From: Symbiodinium natans
Taxonomy: Eukaryota; Sar; Dinophyceae; Suessiales; Symbiodiniaceae
Reading direction: 5' to 3'
Length of the DNA stretch: 64,000 nucleotides
Assembly: GCA_905221605.1 (NCBI GenBank)
Contig: CAJNDS010001946.1
Location: forward strand, 186,001 to 250,000
Shown here: in pieces, positions 1 to 64,000 of the stretch
Layout of the letters: every line of letters begins with the position of its first letter
Position numbering within the stretch: the first letter of the stretch is position 1
Notes under the pieces: generated by a model
What the model saw: only the letters and a program-made list of their open reading frames with translations
The model's database searches: none
What the model was told of the DNA's origin: nothing
Position numbers and translations under genes: made by a program

Positions 1-21
1 ACGTCGAGCACGACAGACGAG

Positions 22-237
22 CTAAACAAGGGCGAAGCAGTTGCAGTGAATGACTTTTGCATGTGCCTCGGCAGACGCAGAGTCTTCAGGGTCCTCAGGG
101 TTCTCCAGAATCTTAGTGAAAACAATAAAAAAACTATTGCACACACAGACTGCCATTGACACCACATAGCACCACTTGGATTTCTGTCTGATCTGGACCT
201 CCGCTTTCTCGGGGAATGCCTCTTCTACCTCCGGCAA
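22..237 (-). CDS. possible exon with one membrane segment, gene unknown
   Basis: A short open frame of 71 codons. After a charged start (acidic then basic residues) there is a hydrophobic stretch of about 20 residues (YVVSMAVCVCNSFFIVF) followed by an acidic, polar tail. The composition suggests a membrane-anchored protein or one exon of a multi-pass protein, on the same strand as the genes to the right. Further hydrophobic minus-strand frames lie at 387-584 and 505-864 and could belong to the same unknown gene. I do not recognise a family, and no splice junction can be confirmed, so this is a weak call. Confidence 0.2.
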   Translation of the reverse strand: MPEVEEAFPEKAEVQIRQKSKWCYVVSMAVCVCNSFFIVFTKILENPEDPEDSASAEAHAKVIHCNCFALV

Positions 238-1315
238 GTGTGCAGGTGCTGTAAACCTACTAGAACCTAAAAACTACAGAACCCCGAAATCTTGGAAAGG
301 GCTCTGATATCAATGTGCCTCTGGAACCACAGGTTCTTGAGTCTCGGTTGCCTGCACGTCCAGTCGCGGAACCCAGCTGCTCAAAGTTAGACCGCTGAAA
401 GATTAGCCGGTGAGTTGCTCTCCTCGACCGCTGCGGGCTCTGCCACCTCTGTCGGGTCAGCATTCGAGATGGCCACGATGAGGCACCAAAGAAACAGGTG
501 CCGGCTAGACCTGCGCGGCTGGGATGGACTCACATGCCTTTCCATGCTGGATGATCCCGCCAGCCTTGCCAACACCTGCTGCATGGCTCGTCGGCGTTGG
601 CTTCAAGACTACGAGTAGTTGCTGTCGTGAGGCATGTGCGCTAAGCATTCTTGCCGTGTATTGCTGTGTCAGAACACTAAGGCTCTTTTGGCACTGTAAC
701 ATCCGCACAATGGCAATGCGGCAATGTGGGTCGTTGGTTTCCTTGAGCCTGCTGCTGATGCCAATGTAAACTATTTGCGCAGCAAAAACTACCAGACGTA
801 GAAGGCACATTGACATCGACATCCCGCACTGGCATTCATGTGTGGCCCCCCGCAGCCTGGACACGCACTTATCTCCACTACAACACCCCGCATCCGGACA
901 TTGTTCTGAGCAGTTCTATTGCGCAGCTCATGCATCGATCAACTGGCATGCAAGCAGCTCGGCTCTCGCAAAGCTCAAGATCCAAACGCACCAATGAGTT
1001 TCTTGCTCAGATTTGCTCAGCCTGTTTAATAGTTTCTTCTGGGCCTTCTTGATTGTGTTCAGGGAATTCGCACGAAGCAGGCCCTCTTTCAGAAATGTTT
1101 CTCTGCACCGAGTCCGTGACTGTTCTGTTCAGTCTGAACAGGGATGATACCGAAGCCAACACGTTCACCCACAGCACAGGTTTCTTTTGAGCAACCCAGA
1201 GCGAAAAAGGAGGAACGCGCCACCTCGCAAGATTATGCGCTTCGAATTTTCGACATGATCTATGGACGGCTCTTAGAATTTTGTCATAATTACCGGACAG
1301 CAGATCCAAGCAACT

Positions 1316-1451
1316 TCCGTCTCTCCCTCTCTGCATCTGCCTCTCTGCCTCTCTCCCTCTCTCCTTTTCTGCCTCTGTGCCTCTCTCCCGCTCTCCCTCG
1401 CTCTCCCTCGCTCTCCCTCGCTCTCCCTCACTCTCCCTCACTCTCCCTCGA

Positions 1452-1485
<34 letters not shown>

Positions 1486-1572
1486 CCTCCCTCCCTCTCT
1501 CCCCCATCTCTCCCTCTCTGCTTTCTTTCTTTCCTTCTTTCTTTCTTTCGTTCTTTCTTTCTTTTTCTTTCA
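1316..1572. repeat. CTCTCC/CTTTCTTT pyrimidine microsatellite
   Basis: About 250 bp of almost pure pyrimidine on the plus strand: first imperfect CTCTCCCTCG-like units, then (CT)n near 1,460-1,485, then (CTTT)n near 1,520-1,570. The complementary strand reads as a long polypurine tract, capable of triplex (H-DNA) structure. Confidence 0.9.
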
Positions 1573-2247
1573 CAACTCGACCCCTTGCAGCAATCCAGCA
1601 GCTTCGCCCAAAGGGTTTTCTGTGGTGCCTCGCATGATCTCGCATGCGTCCGCAGACAGCTGGGGAGGCCAGAGAGCCTACGTCACACTCACCCAACATG
1701 GCGAGTGTGCCAGCTTCGAGCAGACTCGGGCTTGCAACAAAAGAGCAGCATCGGAAGTGTGACCAGTGCGCTGCATCTCCTACTACGAAGCCTGGAGTGC
1801 CTTGAGCCTTCCGACACCTGCTCCATCCTGGGAGCTGCCACTAGCAGAATTTGTTGCGGGCAAGCCCCAGGAGGAACGTCCGAATCTGGAGCTCATGTCT
1901 ACGACATGGCTGGAAAAGTTCGGACACACTGCAAGCAACCACTGAGTGGCGCAAAACTGTTCAAGAGCAAAATCCAAACATTCTCGCAACTGTGAAGCGA
2001 AACCAACCGCTCTGATTCCCAAAGCGGTTGTGTTTCTTCACCCCTGGCTGCTTCACGAATCTTACGGAACGGCCGCCTGTGGAGATCTGCGGAGACTGCG
2101 GAGCATTCGGAAAGCATGCCGGGTTCATTCGGCATTCGCTCAAGCCTCAGCGGCTGGATAATCCAGCTGTGCATGTCATCCGGCATGAGAACCAACAAGG
2201 TGACGCAAAAGCGACTTTGATACGGCATAGTCGACTTGTGCACGTGC

Positions 2248-2332
2248 TCGTGCACGCGCGCGCGCGCGTGTGTGTGTGCACGTGTGCGTGTGCGTTGTCG
2301 CATGCACGCCCGCACGCCCGCCCGCCCACCCG
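2248..2332. repeat. CG/TG alternating purine-pyrimidine tract
   Basis: A run of (CG)n passing into (TG)n, then GTGCACGTGTGCG-like sequence and CCCGCACGCCCGC-like units. Strict purine-pyrimidine alternation over about 50 bp is the classic sequence type able to adopt Z-DNA. Confidence 0.75.
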
Positions 2333-3859
2333 GCAGAACATCAAGGTGTTCGACCAAGGTCAATCACAGAATTCCAAGGCATGCGACGACTCCAGATGTA
2401 TGCTAAATAGACCAATTTCAGATCTCGAGCACGGCAAAATGTTGCGTTTGCATTTGCTTCATGGCAGAGGCTCCCCCGCTGCCGCCGCTACAGTGTTCAT
2501 GCTGGCTGGCAAGCTAGGGGCCCCCGTGGTAATCCAGCCATGGCATCAACAACACAGCTTGGCTTTGCCTTGGCTTGTTGGAGTGCCCCATCCAGGCAGT
2601 GTTGCTGCATCATTGAAAGATTACCAAATTTTTGCTTTGTCAAAGGAGTGCCCAAACCCACGAAGGGCCTGGTTAGGTTTGGCTTGAAGTTTTCCATGCT
2701 TCCCGTGGGCGGGAATTGGAGGATGAATGAGCCAGTGCTTTAGTCTTGCTTGGCTGTCTGATGGAGTGACTGGCTTGCTTATTGGTCTTCTCGAATGGAT
2801 TCCCCCCCGTGAGAAGTCAATAGAATCAACAGATACACGTGGAAAATCCATGCCGACATCCTTTGATGCTGATGCGAGAACTGTGCACCACGAGCGGATT
2901 AGGTCACCTCCACAGCTACGCGGCTGTGCGAAGCTGTGCCCTAGAGCTAAGGGCAACTGCAAGAATTTGCCAAGCTTCGTTGGAAATCTCGGCGTCATCA
3001 CTCGCCGAGACCTGCTTGGTTGATGTGGTGGTGGCCTTCTTGTGGCCGCGAAGCCTTCGCTTCGACAACTCGACTCTTATCCTGAGCGGACGAATGAGAT
3101 CAGCTAGACACCACGCAGGACACCAGTGAGGACACACACAAAACACTCTACTTAAGACTCCAGACTTGCATGCGAATGCTCACTCCGAACTGATTCCTTC
3201 TCCTTCTCTGTATCGCTCGGATTTTTGCGTGACGCTTGCCAACTGACTTCCACTCGACCGGCGTCCAGTTGATACTTACTTTGCAGACTTTGCATGGCTT
3301 CCAAGCAGCAACAAAGCCACCCAAGCCAGCAAGCGAGCTCCCACAAGGTAAACAAGAATGATCCTGGGCCATGCTTGCCGGCTATACCCGAGGCTATCAA
3401 CCGAGACATTTGCAGCAACATCTCTTTGCAGCCTGCACATGCCCTACAAGATACACGCATCCAAGCATCACCCAGTTTACGGCTTGGTCGTCCCGCTTGA
3501 TGCCTTGACTTGCACAGGACGCAACGGCTTGCTTTGAACCACGTGAGCTCTCACACTCCACTTGGCCGACATGGTGCCGAAGAAAGTCAGAACGGCTGCT
3601 CCATTTGCCAGGCACGGCGGGCCCGGACCTGTGCTGATGGCATGCTTAAAATTGCTTAAAGGTATAACCCTCAACATAGCCGATGGCAAGCTAAAGCGTC
3701 GCTGCACACATAGCGCAATACGTGAGCTGGTCTCTGGAATGGCATATAGACTTGTCGAATCGAAAGGCAATCAAGATCACCACGGCTGTCCCAGATTGCG
3801 ACTGCATACCTCAATATCCCAAAACGCAAAAAATTGACTTCGAGCATTCCAAAGCAATT

Positions 3860-4100
3860 TGACGGGGGTACTCTGGGGCACTGTGGGGGTCGGAGGGATT
3901 AAGCAATCCAGAAATATTGAGATTCTTCTGGATTGGGCACCCCAAAGATTCCTGGGGGGGCTTTAGCAGCTTAGCAGTCTGCCGGAATTTCTGTGGGAGA
4001 AGCTGTGTCCCTAGGGCTCGGCACGCCAGGGAACCTTATCGGGGTTCTCTGCGGGTGGGCACTGCAGGGATACTCTATGGGTCTCTGCAGTATGCTCTGG
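3860..4100. repeat. dispersed degenerate TACTCT/TTCTCTGYGGG repeat, copy 1
   Basis: A region of imperfect internal repetition around the words TACTCT, TTCTCTG and GTGGGCACT. A 22-bp word at 4,055-4,076 (GTGGGCACTGCAGGGATACT followed by CT) recurs with two differences at 12,071-12,092, where the same degenerate pattern covers about 400 bp. It lies just past the last recognised exon of the first ABCG gene. Confidence 0.6.
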
Positions 4101-4214
4101 CTGAAGCAAGGACAAAGCAATCTCACAACAAAACGGCGGATTGACTACATAATTACATAATAATAATCAGCTTCACAAAGCGCAACTGCACATCCAACTA
4201 ATGCAGCTGGGCCG

Positions 4215-7200
4215 CTCCGAGAAGATTGGCCTGAAGAGTCCGATAACTTGAATCCACCTGAAGTACACTGGGATGTCCTCCGTGGTGATCAGGAACCCTT
4301 GGCACCAGCAAGCCGCTGATACTCAAAGCTTTATAGAACATGCCGTGCATTCAAGACTGCTTCTTTGCCATCCAGACTCCGTTGAACGTCATAAACGGAA
4401 AGACCGTCAGCAGAAAGAGTGCGAATGCATACTCAATTCTGCCGCCGATCATGCTGGCAAGGTAGCCCCAAGCAGAGCCAATATGCGAAGTGATCACAGT
4501 CAGCAATACGAACATGAGATACCTTGCCCCACAGCTTTGGCAAACTCCTTTACCTAGAACGGCAACACTGCAACGACTCAAAGCAGCATACATAACCATG
4601 CAGCACCGGCGAGCTTAGGGTTTCGCTCCTCTTTGATTTGACATTTTGCCCCCAGGCAACCCTCGGCCTGCCCTGCAAAGTTTTCTTCTGAAAGAAATGC
4701 ATGCCGAGGATCGATTCCGGCGTCTTGCCAATTCCTGCCATGAGGAACACCGTAGAGGAGAGGACGATGGGAGCCACGGTGTCCACAGGGAAATCACCAA
4801 TGACTTTGGACCAAAACCATGCAGAGATGGAGTACATGCCTCAGGCACAACGGCACTCTTCCAATGGACATGAAAACAAAGACGCGTAACTGCATGATGC
4901 TGCATGCAACCTCTGCATCCTCTGCAGCACCACTGAGCCCGGAAACAGCATAAACGGCAGAGCCCAAAATGATATCAAAGAGAGCCAGAAAGAATCTCTG
5001 AAGGGAGGGAGGGGGAGAGAGAGAGAGAGAGAGCAAATAAAAATGTAAAAAAAAAAACAAACGAAAGGCAAAAAGAATGAGATAAAGGAGTGAGTCAATG
5101 AGTGAGTGAGTGAGTGAGTGTGTGAGACAGAGACTGCGAAGGACAGCCAGAGTGTGAGGGCGAGAGCCAGACAGCTCGTCGAGTGCAGGCACCATGCAAA
5201 AAACGAGCAGTGGAATGCGGTATGACAACACGCCCGAGGCTCACCCTGACCACCTGAACTGTTGGCAGGATACCTGCGGTGGTTTCGCGGAATGCAGGCC
5301 TCAAAGCCAGCGGAAGTTCTTGCGTGAGGCCAAAGCCAGCCGTCATAAAGGTGTTGATCATAATCATGTTGAGCAAGCCCATGACACTCCTGAGCTGTTC
5401 TGGCAACCACTTCGCAAACATAAAACTTGCCGTCCCTTCAAAAAGAATCATGCAACCAACAAAAGCAAAACATGTTTTAGAGTATGGTCCAGACTCTGCC
5501 ATGAGGCCTGGTCGTTCGGAATTTGCCAGTACATCGCACCGAAAAGGACGGCCATCAGAACTGTCCTGGCAACGACGGCCTTGAAGAGGATCTTGCTCCG
5601 ACGGCGTAGCAAAAACTCACGCTGCACCAAAGCCCCCAGGGCAGCAAGTGATGAAGTTTTTAGCGACTTCTCCTGTCCCTGACTTGCTGGCACTTTGGGC
5701 ACCTCGACCTCCCGCACGGCCCCAAGAAGCTTCTGGACGTTTTCGCGGGCTTCCTGCCTTGCGTTCTCCTCACCGGCGTTGACAGCCACGCACCGCATGA
5801 AGAAGTCAGCCGGACTTTCGTCATGGGGGCACATCAGACCAAGCGATTCATAGTGTCCCAAAGCACCGGAAGGAGTTCCCTGATAAACGGCCTTGCCATC
5901 CACCAATATCATGACCTTTCAGCTGGCATTTATACATGGAGAGACCTGAAAATCTGTCAGACTGTCACAAGACAAAGGTTGCGGTTTCAAAGAACGTCGT
6001 TGCGTTGTCAAACCCTCTGCACCTTGTCAAACAAATTGAAGACCTCCTCACTCGGCTGGTGGATGGTCGCGAAAACCGTCCGCTTCCGTGAGGAGCCCTC
6101 GCCTTGCGCGAAATCCTTCAACATCTTGCACACGCTGTACCTCAGCAGTTAGCAGGGTACTTCCCCGCAATTGATAACCTAGGGGAGGCACATGCATGTC
6201 AGCTGACACGACGGAACACAACAACAAGCCACGCCATGGCAGAATCCAGACCACTCGTTGCTTCGTCTGCAAATAGCACGGAAGGCTCGGTCAACAGCTC
6301 CGTTGCGAAGGCCAGGCGTCGTCGCTCACCGCCTGCAGGTTGTGTTATGATGTCTTGTTACCAAGCTGTTACCGCAGGGGGCGGGGGGGGGGGGAAGGGG
6401 AGGACCCAGCTGCGCTCATCTACCGCAGAAAGTATCGCTACCCCACAACCCACCCCCGCCTACTTTATCGGCTCCCCATGGTTTGGCTGCAAAGTTTCTA
6501 CCAACTTGGGGCCTACTTTAGGGAGATCCTGGCATGACTGGCGTCTTCGCATGAAGCCTGAAATTCCGGCTCCGATGTTGCCGATAAGGGTATTCTGGCA
6601 CTTCATCAGTCCGAGCTCCGTCAGCAGCGCATCCACCCGCTGTTCCCTTTCAGCTTTTGAATACAGGCCCATGCGAAATCGGCATTGAAAGAGCAGGTGC
6701 TCGCGAACAGTCAGTCCTGTCAAGCTTGGCTTAGGACTTAGGGGCAAGGCTAGCAGAGGAATGTGTTGTTATTGACTGTTTCGTGCAAGTCAGGCCTGAA
6801 GAATTAGCGGGAAGCAGGAGTGGGCGTGGAGGGGGTGGAGAGGGGTGGCTGATTTATCAGGTGGTTCTTCTACATGCCAGCTGTGTTGCGAAAGAATCAG
6901 CTTTCATGACCTCCGCAGAATGCCAGTCTATGGCATTTGATATACTTGTCATCTTCTTGTTATCAAACATGAGTTGTATGTTTGTATTAGTGGCTGGTAC
7001 CAGACCAGGAAGTTCTGCTTGGTGCTGATGTTTGCACAACTTCATATTGTTGACAAAACTGATTTGCAAGGGCCCACTGGAACCATTCCTATCTGCCAGC
7101 TTGGTGGATGAAGACAGTGATTTCCAGGGAGGATGTGATTGGTATGTTCATGAACAAACCGCTTTGGCCGGGAAAGGAATGAGAGAAGCATTACATGATG

Positions 7201-7825
7201 GTTCCCCTTCCTAGTGTTCTGGAAACTCACCCAATCGCATCCTGAGAAGAGCTGCTCGTCTTGAAAGAGAAAGCCGCAATGATCACGCATCATCGGAGTC
7301 CATTCGCCACCATTGACCTGCACACTGGAGCCTGGCAGGGATGCGGCAGAACCACGCAAGCGAAGAAACAGAAGCGTGAAGCAGATCATCAACACACACA
7401 CACACACACACATAAACACACGAGAGTAAACCCTTGTTTAGATCACTCTTGTGATCCAGTCCTGACATCAATGGTAGCTCGCCAATTCCAGCAATGGACT
7501 TCAGGAGCGTGGACTTCCCGGAGCCGGAGGGTCCCATGATGGCCATCAGCTGTCCCGGCTCGAGGTGGCCACCGGGACCATCCAGAATGCGGCAGGTCCT
7601 TGGCAGAACTGTCTCTCTACACCAGAAAAGAGCTCTGCCAAAGTTATTCCGAAGACCTAAAGCAAGATCACGTTGGCTTGACCGTGCTTTCAGCGCTCTC
7701 CCCAGAATCTGTACACCATCATCCTGATTACATGGCACCATAGCATACCACAAGGCCATGTCCAGAGATCTAAGACGTTTTTGAGCTGGATTCCTGAGTT
7801 GAACAGTTCCTAGCCCCATCCTCAT
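4215..7825 (-). CDS. ABCG-type half-transporter gene A (multi-exon)
   Basis: An ATP-driven membrane transporter of the ABCG (White) type: nucleotide-binding domain first, membrane domain second. Exons read leftward: Walker [10 protein letters not shown] (about 7,509-7,535); VNGGEW plus the Q-loop FLFQDEQLF (7,240-7,330); LTVREHLLF to [11 protein letters not shown] (6,540-6,722, roughly); GERRR with Walker [16 protein letters not shown] (6,230-6,335); H-loop [15 protein letters not shown] (6,030-6,135); [13 protein letters not shown] and membrane helix 1 (5,490-5,915); further helices at 5,275-5,470, 4,700-4,839, 4,370-4,550 and [15 protein letters not shown] (4,215-4,300). The signature ISGGE is rebuilt only by splicing. 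One intron, 4,840-5,273, is exact: the join reads [16 protein letters not shown]. Several introns need GC or GA donors. The last helix and the stop codon were not found. The substrate cannot be inferred. The start is uncertain; residues before Walker A are poorly conserved. Confidence 0.85.
5010..5125. repeat. GA and GAGT microsatellites inside an ABCG intron
   Basis: (GA)n at about 5,016-5,034 and (GAGT)n at about 5,088-5,120, separated by an A-rich stretch. Both lie inside the 4,840-5,273 intron of ABCG gene A. Confidence 0.85.
6366..6400. repeat. poly-G run in an ABCG intron
   Basis: A near-continuous run of G (about 6,377-6,394) between the exon ending in [11 protein letters not shown] and the exon carrying Walker B of ABCG gene A. 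It is a likely hotspot for length variation and assembly error. Confidence 0.85.
7388..7415. repeat. CA microsatellite
   Basis: (CA)n of about 26 bp, interrupted once, in the intron after the Walker A exon of ABCG gene A. Confidence 0.9.
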
Positions 7826-8594
7826 GTTTCAGGAGCCTTTGCTCCTGGCAAGCGCCTCCCACGGTGTGAACGGTTTATCTTGCTTCATGAGGCGGTCACC
7901 GAATCGCGAGTTAACAAGGGTCGTTCTCCCATTGAAAACAGAAATGCTACCAAGAGATTAGTTACCAGTAGGGGCTCGTGCTGAGCCTCCGCTCCATTCT
8001 GCACCGCCTCAAGCTAAGTGCACAGCGTGGCCGAGTTTGGGCTCGAGGCTGGGTTCGGACACCACAGTCATCAGCGACCTCCATGGAAGCAGTGCTTCAG
8101 GCGGCAGCGGGAGGTGGACGTGGAGGTGGCTCAGGCACAGGGACTTGGAGAAGGTGATGGCACGACCAAGGAAGGGGTTTTGACCCGGACCCCGACGCGA
8201 CAAAGCCGAGACTTGGGGAGCCACTTCATGTTTCCAAGCCCGAAGATGGCCCCGTCCCTCTGTCCCTCCGTCTCTCACGCCACTGTGGACGAATTCTGTG
8301 GGGACATTCGGGCGTGAGTAGCTTGACACCATGCGTGCACCCCTCGGAAACGCGCTGAGTCTAACGGCCAAGGCAAACGGTGGAAGCGATTTGTCAGATT
8401 ACGCGCTTGATATTTCAAGCAAGCGGCTGCACCTTGCCAATTTCATTTCGCTGTACTTCAATTGTAAGATTTTGCCAAGCCATCAACAGCTCCGGCCGCG
8501 GAATGTCCGTCAACTTCGGCTTTTCCTCATCTTGACCTCGTGGGGGACGACGATACAGCTCATTGAAGCTAATTCTCCTGAAACCAACTGACTA
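7826..8594. other. spacer between the two ABCG genes
   Basis: Separates the Walker A exon of ABCG gene A from the last C-terminal exon of ABCG gene B. A minus-strand frame of 120 codons at 8,009-8,371 is open but matches nothing I know; it could hold the true N-terminal exon of gene A. No promoter motif is recognisable, as expected for dinoflagellates, which lack conventional TATA boxes. Confidence 0.4.
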
Positions 8595-11500
8595 TCTGTA
8601 TGCGGGAGAGTCGCGACGGAGCTCGCCCTTCGTATCATCTTCTGGGGCAGCACCCTCGAACTGCCGGGGACGTGCTCGACGCATCAAGCAAAAGAACGCC
8701 AAGCCGTGATAGCAGCCTCGACGGGGCTCTGTTTGTTGCTTTGTTTGCAACAGCGCCGGGACTCTAGGCTGAGGCATTCTGCAGACAAGGAGCAGAGAGG
8801 AATCAACAAGTAAAGCATCGACACTGTGTAACCTGGGAGGTGCCAGGCTCGCTCTGACGCGTCAATCTAGGGGTGCAGGGATTAAGTGATCCATCTGCTT
8901 GAAGGAAACTGGCGCTGTCTGGATTGATGCCGCTCCATACTAAGACATCCTCACCGTTCTCTGCAATGCATGGTCCCTCGCACGGCAGGGTGCCAAAGTC
9001 TTGCCACTGGTTGATCATCAAAGCCTGCACCCACAATCCGAGGGGGGGCGGGGGGGAATTATGGGATTCTTCCACACTCTTCCATATGCTTCACTCCTGG
9101 ACAGTCATGACAGTCATGACAGCGAAGGAGTTAGGGCTCAGCGCGAGCCACCTCAAAGCTGTAGCGGAACATGGATATGGCTTTCAGCCAAACCAAGCCA
9201 ACGGGAACGGACTCCAGATTGATGAAGAGGCCACCCATCATCATCCTGGGCTCCCAGTCGGTGCAAGTGTGCGCCGCAGCGGTCGTGCCACTGCTACTGA
9301 GGCTAATGAGAAACTCACGGCCACTTCTGGTCCAAGGCCGTCAAAGGTCTGAGGCATGACGTTCAGCAGCACAACAAGCCTTGGATACTTGACAGGGCTC
9401 AGGGCAATTCGCCGAGATTGGCGTGTTGAACACAAGTCGAAAGCCCCAACGAGACTCTCACTAAAGTCACCAAAACCCATTCTTACACTGTTTGTGCAAC
9501 GTGTTCTTCGGCTTCACATTTGATGTTGTCGGAGAAGCCCCAGAAGAATGGGGCCCTCAGGGAGGGAAAGAGCTCGATGAGTTCGGTGTCTGGCAGTCCT
9601 CTTATTGCTTCGGTGCTGCCTTCCCCGATGTTAAGGTCGCCACCTCGTTAATTGTGGTCTCAGACGGGTTGAGTAACGCTTGAGGATGAGCCTTCACTTG
9701 CGGCCTTTTACTGTCGGCCCAGGGCCTCTACATCCTTCCTTACATCATTCCTTCAATTCAGTCTTTTGCGCCTCTTTGAGACCGGCAACCCTGAGGGATA
9801 CGCGCGGAGCACTAAGAGAACTAGTCGGTTAGTCGGAATGCCACTCTCGTGAATTGACGCGTGCGGAAGCACCGTGTTCCAATGAGTTCCCACAACTCGC
9901 ACCAGACCTTTTGAAAGAGTAGCATGGCCACAGCCCCGACTGGCGCAAGGTAGCCACCCAAATAACCAACGCCAGAAGCCACACAGGTGAGGAGGTATAC
10001 CGTCAGGAAGAAATATAAGAAGTTCCTTGCGGCGTACATTGAGCGCTTCGAACCACTCACTTAAGCACGTAGCTGACACATGATTACAACAACTTTCTTC
10101 CATTCGGCTTTTCATGCACTTTGGCCCAGTCTCTCAAAGGAACTTCGGAATCCCACCATCCAGAACATCATCGTCGACCACAGAAGGGCAACCTTCGTTG
10201 GCCCACGTTCCGACAGATGTTTGTAGATCTAGAGGCCTGCATTACACCCGGGTCCCTGAAGCTGCAGTGCCAATGGAGGCATCCTGCTGCGCTAATTACT
10301 GCAGATGAATGACAAAGAAGTCAAACGGAAGGTCGGCCAGCGCCTTGCTGATGTAGATGGCTGGCACCTCACAGAAGCGGCAAAGCCAAAAGGAACATCA
10401 GAGCAAAGGAACATCGGCCCGCTGCGGATGCACTTAGGAGCCGGCGGAGTATGCTCCGTTTCTGTGCTCCCGGATCAATGTGGGCAATCGCGTTGGGATG
10501 CCCATGGAAGCACCCATGCACTTAGTCGAACACAAGACTGGGCGAACAGTGATGGAGCATGCTATGCTGAGTGGCTCTGAGAAGGCGCTGATTGAATGTT
10601 TCGGCCGTGTGGATAGCATAAATGAACTCTCCGCCAGCTGCCAAGCCACACTGATTCGCAGACATCGTTTTACTGGCGCAGTCCGGGTCCGGGTCCCGGT
10701 CTGGGTACCCGGATCCGGATCCGGGTCGGCTCCGAGTCCGGGTGGGGTTTGGGTTCGGGTGAAGTCCGGGTGCGGGGTCCGGGTCTGGGTCCACGATGGG
10801 AGGGAGGGTCCGAGGAGGGTGCGGACGAAGAGGCGCGAGAAGAGCAATTCATGCACTGATCACACAACTGGTGGCCACTTCGCACAGTGCACCTGGAATT
10901 TGAAGGCAAGCGGCAGTGTTCATCACCTGCATCATCATGACCTTGCCAAGTGCGTATGCTTGGCACGCTTGCCAGCCCAAAGCCTAATTCGCATACTGTA
11001 GGATCCGGACAAAGAAAATGCAGCCATTGAGCGCGAAGAGAGCCTGCTCTTTGTTTGGAACGCTTGCTTTGGTAAACAGAGGCGCTTCCCAACTTCAATC
11101 AACATCAGGCAGAACAACCGTCAACCGTGGCCAAGGTTCTGTTTGGGTCTTCTCGATTTGGAAGAACGTCAGGCCAAAGATTAAACCCAAGACAATCGTC
11201 CGCAGCAGACTCGATCGCAGCTCTGCTTTCGCACGGGTTTTCATGATGACCTCCACTGTGCATAAGCGCAGCTCGGCCACAGACAATCAAAGCACCACAG
11301 CACTCACAACCATCAAAGCGCGAACACCATGGCTGCCACAATCACTTTCGAGCCAAGGCCGCCTCACGCTTCGTCATTTGCATCAGCTGCAGACACCAGT
11401 TCGTGCCGCGGTCGCCATCCGGGCTTTCAGAAATGGCCTGCGAAAGTACAAATCTCTTACCGGTTGATGCTGCAGCTACAATCCTTTACAGTCCTTGCTG

Positions 11501-14500
11501 GCCACCATCATCGGCGCGCCGTTGCTGCGAGCATCCGCCTGTTGAGCCCAAACTGTTCTTTGAGTCAAGTCCCAAATTGGAAGCCAAACAATTGCTTCTG
11601 GTCCAAGGGTCATTCGGCCACTGCTTCTGCCACGCATCGCCTCAAAGAAAAGCCAAGAAAAGCCAAGCTATTTTGTGTTGCATTTGGGTGTGCTGTTAAC
11701 TTTGCTCGGTTTAGCCACCAACCAAAGCTAACTCGTTGGAGAATGTGGATTGGCTTGTCTTTACTTCTGAACATGGTGCTGCTTGCCTAGGAATCAAGGG
11801 AATAAGTCCCAGAATCATTCCTTCGATGTTCAGTCTGAACATGCTGCTTGATTGATGGGATGCACAGCTCGCACAGAATCAAAGATGAAATGATCTGGGG
11901 CTGAAATATTTTCTTGCTTTCTAGATGCGAAGGTCAGACACAGCACTAGCGATGTTGGTGAAAAAAAGGCAACCGTACCCCACACCAAACTACTTAGCGC
12001 TCCAGGGATACTCCGTGGGAGACAGTGTTTGGGCATCTCAGGACTTCGTCTCTGCGGAGTTCTCTCGGGAGTGGGCACTCCAGAGATACTCTGCAAAATT
12101 CTCTGCAGTGCAGGATTCTCCAATGCTTTTTATTCCGTGGGGTGGGCACTCCTCCCTACTCTACGGAACTCTGCGCGGGCTTGCGCTCCGGGGATACTCT
12201 GCGGCATTCTCTGGGGCTCGCATCCGACGACTCTGCGAGATATTCTGCGACTTTCTCTGCGAGATTTGCAGGAGGTGCGTACAGGGAAGCGGGTCCAGGC
12301 AAGTTACCGAAATTCTTTGCGGGATTCTCTGGGGTTGGGCACTCGGGACTCTGTGTGGGATGTGAAATTATTTGGAACCATGCTCTGGGGGGGGGGTGGG
12401 GTATCCATGCAGGGGGCCATGTTGGACATTGTGCACTGGACGGCATCACTGCTACCAAGTCTCCGATTGCAACACGCCTGCTTGCGGCACCTTCAGGGTC
12501 TCGAGGGTTTATGCACCTGAAGAAAGTGAAGAACGTACTACACCTGCTTTGCCATGATCCTAGGAGTACCTTCAATAGCGTGCAGCTTCGGAGCAACTTC
12601 ATGACAAAGTCCACAGGCATTGTGTGATCAGGCATCGGGTAGCCAATGCTGGAGAAGTATGCTTCGAGTTGGTTCACAGGGCCGAAGTACGCTGTCCTTC
12701 CATCGACAAGGAAGCTGAGCCGGTCGAAGAGCCGGAACACCTCCCGATTCAAAACTGGTGGCTGCTGCACAGCAGCACCTCTCAACTGCTGTGCTCAAGC
12801 CTGCGACGACGGCTGATGGATAGAAGCAATCACGGTCACCTTCTGGCCCTTCTGCCCTTCCAAGGCGATGGCCTCCACAAAACGTGGTGAATTGGAGAAA
12901 AAAGCCAAGGGGCAAGGTCCGTTGTAAACCGGCAGCAACGGTAGCAACAAGATGCTCCCACGAGATAAACAGTCAGCGATGGACATGCTAAGAAAATATC
13001 ATCCTTCCATGCACGGTGAAAGCCTCCGTTCTGCAATGAGCGATCCTTCAAGCATGGTTCGTTTCGATTGTCTGAATCGCAAAGGCCCTGGTGAGGCGAG
13101 GATGGGGCGCACATCCTAAAGTTATCTGGCGTTTCGTCGGGCCATGCAAGAATGCAAGCCGCCCCCCCCCCCCCCCCCCCCCGCGCACGCACACGTGCAA
13201 GTCACTCGCTCTTGAATTTGATGCTCGTGCGGAAGCAAACGCGTGCACACAGAGCAAAACCCTTCCACAAGCCAAAGGTGTCAGGTTGCATCCCTACCCA
13301 ACCATCGCCGCCGAAACGCGGCAGTGAGCCATGCAAAGCAGATCACGGCACGTGCCAAATGTTGCCACAACATGTGCACAACTGAGACTTGCCTTCATAT
13401 ACCTCACAATCACCTGCCAGGGATCTCTTGCTTTACGCAGCAAGGGCAATCACAGATTTCACAGTCTTCCGTCAGAGAGTCGCCTCTGCCATGACGCTGT
13501 CCTGAGTCGGGTATGGTGTGAAGATCGCTCAAGACACAGTTATATAAGATTATGCTTTCACTCGCTCCCCTCTTCCTTCTCACCCTTTCTTCTGCCTGCC
13601 TGTCATCAAGAAGTCCTGTAAGATTCAAGCTTCTTATATATACATATATATGTTACCAGAAGGAAGCCCAGATGGACATTTCTCAGGCTGTAACCTCTGA
13701 ATAAAGAGTCACAATGAAATTTGTTACGAACAGGCAGGCCCCAGAAGAGGATTTCGTAGACTGTAGCCTTTTGATATAACCATCCAAGCATATCTAAATG
13801 CGAACGAGGCCCCGAAGAGGATTTATTACAGTCTGTGGGCTTTGAACTTAGATTTCTAATTGAACCGCAGTACACATGAGGTCAGCGGATTGCTAAAGGA
13901 AAATCTTTAAGGGTGTGGCCTTTTAATTCAAACTTCGGAATCGATTGAAATATGAATTTGATGTGGCCGAAAAGCTTTCCGACCTAGATCATATGGGGGT
14001 TGGGGGTGAGCTAATACATATATACACATAGATGTAAATATGTGTATATGTAATACGCTAGCCTCACTCACCCGCGATGAGACTGATTGTAGCTGGGTTT
14101 GCCAGTCAGTGCTCCACAACTGAAAACTGAAAACTGAAAACGTTGTCCCGATCAGCCGCTTGCCCACGCGTTATCAGACTTCTGGCTGATCTCTGTCACA
14201 TCTGTTTTTGCTTGCGTTGCTTGATTAAGAGCATTGTATGTTGTCGGTCTGCACGGGATTTGGTACAGGCATGGTGTTGATTTTTCGCCAGCAATGCATC
14301 CGTGTTCAGGGCATGTCTCCCATCTCTAGGTCGCAGCCTCTCCTGTGCACGTGCAACCCCTGCGAAGTCGAGCCACCAAGCCAGTGGTGGGCTCATCGCA
14401 GAAGAGAACCGCGGGCTGTGTCAGAATCTCCTTCATTGCAACAAACACCATGCGTAGTTGCGAGAACCGTGCCCATCTCATTCGATCTTAGTATGCCAGA

Positions 14501-15523
14501 TCTTGCCCAGCAGCAGTGGCAAAGCAAACTCTGCGCTTTTCGTTCTTCGAGATGCCGTGGTAGATGTCACCTGCAAGTTTGGCTCAGGTTGATGCAGCCT
14601 CCCCCCCCCCCCCCGGCAATCATATCGAAGCTCTTATCGAAGAACGGCTGCCTATCAAGCTGTTCTGGCATTTCCTCAGCATGACATCGTGCCGATCGAG
14701 CAAGGTGCAACCAAGAAGTTGATGTTCTGCATTGATTTAAACCTCTGCACTTACTGCAGCAACGTGTCTCCAGCCCCAACCTTAGCTGCGCTGAGATTGA
14801 CATCTTGCCTGCAAGTGCAAAACCATGTGGCCGCCGTTAGTTGAAGGGCTGCTTCCACACCTGCTTTCCCCCTTTTTCTAGGTCAATTGGGGCGTTGTGC
14901 CACTAAGAGGCAGGTGGAGGCACTTTGCAACGCGTTCTCGCCGCTGGCTGGACGTCACGTCTCGAGGCATCCGGAGAGTGCTCTGGAACAACAAGTGCTC
15001 CTTTGGAGTGTAGCATTCCAGCAGCATCTCCTGGGAAGATACGAGCCAAACATCTCGAATCACGGTTCAGCTTCTGACCGCTACCTGAATTGCCAACGAA
15101 AAGCCTGCTGATGAACGTACGCGATTCGACGCTTGAGGGAGGCAGAGTACTCTGTCCTTACGGCAATGGACGTGCGTCACCAAAATCAGATGTAGCTATC
15201 AGTACACTTTTCTGCAGGCACCTAGAAATCTCACAGTGTCTCCGCTTCTGTCGGTCGAGAGTCGCATTGAAGGTTAGGCTGCCCTCCGTTGGGCTTGTAC
15301 GGACAGCCAGGCAATTCAGCAGTGATGTCTTGCCGGCCTGGGCCATTACAGCATCCATACATACAGCAAGCAGCGTTCCACAGCAGAACAGGAAGCTCAG
15401 GCAAGCAACACCAGAAGGTCCCATAATCGCGAGGAGTTCACCAGGAAGCGCAAATCCACTGACTTTGTTCAGGATGCGTTTTTCCTTGTAAGCATGATGG
15501 TCCGCGTGCATAAACCCTGCCAC
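8595..15523 (-). CDS. ABCG-type half-transporter gene B (multi-exon), atypical signature motif
   Basis: A second ABCG half-transporter, head-to-tail with gene A. Exons leftward: ELLAIMGPSG, then AGKTSLLNCL after an intron inside Walker A (15,290-15,520); MLLECYTPKEHLLFQSTLRM (14,920-15,040); GISKNEKRRVCFA (about 14,525-14,570); Walker B ILTQPAVLFCDEPTTGL (14,375-14,430); H-loop VTVIASIHQPSSQ (12,805-12,890); VFRLFDRLSFLVDG (12,580-12,745); helix 1 LGLIFGLTFFQIEK (11,140-11,260); more membrane pieces at 11,000-11,085 and 9,880-10,060; GGLFINLESVPVGLVWLK (9,120-9,240); extracellular loop MINQWQDFGTLPCEGPC (8,900-9,050); and a probable last helix with a basic, acidic tail (8,595-8,740). The signature reads ISKNE where ISGGE is expected. 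The H-loop/VFRLF junction requires a GC donor. The substrate is unknown, and the N-terminus may start further upstream. Confidence 0.82.
10676..10800. repeat. degenerate CCGGGT hexanucleotide minisatellite
   Basis: About 120 bp of imperfect (GGGTCC/CCGGGT) units inside an intron of ABCG gene B. Frames crossing it encode Asp-Pro or Arg-Thr repeats and are artefacts of the repeat. Confidence 0.8.
12000..12420. repeat. dispersed degenerate TACTCT/TTCTCTGYGGG repeat, copy 2
   Basis: An irregular array of words such as GGATACTCTGC, TTCTCTGGGG and GTGGGCACT, with no fixed period. It shares a near-identical 22-bp word with the array at 3,860-4,100. It sits in an intron of ABCG gene B, just left of the VFRLFDRLSF exon. 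Confidence 0.6.
13158..13183. repeat. poly-C run
   Basis: About 23 consecutive C on the plus strand in an intron of ABCG gene B; frames across it are artefacts. A shorter C run lies at about 14,600-14,612. Confidence 0.9.
13650..13860. repeat. local imperfect duplication
   Basis: Two related units containing GAAGAGGATTT followed by a word like GACTGTAGCCTTT or CAGTCTGTGGGCTTT, at about 13,740-13,775 and 13,805-13,845. It is an intronic tandem duplication that has diverged. Confidence 0.45.
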
Positions 15524-15943
15524 GAGATGTTACGAGCGTGGGCCCCACCTCGGCACCACCCTTGCCGACTTTTGCCACCAGGTCCACATCCTGGGCGAAG
15601 GACTTTAAGCGACTTTCTCCAATCTACCGATTCTTGGACTGCGAAAGCCAAAGTAGGGAACCAGGGAAACTGCAGCGATTAGCTTTTGGTCATCGCAGAA
15701 TAACGTGTGCGCATTGAGCTCAGCATCATTCCAGTCAACCCGGATTGTATTTGGGATCTCGCTTTTCACGCTTTTGCTCGACGGTGTCGCCATGGCTCCA
15801 GAATCGCAACGGCCAACTTGAGACAACAAGCGCGACACGCACGCCACGAAAATGTCCAGGTGCAGGGTCGAAAGTGGCAACAGGCTCCAACTTTCGGTAG
15901 AAATGTGCAGAAGCCGGCCGTTTTCCCTTCCATGCTTCACACA

Positions 15944-15999
15944 CAATGTTGCAATGTTGCAATGTTGCAATGTTGCAATGTTGCAATGTTGCAATGTTG
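15944..15999. repeat. 8-bp tandem repeat CAATGTTG x7
   Basis: Seven perfect head-to-tail copies of CAATGTTG (56 bp). Because 8 is not a multiple of 3, all three frames cycle through the same peptide (CNVAMLQ-like), which explains the repetitive frames seen here. Confidence 0.95.
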
Positions 16000-18758
16000 G
16001 CCCTCTTCGTGGCAAACCGTGGCAAAGCATTGATACACTTTGATACTGGCTGGATACACATACTCACGGCATGTCTGAGCCTCGTCGTTAAACGACATCA
16101 GCCAAGTGAAACCGTGGTGGACTCGCGATAAGCGTTTCTGAAGATCCGAGCAATCAAGCCTACTTCTGCTACCCGCCGGACATCCTTGTGGCCTGCTGTG
16201 CCCTAAGTACTTGGAGGAGGGAACCTGCCGTGAATCAGGTGAGGGGCTGGGGGCAGAGGTACCTGCCATGCATCTCAAGCTGACCACCATTTGGACAACT
16301 TCATCTTCGAACAACCCTGGCGCACCCGCAGAAGAATGGTACCAGGCTCGCGGACCTCCGACATGACCAAGTGGCCGAATAGGAGGTGCCGATGTTATGC
16401 GAACACCCCGCCTGCTTTTGGAGCGCCCTGGGAGTATTTTCTTTCCACGCCACCACCTGGTCAAGGCACAAGGGGATAACAGTGGCACCGGTGACTCAGT
16501 CCAGGCGAAACTGCGGTCAAAATGATATTGTTTTTTTAAGAACATTTTGGTCAAATTCTAATTTGTGCATCTCTGATGCTCTGGATGTTCCATGATGTCC
16601 TGGCTACAGCACCAGAGGAACATATTCGGTGAACTCGACAGGAGTCGGAGGCGTCTAGCTTCAAAGGACAATAGATCGATGGGAAAAGAGATCGATGGAA
16701 AACAATGGGGAAGCTGACGAATCTGACAGTTTCGATTCGGTGCTGTCTGTTTCAAGCTGCTTTGCTCTCGAGCAGGGCATGCCTGCTTCTGCTTGAACTC
16801 CGTTTCCCGTAGATCACAACATGCGCCAACATGCGAGACTGCAAGGTGCCTCGCCCTTTGCGTTCCGCACACTTTTCGCGTGACGCTCCCAGCCCGGCTG
16901 CGACATGAACCTCGGCTTTTGCCATCGCTCCCTGCAAAAGAACGAAGAAAACGCGGGGAATCTGTGTTCGACAGCTGTTGGACAAGCAGCTGTAGACTCT
17001 CTTGAGACAGCACTGGCCGTCGCAACGGATCCTCAGGCCTGGGTTTAGTCTAGTAGGCTCCCAGCCACCACTTCGGCAAGCAAGAAAAAGACAAAAAGGG
17101 CGCCAAGGAATGCCCAGGAGCTTCTTCAATCGGCGCTTGTGAGCTTGAAATCCCTGATACGTCGCCTCACAACATATCTGGGCAAACATTTTCCAAGTTC
17201 TGTTTATCTAGTTATGCTCGCCACAAACATCTAAGAAGGCCACGTAAAACCTGCACAGCCGGTTGCGAGTGTCATGCCAAAGAGGTTGCTAGGAGACAAC
17301 GTTCAGACGTTCAGAAGTCAAAGCGCGCGAAGCGCATGTGGCAGGCATGGCAGGCATGGCAGACAGTTTGCGCCCACTTTTCTCAACCAGTATTCCTGGC
17401 CGCCGGGTGGGTTTTTACGGCACGGCCTAACGCCTGCCAGCTACTGAATTTAGCAATAAAACACTTGAAGGCACATGCTTTGAGCTTGCCGACCCCTGCA
17501 TTCAGCGCGAAAAGGGCTGAACCCGAAGGGTTGGCCGACATCACGTCATGAACAGACCACGGCTCGACCTCCAGGCTTGGTTAAAAAAACACCAAAGCTC
17601 ACGCCTGCGGTCTTCTGAGGCCATGACGTGGCCTCGAGGGCCTACAGCTCCTGGCCCAGCACAAAGTGCTAGTAGAGACATGACCAGAGTCACGAGAGAG
17701 TGACCCGACATGACTATGCGAACCCATCTCAAAAGAGGGCGACAACCTGTGGCTTCTTCTTTTTGGCACGCTCTCTGTCCACCTAAGTTCTTTGGCATCA
17801 AGCCATGCCATACAGATCATACAACAAGTCAGCCTGATGGAGCTGGTTGGGGTAGTGCACAACTCAAGACAATGAGATACAACGAGTCTGCAAACAAGAC
17901 GCGAGTGATGGCTTCTTGCCCACACCCTCTGTTAGCTCCACGCCCTCCAGATTGACTGCATTCTCCACCTGTCAAACTCAACACGAGCACAGGCAGAGAT
18001 TCAAAACAAAGCTTCGTAGAAGCTACAATTGAGAAACAGGACTGGCGTCGCGAAACTGAAATTTCAACAGCAAAGCAATCTGAAACTTGTAAAACAAAGA
18101 CTGACAAGCACAATCTGAGCAATGAAACAGCTTGTCAAAATAAAAGCGAGGTTTAAGAGCCGAAGATGAATGGAAATTGGTCGCACATGCCCAAGAAATG
18201 CTCAAAAGTCCTGACTGAGGATCACCAAAGGGATTGGAATTGCCCTGTAGCATTGCTACCCACATCTTATGACACGTGTTTAAAGATACTTGAAGTCTCG
18301 ATTTTGCTAACAAGATTGCTCAAGAGAATCGTTGCTGATGGATGTTTCTCACTGAGCATCATTTCGATGAGGCAGTATCTTTCGGTGAAAACAACCTGTT
18401 CGAAAAACACCATCGGTGCAGCATTCTTCAAGTGTGCAGCTTGCCATAAAAAGCGGACAGCAGGATAACACTGAACAGCAGTCGCTAGGACTTAGAGCAC
18501 TTATCCAAGGTACTCAGGCGGCCGCCAGAAAATCCAAGAGCGGGTCAAAGTCCCGTGCTCCTTGATAGACTAGCTTCTGGCGAAACCTTGGGCACTTATG
18601 CCAGTGCTCGTGTCATGCGCACTAGGAATGTCAGCTTCGTGCACAACTCTGAGAATCATGCTTCTTCTCCTTTTTCACTGCGGGGTAGAAAACAAGGTAC
18701 GGGTAACCTGAAGCAACAGATTTCCGGCTCTGGCGGGCAAGTAGCAACAGCAAAGAAG

Positions 18759-18815
18759 CACGTCACCACTCACGCACGTCACCACTTACGCACGTCGCCA
18801 CTCACGCACGTCACT
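18759..18815. repeat. 16-bp tandem repeat, 3.5 copies
   Basis: Units CACGTCACCACTCACG, CACGTCACCACTTACG, CACGTCGCCACTCACG and a partial fourth. The copies differ by single bases. It lies just left of the PDI exon that encodes VIVAKMDSTAT. Confidence 0.9.
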
Positions 18816-18884
18816 GTGCCTGAGACTTGCTCCTCGGACTCGTTCTCCTCAGCTTGGACACATGTCTTGCCCTTAAAGGCAATA

Positions 18885-21800
18885 CAGTCAGCCCAGTTGC
18901 CGTGGAATCCATCTTCGCCACAATGACACCTTTCTTGGCCTGAGGGATCATGATATTCGTGCTGCTTACCACTGCGTGGCCATGCTATTTGCCAACAAGT
19001 CTCATAGCCAAGTTTCTCTACCTGGCCACAGAAAGCGACGAAGACAATGCTCAATCATTCATCAGACCTGTCCTGCCTTCTCAGCCAACTGCGTCCACAC
19101 TGGGGCCAGTTTTTGGCCTAAGTGTGGAGTTTGTGTTTGTGCCAAGCCTCGCAAACAGCAGCTCACCTGTCACAAGTCAGAGCCAGCACAGCGCAAGCGC
19201 CGCGCAGTGGCCGCACCAAGGCCTCCAACTGCCGCACTCGCACGCGCACGCGCTTGCGCTGACAATAACAGCACACCCCGAGCAGCCAACGCATAGAATT
19301 CCACCTTTCTATCCATACACTCGGCATCTCCACACTCACTATACGCTCTGGTACGCGTGGTCCAAAGCCCAAACAAAAAGTACAAACAAGAGCTGCAGAA
19401 AAAAAGCTGCTGATGATCAGCAGGTCAGCACAACTCGCTTGTGCGAGTGCAAAACCTGATTCGACGTCTTGAGTGCAGCTTAGGTACAAAAACGTCCTTC
19501 TTGGAATCTAAGACGATCTTCTCAAATGTATCACCTCGATGCCAGGCGTGATGTCTTGCTGAGGGGTCCAACCTGCTCCTTGCAAAGCCTTCGAGCTTCC
19601 ATGGCCAAGGCACCTGTCAACACCGTAACGCCTCCTTCAGTCGCCTGACAGCGAAGCTAGCGAAGCTACAACGACGATGACACCGAAGCAGCACATCTTA
19701 AACGCGTTCACCAAGAATCTTCTGCCACTGGGCAATGGCGTGGCACGACTAGGAAAACTTTCCTTTAAGCTCTCATGGATCTGCATTTAAAGCGGCTCTG
19801 GAGCAAGACTTGCCAAAAAACCTGTCAGCCTTGACTGTAAAAAGTTTGATTTTGGAAGACGTCCGGTTGAACAAGGTCTTGATGACTTAAGGCGTCCTCC
19901 TCTTGACCAACACACCATTCCGCTTCCAGAGCTTCTCAGCATCAGGATGTGTTCGGCAACTCTACGAAAGCCATGCTTTCGCCATGCAAGGGCCAAGAAA
20001 CTTGAATGAAAGCATATGAAAACACTCTCTTGCCAGAAGCCGCGCGGCCTCACTTGGAGGCGCTGCGCTTTTGTAGTACCTCTAGGCAGTCGTCTTATGT
20101 GCAAGCGTGAAACTGTGCGGCTTGTTGTGACAAATTGCTTTCACGGTGCGGCTTGGCTTTCTTGGCCAGTATGTCTGCGAGGAACTGCTTCAGAGCCTGA
20201 GCTCATGGCATCCTTTGGTCACTTTAGTCACGATCGGAGCTCTCCAGCTCTCCTTCTCTCTTTCCAGCTCTCTACATCTCTCTGCCTGCCTCTTCTGTCA
20301 GGTCCTGGACACACTTGTGTTGGACCGCAGCAACCAGTCACCGCACGATGCGCAACGATCCTCACAGGTCATGGTCCTTTAGCACGTACTTCTTCTCTTG
20401 GTAAAGCACGGAGATCAGCGCAGGGATGTCCTCAGAGTGCAGATCTCAGTTGTCAAGTGCGCAACGTGCCGACGAGCGGAGGCGGCGTGAAGACTGCAAC
20501 GCGAATCAACACTTGAGAAGCGCGCCTTCCTGGCCCCAAGCAGGTCCAAGTCACTTTGCTCTAGTTTTGATCGCGAACTGGTAGCAAAACGCCACTGCCT
20601 TGAGAGTCTTTCGAGACTTCAAAGCCAAGTTTCACATAGCTGCACTTGCAGCCCTGCAATTTTGCCATCAAGTCTCGTTTCTGCTGGGGCCACCTGCACG
20701 AGCAAAGGCAATCTTAGCTCTTCAGTCTCCAGGCATGATGCGAGTACTTGTTCACCAAGTACTCGAAGTAATAAAAGGCGTGCAAGATTCTTGCAGGGTC
20801 CGCGCAACACGGGCACCAGATCAACCCAGCCAAAGCCTTGCGCATGAGAACTTCCATGTCTTTGCCGGCATCGTCTGTCTCAAAAATGCCAACGACTGAA
20901 CCTCAAGATCAGTTCTGTCTATCGCGCCACAAGGACTCACCATGGCTCGGATCCGAGTTGAAAACCCTTGGCTCCGATCTCCTGCACGGCCTGATCATCG
21001 ACTGGGAATATGTAATAAATAAATATAAATATACATATAAATATATATATATATATATATATTTCATGTGATATGTCAGAGACAGCATCGGTTCGCCGAC
21101 CTCCGCAGAATATTTCGTGGACGTGAAGGACTCGCCAACCAATGCATATGTACTCTGCCTGACATCTCAGCACGAGAGCCACCAGCCATCCAAAAAATTG
21201 ACTCCATTCTGCTTCCATTACTTGCGAGGGTCTTGATCCACTTGGCCAGTCCGGAGTCTGTCCATGACCCAGAGAAATCCTGAACAGCGAGATCATTGAA
21301 ACACGCGATGGCGCAAGACCCCGCGCTTCTGCTCAGAAACAACTCAAGGACAAGTGTCTAGCTTCTCGGTTTCCGGAGCACTGAGGGGACCTTGCATCAA
21401 GGCTTTTTTTGCAAGAAGCGGAAAACTTTTCGAGATTTGTCTCGAACAAAACTAGATTTGGCATCGGTTGATATTGAGGCGCGCGCGAGAAATGGAAAGG
21501 TGAGCATCCTTCTTTGGATCGGCTGCTTTTGGCAGCCAAACAGCTGCAAACCTCGCAGGGCATGCCGCTGCGCTGTCAGGCAATCGTGCACTCTTTCCGC
21601 GGCCTCAATTTCGAGCCCTTGTGGTCTATGAGACTCTCGGCAGCCTTGGCAAACGCCTTTCAGAAAATATGCGGCGAGGGAGGGTGGGGAGAGCAGACGC
21701 CAGTCACATCCACCCCTCTTGCAACTGGGCACGGGCCTTGGCCCGTGCTGACTTTTTCTTCACATGTGCCACCAAGGCCTGGGCTTCATAACGTCACACT

Positions 21801-23920
21801 GATGTCTCTCATCCCAACCAAGTAAAGGCTTCCAAGATGCAAAAGCATGTGCATCCAAAGTCTTCTTAATCCAACTCTCGACCTGGGCATCTGCTTCTCT
21901 CGATCACGAAGAAACTCGCTTACCACATGATTGGATGTTCCACTGGCACGACCCCTGACCTCTGACTCCGTCATCTCTTCCACTGCCGGCTTCTCTCGCT
22001 TTCCTGAGCTATGCTTGAGTCATCTTCAAAGCTGCATGCCGTGAAGCCGTACACCAACGAGAACAACGCTCCGACAAAGAAGTATATGTTTGACCACTGC
22101 ATTCCGAAAAAAGACTTGAACTTCTAGCATGTTGCAAAAGCATGTTGCGAAGCTAATGACAGATGCTCACAACATGTCGGAAAAGCCCTGCTTGGCCAAT
22201 CTGCACAGCCCCACCTTGCGTAGGACCAAGAAGCAACAACAGCACGGTCGGGGTGGGGGAGAAAAGTGTGACAAAGGGACAGGATGGGACCGGCAGGGGG
22301 CCACCCAACAGGTCTCAAGTCCGACAAGTCCCTTTTCGCCCCGGCCATTGCCGCACATGCGTGTCGACGTGTTTCTTCTCGTGTGGGGCGAAGCACGTAT
22401 GGACGCAAAAACCAGGACGAACTGGTAGAACCGGCCCATGGCGAAAAGTGATGTCGAGTCTGGGGCGTGGCCAGCTTGAGGCGACGGCCCGATCAAATTC
22501 CAGTCGCGCCATACCCATGCCCGCTCTCCCTGCATTTGGAAGGCCATCCATGCGTGCCAAGCGAGGCCATTTCTTATCATGGCAATTGATGGTCTTTGCA
22601 TGCCATGGCCATGGTGGAATCGTTTCCGGTCCCCGTGCCCTCGTGCTAAGGCACAACTGTGCGTGCACAAGGTAGGCATTCGTGTCAGGAGTCAAGGGGC
22701 AATGAGAGATCGCCCCCATGCTCGTTGAAGCAACACCGGCGGCAACGTATGTGTCCGCCACTCTGGGGGTGCGGAGGACCCCGGATATAGCCTTTGGTCC
22801 AATGGCTGTCTCACCACCCGTGCAACCCACCTTTTGTGAGGAAACCGGCGGCCATTCCGGAACACTCCGATCTCGTCGCCGAACCCTTGAACTTCCAGGA
22901 CGGCAACTCTTGCAACAGTCCGCACATGCTGCCCACTGCAAATGCGCGTCTGAGCCATTCAGCAATACCATCGGCTTCTCGAGGACCATCGTACTCAACC
23001 GGATCGCCTGAAAAAAGCAAGAAGCCAATGCACAAAAATGCCCATAGTTTGCGCGCCAAGGGTTCACTCTCAGGCCTCCTCGCACAAAGTATTTCAATGT
23101 CGGGTACGACTGCACCTACAAGGTGATCTGCAAACATGAACAAGCTGCTGCCTAGACTTGCGCGCTCTCCTCCCACCAAGGCCTGGTATTGTTGTGCCAA
23201 GGCCGTCTCTGCAGTCGCATCAACCTGGAGGTTTCAAGGGGTTCAATGATGGTGCGCCGGTGCAGCTGCAGCCACCTTGGCCAGCATTGTTTTGGCACCT
23301 TCCATTCCTCAAATGCGCCAGCATGACACGTCAACGCACTCAAACAGAGCACTTCAAAGGCGACTCGCTGCCAACTACTTCTGAGTGGGGCATGCCCTTC
23401 CGGGAAATCTGAAGGAAGCTGAACTTCGCAAAGGCTCGCAAAGCATCGGCTGCCTGGTTGTAGTGCGGCTCGAGCTGCTGACAATGACCACACCAGGGCC
23501 TCCCCAAGGTGCTCCGTTCCAGTCCTCTCGCTGCTTCTTCCAAAGGGCTGAGCAGCGTGCGCATAGAACTCCACCAAGACCCTCTCATTGGTCGTGATGA
23601 AGTCCTGGAAGGAGCCTTGGTCGGAATTCTAGTCAAGATGCAGCGGTCCCCTAGTTGAAAGCATGTCAGACACGTCAGAGTTGACCACTGTCAGTGAGAG
23701 TTTTCACAGACTCTGGAAAATCTTCGTCATCTTCGTCGTCCTGCGGAAGGGAGCAGCCAGACACCAAGGTGCTTCTCTTGGCCGGATTTTCTGAAAAATG
23801 GCGACCTGAAAATGCAGCTCGCTCTAACTTCAGCAGCCTTGCTGGGTCATCAATCAATAAAGTCTCCTCGTCCATCTCTGTTGCCTGCAACATCCACCAT
23901 TCTCCAGCATGCATGCCCAC
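18885..23920 (-). CDS. protein disulfide isomerase (multi-exon, two WCGHC active sites)
   Basis: A thioredoxin-fold oxidoreductase that forms and rearranges disulfides, normally in the ER lumen. Exons leftward: acidic DDEDDEDFPESVKTLTDS (about 23,690-23,745); QDFITTNERVLVEFYA (23,561-23,615); PWCGHCQQLEPHYNQAADAL (23,425-23,499); KTMLAK (near 23,270); VDATAETALAQQYQA (23,170-23,225); SYPTLKYFV (23,080-23,110); GDPVEYDGPREADGIAEWLRR (22,945-23,010). Later come VQDFSGSWTDSGLAKWIKTL (21,215-21,310), a b-domain-like VVGIFETDDAGKDME (20,825-20,900), GDTFEKIVLDSKKDVFV (19,490-19,560), a second PWCGHC (19,204-19,221), KLAPVWTQLAEKA (19,065-19,110) and VIVAKMDSTAT (18,890-18,925). This matches an a-b-b'-a' PDI, perhaps with an additional domain. 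Intron 23,500-23,560 is GC-AG, 61 bp. The signal peptide exon and the KDEL-type end were not found. Confidence 0.85.
21000..21066. repeat. AT-rich (TA)n/(AAATAT)n microsatellite
   Basis: AAATAAATATAAATATACATATAAATATATAT-type sequence of about 65 bp in an intron of the PDI gene. Confidence 0.9.
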
Positions 23921-25360
23921 AGAAATAGCTCATGTCATCCAAGAGAGAACTCAACCGATGTACCGGGGTCCCGCAAGAAAAAGCGGAATTGCCACCAGAG
24001 CCCGTATTTGAAGACTAAATTTTCGCCAGGCATTACCAGTGACAGTGCGAACTATTTGGTGAAGCAATTAGCAGCTCATTTTGCCTATCCTCACCACGAA
24101 AACACGACTTTTCAAGAACTACCTCTACCAGAGCCATCAGTATCCTATCCGTGCCAGTAGCGATCCCGACTCTGAGCTCGCAATGATTCTAGCAATTAGA
24201 ACAAAAGGAGCATCCTTCTGAACATCGCCGCTCAGGGCATGGGAGCCGGCAGCCTCAAATTTCATGCTAGAAAGATGGGGGCGGCTTTGGCTTGACTTCA
24301 GACTGACAAGGGTTGCGGGGGAGGAGTCGGCAAAAACCCCCCGCCGCTCCCCCCCCCTGAAGTGAACAGAAAGAGGCACATGAGAACCAGGAACGAATCC
24401 CAACAATAGCAAGCTTGCAGAAAACACGAAAGAAAAATGTAAACAACAGGACTTGCAAAGCAGAACGCATAGATCAAGACCCTAGTTGACAGGAAGCAAA
24501 GAGCAGAAACCAACGTACGATGAAGAGCCCAAAACAACCACCCACACGGGGTAGACAAAGCATGAGCCCAAGGCCTGAAAGATGAGCGAAACATGTTCAA
24601 ACAAAATCAAGAAAACAGCTCCTGGTAATTACAACGGAAAACGCAGCGTCTTGCACGTGTTTTGACGCCTCATCCGTGCTGGCTTCTCCAGCAGTGTTGG
24701 TTGCAAGAACACCTCAAAGGCAACGTGCTTGGGCCGCAGGCATCTGGCAATGTTGACTTCAGGATCTGATGCCAAGTCGCTCAGCAAAAGAAGAAGCAGG
24801 CCCCATCGTGCAGACGCCTGTCTTCGGCCACAGTACAGTTTCGGCAGACAGGTCAAGGTCAAGATGCCACCAAGCTTCCGCCATCGCGGCAATCGGGACA
24901 GTGCAAGCGCAGCTGGGCCACAAAATTGCTGAGGTACGGTGCACGCTCCAAGAATTGCAAAAGGCACCCGAGAAAACAAACTGACCGAGAATCATCCGGA
25001 GCCAGACCTTCGAAGCTCAGGCAACGATTCAGGTCTGGAGAAGAAGGTCTTCTGGCCTCAGGCACGGGCGCAAGGACAATGTGTTTATCAGCATCTGGAA
25101 ACTGATTTGAAATTGTGAAAGGAAGCACCCCGTCATGGTTTTTCTGGTATCTGCCGCGCCTGCTGCATCATTGCAGCTGCTGCACGCTTTCATTTACTGC
25201 AGCTGTCAAGCAACTGCATAGGGACACAACGTCCGCCGGCACACTTTGCAACGCTGGTGGGAGCCTGATTTCGCTCTGCAAACGAAGCCTCTACAAACCA
25301 CATCCTTGACAGGTTGCAAAGCTCATGTGAAACAGAATTGCAGCATCCGAACCGATTTCT
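23921..25360. other. spacer between the PDI and ABC1 kinase genes
   Basis: No recognised domain. A hydrophobic minus-strand frame lies at 24,298-24,600, and a coding-like minus-strand frame at 24,629-24,979 contains SDLASDPEVNIARCLRPKHV; neither resembles a known family. The PDI signal-peptide exon may lie here. Confidence 0.4.
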
Positions 25361-27938
25361 TTAACTGTGCACAAAGGTAGAACCCATGTACTTGGTGATG
25401 TATGGTAACGCCTGTTTGGCCACATCAAAAGTTGGGTCCAGTTGGCGCACTAAGCCTTCACTGATTGAGATTGTAAACAATGTAGAAGCGACGTCACCCT
25501 TGAGCAACATTCCGTGCTTCCTTAGCATGCAAGATCCACGATCAACGATTTTTTGGAGCACCAGGCATCACGAAACGAAGGTACTCTGAAGCTCTTCATG
25601 CCATGCGTCTGTAGGGTAAACATGACTTCTCCAAACATGTCTGCCGCATTCAACGGTCCCTCCTTGTCTAAGCGGAAAGGTCCCATGTACCTTGGATGGA
25701 AGACCAGTACGGCAAACCACATGACTCTGAAAAGGCATCGTGCCAACTGCTTGAGGCGAAACAGGAATGCAAACTCGAGAGGTTGAAGCCTCATGCCTCA
25801 CCAGATCTGCACGGGACACTTGTCCATTGTTTCCTGGATGTCCGTGTGCAACTGCTTGGTGTTCACTACCTGCTGACATGAATGGTGCATCTTTGCGACA
25901 TTGGCCAAAGACTCGTGATGACTCAAGCCAACCATGCTGAGTGGAGAGAAGTCTTGCAGTGCAGGTGCCATGTTCGATTCGTTGAACCGCTGCAAGTATT
26001 CGACCACCTTCTCCGTCTGTCCAGAACAAAGTGCGTGCAAAAAGCGTCCTGGCACGACGAACCAGCATGCACAGCGATACAAGCATCCAAAGGAGCTTCT
26101 TGGCCAAAGCTAAGAGTCGCACCGAAAGGAGCAAACGTACGTTTGTCCAGTGATGTTGCGATTCCAGCATCCAGGACTGTGACATGGTCATCATTCTTCG
26201 AATACAAAATGTTGCCGCCATGCAAGTCACCATGGACAAAATTGTCCCGAACCATCATCTTCATACTCATGTCATACAGAATTTTTGAGAGATCACCTGG
26301 CCAGGGACGGCGCACGTAACCCAAACAAGAAAGAGCGTTCCGCGAGAAACTGTTGCACGCGTTTCTTAATGGAGCAATCCGCCTTGAACTTCGCGTTTTT
26401 TCATCTCCAAGGCGGTCATGGCATCTTGGCATGCAGCCTTGGCGTTGTCAAAGTCCTCCAGCGGCTTGTCGGAAAAGTCCAGTATGCTTCAGATTGGGTC
26501 AATACACGTGTCACAAAATGGACTGCAAAAGCAAAGGAAAGCTGGTGTTCCATTGAATGTGCTGGGGGTGCACTTGCGCTTAAGCCTCGAACTCGGATCG
26601 GACTCGGTGGCAGTCATTTGTGTCATATTTGGAAAATACGAGAACTGGATACTTTGGAGACATGGAGTCAAACAAACGCTTCAGAGCGCAAAACCGGAGC
26701 TGGCTGTGACACATGCAGTCCTCCATGACATTCGAAATGATTTCGCCGTTTTCCCAAGTCTCCACAAGTACTTCCGGCGTGACAAAGCGGGAAGATACTT
26801 TCGGAAACCTTCCCAGGTCAGCACGCAGCTGGTCGACAACACAACTCAAAAGTCTAGGCCTTAGCGCACCTGATCCGGCGCTCGCCTTTGAAATTGCGTG
26901 CAAAGCCTGGGACGCCCGCCACACTCTCACTGCCAGAGCTGCATCACTGCGGCCATTCTCAAGCCCAAACAAGGCACGTTGAAGGTTAAAGGCTTCTCTG
27001 GTGAAGTCCATCTGAGCTTGGATCACTTCGTCAAAATCACTCCTGCATGAATTGTGGACAGCTCGTGTTTACAACTGCACTGAAAAAATGCAAAGCTCTC
27101 GCCTGTCGAACGGCATGGTCATGTGCAAAAAGTTTTCGGAAAATTCCACGATCTTCCACACCTTTTTGCAACAGGCTTTGCCTTAAGACAAGAACTTCCC
27201 CTAGGCATAAGCACTACTTACCGGGGACAAAAGCCCAGCTTTGTTGGAAACTCCCATAAGCCGTACAAAGTCACAATGTTGAGATCCATGAAGGCGCTGT
27301 CGATGACCCCCGGATGCTGTACCTTCACTGCTACATCTCGGAGCTGGCCACCTTGCGGCGCAATTGCCAATGCAATCGCATGCAGGGTTCCAGCTGCAAC
27401 GTACACTTGCCTACTGCAGCAAACGCATTTGCCTGGGCCATCCAGGGCATGCTCCGCTCTTAGGCGAGCCCGATGCACCTGGCCCACTGATCCACTGGCC
27501 ACAGGCTCCTCCTCAGGGGATTCTCGGAAACCAGTGCAAAAAAGTGCAATACATGTTGCATTGATCGCAAGAGGAACGCCGCCTGAAATTCATCAAAGAG
27601 TTCATCCACATCCTCCGCTGATGAATTGCGAAAAGCTGTCAGGACCCTACTTCGCTGCAAAACAGCATGTGATATCTTGTTGAGTTGGGATGGCTTCAAA
27701 TTATGTTTGAGCGAAAGCCTTGCCGAACTGATCCTTCAGCATCTTTCGAGAAACAACCTCAGGATTCCAGGCCAATGCCAATGCCAATAGCGGCCGAAAA
27801 GCCCTACAGTTACATCAGTTACGCAGATGTGACCAAAGGGCCCCAGAGTGCGCTGGCGCATCCGCCCGCAGCTTGCTGAGGACAAGAATCACGTCTGGGG
27901 GGAACATATCCGGCCTCATGGAGAGCCATTGGCCAAAC
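25361..27938 (-). CDS. ABC1/ADCK-type (UbiB family) atypical kinase, ADCK2-like (multi-exon)
   Basis: A protein-kinase-like ATPase of the ABC1/UbiB family, linked in mitochondria and plastids to quinone and lipid metabolism. Exons leftward: FGQWLSMRPDMFPPDVILVL (27,833-27,938), the KxGQ region; if the acceptor is AAG/G, the preceding Lys comes from the upstream exon. Then Ala-rich loop VASGSVGQVHRARL (27,470-27,530); VAVKVQHPGVIDSAFMDLNI (27,265-27,350) with the catalytic Lys; IQAQMDFTREAFNLQ with FVTPEVLVETWENG (26,720-27,026); catalytic NFVHGDLHGGNILY and VTVLDAGIATSL (26,130-26,320); FLHALCSGQTEKVVEYL (25,960-26,045); MFGEVMFTLQTHGM (25,600-25,650); and LRKHGMLLKGDVASTLFTI (25,390-25,535). 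LDAG replaces DFG, as I would expect in ADCK2-like members. The N-terminal exon is probably at 35.5-35.8 kb, which would put the 28-33 kb satellite in an intron. Confidence 0.85.
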
Positions 27939-28155
27939 CTTGGCATTCTTTCTTCCTTTGCCTACTCTTGCGGTTCCCGAAAAACTTTGACAAGACTGAG
28001 AGGGACGTCGTCTTACTCGTTCCTTATCAATAATCTCGTACATTTTGTTCGTCGTTCAAGACAGAGAAGATAAAGACTGCGCAAAGAAAGGGATGCAGTG
28101 CCAACAATCACGTAGCAAAAAATGACTCGCTGTTCTTTCTTCTTGTCATTCTTTG

Positions 28156-31100
28156 CAGCCCGCGCTTGCGAGCTGGGGAGTGGAAGCCTGTTTCTTCAGT
28201 AGAGGAAGCGGTACGGGCCGCTCTTGCTTAAGACCTGGGGGGCATGTTTTAGTGGTAGTTTAAAGGGGTGCGGGTTGGCAGCCAGCGCTTGCTTAAGAGC
28301 TGGGGGGCGTGTTTTTGTGGTGGTGAAAGGGTGGTTAAGAGCTGAGGGGCGTGTTTTTGTGGTAGTCGAAGGGGTGCGGACTGGCAGCCCGCGTTTGGTG
28401 AGTTGAGGGCGTATTTCTGTGGTAGTGGAAGCGATGCAGGCTGGCAGCCCGTGCTTGGTTAAGAGCTGGGGGGGGTGTGTTTTTGTGGTAGTGGAAGGGG
28501 TGCGGGCTGGCAGCCCGCACTTGGTTAAGGGCTGGGGGGCATGTTGTTGTGGTAGTGGAAAGGGTGCGGGCTGGCAGCCCGCACTTGGTTAAGAGCTGGG
28601 GGGGGTGTTTTTGTGGTAGTGGAAGAGGTGCGGGCTGGCAGCTCGCACTTGGTTAAGGGCTGGGGGGCATGTTGTTGTGGTAGTGGAAAGGGTGCGGGCT
28701 GGCAGCCCGCACTTGGTTAAGAGCTGGGGGGGTGTGTTTTTGTGGTAGTGGAAGGGGTGCGGGCTGGCAGCCCGCACTTGGTTAAGGGCATGTTGTTGTG
28801 GTAGTGGAAAGGGTGCGGGCTGGCAGCCCGCACTTGGTTAAGAGCTGGGGGGGTGTGTTTTTGTGGTAGTGGAAGGGGTGCGGGCTGGCAGCCCGCACTT
28901 GGTTTTGCGCTGGGGGGCATGTTGTTGTGGTAGTGAAAAGGTTGCGGGCTGGCAGCCCGCATTTGGTTAAGAGCTGGGGGGGGTGTGTTTTTGTGGTAGT
29001 CGAAGGGGTGCGGCTGGCAGCCCGCACTTGGTTAAGGGCTGGGGACGGCTGGGGGGCATGTTGTTGTGGTAGTGGAAAGGGTGCGGGCTGGCAGCCCGCA
29101 CTTGGTTAAGAGCTGGGGGGGGTGTGGTGGAAGGGGTGCGGGCTGGCAGCCCGCACTTGGTTAAGGGCTGGGGGGCATGTTGTTGTGGTAGTGGAAAGGG
29201 TGCGGGCTGGCAGCCCGCACTTGGTTAAGAGCTGGGGGGGTGTGTTTTTGTGGTAGTGGAAGGGGTGCGGGCTGGCAGCCCGCACTTGGTTAAGCGCTGG
29301 GGGGCATGTTGTTGTGGTAGTGGAAAGGGTGCGGGCTGGCAGCCCGCACTTGGTTAAGAGCTGGGGGGGGTGTGTTTTTGTGGTAGTCGAAGGGGTGCGG
29401 GCTGGCAGCCCGCACTTGGTTAAGCGCTGGGGGGCATGTTGTTGTGGTAGTGGAAAGGGTGCGGGCTGGCAGCCCGCACTTGGTTAAGAGCTGGGGGGGG
29501 GTGTGTTTTTGTGGCAGTGGAAGGGGTGCGGGCTGGCAGCCCGCACTTGGTTAATGGCTGGGGGGCATGTTAATGTGGTAGTGGAAAGGGTGCGGGCTGG
29601 CAGCCCGCACTTGGTTAAGAGCTGGGGGGGGTGTGTTTTTGTGGTAGTGGAAGGGGTGCGGGCTGGCAGCCCGCACTTGGTTAAGAGCTCGGGGGGGTGT
29701 GTTTTTGTTGTAGTGGAAGGGGTGCGGGCTGGCAGCCCGCACTTGGTTAAGGGCTGGGGGGCATGTTGTTGTGGTAGTGGAAAGGGTGCGGGCTGGCAGC
29801 CCGCACTTGGTTAAGAGCTTGGGGGGCGTGTTTTTGTGGTAGTGGAAGGGGTGCGGGCTGGCAGCCCGCGCTTGGTTAAGAGCTGGAGGGCGTGTTCTTG
29901 TGGTAGCAGAAGGGGTGCGGCCTGGCAGCCCGCGCATGGTTAAGAGCTGCGGGCGTGTTAAGGGGTGCGGGCTGGCAGCCCGCGCTTGGTTAAGATCTGG
30001 GGGGGTGTTAAGGGGTGCGGGCTGGCAGCCCGCACAAAATCTGGGGGCGGGGGTGTTTTTGTGGTAGTGGCATGGGTGCGGGCCGGCCGCCCCCGCTTGG
30101 TTAAAAGCTGGTGGGGCGAGTGAAGGGGTGGAATGGGTGCGGGCTGGCAGCCCGCGCTTGGCTAAGATCTGGGGGGGGGTGTTTTGGTGGTAGTGGAAGG
30201 GGTGCCCGCGCTTGGTTAAGAGCTGGGGGCGTGTTAAGGGGTGCGGGCTGGCAGCCCGCGCTTGGTTAAGATCTGGGGGGGTGTGGTAGTGGGTGCGGGC
30301 TGGCAGCCCGCGCTTGGTTAAGAGCTGGGGTGTGTTAAGGGGTGCGGGCTGGCAGCCCGCGCTTGGTTAAGATCTGGGTGGGGTGTTTTTGTGGTAGTGG
30401 AAGGGGTGCGGGCTGGCAAGCCCGCGCTTGGTTAAGAGCTGGGGGCGTGTTAAGGGGTGCGGACTGGCAGCCCACGCTTGGTTAAGAGCTGGGGGCGTGT
30501 TAAGGGGTGCGGGCTGGCAGCCCACGCTTGGTTAAGAGCAGGGGGCGTGTTAAGGGGTGCGGGCTGGCAGCCCGCGCTTGGTTAAGAGCTGGGGGGCATG
30601 TTAAGGGGTGCGGGCTGGCAGCCCGCGCTTGGTTACACGCTGGGGGTGCGAAAAGGGGTGCGGGCTGGCAGCCCGCGCTTGGTTAAGATGTGGGGAGGTG
30701 TTTTTGTGGTAGTGGGTGCGGGCTGGCAGCCCGCGCTTGGTTAAGAGCTGGGGTGTGTTAAGGGCTGCGGGCTGGCAGCCCGCGCTTGGTTAAGATCTGG
30801 GGGGGGGGGGGGGGGGCATTTTTTGGTGGAAGGGGTGCGGGCTGGCAGCCCGCGCTTGGTTAGGAGCTGGGGGCGTGTTAAGGGGTGCGGGCTGGCAGCC
30901 CGCGCTTGGTTAAGAGCAGGGGGCGTGTTAAGGGGTGCGGGCTGGCAGCCCGCGCTTGGTTAAGTGCGGGCTGGCAGCCCGCGCTTGGTTAAGCGCTGGG
31001 GGGCGCGTTAAGGGGTGCGGGCTGGCAGCAGCCCGCGCTTGGTAAAGATCTGCGCGGGTGTTTTTGGTAGTGGGTGCGGGCTGGCAGCCCGCGCTTGGTT

Positions 31101-33147
31101 AAGAGCTGGGGTGTGTTAAGGGGAGCGGGCTGGCAGCCCGCGCTTGGTTAAGATCTGGGGGGGGTGTTTTTGTGGTAGTGGAAGGGGTGCGGGCTGGCAG
31201 CCCGCGCTTGGTTAAGAGCTGGGGGCGTGTTGAGGGGTGCGCGCTGGCAGCCCGCGCTTGGTTCAGAGCAGGGGGCGTGTTAAGGGGTGCGGGCTGGCAG
31301 CCCGTGCTTGGTTGAGAGCTGGGGGGCGTGTTCAGGGGTGCGGGCTGGCAGCCCGCGCTTGGTTAAGATCTGGGGGGGTGTTTTTGTGGTAGTGGGGGCT
31401 GGCAACCCGCGCTTGGTTAAGAGCTGGGGGGGGGGGTGTTTTGTGGTAGTGGGTGCGTGCTGGCAGCCCGCGCTTGGTCAAGAGCTGGGGTGTGTTAAGG
31501 GGTGCGGGGCAGCCCGTGCTTGGTTAAGATCTGGGGGGGTGTTTTTGTGGTAGTGGAAGGGGTGCGGGCTGGCAGCCCGCGCTTGGTTAAGAGCTGGAGG
31601 GCGTGTTCTTGTGGTAGCAGAAGGGGTGCGGCCTGGCAGCCCGCGCATGGTTAAGAGCTGCGGGCGTGTTAAGGGGTGCGGGCTGGCAGCCCGCGCTTGG
31701 TTCAGATCTGGGGGGGTGTTTTTGTGGTAGTGGAAGGGGTGCAGGCTGGCTTGGTTAAGAGCTGGGGTGTGTTAAGGGGTGCGGGCTGGCAGCCCGCGCT
31801 TGGTTAAGAGCAGGGGGTGTGTTAAGGGGTGCGGGCTGGCAGCCCGCGCTTGGTTAAGCGCTGGGGGCACGTTAAGGGGTGCGGGCTGGCAGCCCGCGCT
31901 TGGTTAAGATCTGGGGGGGTGTTTTTGTGGTAGCAGGTGCGGGCTGGCAGCCCGTGCTTGGTCAGGAGCTGGGTGGGTCAAGGGGTGCGGGCTGGCAGCC
32001 CGCGCTTGGTTAAGATCTGGGAGGGTGTTTTTGTGGTAGTGGAAGGGGTGCGGGCTGGCAGCCCGCGCTTGGTTAAGAGCTGGGGTGTGTTAAGGGTGCG
32101 GGCTGGCAGCCCGTGTTTGGTTAAGAGCAGGGGGCGTGTTAAGGGGTGCGGGCTGGCAGCGTGTCAAGGGGTGCGGGCTGGCAGCCCGCGCTTGGTTCAG
32201 ATCTGGGGGGGTGTTTTTGTGGTAGTGGGTGCGGGCTGGCAGCCCGCGCTTGGTTAAGAGCTGGGGTGTGTTAAGGGGTGCGGGCTGGCAGCCCGCGCTT
32301 GTTGTGGTAGTGGAAGGGGTGCGGGCTGGCAGCCCGCGCTTGGTTAAGAGCTGGGGGGCGTGTTAAGGGGTACGGGCTGGCAGCCCGCGCTTGGTTAAGC
32401 GCTGGGTGCACGTTAAGGGGTGCGGGCTGGCAGCCCGCGTGTGGTTAAGATCTGGGGGGGGTGTTTTTGTGGTAGTGGGTGCGGGCTGGCAACCCGCGTT
32501 TGGTTAAGAGCTGGGGTGTATTAAGGGGTGCGGGCTGGCAGCCCGCGCTTGGCTAAGATCTGGGGGGGTGTTTTTGTGGTAGTGGAAGGGGGGGTGCGGG
32601 CTGGCAGCCCGCGCTTGGTTAAGAGCTGGGGGGCGTGTTAAGGGGTGCGGGCTGGCAGCCCGCGCTTGGTTAAGCGCTGGGTGCACGTTAAGGGGTGCGG
32701 GCTGGCAGCCCGCGCGTGGTTAAGATCTGGGGGGGTTTTTTCGTGGTAGTGGGTGCGGGCTGGCAGCCCGCGCTTGGTTAAGAGCTGGGGTGTGTTAAGG
32801 GGTGCGGGCTGGCAGCCCGCGCTTGGTAGAGCGCTGGGGGCGCGTTAAGGGGTGCAGGCTGGCAGCCCGCGCTTGGTTAAGATCGGGGGGGGGGTGCGCT
32901 TGATCAAGAGCTGGGGTGTGTTAAGGGGTGCGGGCTGGCAGCCCGCGCTTGGTTAAGATCTGGGGGGGGGGGGGTGTTTTTGTGGTAGTGGAAGGGGTGC
33001 GGGCTGGCAGCCCGCGCTTGGTTAAGAGCTGGGGGGCGTGTTAAGGGGTGCGGGCTGGCAGCCCGCGCTTGGTTAAGCGCTGGGGGCGCGTTAAGGGGTG
33101 CGGGCTGGCAGCCCGCGCTTGGTTAAGATCTGGGGGGGTGTTTTTGT
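28156..33147. repeat. 5-kb minisatellite/satellite array with a hairpin in each unit
   Basis: A continuous tandem array, about 90 units by rough count. Every unit contains the core GTGCGGGCTGGCAGCCCGC, whose arms GCGGGCT and AGCCCGC pair around GGC, followed by CTTGGTTAAGAGCTGGGG and a variable spacer. From about 28.4 to 29.9 kb units are about 65 bp with core ending CGCACTTGG, and two spacer types (GTGTTTTTGTGGTAGTGGAA and GCATGTTGTTGTGGTAGTGG) mostly alternate, giving dimers of about 130 bp. From 29.9 to 33.1 kb units end CGCGCTTGG and are often only 46-50 bp, with GTGTTAAGG spacers. Single-base variants, truncated units and poly-G length changes are frequent. Open frames across it are artefacts. 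Confidence 0.95.
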
Positions 33148-34103
33148 GAGGAGCGAAAGTGGGAAAATAGGAAATGGGAGAGGGGCAGGTTGGGCATCCT
33201 TCGTCTCCCGATGTCCTTGTTGCTTGTCTGGTATCCTTCTTGAACTGTACTTCCAAGAAACACGGCAAAAACATAGACTTTCAGAAAAGCGTACGAACTC
33301 AAGAAAAGATAGTTCAAACAACTGCGGCGAATCCACGAATCCGAATGTTTGGGTTTTCGCTGTCGTTGGCTGCAAAAACCTGCTTTGGCACTACGGCTTG
33401 GATAGGAGGCTCCCTCACATCCCTCGAAGGCACTAGAGATGATCACAGTGGAACCCGATGTTTCGGGACAGAGTCTGGTTGGATATTGGCCTGCACTCCT
33501 TCTGCACATGAAACATGGCGGGCCGATAGCAGCAAATCTTGCCCAAACCTATTTGGTCAAATGTTGCTTCTATTGGCCTCCCTCGTGTCAGCCCAATTTG
33601 GGGATAAGAAGGCGGCGCATGGATCGCACCAGATCACTGCTTCGGAAGAAAACACGATGGACAGAGTCTGGTGCGATCTACACGACACGATCAGAAGTTT
33701 AAGATAAGCAAGCAGGGCGTAGATCGTCTCTTTCGACCTTGCTCTTTGAAGATGATCAAATGCCCCTTAAACTCCTCAAAACCCTCAAAAACTGAAAAGG
33801 TCACAGGGCTTTTAATTTGCTTGAAAGCCCCTGAAGGTCTTCAAAAGCCTTAAGGCCAAAAGCACTGGGAAAAACATGATTTCGGCGAAGTGTCAAGGGT
33901 CTTGGAAATTTGAAAAGTTTAAATAAAATTTCTTGAAGTTTTGAAAATCCGAAGGCCAAAAAAGCACATAACATCTTTAAACCTCGTAATACACACCTTG
34001 CTTTAGAAAGCCCCTTGAATCCTGTAAAGGTCTTAAGACCCTTAAAACCCTTGAAGTTCTGATAGGGGAAACGGAGCGGGACAAAGAGGCCCCACATCAC
34101 ACA

Positions 34104-34236
34104 TATACGTATATGCATGTGTAAGCATGCACATACACATACACTTACATATACATATGCCATAGAACATGTACAAAATACACGTACACTCATACATATG
34201 CCGAAACATATACGAAAGCAAATGCAGACACGACAC

Positions 34237-34267
<31 letters not shown>

Positions 34268-34560
34268 TGTACACACACACACATAAACACTTGTGCGCGC
34301 CACATGTGCAGATGTGTTTCACATATTCATACATATTTTGAGTTGTTGTATGCGATATTATTCTCATGTTGCATTTTGCCGTATATCATCAACATTTGGA
34401 CACATGTGTGTATATGTACATACATATGTATACTTACATATATATATATATATACTTATGTACTTATAGAATCTTATAGATATCTGTATATGATCTCATA
34501 TATATATATGTGTACATATATGAATATACATATGTATACGTGGTTACACTTATGTTGACA
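34104..34560. repeat. CA/TA-rich microsatellite block
   Basis: About 450 bp dominated by (ACATAC)n, (CA)n and (ATATAT)n with interruptions, including six near-perfect ACACAT-type units at about 34,237-34,266 and (TA)n at 34,440-34,453. Cys/Val/Met-rich frames across it are repeat artefacts. Confidence 0.85.
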
Positions 34561-34770
34561 TGTGTGTTGGTTTCATGGTTCATGTTCTTTTTGTGCTCAC
34601 ACTGTCGCACTTACGTACTTTTGCACACAGATTTGCATTGCCATCTTATGTTCATAAACTTTGTTTCATCTTTACATCTAGCAAATCATAACATCAACAT
34701 AGGCACATACTTTTTTGCACAGTTCTGCCCTGGCACCCCCTGCCCCCCATCCTGGCATCCCTCGCGGGTT

Positions 34771-34850
34771 GGTTTTAGGGTTTTGGGGTTTAGGGTTTCA
34801 GTTGGGGCTCTGCAGTTTTAGAGTTTAGGGCTGAGGGTTGAAGCTAGGGG
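34771..34850. repeat. degenerate telomere-type (TTTAGGG)n island
   Basis: TTTTAGGG, TTTTGGGG, TTTAGGG and TTTCAG follow each other at 34,773-34,802, and GTTTAGGGCTGAGGGTTG and GGGGTTTTACAGGGG follow. TTTAGGG is the plant-type telomere unit also reported for dinoflagellates. The tract is short and degenerate, so it is interstitial rather than a chromosome end. Confidence 0.5.
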
Positions 34851-34854
34851 TTTT

Positions 34855-34921
34855 ACAGGGGGGTGCAGGGCGGTTGGGCGGGGAAGGGGGGGCGGGGGCG
34901 GGGGGCGGGGGCGGGCGGGGG
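34855..34921. repeat. G-rich block with quadruplex potential
   Basis: Repeated runs of three to seven G separated by one to three bases (GGGGCGGGGGGCGGGGGCGG type) on the plus strand, immediately right of the telomere-like island. It has many consecutive G-tracts of the kind that can fold as G-quadruplex. Confidence 0.7.
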
Positions 34922-35341
34922 AGCTAATGTGTCTGACGCACTGGAAAAAAGAGAAAGTGCTGCAGGTTGGCTTCTGGAAGGCGGCACCTGCTCTCTGTGT
35001 ACCTGGTCGTCACTTCACGCCAGCTCACCAGCTTTCCAACATTGGGATAAAACGACACAAACTGCACAGTTCGTGCTTGGCAAGCTGCATTCGAGCATCT
35101 GGTGTAGCCAGTGTTCGCGCCATCTCCTGCTTTCCTTTCCAAACACCACCAACAGTGTAGAGGCACCTCGCTCCACAAGTGATGAGCAGCGCTACTTCTC
35201 ACATGGCATATTAGGCCACGCATGTACATAACCACAGTTGCACGGTTTGGAACACGCTGAGTTTGGCACACATGAAAGGGGCAAATACCCAGGCCAAGAA
35301 AACCTCAAGAATGACAAGCGAAAACGGAAATGGTCCTGCAG

Positions 35342-35779
35342 TCAATACCAAGCAAAAAAAGAAGTTAAGAAAATCGATAAATATAAAGGCTGGTACAGGC
35401 TGGTGGTAAGCGGAGGAGCCGACCGCTTCAAAGCAAACCAGGCCTTCTGGTACCAGGGCCAAGTCTCATAAGGATGCACAAAATGACCACTTGGTTCCGG
35501 GACGGCTGGCAGCTCCACATCTTCGGTCTGATCCCAAGCTGAAAGTAGCCGGTAGCAGCTGTATCCAGTGAAAGCAGTAACGGAAGTGCCAACTGCACCA
35601 AGGGTAAGGGAGCGAAGGCCTTGTTGCTTGCCGGTCGCCCAAAATCGAGCTTCCACACGTTGCTTTGCAGCAGCTTGTCCAAAAAGGCATTTGCGGCCGG
35701 TGCACAGACGCCGACCACCTGGCGAGGTTATCGACTGCTTTCCTCCGGGACTACAGCGGATGACCAGTCGACGCATCAT
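35342..35779 (-). CDS. candidate N-terminal exon of a mitochondrial protein, perhaps the ABC1 kinase
   Basis: A 145-codon frame starting MMRRLVIRCS, with many Arg, Lys, Ser and Gly and no acidic residue for about 50 residues, which is typical of a mitochondrial targeting peptide. A hydrophobic segment (LGAVGTSVTAFTGYSCYRLL) and then HPYETWPWYQKAWFALKRS follow. The last part resembles the stretch before the KxGQ region in ADCK2-like ABC1 kinases. A nearby piece at about 35,255-35,310 (VILEVFLAWVFAPFMCA) could be the next exon. The nearest kinase exon downstream on this strand is at 27.9 kb, so linking them implies an intron containing the whole satellite. The exon looks real; the link to the kinase is inference. 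Confidence 0.45.
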   Translation of the reverse strand: MMRRLVIRCSPGGKQSITSPGGRRLCTGRKCLFGQAAAKQRVEARFWATGKQQGLRSLTLGAVGTSVTAFTGYSCYRLLSAWDQTEDVELPAVPEPSGHFVHPYETWPWYQKAWFALKRSAPPLTTSLYQPLYLSIFLTSFFAWY

Positions 35780-37466
35780 GAGGAAAAGTGGCCCTCACAT
35801 TTCTGCATTTGAGCTTCGACGCTGCGAAAACACTCATGACAACGAGACTCAACCAACGAGACTCAACCATTCCCCTGAAATGAAGCTTCTGTCCCAGAAT
35901 TCTGCCCATTAAACTTCTGGGCACGGCTGGCATCTTTTGAAACTTGGCACCGAGGAAGGAGATCGGTCAGCACAGCGGTGTGCTCTTGCACAATCCCGTG
36001 CAACCGGGTCAGGCGATGTGAGCCGCCTACCAGCTTTAAACAGCTTTTAAACACTGCTCAGCTTTGCTCCCTCACTCCACGCTGATTTGAAGGCCATAGG
36101 TCGGGGTGCCTCGCTGGCAGGAGCGAAGTGAATAAAGGATGGGAAGTGACATGACAATGAGATACAATGAGCATCAACTGCATCATGTGCCTTTCTTTGT
36201 GTTGTACTTCACGCCCCCAATCGCGCTGAATCCCTTCGCAAAGACTTGCTTCACCTTGATCGCTGCCGACTCCCGAGAAACACACTGCAGCCAGAACCAG
36301 TGAAACCAGCGCCGAGGGGCTGAGCAGCTAATGGAGCTGTCTTGCTCAAGCTTCACCTCTCCACAGCTACGCCTCTAACATGGACTCGTGACACGAATAC
36401 GCAGCAACAGCATGCCTTCATGGTCGTATTCTTGTTGCAAGAATACAGCAGGCCAGCAGCAAAGGTGCCATTCCTTGATGTGGAATTAAGCCAAGCACCA
36501 CTAAACTATCATGCAATGTAAGTATAGCTTAGCATCTTCGCTCCACCGTGGGTGTAGTTTGCTGCCAGGCGAACATTGTCAGCTGCCTGGAACGTGCTAT
36601 GCTACGTGTGACAATCATCTCACAAAACCTCACACACGAAGGCCTTGTAGTGGCAGGACGCCATGTAGCAGGAGAACTTTTCCTTTGCGTACAAAGATGC
36701 CTGGCACAGACAGCCAGCAGTTTCGCATGACCCATATGTCGAGGAGGAGCTTCGCGATACCCCAAACACCCCACCCTGCATGCCAGGAGCTAAGCATGTG
36801 AAGGGTGTAACTCTGCCAGTTCGCAGAACTCATCAACCGTGCCATGCTCATGTGCAAGTCGTTTTTCGTGCTCATCTTGCTGGAAAATCTCTTGCGTGTG
36901 GTCTACATCGACTCAACCAAAAAGAAATGGAAGAAATGGGACGTAAGCTCCGAAACAAGCTCACCAGTGAGAATGACCAAGAAATGCTGAAAGATAGGCT
37001 AAAGAGGCAATCATCGAAGCCGCAATTGTGCTGTCGAAGGGAGACCCAGGGCAACGAACAACTTAGGCTCATACACTGTACATTGCTTGTTCAGTGGCTG
37101 TTTTGGTCTTTCCGCCGGGTCGCGAAGAAGGGGCCATGAAGAACACGGACGCCGACGTCCGGGCACCAAGGTGCGGAGATCTTGGCCCCGAGGGTTGCCG
37201 GGCCGGCCCTTGGAGCTGCTGTGGCAGAGCTGTGGCAAGAAAAAAACCCTCGTTTGGCTTCACCTTACAATCTCTCGTAACAATCAGGTTCTTAGTTTTT
37301 GCAAAGTCTCTGGAACGTGGCTTCTGCAACAGCATCTTGAGGACTGACCCCCTTCATTTCAAGCGCGAGGCGCGCGTCCTGCGAGCTCCAAATTTGCAGT
37401 CTTGCAGAAGCTTTGGCCATTGGATGCCGGGGAGAAACTTTAAAACGTTTTGAATTGTCGCTGTTT
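35780..37466. other. region without a recognised gene
   Basis: Frames on the minus strand at 36,529-36,875 and 37,069-37,335 are open. The latter contains KTKNLIVTRDCKVKPNEGFF, which reads like coding sequence but fits no family that I can name. Confidence 0.4.
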
Positions 37467-37676
37467 CTACGAGTATGTTTTGGTGATGTGGTGCTCCTTG
37501 AGGCCGCTGTAGATCAAGCCTGCACGCGTGCAACAGATGTACGGCAAAGTCAAGCATGCGGCCACGTGTGGGAATGCCTGGCCTACTTTCGTCTTCATGA
37601 TGTCGCTGAGCTCCGGCTTGCATTCAATTCGCAACCCTTTCACAGCCTCAAGCATCATGGGCTCACAAACAAACAA
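37467..37676 (-). CDS. coding-like exon, protein unknown
   Basis: The frame reads with ordinary protein composition: MLEAVKGLRIECKPELSD, then IMKTKVGQAFPHVAACLTL and a Cys-containing segment ending in YSGLKEHHITKT. The mixture of amphipathic helix-like and hydrophobic stretches is unlike the shadow frames around it. It lies on the same strand as the other genes and could belong with pieces at 37,069-37,335, 37,830-37,970 and 38,430-38,731. I do not recognise the family, and no splice pair can be proven. Confidence 0.35.
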   Translation of the reverse strand: MFVCEPMMLEAVKGLRIECKPELSDIMKTKVGQAFPHVAACLTLPYICCTRAGLIYSGLKEHHITKTYS

Positions 37677-37989
37677 TTGGTATATATACAGTTATATACA
37701 AACAGAAGAAAACCAAAAAAAATCCATCGCCAAGCCTTCTCAGTAGATGCTTCAACTTTGACTCCTCCGCTCTTGTCCATCTCCACTTTGTCCTGACGAC
37801 GTCAACTTTATCTGCTTTTGAGGGCTTTTGGGGCTAGCTTGGGTGTTACCTAAGGCCGGCACGATGACCACAAATGGGCAGCCGTAGGGAGATGGAAGTT
37901 TCCAAGTGATCTTTCCTGGGGTCATTGTGTCCTGGACATCACACTGTCGCGCATGCACCCAACATAGTCTGTCATGTTGAAGGAGAAAC

Positions 37990-38243
37990 ACAGAAGGACA
38001 GAAAGACAGAAAGACAGAAAGACAGAAAGACAGAAAGACAGAAAGACAGAAAGACAGAAAGACAGAAAGACAGAAAGACAGAAAGACAGAAAGACAGAAA
38101 GACAGAAAGACAGAAAGACAGAAACTGGACAGAAAGACCGAAAGACAGAAGGACAGAAGGACAGAAGGACAGAAGGACAGAAGGACAGAAGGACAGAAGG
38201 ACAGAAGGACAGAAAGACAGAAGAGAGAGAGAGAGAGAGAGAG
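37990..38243. repeat. 8-bp tandem repeat GACAGAAA/GACAGAAG, then (GA)n
   Basis: About 16 units of GACAGAAA, an interruption (CTGGACAGAAAGACCGAAA), then about 9 units of GACAGAAG, then (GA)n at about 38,222-38,243. The shared third-base change in the second block shows that it spread by array expansion from one variant unit. Confidence 0.95.
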
Positions 38244-38731
38244 GTTGGGAGGTACGGGCATCGAACCTCCTAGTGCCTTGATTAGCATGTCGTGAAGTTT
38301 TTGGTCATCCACCGAGATGGGTTGGCCCCGGCTCAATGGCATCAGTCCCCACGCCCGGCGAAGTGGTGCCCGGGTAGACCCGGGTATAGGGACAAGCAAT
38401 CTGCACAATCACACGCGCCACACACCACCCCGAAAACACCGAGAGACTTGTCGTTCGCGTCCAAAATTTCGAGGCAAACAGGAAGCGGGTTGTCTTTCGC
38501 GCCGAGGTGCTGCGCTTGCGTTGAATCAAGCTGCATGCCACTGGGGAATGGGTCTAAGGGCCGACGCTCAAAGCGAAACGTGCTCAGAATGGCGAGGCAT
38601 TCTCTGGCACTGGTGATGCTAAAAGACGTTGCATGGAGAACAACGACGACCATGGCACCATTCACAGTAACAAACTGCACATCACATCTTTGCAGGTACA
38701 CAGGGCTGCTCAAGCCCCACTTCCAGCACAA
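38244..38731 (-). CDS. coding-like exons, protein unknown
   Basis: Two minus-strand stretches look coding. At about 38,430-38,731 the frame reads VYLQRCDVQFVTVNGAMVVV, ARECLAILSTFRFERRPLD and PLPVCLEILDANDKSLGVFG, resembling a beta-rich domain. At about 38,250-38,350 another frame reads GLMPLSRGQPISVDDQKLH followed by DMLIKAL. They may be adjacent exons of one gene, together with the piece at 37,467-37,676. No known family is recognised. The microsatellite at 37,990-38,243 would then be intronic. Confidence 0.35.
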
Positions 38732-40942
38732 GTGGACAGCTTCGTTGGGTGTTACTCTGAATCCGTGGCCCTGTCTGCTTTTTCTGGTTTGCTGCGGCTC
38801 AATGGGTGTGATCCCATTCCAGTTTGAAATTACTGGTCACACTCGCCCTCAATTGCACACACACACACACACACACAATATATATATATATATACACACC
38901 TTCAAACTGCAACATACGCAAGCAGGTATGTCTTTGCGATGCTGCGAGGTCCTTTCCGGGAAGCAGGTCCACGGCTGTCGTGACAACAGCTCCATGCCAG
39001 TTTGTCTTCTGCTTGGCCTGGCAGCGCCGGAAGTAGCTCTTCAAATCTCTTCAACAGCAGCTAAGTTGCCGTGGACGTGGTAGGGAAGCGCCAGACTCAA
39101 TGCACTAAATCAGACGTTCCCAAACCGATTCAGTCAGTAAAGTATCAGGACTAAACCATGTCCGCAATCTCTAGTGGGCGCATGCCGGGTTATCCTTGAA
39201 CTGATAGCCCAGCTGGTAGTCATCGCTGAGAACTTCCTTGGAAGTCCTGCGCCATGCTCACATGCGACTGTGTGCGACGACGTCCGTGGAGAAAGGCAGA
39301 TGAACTCGAACAGTCTTTTCGATGTCGTCGAACTTCACAGGCCCCTAAGCATCAGAGTGCAAAACGAGAAAAGTGAATCATGATAACACACGCACACTCA
39401 AAATCGCTGAGACTGGCGCCATTCTTCACGACAAGCGAGAACAGTCAGGAGCTCAAAATTTCACTCTGAGCCACAGCGCTGCAGCAACTCATCATGACAG
39501 CTCGGTTCAGTTTGGCCATGTTTGGCCCGTAAACATCTCAAGACACAAGCTGCGGCGCGGGCGCTGACATCCCCGCCAAGCGATGTTCTGGCCTGTTGGA
39601 TCCTGACAAAAGCCGCAGGTCAAACGGGGCGCAAGTCGGAACGGCTTTCAACTCTACCTCTCATCCAGGATGCCTTCGGCACCGAATTCCACTCATGGGC
39701 GCTCTGCCTCACATCACGAAGATTTGCCGAAAGATGTTTACATCATTTTACATCCAAGCCAAGAAAACACTTGAACATGGATTTGCACTCGCTTGCTTGT
39801 GCTTCTGCCCATTGACAGCTTCAAGGGAGCCCTTGGAGCCTGGCCATGGCGCAGACCTCAGCCAAAGAGCACACATGAGCACACCCACTCAGCTCGAGCT
39901 CTCGATTGACAAAACGCAAACATCTGCCAAGTGACTTTCTGTGCCAAAGCCCAGGGGCTGGTCTGAAAATCTTCGGCCTCAGCTGCCACAAGTTTACCAC
40001 GAGCTCACCACAACGTTTCTGCAGGGGGTTTCTTTTTCGTCGCACAAAAGAGCCAGCTGAGCACAGCGCTTGGCACTGGAAGTTTGAACCATGCCTGCGA
40101 AAACCGTCCGCCATTATCTGCGAAACTCCCCGTTTCACCGGTCTCTCCTTCAACAAACATCTTCTGCGCAGCTATAACTTCTTGCCACATGTGGGTCGCA
40201 AAATCAGCCCTCAGCCAAGTTCTCATGCAGTTCTGTGTTTTGAGCATCACAGCACAAGCCTAAAACATTGCTGTCACGCTTTGGCAAAGGGGGTGGGTTC
40301 AAGCAGGCAGCAACCGCAAAACACTCTCGAAAAAGCGGTAATTAGCGGCAAAAGCATGCCAGGTATGCCGTAGTATGGCCACTTGAGGCTGTGAGACATT
40401 GCCTAGCTAAGGCCCGCCTATGGACGGCCCTGCCATTTCCGACCTGTGCGTCTTCAAGCTCAAACAATGCAAGCTCCCAACATCCGAGCTGAACGCTGGG
40501 GTCTGTGCTCATTGAGCTCTTCCAGCACAGGCGGTGCTAGACTTGTAAATGCCTTGGACAACGGGACAAGAATGGAAAAGACGAGTTAGCTCAGCCGCGG
40601 CGAGAAAAAACAGGGGCCCCAGCCTTGGGCGCTGTTTTTGCCAACCACTTCGCCATGGACCGCTTTGATATTCGGCCAGAACCTGCACTGAAAGCGGGTT
40701 CGCACGGCGCTCGATAACAGGGCCCGGTGCAAAGTGAGGTCATGGCGAGCTGTGTCCAATTGAGTCCAGTGAAACTGAAATTCCTCAGATCTTGCGTTGC
40801 GGCCCATGAAGTAGCCTCAGCAATGACTCCAAAAAGACCGAACAACAATGCTCGACGTTTGCTTCGTGTGCACATTCTTATCAACCTCAGATTTGGACGC
40901 CACATGTCCTGGAAACTCTCAAACGGACTTAGTGAAAGCGCA

Positions 40943-41012
40943 GAAGAAGAAGAAGAAGAAGAGACACACAGATACACAGAGACAGAGACAGAGAGAGATA
41001 GGGAGAGAGTCG

Positions 41013-41044
<32 letters not shown>

Positions 41045-41045
41045 A
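40943..41045. repeat. GAA/GA purine microsatellite
   Basis: (GAA)n followed by CACAGATACACAGAGACAGA-like sequence and (GA)n. Ser/Leu or Glu/Arg-rich frames across it are artefacts. Confidence 0.9.
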
Positions 41046-41682
41046 AGATTCTTGGGGCTAGTCGTCGCAGCTAGCCAGCTCCAACGATCAGGAAACAACC
41101 AATGGGCTGGATTGGCTTCAAAAAAACTCGGGTATACAGATTCGGTTTCAATGCGGAAGCCTGGAAAATCGGAAAGGATCTCCCTTGCTGAATCGCCTTT
41201 GGCCAGCGCAGCCTCGACCACTTGTTTTTTCATTTTTCCGTCGCACCTTCTGCATCCGCCGGTCACATACTGTCGGGTCTACAAGTCCAAGGAGTAACAA
41301 AACTACGCCATCGGAGACATTTGGAAAAGCGTATCTTCGTGCTTTCGCCCCAAGCACTTTCAGATCTAATTGGCAAGGGTCAATGCTAGCGTGGTTGGTC
41401 ATGGCGTTGCCTTCCTGTTGCGCGGCCCCGCAACAACTGAGCATCGCGACGCCCGCCCGACCGAAAGCACAAGGGCAATCAGCCTAACAGAGCCTTTGAG
41501 AACCATGGTCACCAAGCCGATCATTCGGCGGCCTCGTCTATCGATTTTCGTTTCGGCAAGGAAGCGACGTTTTTTTGTTTGTGTTTTTCGATAAAAAGAT
41601 CGGCCCACTGTGTGCAGCAGACTGTGTGCGTTTTTGCCGGCATTTCGGATGCATGTTGGGCAACTTATTCTTAAAATAGGCC

Positions 41683-41735
41683 CTCGCCACCGCCGCCGCC
41701 GCCACCCGCCGCCACCCGCCGCCACCACGCCGACT
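41683..41735. repeat. CCG/CCACC trinucleotide repeat
   Basis: (GCC)n followed by GCCACCCGCCGCCACC units on the plus strand. Confidence 0.85.
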
Positions 41736-43482
41736 GGAAAGGAGGGAGGGCAGAGGTCCCGGAACTCGTTCTCTGCAAGGTAGGCATCCTTCCACGACTG
41801 CGCATTTGCCACAGCACATCCGCCGGCTGCACCCAAAAGCAGGTTTGCAAACTCTCGTCAGTCCGGATCCGCATCGAACATCGACATGTACAGTGTTGCC
41901 AGCTCCTGGGAAGCCAATTTGTGCCGAAGGCCTATTCTGACTCGCAGATCTCTCAAGCAACTACATCTGAGGGTCCATTGGATGCTTCGGCTTGCGCAGA
42001 CTTCTCAGGAAGATCTCGAACTCCTACAAGGCACGCAAGGCGCAGGGCACGCAAATCACCACAAGATCAAATGGAGCAAGAGTTGGGCCTCAAAGCTCAG
42101 GGTTCCATCGCGATTGGTATCTGCCTTCTTGAGACAATAGTGCAAGACCTGATGGGCTGGTAAAAGCTAAACCTTCACATACGGCAGCACATACTACTTG
42201 GCAGCGCCTGCTTAAGATTGAGTTCGGCCCGTCCGTAGCTGCCAGCCTTCACACAGGAAGAGAATACGTGCACAAACTAGACACAAGAAGCAAAAACCGT
42301 CGCACAAACTGACAAACCCATCGTACTCCACAGGGCCCGCGCCGAATTCTCAGCCATTGTCGGCGTGAGAATAATCCGCAAGGCCTGAGTTCATTCACCC
42401 ACCCGGCCTTCGTGATACCATTGCTACACCCTGCTCGTTCGCCACATCTCATGCATCTCATGCTCAGGACAAGGCTTCTAAGAATTCTGAACAATTCAAC
42501 TCATCCAGAGTCATTTCCTTGCCCGTGCAATACCACGGGTGGAGGTGACTGTCATGGGAATCAAAACGGGTACTGCTCAGTATGTTACTATATTGCGAAC
42601 CCGTTGTTGTGCACTGAAAATGTATGCTCGAATCGAAAAGCAACCGGAAGCTGAGTGCGTTGTCCTCATTGTTGTCTCGGTCCATACGTTTCCACCTTAT
42701 CTGCCAAGCTCGTGGCGGCCAACACTGACAACACGCATGGCCTATCAACCTGAGCCGCAAACAAGGCGTGTGCCCACTGCTTGTGCTGATGCAATGTCAT
42801 GGCCTCTGGGGCCTGCAATCTTCAGCAAAGCTTCCACGCAATGCCAGGAAGAACCGCGAAAAATACTTGGCACAACGCCGTCGGTGCATTGTACTGGGTT
42901 TTCCTCAGTAGCGGCACTCCCATCGCAAAAAAAACATGCTGCTGTTCATGAAACCTGCTCTGAGACTGCGTGCCCCATTCCGGGCGACCGCGAATGCAAT
43001 GTGGCCACCTCCGACAAACCTTCACAGCATCACGCATGACCAGGCATTGCCGGCGTGCCGCCTCAGAGGCGTACAAATGCCAAAACGCAATTCCAATTGT
43101 TCTTTTACTAGGTGGTGTTGATTCTTCTTGCGCTCATGACTGTGCTTTGCATGCTTGCTGGGAATCATGACTGACTGATGAACGTCTTGATAGAAACATT
43201 GCATACCTCGTTATGACAATAGTCTTTACAGGCAAAGCCAGGAATCCATGCAGATGCCTCACATGCCCTGCTCTTGCAAATCCACTTTGAACCTTTAATC
43301 CGGCATCATTGCACAATGATTGAAATTGTTCATTGCTGTGAAACCCGGCACTGTGTCGTGAAGCGCTTCCCGTGCAGGCCCCAGACTGGGGCAGTTTGCT
43401 CGAGGGCATGTTGTGGGGGCGGGCTGGTCGCTAAGGCTCTGCATCGTGCTTCTACCTGCTTGTAAGGTCTGTGGGGTCGTCT

Positions 43483-43918
43483 TCAGGTGGAACGGTTGGC
43501 GCTGCCTCCAGGCCGGCGTTCTACGTGGGGGTCTCGAAGCCTGCAGCTTGTAGAGACACTGTGGCCTCTCGAAAGGCCGCCAGGGCAGCGGCCAATTGGC
43601 CGGGGCCGTCCACGGAACGCGCAAAGGTATGTAATGTATAAGCGAAGGTCGACTCGAGAGGGCTGGAAGCGGGAAGCATGTCGGCCCAGCCCAGTAAGCC
43701 GCAACTGCAACTGCGTGGCGCTCAGTGCTGCAGAGGCCCAGCCCACTATGTCGCTGCGCGAGCTGAGCCCCTGTGGTGGCGAGCGCCGGCAATCCGGCTG
43801 CGGCATCGGCGTGCCGCAGAGGATCCCGCAAAGTATCCAGCACTTGAGGAAAGCTGGGTTGTGCCCAGCTGCCTATGTTCACGTGCTCACATGATGCAAC
43901 ACGCGATCGCCGACACAT
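43483..43918 (-). pseudogene. LINE-family fragment a (region after the RT)
   Basis: The frame contains QVLDTLRDPLRHADAAAGL, AQRHSGLGLCSTERHAVAVA and AYWAGPT. This is a worn form of the segment found after the reverse transcriptase in the LINE family that fills this region: intact copies read like RFAGLCLRSAAEAAQGAWWA, as in the plus-strand copy at 46.8 kb. No RT core or stop-free neighbour is attached, so this is a truncated, dead copy. Its order relative to fragment b on the same strand (C-terminal domain upstream of this middle part) shows that the two come from different insertions. Confidence 0.6.
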
Positions 43919-44019
43919 CAGCTAGGAGTGGGAGTTTTTTTTTTTCTCGGCCTTTTCCGACTGCAACACGGTGCCAGAGCTACGTTGGTCGAACTACTAC
44001 CACAGCGGGCGGTCCCGGT

Positions 44020-44976
44020 TTAGGGCCGCAGGGGCAGGCGGCTAGGCCATTCATTGGTGGCGAGGTCGAGCACGCGGTCCAGTGCAGGGCCGTCGCTCGG
44101 CCCAGGCAGTGGCGCAGCCGGCCACGCTCGGCCCAAGGCTGTGCTCGCCACGGCGAGCTGGACCGCACCGGAAAGTCCCCACCAGCGTCTTGCCCAGCCG
44201 GAGGACGCCGCAGCGCGCACGGCAGGCGGCGCACGCAGAGCGCGGAGCCGGACGAGGTCGCAAACAAAGTGCTGCGCAGCAGTGCTCCAGCGGCCTCCTA
44301 TCTCGGAGCCTAGGACCACGAGCTTCTGCGGGCCGCCCCTCGCGAGTTCGGGGTACGTGCAGCGCTTGCGTCGCTCTGCGACCTGCAGCACGGCACCGTC
44401 AACCTCCACGGCGCATGGATGGGGATGACCCGTTCTGGTTAGAGGAGATACGAGTGTTGCGTCGCAGCACAGCGCTCCTCCGTTGGCGGTGGCCCCGTAG
44501 ACGACGAGATCAAGGCGGCGGCGGTCGTCGGCAGGGACGCCTGCTGCAGTCGTATGGGCGAGCCACTGCTGTGGCACGACCTGACCTTCGGCGCCGACGG
44601 CCTCTCGCGCCACGCGGACCCACGCGCGCTCGACGACTTTGGCGCGTCTGGCCAACAAGCCTGTCCTCGGGCAAGCGAGGGCATGGTCGCCATAAGGGTC
44701 GACGACGCCACCACATCCCGGGTTGGGGCCGCAGCGTCCGGTGCAAAGAGGTAGAGGCAGCCGTAGGCGACGCCGCAGGGCAATTTGCATCGCTTGTGGC
44801 GGGATGCGGCTTGCTTCGTCGCACGGCATGGCGAGTGGGAGTTTCTGTTCGACTCGGCCGAAAGCGGCTGACCCGTCCCGGGCACGGCAAACAAAATCAA
44901 GCCGCCTGCGGTCGCCGGCAGGCATGCAACAGGCCGTCATATGCAAACCCAGCGCGCTTAACCGTTTTTCGGGCAA
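44020..44976 (-). pseudogene. LINE-family fragment b (C-terminal zinc and nuclease-like domain)
   Basis: An open frame of 318 codons corresponding to the end of a non-LTR retrotransposon polyprotein. It contains LRRRLRLPLPL, a Cys/His cluster (CTGRCGPNPGC...DPYGDHALACP), a helical segment (VERAWVRVAREAVG), then DDRRRLDLVVYGA, ALCCDATLVSPLT and YPELARGG...LVVLGSEIGGRW. The spacing of acidic residues in the last part is compatible with a PD-(D/E)XK-like fold, which is an inference. The first 30 residues repeat a DRRRLD motif that belongs later in the domain, so the copy is a fusion of two partial copies. The 300-codon Arg-rich plus-strand frame here is its shadow. Confidence 0.7.
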
Positions 44977-45876
44977 AGGTATGATAACTTGTTATTGCAA
45001 CGAAGACTGTTCGTTTGCCGCGGTGCCGCATGCTGTGCGCCATCAAGCGTGGTGGCAATTGAAGCTCTGAGACTGCCCTGCTCATCCACTTACTCGCTCC
45101 CCCTCCCTGCCTACCGCCAACATCACTGCTCACCTCCCGCTTCCGCCCTACTCGCCTTTTGCCGCGGCACGTGCTTGGGTTTCCAGCCTCCACCGAGGTT
45201 CCCAATGTGGATGGGACAATCCCTTATCTCCGTGTCGTCCTCGCCGAACTCCCAATCGCCAGTCTCCTCCCTCCACGAGGCTATAGCCGTGGCCCGTGAG
45301 AAACAGAAACCCATCGTAGCTCGCCCCGACCTTCGGACCATCGGCTGCAAACACAAGATCATGCACAAAAATAAACCGGCCAGTACTTTAAATCCATCAC
45401 GAGCGGTGTGGGCCCAAAAGAGTTGTCAGTGAACTACACTTGGGTTTCATGTGGGAATACGCAGGGAAAAGCAGGGTTGTGGTAGCACAGCCCTTCTACA
45501 AAGGCCCATACGGTTCCCCCCCCCATCCACTTGCCATCCTCGCAATGACAGGCAGGAGTTGTTAAGCAAGAACTTTGGACTCACACTGTTTTCCCCTTCA
45601 CTCCACAAACGCGAGGCTAAGTCACACACTTTGTTGCAGACACCTGGCGAAGGGACACGCCGCAAGCCGAGCACTGAACACGGTCCAGTCGAGTTTCAAG
45701 GGCGTGTGCTGGCATTTGCCACGGGGAATAGCGTTTGTTCCACACCGCTCGGTCCTATTCCCCGCCAAAACTGCCAAGTGTGCTAGCCTTCGCACGTGCA
45801 TCATTCACAAAACTGCCAACCATGGAGCATGCAAGAATGCCACGTCAAGGGCTTTCGAATTCCGAGGACGACCTAG
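44977..45876. other. spacer between LINE fragments
   Basis: A minus-strand frame at 45,148-45,366 (VFAADGPKVGASYDGFLFLT) looks vaguely coding but is unidentified. Nothing else was recognised. Confidence 0.4.
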
Positions 45877-46062
45877 GTGCCCATGCCCCTGCACAGGGCG
45901 AGCCTCATGAGGCGGGAAAACGGCTGGCGGGCACCGGTTCGGCATCGCGAGCATCCGCCAACAAGTCACCCAGGACGCCGCATCGAGATATTGGCAAACG
46001 GCCGTCTACTTTGGCATAGTGCCCAGGCGGCTGTTGACACCGCTGACCGTGTGGCCGGCCAG
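45877..46062 (+). pseudogene. LINE-family fragment c (C-terminal domain remnant)
   Basis: The frame has GRRIEILANGRLLWHSAQAA followed by VD, the same motif as RIEVVANDLSLWNGAQLAVD in the copy at 47.5 kb. Only about 60 codons of the C-terminal domain remain, directly left of and on the same strand as fragment d, giving a head-to-tail pair. Confidence 0.6.
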
Positions 46063-46119
46063 TACGCGCTCAGCACGCGGAGCGATGCGGGCAGCCACGG
46101 AAGCGGACCCGCGCACAAC

Positions 46120-47860
46120 GCTCCTGGCCTGACCTCGCTCTGCTCCTGCCCTTCGCAGGGCAAGTGTATGGCTCTGAAAGCCCCCACAACTGGGTGGACG
46201 ACGCGGGCAACAACCACATCATCACGCACGGCGAGGGAGGCGCGATATTCCCTCGCGCAACACGGCGCGCTATGGCGCGCTTCAGGCACTCGCTCGTCAG
46301 ATGCAGCCCGGAGAAGCCGTCCTGGCCTTCCTTGACGATACATATGTCGGAGCGCACCCGGCCGGCGCGTGCCGCCTTGTCAGCTGCCTTGTGGCACTAT
46401 GCCCGGGTGCGCGTATGCGAGGGCAAAACGCGGATCTGGAACGCAGCCGGGGAGCAGCCGCCGGGCATCGCTGACCTGCAGCCTCCCGATGCCGATCCCC
46501 TTTGGACTGGCTCATGGTCCTTGCGGTCCTTGCCCAGGGAACGCCAGGGGATTGTAGTGCTTGGAGCTCCACTGGGCAGTGATGAGTTTGTCCGCTGCCA
46601 ACTGCGGGCCAAGCGTCAAGCCCACGACAGGTTGCTGGAATGCATCTCCGCCCTGGGTGACCTGCACACTGCGTGGCTCCTCCTACACTTCTGCGCCGCG
46701 ACTCGGGCCAACTTCCTCCTGCGAATGTTGCCCCCAGTCTCTACGGCCGAGTTCGCCCAGGCCCATGATGCGGCAGTCAGCTTGCTGTTTCCGGCGACGA
46801 AGGCGTGCCCATCCCGGCATCTGCCCCTGCGTTTCGCCGGCTTGTGTTTGCGTTCTGCCGCTGAGGCTGCCCAGGGCGCCTGGTGGGCGTCTTGGTTTGA
46901 CTCACTGCCCGCCATCCGCGTCCGCGCTCCGGACGTCGCGGAGTGCCTCGTGCAAGGGCAGGGTGGTAACCAGCCGCCTTCGCTTGTATCCGCCCGCACC
47001 GCGGCAGCGCTCTTGCGCAGACGCGGCTTCGAGGTGCCGCCGTGGGACTCCTTTTCCCCCGTCCCGCCGGGAGGTGGCGACCGTGACGACCCCTTGCGGG
47101 GGTGGCAAAGGCGCGCGGCCATGGTATGTGATGAGCGCGCGCTCGAGATGCACCTTTCAGACCTTGACACCGCGTCTCGCGCGCTGCTGCTGTCGCAGGC
47201 CGGCTGCAGGCCGGGCTCACAGTAAGGTCGACTTCCGCGGAGCTCCTCATCCCACCGACCCAGTTCCGGGTGCTGCTCCTGCGCCGCCTGCGGCTCCCGC
47301 TGCAGCTGGCGCCGCGCACCTGCAGCTGCCACGGCCATTTGGAGGCCTTGGGAGACCACCGGTCGGCGTGCGCCACTTCCGTGTCCTGGCGCCTAAGCGG
47401 GAGGGCGGGTTTGCAAAAACGTGCGACTGCAGGCGGATATGAATGTCGATGTGTCCATCGCAAACGCACGTCGGATTGAGGTTGTAGCCAACGACCTGTC
47501 GCTGTGGAACGGAGCGCAGCTCGCCGTTGACGACCCCATATGCCCCCATCGTCACGCAGGGGGGATGCGCAACCGGGCGGCTGCCTAGTGCTGGGGGCAG
47601 GCGGCTGGGTTTGTCGGCCAGGACTTCGTGGAGGTCTGGCGTTATGCCGCCTTCGCAGCACTCCCCGGCCAGCGGCAGCTCGAGGAGGGAACTGGCATAT
47701 GCGCGTTGCGCTGCCACCGCTAAGAAACCAGCCCAGCACGCGACCCGGGCCAACAGGCGGAGGAAGCGGGCGGCCTCGGCTCCGAAGCGGCCACCACCCT
47801 CGACCCCGACGACCACCAAGCGGCAGCGCCGGGCGCGCGCGAGCTCGGGGTACGTTTGCT
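46120..47860 (+). pseudogene. LINE-family fragment d (RT palm to C-terminal domain)
   Basis: The longest copy. WVDDAGNNHIITHGEGG, then in another frame QPGEAVLAFLDDTYVG, whose LDD is the RT palm motif (about 46,305-46,355), then in the first frame RVCEGKTRIWNAAGEQPPGI, GIVVLGAPLGSDEFVR, LHTAWLLLHFCAATRANFLL and RFAGLCLRSAAE. After a stop at 47,223 the domain continues in other frames: LLLRRLRLPLQLAPRTC (47,275-47,330), RIEVVANDLSLWNGAQLAVD (47,480-47,540) and a remnant to 47,860. At least four frame changes show that it is dead. The 5' part, including the rest of the RT, is missing, as in typical 5'-truncated LINEs. Confidence 0.75.
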
Positions 47861-47906
47861 GTCGCTTACGGCGCGCTGTGGTGTCGATGGCCTGGCGGGG
47901 CGAACA

Positions 47907-48469
47907 TCAACCCCGGGCGAGTGCCTCTTGTAGGGTCGTAGGATGTCGTAGGTGGCCCCCGACCCTTTGGCCGTCGTCTGCAGTTGCAGCAAGGCGGGGA
48001 AAAAAAAAACATGCGAAATGGCTCGCAACCTGCCCAGGCACATCCAGGCACTCCAACACCGCTTCATCGAGCGCAGCTGCGAAGGAGGCAGTATCCCGCA
48101 GGAGGTAAATCCAACGAGGGCCAGCACAGAAGAGCAACAACAGCCACGAGCACTGCAGATCCTGAACGTCCGGCAGCCAAGACGGCACGCATGTAGGCCG
48201 CACAAATGCTTGGCATGTGCCTCCTCCAGCGCGGGTGCCGACAGGGCTGCCCAAAACGAGCTGTCCTTGTTTCGCCGCCGGCAGGTTCCAGTCCCCTGGC
48301 CAACACGAGACGCCGTCCTCTGCGGGCAGGATCGCCACGACCAGTTCCCCTGCAACACTTCGCGTGCGTCGGCATCGTAGAAAAGGTATCGGCTACTGCG
48401 GGCATAGAACATGGTGGCGAAGGGGATCAAGCCGGAAAGCTGAGCATGATCGCGAAGGCCGCCAAGCAC
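47907..48469 (-). pseudogene. LINE-family fragment e (RT region, inverted)
   Basis: Starts LRDHAQLSGLIPFATMFYAR and SSRYLFYDADAREV, then after a frame change GVSCWPGDWNLPAAKQGQ, LVLGSPVGTR and WLLLLFCAGPRWIYLLRDT. These correspond to segments of fragment d (for example VVLGAPLGS and WLLLHFCAATRANFLLRM), but on the opposite strand. The copy is short, frameshifted and lacks the palm motif. Confidence 0.65.
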
Positions 48470-48519
48470 GCTTGCTCGGGAGATTTGGTCGTGAGCCCAC
48501 GCCGACTAGGCGCAAACTA

Positions 48520-49745
48520 GTAGGACCTCTGGTTGCCGTCGGCTACGGCGCATTGGCACGCGGCGTACTGAGCTTTCTGGGCGGATACCATCGGGGCGCT
48601 CAAGGATTGCGCCCGATGCTCGGGGAGGCATCTGCCATGCCGCCCAGCACGAGGGAGGCAGATGCAGCTGCATGGCTCCGCCTTCAGGGTTTTGAGGCGC
48701 CCACGTGGACGTTCTTGATACATGGCGCCGCGCCCTCGCACGCGGCAGGGGCGGACGATGGCGGCCCCGCTAAGCACGCGCAAAGGCTGGCAGCGTTGCG
48801 CCGGGGCTGCAGTGGAGAAGCGCGCTCGGGCTGTTTTATTCAGACCTTGATCCGGCATCTCAAGCGCTGCTGCTGTTCCAAAGCGCTCCCGTTTTGCCAT
48901 GTTTTGCCCACAGGCCGGATTTCACCGTCCCCAGCAACGAATTCCGGATCATGCTCCTACGCCGTCTCCACGTACCGCTTCCGTTGGCACCGCAGCAATG
49001 CCGCTGTGAAGGGGCGTTGGAAGAGATGTGGAGACCACAGTCAGCGTGCGCTCAACCCCGCGGCCCAACGAACAGATCCCCTGGAGCGAGCTGCGGCCTG
49101 CGTTTGCCAAGAAGCAGGAGCACGCGTAGCGGCCAGCACTGCGCTACCCAGAGACTCCAATATCCCTTATTTAAGGAATATTCCTTAAATGATAATAGGA
49201 TCCCTAGTATGATTTGAGGTATAATCCTTAATTAAGGGATATTGGAGTCTCTGGGTACGCAACATGAATCTGGACCTTTCCACCAGCGCGGCGCATAGAA
49301 GTTGTCGCCAATGGACTGCCCATCTAGCGGGGGGTGCAGGCGGCTGTCGACACCCGCTTGTTAGCCCAGTTCAACGTAGTGGGCTGGTTGCGACGCTGTG
49401 CCTGGACTCGCGCTCCAACGCCGCACCTGCCCTGAGCTCCGCCCCAACTGGCGTGGCAGGTGCCGCCTAGTCGTATTCGGCCTCAAAGTGGGCGGATGCT
49501 TTGGAACAGAGTTGCTCGGCTTCTTGCGGCTGGCGCGGGCATGGAGCTTAACAGCGGGGCGCGTGCTCGTCCGCTGGACAGGCCTTTTCTTCTGCGGCGC
49601 TGCGGGCGCATGCAGCCACTCTGCTGGAGTTGCCGGCATGCCCCGTCGACCCCAGCAACGGCACCAAAGTCCCCATTGGCAACTTGTTGGTGGAGCCTCC
49701 GTAGTTGCCAACCCGGACCCCAGTCGAGCAGACGTAAAACAAGTG
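48520..49745 (+). pseudogene. LINE-family fragment f (C-terminal part) carrying a MITE
   Basis: Reads LQGFEAPTWTFL, then FRIMLLRRLHVPLPLAPQQC (about 48,940-49,000), then VCQEAGARVAASTALR, where it is interrupted by the MITE at 49,147-49,255. It resumes as NMNLDLSTS, RRIEVVANGLPI-like sequence and RRCRLVVFG-like sequence to about 49,745. Removing the MITE and one TA rejoins ALR and NMNLDLS in frame, so the LINE fragment was there first. Other frameshifts and stops mark it as dead. Confidence 0.7.
49147..49255. mobile_element. foldback MITE, 109 bp, TA target duplication (Tc1/mariner-like)
   Basis: The terminal inverted repeats are perfect: the left arm, 49,147-49,169 (CCCAGAGACTCCAATATCC and 4 more bases), is the exact reverse complement of the right arm at 49,233-49,255. 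TA dinucleotides flank both sides (49,145-49,146 and 49,256-49,257), the usual Tc1/mariner target. Just inside the left arm is a second, perfect 20-bp palindrome (49,170-49,189, TTTAAGGAATATTCCTTAAA). The element is AT-rich and non-coding, unlike the GC-rich LINE that it sits in. Confidence 0.85.
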
Positions 49746-51213
49746 TGAAAAAAACAAATTTGATGTTCAAGCTGCATTTTCCAGCTGCGCAATGGGGGAG
49801 TTTAAAACTTGACGAACGACGAACTGCTGTTGAACAGGCATGCCCGAAGAAAGCGCGAAGAGCACTCGTTGGACACGGTTATCAGATGCAGCATAACTTG
49901 CAACTTGCAAGCAAGTTGCAAGATCTCTCTTAGGCCCATTGGCCGTGCGGAAAGCCCAATGGCCACAATGTGCATAAGCACATATGCGAAACAATCATCC
50001 AATCTAAGAGACTGCATCCACCAACCCCAATTACAACCATGAGTTGTGAGAAAACCAAAAACAAAATTGCCAGGTGCGCGAGAAGTTGGCGCAAACACGA
50101 AAGAAGACAAATGAACCGACAAACCAAGAGCGCGAAGAACGCAAACTCTTCTCCGCGAAAGTTGGAGCTGCAAATTCGGTCGAGCACAGAGAGCCAGCCT
50201 GTGCAAACGCTGCTTGTCGCTTGGCATCTGTAATAAAATTCGTGCCGTTTTTTGGAAGTTCCACCGGCCAATAACAACGCGGCTTATGTTGCCCGTTGCC
50301 CTGTACAAGGCCGTTGCCGTTTTTTGCACAAGTACCACGATAGTCGCCGTCGAGAGATGCTGCTTTAAGCAGATTCGCCCTTGGCTGAGACACGGGTCCC
50401 CGGCCATCAAAGAAAGCAGATACTGGCGCAACAAAGCTACCACACATCAGATGCTTTAGCTCCAACTTTTTGGCTAGACTTGGTTAACGGCAGACAAGCA
50501 GTAAAAAGCTCAGCCGAACGGGAACACATGAAATTCAGGAAAGCCGTAGGTGGGGTGGAAGTCCGCAGCTAAAGGTCTGGCTTTGCTTGGAACCCTGCTC
50601 CAGGTAGCGGCCCCCTCTGGGACAGTCTGGAGGCGTAGGTGTGCTTAGTTCTGCGTTTGCTTTGTAGCTGGGGCCTTAGCATTGTGCAGTTTCTTGGCGC
50701 CCACTTGCAAGAAGAATCCATTGTACATCTCTGGATTGCACTTAGTGACGACATTGCAAGCTGCATTGCAACCAATTCTGCAACCACTTTTGCCTGAAGC
50801 TTTAAGACATTAACCACGCCCGCAGTTGATCATTAGGTTGCAAAGCGTTAAAAACCCAAGATGCCAAGCAAGGCACCAAGGATACAACCAAGCCAACTCA
50901 CACAAGTCCAAACCAAGCAAGCAAGCTCAGACACTCGGACAACACTTCTGTTTTGGCTTGCAGCACTCACACCAGTGCTCGTCACTTGAGCCAAAGTGGA
51001 AAACGTATCACAGCTCTCCAACTTGCCAGCTCGGCTTAAAAGACCTCCAAAACTACCCTCAAGTCACGAAACTCGACGAGAGTGGTTCCCTATGAGGCAA
51101 AACGTTCCTGCACCACTAATCGTACTCAGGCTACTGGGAAAACTTCAAAAGCTGAGCAGACTCCAAGCTATGCACACAAAACTGCAAACTGCAAAACTCA
51201 CCGTGTCGCACCC
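49746..51213. other. region without a recognised gene
   Basis: A 213-codon minus-strand frame at 49,802-50,443 and an overlapping 144-codon frame at 50,031-50,465 are open but have no recognised domain. If the fragment at 51.2-52.7 kb ends in an LTR, that LTR would begin near 51,247 and extend leftward into this stretch; without its partner LTR the end cannot be fixed. Confidence 0.4.
50985..50999 (-). other. candidate dinoflagellate spliced-leader relic
   Basis: On the minus strand the bases read CCACTTTGGCTCAAG, which differs at one position from the last 15 bases of the conserved dinoflagellate spliced leader as I remember it (CCATTTTGGCTCAAG). Such relics are known upstream of genes re-inserted from trans-spliced mRNA. 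No gene could be named downstream, and the site lies within the possible LTR of the adjacent Copia fragment. Confidence 0.3.
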
Positions 51214-52690
51214 TCACAGGATGACGCACAGTTCTCGAACTTCTACACCCCCCCTCGACACGGTGGGTGTCGGCTCGTCCACGCGCAAGTATTCCAAACA
51301 AAGCTCACAAGCAACGCGACGCTGCAGATTGCCTGGGTGGGAATTGCGCAGGGCGGGGCAATTGCTGCGAACATGAAAGGCATATCCATGCCGCGTAGTG
51401 ATAATTGCTCTCCGACTTTGCTCCATTGGAAGAAAGGTAAGAAGCTCACTCAGAGATAGAATATGGCGGTGACGCTGTCGGTATTGCTGCACAAAGATTC
51501 CAGCGAGGAAGCTGCCAAGCATCGCCAAGGAAAACATCGCAAGGAAGGCGATCAAACTGACCTTCCACCTGCTGCTGAGGAACCCATTGCATCCAGAGCT
51601 CTCGAACCCAAGTGCGCCTCACAGCGTTCTCAACCTCAACCATATCAGCCATGGCACGTCCTATGCTCTATACACCGTACCAAAGGCAAAGCAAAAGAGG
51701 AAAAACTTTGAGCAAATCTCGCGGTGTCATGCGTTTAACGCGTGCAAGAAAGCGTTCGTCAACTTCTCCGGGTAGTGTTGGGTATTCTTGAGATCGAAGT
51801 TGGCGGAATGTGGATGACCATCACCTGGGCACCGAAAGACCGACAAGCTGCGAGCAACCGACTCCATCGTCGTGATGACACGCCAACGTTTGTAGATCAA
51901 CTCGCCATCTCGACCACGCATGCCAAGCGAGCAACCGTCAACCAACACATCGTGCAACATGTAAGGTCGCGACTGCAGAAAACGGATAGTCTGGTTCCAT
52001 GACCAGTAAGCACAGGCTCGGGGCCACTCGATCGACCAAGCATGGACGTAGTCACACAGCGACATAAAAGCCTTCCACAGCTTCCTGTGTAGCGACCAGT
52101 GCCGTGCCAAGCGACCGCGTCTGTAGGCTGGATCACGTGCATGTAGATGCTGGTACAGGCAACCACCGGTGCACGGAGTACTAGCCCACAAGTAGACGAA
52201 ACCCCCCCTGCGGATGTGGAGAGTGCAGATCTGCTGAAGCTGCGCTGTAGTGGCCGGATCTCCGCCGTCATCTGCCTCACTGACAGTCAACACACCAACC
52301 CAGGAGCACGCTCGCGACGCAGCCAACATGCTCGACATGGGAGGCGCACAGAACTCAACCACCAACCACTTTGCAAACTCCATCAAACGATACCGATCTG
52401 CAAGAGATACATGATCCTTGCCAGCCACAGCAGCACCAAGCAAGCCAACGAAACACGCCAACTCACCAACGCAAGCTGCAACAGTGACTTCAGACAAACC
52501 AAGGCTCAACATGTGCTTCAACGTAGTCCGGGCATCTAACGATTTTGTGAAGAGGTCTGCGACGTTGGAGGCTCCTCGCACTCCGAAGATGAAGAGAAGT
52601 CGCTGTCGGAGCTGATCTTGTATAAAGCTTTTTTTGCTTTGCAGCGCAATGCCATGTCTGGCACCTTGCGAGTCCGAAGCAGACACTGTG
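51214..52690 (-). pseudogene. decayed Copia fragment: end of RNase H, methyltransferase-like domain, membrane and His/Cys tail
   Basis: Begins inside RNase H (SDSQGARHGIAL, GVRGASNVADLFTKSLDA) and continues without a stop into a domain with FVYLWASTPCTGG, IEWPRACAYW, VDGCSLGMRGRDGELIYK and CPGDGHPHSANFD, ending at a stop at 51,727. These read as strongly derived C5-methyltransferase motifs: the Pro-Cys loop, a Glu-Trp-Pro in place of Glu-Asn, and the late Arg/Lys-rich motif. After frame changes, the frame at 51,214-51,555 has a membrane helix (AFLAMFSLAMLGSFLAGIFV) and FHVRSNCPALRN...ACELCLEYL. The 5' part (gag to RT) is gone. A purine run GAGGGGGGG at about 51,248-51,256 may be its polypurine tract. 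Confidence 0.65.
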
Positions 52691-52918
52691 GTCCGGCTGC
52701 ATGAGAGCAGCGAGCTAAGCTCCTAACTACAAAAGACTTGTGGCCCCGGCACGAATGCCCAAGCAGGCCAACCACGGAAAACGAGTGAAAAGAAAGGAGT
52801 CCGACACCCATAGCACTGCACTTTCGCTCGTCAGCGCGCGACAGTGACATGCGACATGTAAGCGGCAAGAGGAAAGGCGTCCCATTCCAAAAGCCACATG
52901 TGCATGCAGGGCCGTAAC

Positions 52919-53446
52919 TCAGCTAGACGCATCTGTGAAGCAGGCCTTGGAATATATCAGGATGTACACATTGAGTGAAAGCTGTACAGCATCCTTCTGA
53001 AGAAGAGGTTTTGCAGTGGTATGATCGTCCGTGTAATATCGTCTGTCTTCACTCATAAGAACAGCTCTGTAGTGCCCAGAAGTGGGGTGTGGACCAAGAT
53101 GAACAATGCAGGCATGAAGTCTGTACAGCTGTCTGGTGGTCACGAGGTCAACGTCGAACACCGGGACGCTTAACGTGCTGGTGATATCAACAGGGCAACT
53201 ACTTTTTTGCAATGACTCTTCTTCAACGCCAAAACGATTGAGTTGCACAATCAGGTGCGATGGCGCTGTCAGCAATCCCGCAAATCCGGCCTGAGCATGC
53301 CATTGGTCCAACAGGGCTTGAGGTGTGCAGTGAGCTGAGAGGGGAACCGATAGAAGAAGTGGCATTGTGCTGCCAGCCTCCTCAATGCTGATACGTCCCT
53401 CAGCAAGAACTCGTCGCTGCCAGTGGCCCTCGTAGTATTCTGCAAA
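52919..53446 (-). pseudogene. C-terminal half of a ubiquitin-specific protease, cut off by the Copia insertion
   Basis: Encodes the second half of a USP (UCH) catalytic domain: FAEYYEGHWQRRVLAEG, LIVQLNRFGVEEES, the histidine box SGHYRAVLMSEDRRYYTDDH (catalytic His codon 53,072-53,074) and the final strand NVYILIYSKA, then a stop at 52,919. The catalytic cysteine is 10 kb away on the other side of the element (63,421-63,423). The reading frame at the break matches that of the N-terminal half once the element and one target duplication are ignored, so the gene or gene copy was open here before insertion. As it stands the fragment cannot be an active protease unless the element is removed. Confidence 0.8.
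53442..53446. repeat. target-site duplication GCAAA (left)
   Basis: GCAAA directly left of the LTR edge at 53,447, repeated at 63,194-63,198 directly right of the other LTR edge at 63,193. Five base pairs is the usual Ty1/Copia target duplication. Confidence 0.85.
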
Positions 53447-53737
53447 CTCCTGGTTGGAGGTCCCAGGAGGCATGGAATCTGCAGGGTTGGCCATGGCTTG
53501 TAGAGCTCACTCGAATTTCCCTTTTCCACAACAGCAACGACACGAAATCCTTGGTCTTACTCGTTCAGGTGCTATACCTGCGATGCCTGGTACATGTAAA
53601 AACTGCGTCTGCGTGCCCACACCGGGCCATGTGTTTCCTTGCCCTTCACGGGCCTCGTTGTTGCCCTTCACCGGGCTTGGACCGCTTGACAGCGACATGC
53701 ACCCTCTTCTTCCCGGAAAAACGTGAGCACACCAGCA
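53447..53737 (-). repeat. 3' LTR of the Copia element (291 bp)
   Basis: By eye, identical to the 5' LTR except for one additional 10-bp block, CACCGGGCTT (about 53,669-53,678), that looks like a local slippage copy. In element orientation it begins TGCTGGTGTGC and ends CAACCAGGAG, so it starts with TG but does not end with CA. It contains the same ATG and 16-codon leader (MANPADSMPPGTSNQE) as the 5' LTR, which here runs into the USP fragment. Near-identity means a recent insertion. Confidence 0.9.
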
Positions 53738-53751
53738 CTCCTCCTCGCCTT
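53738..53751 (-). other. polypurine tract of the Copia element
   Basis: On the element strand AAGGCGAGGAGGAG lies directly before the first base (TG) of the 3' LTR, the required place for plus-strand DNA priming. Its adjacency independently confirms the LTR edge at 53,737. Confidence 0.8.
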
Positions 53752-53789
53752 GTGGGCTCGCTGCCCACTAGGTGTCTCATTCGGGGTGC

Positions 53790-56700
53790 TCAATGTCCAT
53801 CATGTCGGCGTAGCAGAGCATCATTGAAAGGTCTACGGTAGTACAAGGGGTAGCGCTCCAAACAAAACGAACAAACCTGGTACTCCGTCACGCGCGACCG
53901 GACTTCCCTCATTCCACGGCAGTGGAACAAGTGCACCTTTTCTCCACGTTCAGACTTGTAGAAGACACCTGTGAAGAGCTCGAAGTCGTACTCGGGGCTC
54001 TGCCTCGTACGAGGCGGGTCGGGCACTTGGCCCACTTGTGTTTCCTCGGCAACCGCCGTGGTTGTCCGAGCTGGCTCCACATTTTCCACCAATCGTGTAG
54101 TTGGCGCAGTAGCTGACGACGACGATGACATAGCCACAGGGGAGCCCTGACTCACAGGAGGCGAGGACTGCACCTCTTCCGCCCGCAATCCCATCAGCTC
54201 CTCTTGAAGGGCTCTCGTTGTCTGATCTCGGATTCGCAGAAGTCTCCGGGCCCTTCGGACTGTAGCCTCATCACTACCACAGCATCTTCCAAGGCACCAC
54301 TTCATCACCTCCCAGATTCCAATCATCGCCACACCACAAAGCACCATCAAGCCATAGAACTCGATTCCAGCGTCGTAGGGCAAAGGGTCCTTCTTAGGCT
54401 GCTGGGGCAGCTCTGCTCCCTGCGTGCCCTTTACCAAGGCACATACCACCAACATCATCATGATCCTCATCTGGTTGAAGCGAACCTCCGACTCCGGCAC
54501 CTTGATCCCATTCAGGATCACCTCCTTCGGGCCCTCCAGGAACTCTCCAACTGTCATCATCTTCCAAAGAACACGAAGATCACGCAGTCGTGGTGCAGGA
54601 ACTGCCTTCGTTCCCATGTCCGCCGCCTGCACCTCCCCCGGGGAGTGCTTCAGCTCCAGACGCCCCGACGCTGTCTCCTGACGCAGGAATCGCGCCCGTA
54701 TCCTAAGGTGACGTGTCTTCCAGCTTCCTGGGGAACTTGACGCGAGCCCCAGTGCCGCCAGGTTGTCGATCAACATGGTGACGTCCACCTTCGGATGAAT
54801 CTCCTTGATCCACTCCTTGATGCTCATGGCTTGCTGGTAGGCATTGATGACCTCATACAACTCCGCCTCCGCCACCGAGAGAGATATCACGGGTTGTCGC
54901 GCCATTCTCCAAGCCACAAATCCTCCATGCAACATCGTCGCAGCACATCCGAAGCTGCGTCCGCCTCCCGGCGCATAGCTGGCGTCTGAATAAGCCAGCA
55001 CAGTCGGTCCTGTGCCATCGTAGGTCAAGCCGAGGTCCACGGTGTCACGAAGATAGCGCAACACCATGCGCCCCAGTTTCAGCGCAGCCTCAGGACATCG
55101 GGTAGCGGCACTGCATACATGAGCCACAGCAAAGCTCACGTCAGGTCGAGTACGCATACTGAGCCATAACAGCTCTCCAGCCAGTTTCTGAGCAGCATGC
55201 ACCGCCGAAGGATCCGGTTCTGCCTCCTCGGCTCCATCCTCCGGCTCGGGGACCTGCGGCATTGCCTCCCGGGTTGCAGGTACCAACGACGGAGTCCACG
55301 TTTCCACACCATGCTCACGCAAGAGATCTCCAATGTAGCCCCCTTGACACACGTGATAGGCGATCCCTCCGTCCTTCATCTTGCTGCGTATCTCCATTCC
55401 CAGGTAGCGCACAGGGTCCTTTCCCACAAACTCCAGCGGACTGCATTTCCATCCAGCGCCCTCCTCCTCAGTTCCATTCACCAGCCATGAGTACATCTCC
55501 TCGATGTGGGCCCGCTTGCCGAGGAACAACACGTCATCGACATAAACCACCATCATCGCGATGGTCTCCTGTGGATCATCCACCGGATGCAAACGCCACA
55601 CCGACTCGTCCGTTTCAAGCTGCGTGAACTTCATGTCGCGCCCATCCACCGTCAGGCGGGCGTTGCGAATCCGCCTGTCCCGAAAGATTCCCCACAGACG
55701 AGGAGCCTCTCGCAAGCCATACAAGACTCGATCCACCTTGTACGCTGTTCCCGGGGGCACCACACCAGCTTCCACCAGAATCTTCGGAGCCGTCACCGCG
55801 TATTGCGTAGCACTCTCCGTCATCGGTGTCAAGGTGAAGGCGCTGTTAATGTCCGTTCCAGCTGCTTCCCAGTTTCGACTCGCCGCAGTCGCCAGTGAAC
55901 ATCTCACACTCTCGGCCTTTGCATTCGCGGTGTAGAGCTCCATGGTGTCACCATCCTTGACAAAATTCCCGCATATTACGAAACGGGTTTTCCGTTTGTA
56001 TTTGCTCTGATGCGCATCCTCCGGCGGCTTCACCGTAAACACAGTTTTGCCCGGCACCAAGATCAACTCACCCGCTTCAGATTGCCGCTTTGCCTGAGAC
56101 AAAGGTATTGGTCTCAAAGTCCCGGATGTCTCCAGCGTCGCGACCTCCTTCTTCATGCTCGGCACCCAGTCGGTCAAGTGCTCTCTTACCTCCTGCAGGC
56201 TGACATTGTGCACCACTTCCAAGGGCCCTTCAAGTCCTTGCAGCAGCTGCTCCACATTCTGGGTCACCGCTTCCTCCACCGAAACCTTGTTCACACGCAG
56301 CATTTTCAAGCGAACTTCATCCACATGAGCTTGGTTGTCCTGCATGAGATAGAGCTCCATGTAGGCGACGGTCTCTTCCAGGTTGTCGATGACGGTCTTC
56401 ACATGCTCATCCACAATGCCCGTCTGCCTCTCTTGTCTTTCCCATATCTCCCTTTCTTCCTCCAGCAGTTCTCGTGCCCATAGAAGTCGTTCTTGTACTC
56501 TTTCACGAACATGGTCCTGGACGGGGAACGTTGGTGTTGCGCTCAATTCACCCTCGCCTCCATCCCCTTCACGCACAAACTTCATTGTCCAGTGCACTCC
56601 CAGCTCCACATGTCCCCCGGGTACATGAACACTTTCATTCCAACCACCACCCTTCTCGATGTCGTTCCCCTGCAATACTTTCTGCTGCGGCTCCTGAACA

Positions 56701-59700
56701 TCGTCTTCCTCCTCCTCATCTGCCCCAACAGGCACCATGAAACCCATGTCCCGCAAGAGGTTGTAGTTCTCAGATCCCACATTCTTGAACTTCCTTGGAA
56801 CGTAGCCCACCACGGTGACTCGGGTTCCTGTCCATGGCATCGTCGCGTGCCACCTGTGAGCCCACAAGGCTTGGATCTTTCCCTTCACATCCATGGTTCT
56901 TCCACGCACCAATCCCCTGGTTGTTGCCCTGTACACATCCAGCGCCGTGTTTTCTTCCAGGTACGTCTGCTCCCACACTTCTCCTCCAGAAAAGTCACCC
57001 ATGCCGTACACCGAATTCGCGAACTCTCGCTCGTTGTGTAGGTCACGATGAGGTAGTAGCTCCTGGTTCACGTTCACGACGATGGTTCCGAAAGGCATTG
57101 GCTCCTTCATCTTGTTCCTGAGAAAGGTCGTGAGGAAACGGGTGACCTTGGGGAACTTGGTCGTGTTGGTTTGCACGCCCCAGACTCCTCCGTGGACGTA
57201 GGCCCCCGTGCTCCAACTCCCACACCAATCAAAGTCCTGCGTCCCCCTCCTTTTCGGACCACTTGTCAACCGAAGTGCTCGGACGATCTCCAACGCATCC
57301 TCGTCTTCGTACTTGTTATATTCAAGGTTGTCGTGGGCCCTTTGCTCCGCAATCTCTTCTTCTCCATCTTCTTGCCCTTCTTGTAGCACACGTACTCCCG
57401 GGCCATCTGGATCTTCCAATCGCCTCTTTCCACGAACTCGCCGTCCTGGATCTACGCGATCGGCCACCCATGAATCATCTCCACCAGAGGGTACTTCATC
57501 ATCTCGAACCACTCTCATGTGCAGCGTTCTGTGCCAGGTTCCATCCGCCAGTTCAAGTACATGCCCTTCACGCACATCATCGGCCGGACCCAGGTACACT
57601 GCCTCCTCCCATCTTGGGTCGAAAGGCCCCACATCCTTTTTTGTCTTCACCATCACTTGGGACCCGAACTGAATCGGCGTCATTGTTTTTCCAAGCTGAC
57701 GAGTGTTGTGGGCTGCACACGCATGCTTCATTGCACAGGGCCAGTACTTCTTGTTCAAGCCGGAAGCCGTGAGCAACACACGCGCCCTAGCCTTCAGCCA
57801 CTTCACCTGGTTCTCCGCCGTGGCATTCTGCGTCGGGGCCAAACCTTCAGTGTAAGTCTGGTAGATGTCCCGCTCCCGGCACCACTTTCGCAGTTGCTTA
57901 GTTCTGAACTCACGTGCCCTGTCAGAGTGTATCCTGGCCAGTGGAAATCCATTGGCCCTGAGGTAGATGTAAAGGTCTTGGACTGCCGCGAGGATGTCCG
58001 CACCCTTGTGTTTGGCGAGAGGAACCGCGAACCTGAGGACCTGGAATTCTTGTGGTTTGTTTAGGTCCCCCACCAATCTCTTCCACTCCTCCTCATGGTC
58101 CTTGTCCTCCTTCCTTTCCACCTCCTCTTCAGCTGCTTCTGGTTCAGGACCTTCCTCATCCACCTCCTCCTGGCCCAGGTACTCATCGATGTCATCAGGG
58201 ATCGGCATGTCCTTGGAGACCACATCAAAGGCCTTCGGGAACACATAGGTAGCTGCCAAAACGAACTTGTACTTGTTGGCCCTCCCGTTGTCGTTCCGCT
58301 CGTCTATTCCCTTTTCTGCAAACGCGCCACCAATGTCCAGGCTCAAGACGTAGGCGTCCCTGTGAAGCACTCTTCTCGCCGGTCGCCCCGTTCCCGCCGC
58401 CGACAAACACACCGAGCAATCTCTCCTAAATGGCCAATGCCCCGCTTCAACGTGACGCCGCCATTCTTCCAGCTGCTTCGGAGTGAAGGTGTTCATCGCC
58501 ACAGAAATTTCGCCTCTCCATGCCCATCTTCGGATCCCCTTCGCCAGTGCTTCTCGTAGTCCCGGAGCCCAAACAGCCATGTCCTTCGAATTCCCAGGTT
58601 CCGGCCATTCACGTCTCGTGTCCTTCAAGCCACTGAGCTCGTCCAACTCCATGGTAGTGAGCAACCCCGTTGGCTTCCTCTGGGGATGCCCAAGTGCGCC
58701 CTGATCAAACCGGTACATGTTCATGCCGTTGTTTTTCATGTGCTCGACCAACTTCGTTCTCCAAAACGACGCACACTTCTCCATGACCTCATTGGACACT
58801 GCCCCAGGTTGCAAGAACTCGCGCGGATCGTCAGGGTGCTCCATGCCGAACGCCACTGCCGGACCCCTATCCCTTCTCGGGTAACACATGTCCAAGCCTG
58901 CTTCTGCAACCAGCCACAGCCACACCATGCGCAAGATCAGGTTGTTGTCGCCTCTCACCAGTGCCTCTTCATCCCTTGTCAGTTGCCCAGGAAGACCCCA
59001 GAGATGTTGCGCCGACCTCACCGGCCGTGGTGCATTGTTACGCCCCTGCAGTTCGCGATGTCGTAGAAGGGAAAAGGTCCTGCAAGGTGGTCCCCCCACA
59101 ATGGCATGTATCTTCCCCTGTGAGGCCGCCCACAAGAGCAGCGCGAAGATGCCGCCATTGGTTGCGATGTCCCACGATTTGGACTGGGTAAGGTCAATCT
59201 CCAGCACTTCTGCCATAGATGCCTCACGTGTTTCACCTCGTGGACCCTGAACCCTGCACCCAGTCAAGGTCTTGATCGGATCTGAGGATTCCCCTTTCCC
59301 GGAGAACAAGTGCACAATCCATCGGCGGCTTGCCCACAAGGATCTCCGTCTTGCGCGATTCAATGGGAGCGACTTCATCAACTTCCAGGCTTCCTCGTTG
59401 CTCTGCGGGATTTTCTCGAAGATCCGGATCTTGTCCTCAAACGGCACGTCCGACATGAACTCCGCGCTCAGAACGGCTCGCAGACCATCGGAGGGATCCC
59501 CCGTTACGACGTAGTCCTTCAAGAAATCCGCCCAGTTCCTTCCCTCATGCGACCTTGCCACCTTGATCGACGTCTCCAGTTCCTGCATGGTCCTCAGCGC
59601 CTCGTCGGCCTTGGTGCCCTCCAACTCCGCAATGAGCCTCAAAGCATCACACTCTCGGACTTCTGGGCACGACGACCGCGTGTAGACTTGTACTTCAGGT

Positions 59701-62700
59701 CGGCTAGGGTGTCTCAATCTGCATCCGCGCGCGTTCCAGACGAACTCATACCCCAGCTGTCTAACAAGGGTTCCAAGGGGCACAATTGGTTGAGCTTGGT
59801 TGTCCCCCAAGATCGTTCCCTTGTCCGACTGAGGCAACTCAATCTTGGTGTCCCCGGCCAGCGCAACTTCCACCTTCGCGGCCTTCTTCTTCTCCTCCAC
59901 AGTGCCCGGTCGTAGTGCATGAGTGGCCCCACTATCCAACAGCCCCATTTTGCTAACTGTTGGCAACGTTCCAAGGGCCTGAGCTCTTCGCACCTCCTCA
60001 CTCTCAGCCGAGGTGATACGCATCACCTTCATCGTGGCGCTGTGCTCCATCAAGGACTTGACCATTCTCTGCGCATTCTCCAACATCTGCTGCATGTCCA
60101 TAGGCGTGCCAGGTATGGGGTCATCTAGCGCAGATCTCGTTGCCATAGGAGTCGACGCCACCGTACTCGCCTCCGATATCACCGTGGCCACATCATCCGC
60201 CTTGATCGTCTTCTGGGTCTCGGGTTGCATCGGCTTCGCCTGCACTTGCGCCGCCGTTGGAGTTGTAGGTGTAGATGCCGTCACAGTCGTGGTAGTACCT
60301 TCTGTCGGCCTTGTGGGACACGCCTTCGATTGATGGCCCTTCCCACCACAGTTCCAGCACCGTTCTCTCTTTGCATCCCGGTCCGGCCAACTATGGACAA
60401 ACCGGCATCCCTTTCCACGTCTACACCCACCATCCGTAACACCAAAAAACTTGCAAGGCTTTTGAGATCCAGCACTCTCCCCCTTGGGTTGGTTGTTGGC
60501 TGCCCCACCTGTAAGACCCTTCAGTCTGGCCTGAGGACTGTTAGGCGTGGTCGATGGCGAGTTGTTGCCCGGCACCCCCTTTGGTTTTCTAGAGGCCAGC
60601 TGCTCAAACTCCGCCAGGAGAGCTTTGTGCACCGCCTTCACGTTGTCCTCCACCGGCACGAAGTCGACCTTCAGTTGGTAGCGGACCAGGTTCATACGAA
60701 AGGCCACCTCATGGTGGTCCAACAGCGGCTTCTTCACCAAGACGTCGATACCTCGGAGAAGCACCGACGGGTCTGGTATCACAACCCCCAAATCCTTGGC
60801 CCTCTGGAAGTACCTCCACCACAGGCGCAGACCATCCACGGCCTCAGCTGCAGTACTTGTCGCTGGCGGCGACTCCAAGTGGCGCAGCAAAGAACTCTTC
60901 TCCATCGCAGATCCCGGGCGATACAGCACCATCAAGCGGCTCAGAATTTCCAGCGAAGATCTCACTCTCGACGCCACAAGTTCCCGCCTGATGTCCTCAG
61001 GCGTCGATGCCAACAAGAGCGTGGCCGCCCTCCGATCAACGCGCTGCCACCTTGCCTCCTGCAGCACAGGGGAAGCCAAAGGTGCCAGGTTGAGCCGATT
61101 GAAGTGATCTGCCTTCTGGTAGGAGTCATAGTACGCCTTGGCACAGTCCTTTACTTCCTGCCACCATTCCGCCGACGAAGTTGAGAGGTCTCCCATAGCG
61201 TGCTCCAGGCAGTGGAGCCAGTCCCCAAAGTCCACGCTAGCGCTATCACTCAAGGCGGGAAGCATCGGAATGTCTCCCACCGGCTTGTGCACATCCTCGG
61301 TTCTCTGGGACTTCGTAATCACCCGCTCCAAACCTTCCAACAGCCTGCTCATGGGATCACCTCCAGGACCAAGTGACGGCTGCCCCCTTTCTCCTCCCGA
61401 CTCCGGCAGTGCCTCTGCAGATGCCACAGCCGGTGGTTGTTTTGATTGCACAGCACCTCCTGATTGACCAAGGTGCCCTCCCAGAACTTGTGGTGGACCT
61501 CGTGGATAGACCAACGGCTGCTCTTGACCTCCTGCTGCGTCACTCTGACCAGATGGCATAAAGCCAAAACGACCTCCTGCTGCGTCACTCTGACCATTCA
61601 AAAAACGACCAGGTAGCGGACCAGGATTGCCTCGGGATTCGGTGGAAGCTCCTTGCTGAACTGGACGTAAACCATCTAAACTTCCCCCAGGTAGCGGACC
61701 AGGATTGCCTCGAGATTCGGTGGAAGCTCCTTGTTGAACTGGAGGTAGCGGACCAGGATTGCCTTGAGATTCGGGGAAAGCTCCTTGCTGAACTGGAGGT
61801 AGCGGACCAGGATTGCCTTGAGATTCGGGGAAAGCTCCTTGTTGAACTGGATGTAGCGCACCAGGATTGCCTCGTGGCCCAAGTTGGCCCGACGGACCCG
61901 GCAAGGCCCCCACCAGACCATTCCACAGGTGTTGGCCCCATCCCTGCCCAGGACGAGACCTTGCTGCATGTGGCCACTGCCCTTCTCCCATGCGTTCTCG
62001 CTCCAATTGCATCCTTCCCATCTCTTCTCTCAAGCTACTTGCTTCCCTTTTCGACTCCTCCAACTCCCTCATCATCCCTTGCAGTTGTCCTTGTAGCTGC
62101 TGACGCACTTCTTCCTTCACCGCTTCATAGGTGCTTCCTCCAGAACTGCCACCACCATCCATAGGCCTCGGTCCCACCCCGGTGGCACCATACAGCAGTG
62201 GAGCCCGCTGCTCCATTGCCCTCATCTGTTGCCTCTGCTCATCATCAAACAAAGGCGTCCTCGATGCCTCATCCCGTTCCCCATGCGACATAGGTGACTC
62301 CAACGCCCTCTGCGATCTCGACGGTCTCGTCACAGGCGACGGAAAGGGACTCGGCATCCACTCCGGGGGTGTCACCTGCTGTGACTGCCCCATAGCCTGG
62401 AAGAAAGCTCCCAGGCGAGAAACCCAGGTCGGCATCGCACCACGCGGTTGTGCCTCTCTTCCCATCTGACTGCCTTGCGCATTCCAGCTGAAACCTCCAG
62501 GTTGTTGATGCCCTCCACTATTCAGGCCATCACGCAGCATGCCCATGTCCCCAGCTTCACCGGCCGGCTCCACCTCCCTCGTCATTGAGGTTGAGGCCAC
62601 CACAGCTTGCATGCCACCTGCAACCACCGCTCCAGAGGCTAGCGCCAAGGCCTGAACTCTTGCCACTTGACCACTTGTACCATGCCCAGAGTCCATGCTA

Positions 62701-62960
62701 TCTCCAGAAACCATTGCTCCATCCACACTTCCAGCCACACCAGTGCCGCCAGCTTCCAGTGCACCATCCGGCCTTACGGCCTCCGGTTGGGCTCCATGAG
62801 CCTCTCCACCATCCAAAGCTGGTCTTACGACCCCCGGTTGGCCCCTCTCGGGCCCCGCAGCTGTTGTTGTCATTCTCGGCGAAGTAGGGCGAGCACCATT
62901 TGGGCTCATAACCTCCTGGTTGGAGGTCCCAGGAGGCATGGAATCTGCAGGGTTGGCCAT
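53790..62960 (-). CDS. Copia gag-pol polyprotein with methyltransferase-like and dioxygenase-like domains (3,056 aa)
   Basis: One ORF. Approximate residues: disordered Gly/Pro-rich N-terminus; coiled coil 277-325; five 18-residue repeats 363-450; gag-like helices 560-800; CCCH finger 836-855 and CCHC knuckle CWNCGGKGHQSKACP 866-880; protease DSG (D1009); C5-methyltransferase-like domain 1212-1480 (HLFSGKG, F1219; VGGPPCRTFS, C1293; MEHP, E1374; HPQRKPTGLLT); integrase 1498-1790 with HHCC start and D1542, D1680, E1716 (D-35-E); 2OG/Fe(II) dioxygenase-like domain 1905-2060 (PHRDLHN, H1971, D1973; FSGGEVW; H2038 and R2047); RT 2275-2560 (YVDD 2473-2476); RNase H 2650-2790. After that come two hydrophobic segments 2830-2890 and a cluster H3010-C3014-C3030-C3033. 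The ATG lies in the 5' LTR; a second ATG lies in the primer site. The fused modification domains lengthen it far beyond typical Copia polyproteins (about 1,300-1,500 aa). Confidence 0.93.
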   Translation of the reverse strand: MANPADSMPPGTSNQEVMSPNGARPTSPRMTTTAAGPERGQPGVVRPALDGGEAHGAQPEAVRPDGALEAGGTGVAGSVDGAMVSGDSMDSGHGTSGQVARVQALALASGAVVAGGMQAVVASTSMTREVEPAGEAGDMGMLRDGLNSGGHQQPGGFSWNAQGSQMGREAQPRGAMPTWVSRLGAFFQAMGQSQQVTPPEWMPSPFPSPVTRPSRSQRALESPMSHGERDEASRTPLFDDEQRQQMRAMEQRAPLLYGATGVGPRPMDGGGSSGGSTYEAVKEEVRQQLQGQLQGMMRELEESKREASSLREEMGRMQLERERMGEGQWPHAARSRPGQGWGQHLWNGLVGALPGPSGQLGPRGNPGALHPVQQGAFPESQGNPGPLPPVQQGAFPESQGNPGPLPPVQQGASTESRGNPGPLPGGSLDGLRPVQQGASTESRGNPGPLPGRFLNGQSDAAGGRFGFMPSGQSDAAGGQEQPLVYPRGPPQVLGGHLGQSGGAVQSKQPPAVASAEALPESGGERGQPSLGPGGDPMSRLLEGLERVITKSQRTEDVHKPVGDIPMLPALSDSASVDFGDWLHCLEHAMGDLSTSSAEWWQEVKDCAKAYYDSYQKADHFNRLNLAPLASPVLQEARWQRVDRRAATLLLASTPEDIRRELVASRVRSSLEILSRLMVLYRPGSAMEKSSLLRHLESPPATSTAAEAVDGLRLWWRYFQRAKDLGVVIPDPSVLLRGIDVLVKKPLLDHHEVAFRMNLVRYQLKVDFVPVEDNVKAVHKALLAEFEQLASRKPKGVPGNNSPSTTPNSPQARLKGLTGGAANNQPKGESAGSQKPCKFFGVTDGGCRRGKGCRFVHSWPDRDAKRERCWNCGGKGHQSKACPTRPTEGTTTTVTASTPTTPTAAQVQAKPMQPETQKTIKADDVATVISEASTVASTPMATRSALDDPIPGTPMDMQQMLENAQRMVKSLMEHSATMKVMRITSAESEEVRRAQALGTLPTVSKMGLLDSGATHALRPGTVEEKKKAAKVEVALAGDTKIELPQSDKGTILGDNQAQPIVPLGTLVRQLGYEFVWNARGCRLRHPSRPEVQVYTRSSCPEVRECDALRLIAELEGTKADEALRTMQELETSIKVARSHEGRNWADFLKDYVVTGDPSDGLRAVLSAEFMSDVPFEDKIRIFEKIPQSNEEAWKLMKSLPLNRARRRSLWASRRWIVHLFSGKGESSDPIKTLTGCRVQGPRGETREASMAEVLEIDLTQSKSWDIATNGGIFALLLWAASQGKIHAIVGGPPCRTFSLLRHRELQGRNNAPRPVRSAQHLWGLPGQLTRDEEALVRGDNNLILRMVWLWLVAEAGLDMCYPRRDRGPAVAFGMEHPDDPREFLQPGAVSNEVMEKCASFWRTKLVEHMKNNGMNMYRFDQGALGHPQRKPTGLLTTMELDELSGLKDTRREWPEPGNSKDMAVWAPGLREALAKGIRRWAWRGEISVAMNTFTPKQLEEWRRHVEAGHWPFRRDCSVCLSAAGTGRPARRVLHRDAYVLSLDIGGAFAEKGIDERNDNGRANKYKFVLAATYVFPKAFDVVSKDMPIPDDIDEYLGQEEVDEEGPEPEAAEEEVERKEDKDHEEEWKRLVGDLNKPQEFQVLRFAVPLAKHKGADILAAVQDLYIYLRANGFPLARIHSDRAREFRTKQLRKWCRERDIYQTYTEGLAPTQNATAENQVKWLKARARVLLTASGLNKKYWPCAMKHACAAHNTRQLGKTMTPIQFGSQVMVKTKKDVGPFDPRWEEAVYLGPADDVREGHVLELADGTWHRTLHMRVVRDDEVPSGGDDSWVADRVDPGRRVRGKRRLEDPDGPGVRVLQEGQEDGEEEIAEQRAHDNLEYNKYEDEDALEIVRALRLTSGPKRRGTQDFDWCGSWSTGAYVHGGVWGVQTNTTKFPKVTRFLTTFLRNKMKEPMPFGTIVVNVNQELLPHRDLHNEREFANSVYGMGDFSGGEVWEQTYLEENTALDVYRATTRGLVRGRTMDVKGKIQALWAHRWHATMPWTGTRVTVVGYVPRKFKNVGSENYNLLRDMGFMVPVGADEEEEDDVQEPQQKVLQGNDIEKGGGWNESVHVPGGHVELGVHWTMKFVREGDGGEGELSATPTFPVQDHVRERVQERLLWARELLEEEREIWERQERQTGIVDEHVKTVIDNLEETVAYMELYLMQDNQAHVDEVRLKMLRVNKVSVEEAVTQNVEQLLQGLEGPLEVVHNVSLQEVREHLTDWVPSMKKEVATLETSGTLRPIPLSQAKRQSEAGELILVPGKTVFTVKPPEDAHQSKYKRKTRFVICGNFVKDGDTMELYTANAKAESVRCSLATAASRNWEAAGTDINSAFTLTPMTESATQYAVTAPKILVEAGVVPPGTAYKVDRVLYGLREAPRLWGIFRDRRIRNARLTVDGRDMKFTQLETDESVWRLHPVDDPQETIAMMVVYVDDVLFLGKRAHIEEMYSWLVNGTEEEGAGWKCSPLEFVGKDPVRYLGMEIRSKMKDGGIAYHVCQGGYIGDLLREHGVETWTPSLVPATREAMPQVPEPEDGAEEAEPDPSAVHAAQKLAGELLWLSMRTRPDVSFAVAHVCSAATRCPEAALKLGRMVLRYLRDTVDLGLTYDGTGPTVLAYSDASYAPGGGRSFGCAATMLHGGFVAWRMARQPVISLSVAEAELYEVINAYQQAMSIKEWIKEIHPKVDVTMLIDNLAALGLASSSPGSWKTRHLRIRARFLRQETASGRLELKHSPGEVQAADMGTKAVPAPRLRDLRVLWKMMTVGEFLEGPKEVILNGIKVPESEVRFNQMRIMMMLVVCALVKGTQGAELPQQPKKDPLPYDAGIEFYGLMVLCGVAMIGIWEVMKWCLGRCCGSDEATVRRARRLLRIRDQTTRALQEELMGLRAEEVQSSPPVSQGSPVAMSSSSSATAPTTRLVENVEPARTTTAVAEETQVGQVPDPPRTRQSPEYDFELFTGVFYKSERGEKVHLFHCRGMREVRSRVTEYQVCSFCLERYPLYYRRPFNDALLRRHDGH
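61619..61885 (-). repeat. 54-bp tandem repeats in gag
   Basis: About five tandem copies encoding GNPGPLPPVQQGAFPESQ-like units of 18 residues, with variants (ASTESR for AFPESQ). A second, shorter duplication next to it at 61,535-61,605 encodes GQSDAAGG twice. These lie in the disordered part of gag. Confidence 0.85.
62901..62912 (-). other. primer-binding site for a half initiator tRNA-Met
   Basis: Immediately after the 5' LTR the element strand reads GTTATGAGCCCA. Its complement, TGGGCTCATAAC, equals the anticodon arm of initiator tRNA-Met (GGG stem, CTCATAA loop with CAT anticodon), ending at tRNA position 39. Drosophila copia is known to prime from a 5' half of this tRNA cut at the same place. 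The site also codes for VMSP inside the ORF. Confidence 0.7.
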
Positions 62961-63193
62961 GGCTTGTAGAGCTCACTCGAATTTCCCTTTTCCACAACAG
63001 CAACGACACGAAATCCTTGGTCTTACTCGTTCAGGTGCTATACCTGCGATGCCTGGTACATGTAAAAACTGCGTCTGCGTGCCCACACCGGGCCATGTGT
63101 TTCCTTGCCCTTCACGGGCCTCGTTGTTGCCCTTGGACCGCTTGACAGCGACATGCACCCTCTTCTTCCCGGAAAAACGTGAGCACACCAGCA
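62913..63193 (-). repeat. 5' LTR of the Copia element (281 bp)
   Basis: Element orientation TGCTGGTGTGC to CAACCAGGAG. It carries the element promoter by position, though no TATA box is visible; T-rich words such as CGTTTTTCC and GTTTTTACATG are the only candidates for a dinoflagellate TTTT-type core element. The polyprotein ATG is at 62,958-62,960, 48 bases before its 3' edge. The upstream USP frame reads into it and stops at 63,112. Confidence 0.9.
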
Positions 63194-63198
63194 GCAAA
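63194..63198. repeat. target-site duplication GCAAA (right)
   Basis: Matches 53,442-53,446. On the minus strand it is TTTGC, part of the Phe-Ala codons of the interrupted USP. Confidence 0.85.
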
Positions 63199-64000
63199 CC
63201 CTTTGTCCTGGAGGAACGCAATGAGCTCGGCAGCATCATGCTGCCTGTTGGGTTCGCTCCATTGTCGCATGAGGTTGCGCCACAACAAAAGCTGCCATAC
63301 ATTCAAAGGCTTGCGTTCTTTGAGGGCCGAACTTAGTGTCCTCATCAGTCCTGTGGGCAGTGAGGGTTGACCCGAACGGCATGCAGTCCAAAGAAGGGCA
63401 AGTATGATTGCATTGGTATAGCATGTGTTACCACTGTTGACAAGCTTTGCACGGAGAATGTGTTGCTGGTCCATGCCATGCAAAGGCGACAAGTGTGGAG
63501 GTGTGGCGGTATGGCTGGTGGGTGAGGCGTGAATCCGGCCTGCATCTGGGTGATCGATGGTCGACTGCCCTCCTCCAGTGGGGCTAGATCCCCTGTCTGA
63601 AGGTACTTGGAGAGCTGCTTCTCGAGGTTGGATCGACTGAGACGTTCCTGGCGATGTGTCATGCCCACCACCTGAGTGCACGCGTTCCCCGCTAGTCGCA
63701 GGAGGTTGGAGTGAAGCTCGTTCGCCTGCTCCGACCGAAGGGCAATGGACAGCATGAACGTGACGGTGGGACTCTTGAGCTCTGGTGCCAACGGGCGAGT
63801 CGGATGGAACCTGGTGATGACCTGGGGATCCTGGGACATTCGCAGGAGGTCTTTCACTTGCTGATGGGCGTCCTCGAGGGAGATGGGGCTCCGGGCAGTG
63901 TCCGTAAGCAGCTTGTTCTCCTCGAAGGACCACTTCAGGTGGCCGTTCTGGAGGAGGAGGACGGGGAATTCGGTGCAGCCTTGGGTCCTGTTGCGACTGT
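63194..64000 (-). pseudogene. N-terminal half of the interrupted ubiquitin-specific protease (runs off the window)
   Basis: Contains the USP cysteine box KLVNSGNTCYTNAIILALLW (catalytic Cys codon 63,421-63,423) and the following QHDAAELIAFLQDKGF, at which point the Copia element enters. Upstream, from the window edge to about 63,480, the coding-like frame is different (PVLLLQNGHLKWSFEENKLL, VKDLLRMSQDPQVITRFHPT, RSNLEKQLSKYLQTGDLAPL), offset from the USP frame. So either an intron, a frameshift or a second ORF lies between about 63,400 and 63,600. Frames overlap there, so the switch point cannot be fixed. This may be a USP gene, a retrocopy, or a USP domain once carried by another retroelement. 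Confidence 0.75.

Follow-up and report, generated by a model that had tools for sequence, protein, structure and literature searches.

A young Ty1/Copia-type retrotransposon of Symbiodinium whose polyprotein carries putative C5-methyltransferase-fold and TET/JBP-type dioxygenase domains

Cytosine methyltransferases have been described in two retroelements of Symbiodinium, SymbioLINE-Dnmt and SymbioDIRS-Dnmt3, of which SymbioDIRS has the enzyme inside Pol, and the LTR retrotransposon KnitGypsy-Dnmt3 of Klebsormidium likewise carries a DNMT in Pol (PMC5890265). In the cited sections of the same work (de Mendoza et al. 2018), the abundant Symbiodinium Copia elements are given as being without any DNMT domain. 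Dioxygenases of the TET/JBP superfamily are also carried by mobile elements, namely those of fungi, and the cited part of that study places TET/JBP in no fungal retrotransposon (Kojima 2025, PMC12730594). Another nucleic-acid 2-oxoglutarate (2OG) dioxygenase is encoded by LTR elements of the Ty3/Gypsy type in orchids (PMC9289625). Retroelements bearing a DNMT are already known, and so are DNA transposons bearing a TET. Knowledge of 5-hydroxymethyluracil (hmU) in dinoflagellate DNA goes back to the 1970s (see references in PMC6723414). In this study, we report a young Ty1/Copia-type LTR retrotransposon in a 64,000-nucleotide stretch of a Symbiodinium natans contig (CAJNDS010001946.1; hereafter the window), and describe two blocks of its polyprotein, a putative methyltransferase (MT) and a putative dioxygenase (DX), together with their relatives.

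Structure and insertion of the element

The features of the element are listed in Table 1. Its assignment to the Ty1/Copia type was based on RVT_2, the order protease (PR), integrase (IN), reverse transcriptase (RT) and RNase H (RH), the LTRs and the short target duplication. The two LTRs were near-identical, with one 10-bp indel, to which BLAST adds one mismatch at the outer edge; this, together with the 5-bp GCAAA at both flanks, indicates a recent insertion. A SymbioDIRS-Dnmt3 or SymbioLINE-Dnmt type was rejected, as Pfam gave RVT_2 and a weak rve and no match to RVT_1, recombinase or endonuclease. The CpG observed/expected ratio was uninformative, being 0.76 inside the element and 0.76 in the rest of the window.

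The open reading frame (62972..53790, minus strand) comprises 3060 codons with no internal stop, and its first Met lies inside the 5' LTR. All motifs quoted for the two blocks in an earlier sequence-only reading of the locus were found in this frame. The residue numbers of that reading were lower by 4 because it had counted from Met5 (window position 62960), and its C1293, H1971, D1973, H2038 and R2047 are C1297, H1975, D1977, H2042 and R2051 of the full frame, which are used below. Its placement of MT between protease and integrase and of DX between integrase and RT agreed with the motif order gag-PR-MT-IN-DX-RT-RH. The N-terminal gag region contains a tandem repeat with units of about 54 bp (61611-61872), and the C-terminal residues 2790-3060 (53793-54605, minus strand) include a hydrophobic segment and end in a region rich in Cys and His; this stretch recurs in several relatives and had no Pfam match.

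The element splits an ORF resembling a ubiquitin protease (UCH) into parts at 52919-53506 and 63112-63999 (minus strand); the C-terminal part was matched with E 9.5e-14 and the N-terminal part with E 0.0051, under the cut-off. A neighbouring minus-strand ORF (51727-52722) has an RNase-H-end-like ADLFTKSLD, with STPCTGG and EWP recognised by eye, and perhaps belongs to a different retroelement that has a divergent methyltransferase-like block of its own; Pfam returned no match for it and PHROGs none that was relevant.

Table 1. Features of the retrotransposon and its polyprotein in the window
Feature	Position	Strand	Basis
Whole Ty1/Copia-type LTR retrotransposon	53447..63193	-	LTR pair and target duplication, RVT_2
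5' LTR	62913..63193	-	contains first Met of ORF (62960)
3' LTR	53447..53737	-	paired direct repeat
Target-site duplication GCAAA (element strand: TTTGC), 5' side	63194..63198	.	read from sequence
Target-site duplication GCAAA, 3' side	53442..53446	.	read from sequence
Polyprotein ORF, Met5 to stop	53790..62960	-	no internal stops
gag zinc fingers, CCCH-like and CCHC	60303..60470	-	Pfam zf-CCHC 1.7e-4, zf-CCHC_6 1e-4
Protease active-site motif LDSGA	59907..59939	-	by eye; region present in 35/35 MT relatives
MT: putative C5-methyltransferase-fold domain, residues 1205-1480; C1297, E1378	58533..59360	-	profiles, model, structure matches, alignment
Integrase: HHCC region, D1546, D1684, E1720	57273..58505	-	motifs; Pfam rve E 0.013, under cut-off
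DX: putative TET/JBP-type dioxygenase domain, residues 1886-2073	56754..57317	-	Pfam below cut-off, profiles, model, alignment
Reverse transcriptase RVT_2, residues 2307-2563; YVDD at 55533-55544	55284..56054	-	Pfam 6e-10
RNase H region	54603..55055	-	motif SDAS and relatives; no Pfam match

The two enzyme-like blocks

The first block had been read as C5-methyltransferase-like, and the structure search pointed to the same fold. The predicted model (pLDDT 87.7) retrieved C5-methyltransferases alone among the 50 PDB matches listed, DNMT2 being one of the structure matches, and the Foldseek TM-scores were low (0.30-0.42). The motifs begin at residues 1221 (HLFSGKG), 1258 (EIDL), 1293 (GGPPCRTFS), 1377 (MEHP) and 1429 (HPQRKPTGLLT). 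The catalytic Pro-Cys of motif IV is present, with Cys in 30/37 aligned sequences, Arg in 6/37 (one clade) and a gap in 1/37; the Glu of motif VI (ENV/ENP) corresponds to the E of EHP, retained in 34/37. For motif VIII (QxRxR) and a target-recognition region, GHxxxKPT was recognised by eye at the corresponding place. The profile alignment covers motifs I-IV, and one version extends further in a register without confidence. Compared with eight phage methyltransferases, the MT profile reached 68-74% probability, above all 40 column-shuffled controls; with up to 6 Dcm-type rows added to these eight the match was weaker (25-29%). The phage set left out the Bipolar row, whose frame was not a methyltransferase. 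No PDB profile match was obtained for MT, and Dcm was matched only with P 0.01. Phage DNA methyltransferase families of PHROGs were matched weakly by up to 8/18 MT rows (best E 0.019), and tblastn against phages, with a single MT row and with DX as queries, gave chance matches only. On predicted fold and active-site residues, MT is supported as a divergent C5-methyltransferase-fold domain that may be catalytic.

The model of the second block (pLDDT 87.4) matched structures of the TET and AlkB type, which share the double-stranded beta-helix, and in the VIA list ALKBH5 and FTO stood level with NgTET1 among the matches listed. Profiles and residues, in agreement with the TET/JBP-like reading given earlier, pointed to TET/JBP. 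By hhalign, DX matched 10 phage TET/JBP proteins with 93-94% probability (P 1e-7 to 3e-7), and the 40 column-shuffled controls reached at most 1.2%; the best match was to phage TET/JBP proteins including Mycobacterium phage Nigel gp2, with HRDxxN and Arg-x5-Tyr in the alignment. The DX motifs begin at 1974 (PHRD), 1994 (FSGGEVW) and 2039 (HRWHATMPW), and the key residues are H1975, D1977, N1980, N1986, H2042, R2051 and Y2057. The iron ligands align with those of TET2: H1975 and D1977 are each kept in 25/25 sequences and H2042 in 24/25 (1 gap). Together with the MT cysteine, these are the residues whose loss among relatives the sequence-only reading had named beforehand as one outcome that would refute it, the other being profile and structure searches that place neither block in the expected folds; neither outcome was obtained. 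Among the 25 sequences, the 2OG-binding Arg after the distal His is Arg in 18, this protein included, Lys in 6 and a gap in 1; the polar base-contact position (TET2 N1387, NgTET1 D234) is Asn in 25/25; and the aromatic position 6 after the Arg (CcTet F391) is Tyr in 14, Phe in 4, His in 6 and a gap in 1, the roles of the base-contact and stacking residues being those given in the cited part of PMC11040006. An AlkB/ALKBH assignment was rejected, since the final Arg of RxxxxxR, the feature described in the cited part of PMC544882, occurred in 0/24 sequences.

Pfam, which the sequence-only reading had named as a check, bore out the second block in part and the first not at all. PF12851 matched DX here with E 0.008 (15.9 bits against a gathering score of 34.9) and matched 5 of 14 DX rows (best E 9.9e-5); two phage TET/JBP proteins likewise fell under this gathering score (26.5 and 26.1 bits). 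PF00145 had no match to MT of this protein and one among 18 MT rows (E 0.043). A PHROGs search with DX gave nothing useful. On profiles and active-site residues, DX is supported as a divergent Fe(II)/2-oxoglutarate dioxygenase domain of the TET/JBP type rather than AlkB, and would be catalytic. Identity to the relatives was 34-57% for MT and 25-36% for DX, with the catalytic residues retained; such retention in diverged relatives, the confident models and profile matches above 40 shuffles each argue that neither block is a chance resemblance.

Distribution and history of the two domains

The MT search gave 35 proteins, 25 of them with a precomputed RVT_2; all seven with a named organism were from Symbiodinium, and two from Symbiodinium natans (P0003 and P0004) were 99 and 98% identical to MT here. 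The protease region before MT and the integrase region after it were found in 35/35. DX was present in 21 of the 36 polyproteins (P0001, the one described here, included) and in P0037-P0040, 25 in total, three further short fragments from the DX-alignment search being left out of the counts. The abundance of such elements cannot be read from these sets, since they were collected by likeness to MT or DX and include near-copies. Searches of NCBIfam and of viral contigs gave nothing useful and nothing confirmed, respectively.

Both active sites (MT Cys and Glu; DX His, Asp, His and Arg) were kept in 12/36 Copia-type polyproteins, which form four groups on the MT tree (P0001/2/4; P0005-9; P0010/11/13; P0024). 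An intact MT with no DX detected was found in 15/36, among which P0016, P0017, P0025 and P0027 are also without RT and may be cut short. DX accompanied an altered or gapped MT in 8/36 (the gaps, in P0014 and P0035, are perhaps gene-model faults), P0003 has an intact MT and a DX in two pieces, and P0037 has DX with no MT detected. The MT-only polyproteins and P0037 indicate that MT and DX are not obligate partners. Six sequences (P0028, P0029, P0032, P0033, P0034, P0036), in which PPC of MT is changed to PPR, group together as a single clade in each of the three trees, and exactly these six carry Lys and His at the Arg and Tyr sites of DX. As this counts as one event, coupling between loss of the MT cysteine and the DX change is only suggestive.

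The Symbiodinium elements P0038-P0040, of the RVT_1/RT_RNaseH kind, contain the same DX module, and P0040 (RVT_1, RT_RNaseH) also has an upstream PPC block in which Cys stands where the catalytic Glu would be expected. Another nucleotide enzyme, a precomputed dUTPase domain (PF00692), was seen in the related Copia-type polyprotein P0030. Public names of P0004 and P0007 are Rhodanese domain-containing protein and InlI protein; in P0007 (4322 aa), leucine-rich repeats are joined to the polyprotein, perhaps by gene-model fusion.

MT identity tracks RT and IN identity, and a 9-member clade of the PR-IN-RT tree recurs in the MT tree (100/99 and 100/98). Between this element and its nearest RT relatives, identity is 58-64% in RT and 26-32% in DX, and the DX tree sets its DX apart from theirs (AU p 0.03, for a group picked after the identities had been seen). 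This placement may reflect fast change or an exchange of the module, and it lends weak support to exchange.

Possible function and relation to known systems

Pol of such elements handles RNA and its cDNA, which makes the element's own nucleic acid the likeliest substrate, as was also argued for SymbioDIRS-Dnmt3 in the cited part of PMC5890265. We tentatively favour, at somewhat below even chances, a reading in which both domains act on the element's fresh cDNA: in the particle or pre-integration complex, MT would methylate cytosine and DX would oxidise the resulting 5mC to 5hmC or further, and the new copy would enter the nucleus carrying cytosine marks that the host's silencing or nucleases take as self or cannot read. 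This order is preferred because DX has a pocket like that of 5mC oxidases and would receive its substrate from MT. Phages have methyltransferase-plus-TET pairs, of which MT and DX would be a one-polypeptide form. Against two-step marking stand the dispensable partnership of the domains (15/36 with MT only; P0037 with DX only), the Arg replacing the MT cysteine in six sequences, the low TM-scores of MT with its missing PDB profile match and poor Dcm match, and the tie of ALKBH5 and FTO with NgTET1 among the matches listed. Next, and unlikely, comes a camouflage of the cDNA, where MT would give 5mC and DX would turn T into hmU, and a cDNA built from unmodified nucleotides would come to look like the DNA of dinoflagellates. 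In the cited parts of the respective sources, hmU replaces 12-70% of T in dinoflagellate DNA (PMC6723414), Breviolum repeats are enriched in hmU (PMC11071213), the majority of Symbiodinium CGs are methylated (PMC5890265), and JBP enzymes, which belong to the same superfamily, hydroxylate T (PMC11065319); the invariant DX Asn, however, corresponds to the TET2 residue for N4 of 5mC, a group that thymine does not have.

An anti-silencing role, in which DX would strip or oxidise the 5mC that the host has on the element or its target and MT would act separately, has been suggested for the fungal TET-bearing DNA transposons (PMC12730594, cited part), but a methyltransferase in the same polyprotein, as in 12/36, is unexpected for a pure eraser, and we regard this role as improbable. 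Less probable still is modification of the element's genomic RNA by both domains: a Gypsy element of orchids codes for an active m6A RNA demethylase of the AlkB type (PMC9289625, cited part) and DNMT2 is among the MT structure matches, but the final AlkB Arg is absent in 24/24 DX sequences and the pocket is TET-type. We give the lowest probability to domains that are non-catalytic or in decay and retained for a structural or binding role; the weak Pfam scores and the six-member clade (PPR for PPC in MT; Arg to Lys and Tyr to His in DX) would fit, but at 25-57% identity the iron ligands persist throughout the aligned DX sequences, as do Cys and Glu of MT outside that clade. A wider reading, less likely than not, is that a large radiation of dinoflagellate retroelements with an MT-then-TET/JBP line in Pol writes modified bases into each new cDNA, and that elements of different types exchange the TET-like module, which is present in RVT_1 elements also (P0040 again with a methyltransferase-like PPC block upstream).

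Among the literature matches listed, with preprints and most subscription papers lying outside them, there was no TET in a retrotransposon and no methyltransferase with a TET-type oxidase in one Pol, an absence that is thus unproven. Unlike the element described here, SymbioLINE-Dnmt and SymbioDIRS-Dnmt3 are of LINE and DIRS types with Pfam-recognisable DNMTs, and KnitGypsy-Dnmt3 is a Gypsy element with a Dnmt3-type enzyme; no dioxygenase is mentioned for any of them in the cited sections (PMC5890265). Pfam gave no match to MT of the present element either, and the MT finding would put right what that source states on the absence of any DNMT domain from Symbiodinium Copia. The fungal elements share a TET/JBP dioxygenase and mobility with ours, but are DNA transposons and Helitrons (PMC12730594, cited part), whereas the orchid enzyme is an AlkB-type m6A demethylase in an additional ORF that acts on RNA, with no methyltransferase mentioned in the cited part of PMC9289625. 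Phage TET/JBP proteins are the best profile match of DX, but are separate genes of bacterial viruses. With enzymes united in a single polypeptide, the element would lend itself to tests of how the cDNA of a mobile element is marked by the element itself. The DX finding would extend TET carriage to retrotransposons and, if the wider reading is true, these would be the first TETs known there and might supply dinoflagellate genomes with unusual bases (5hmC or hmU).
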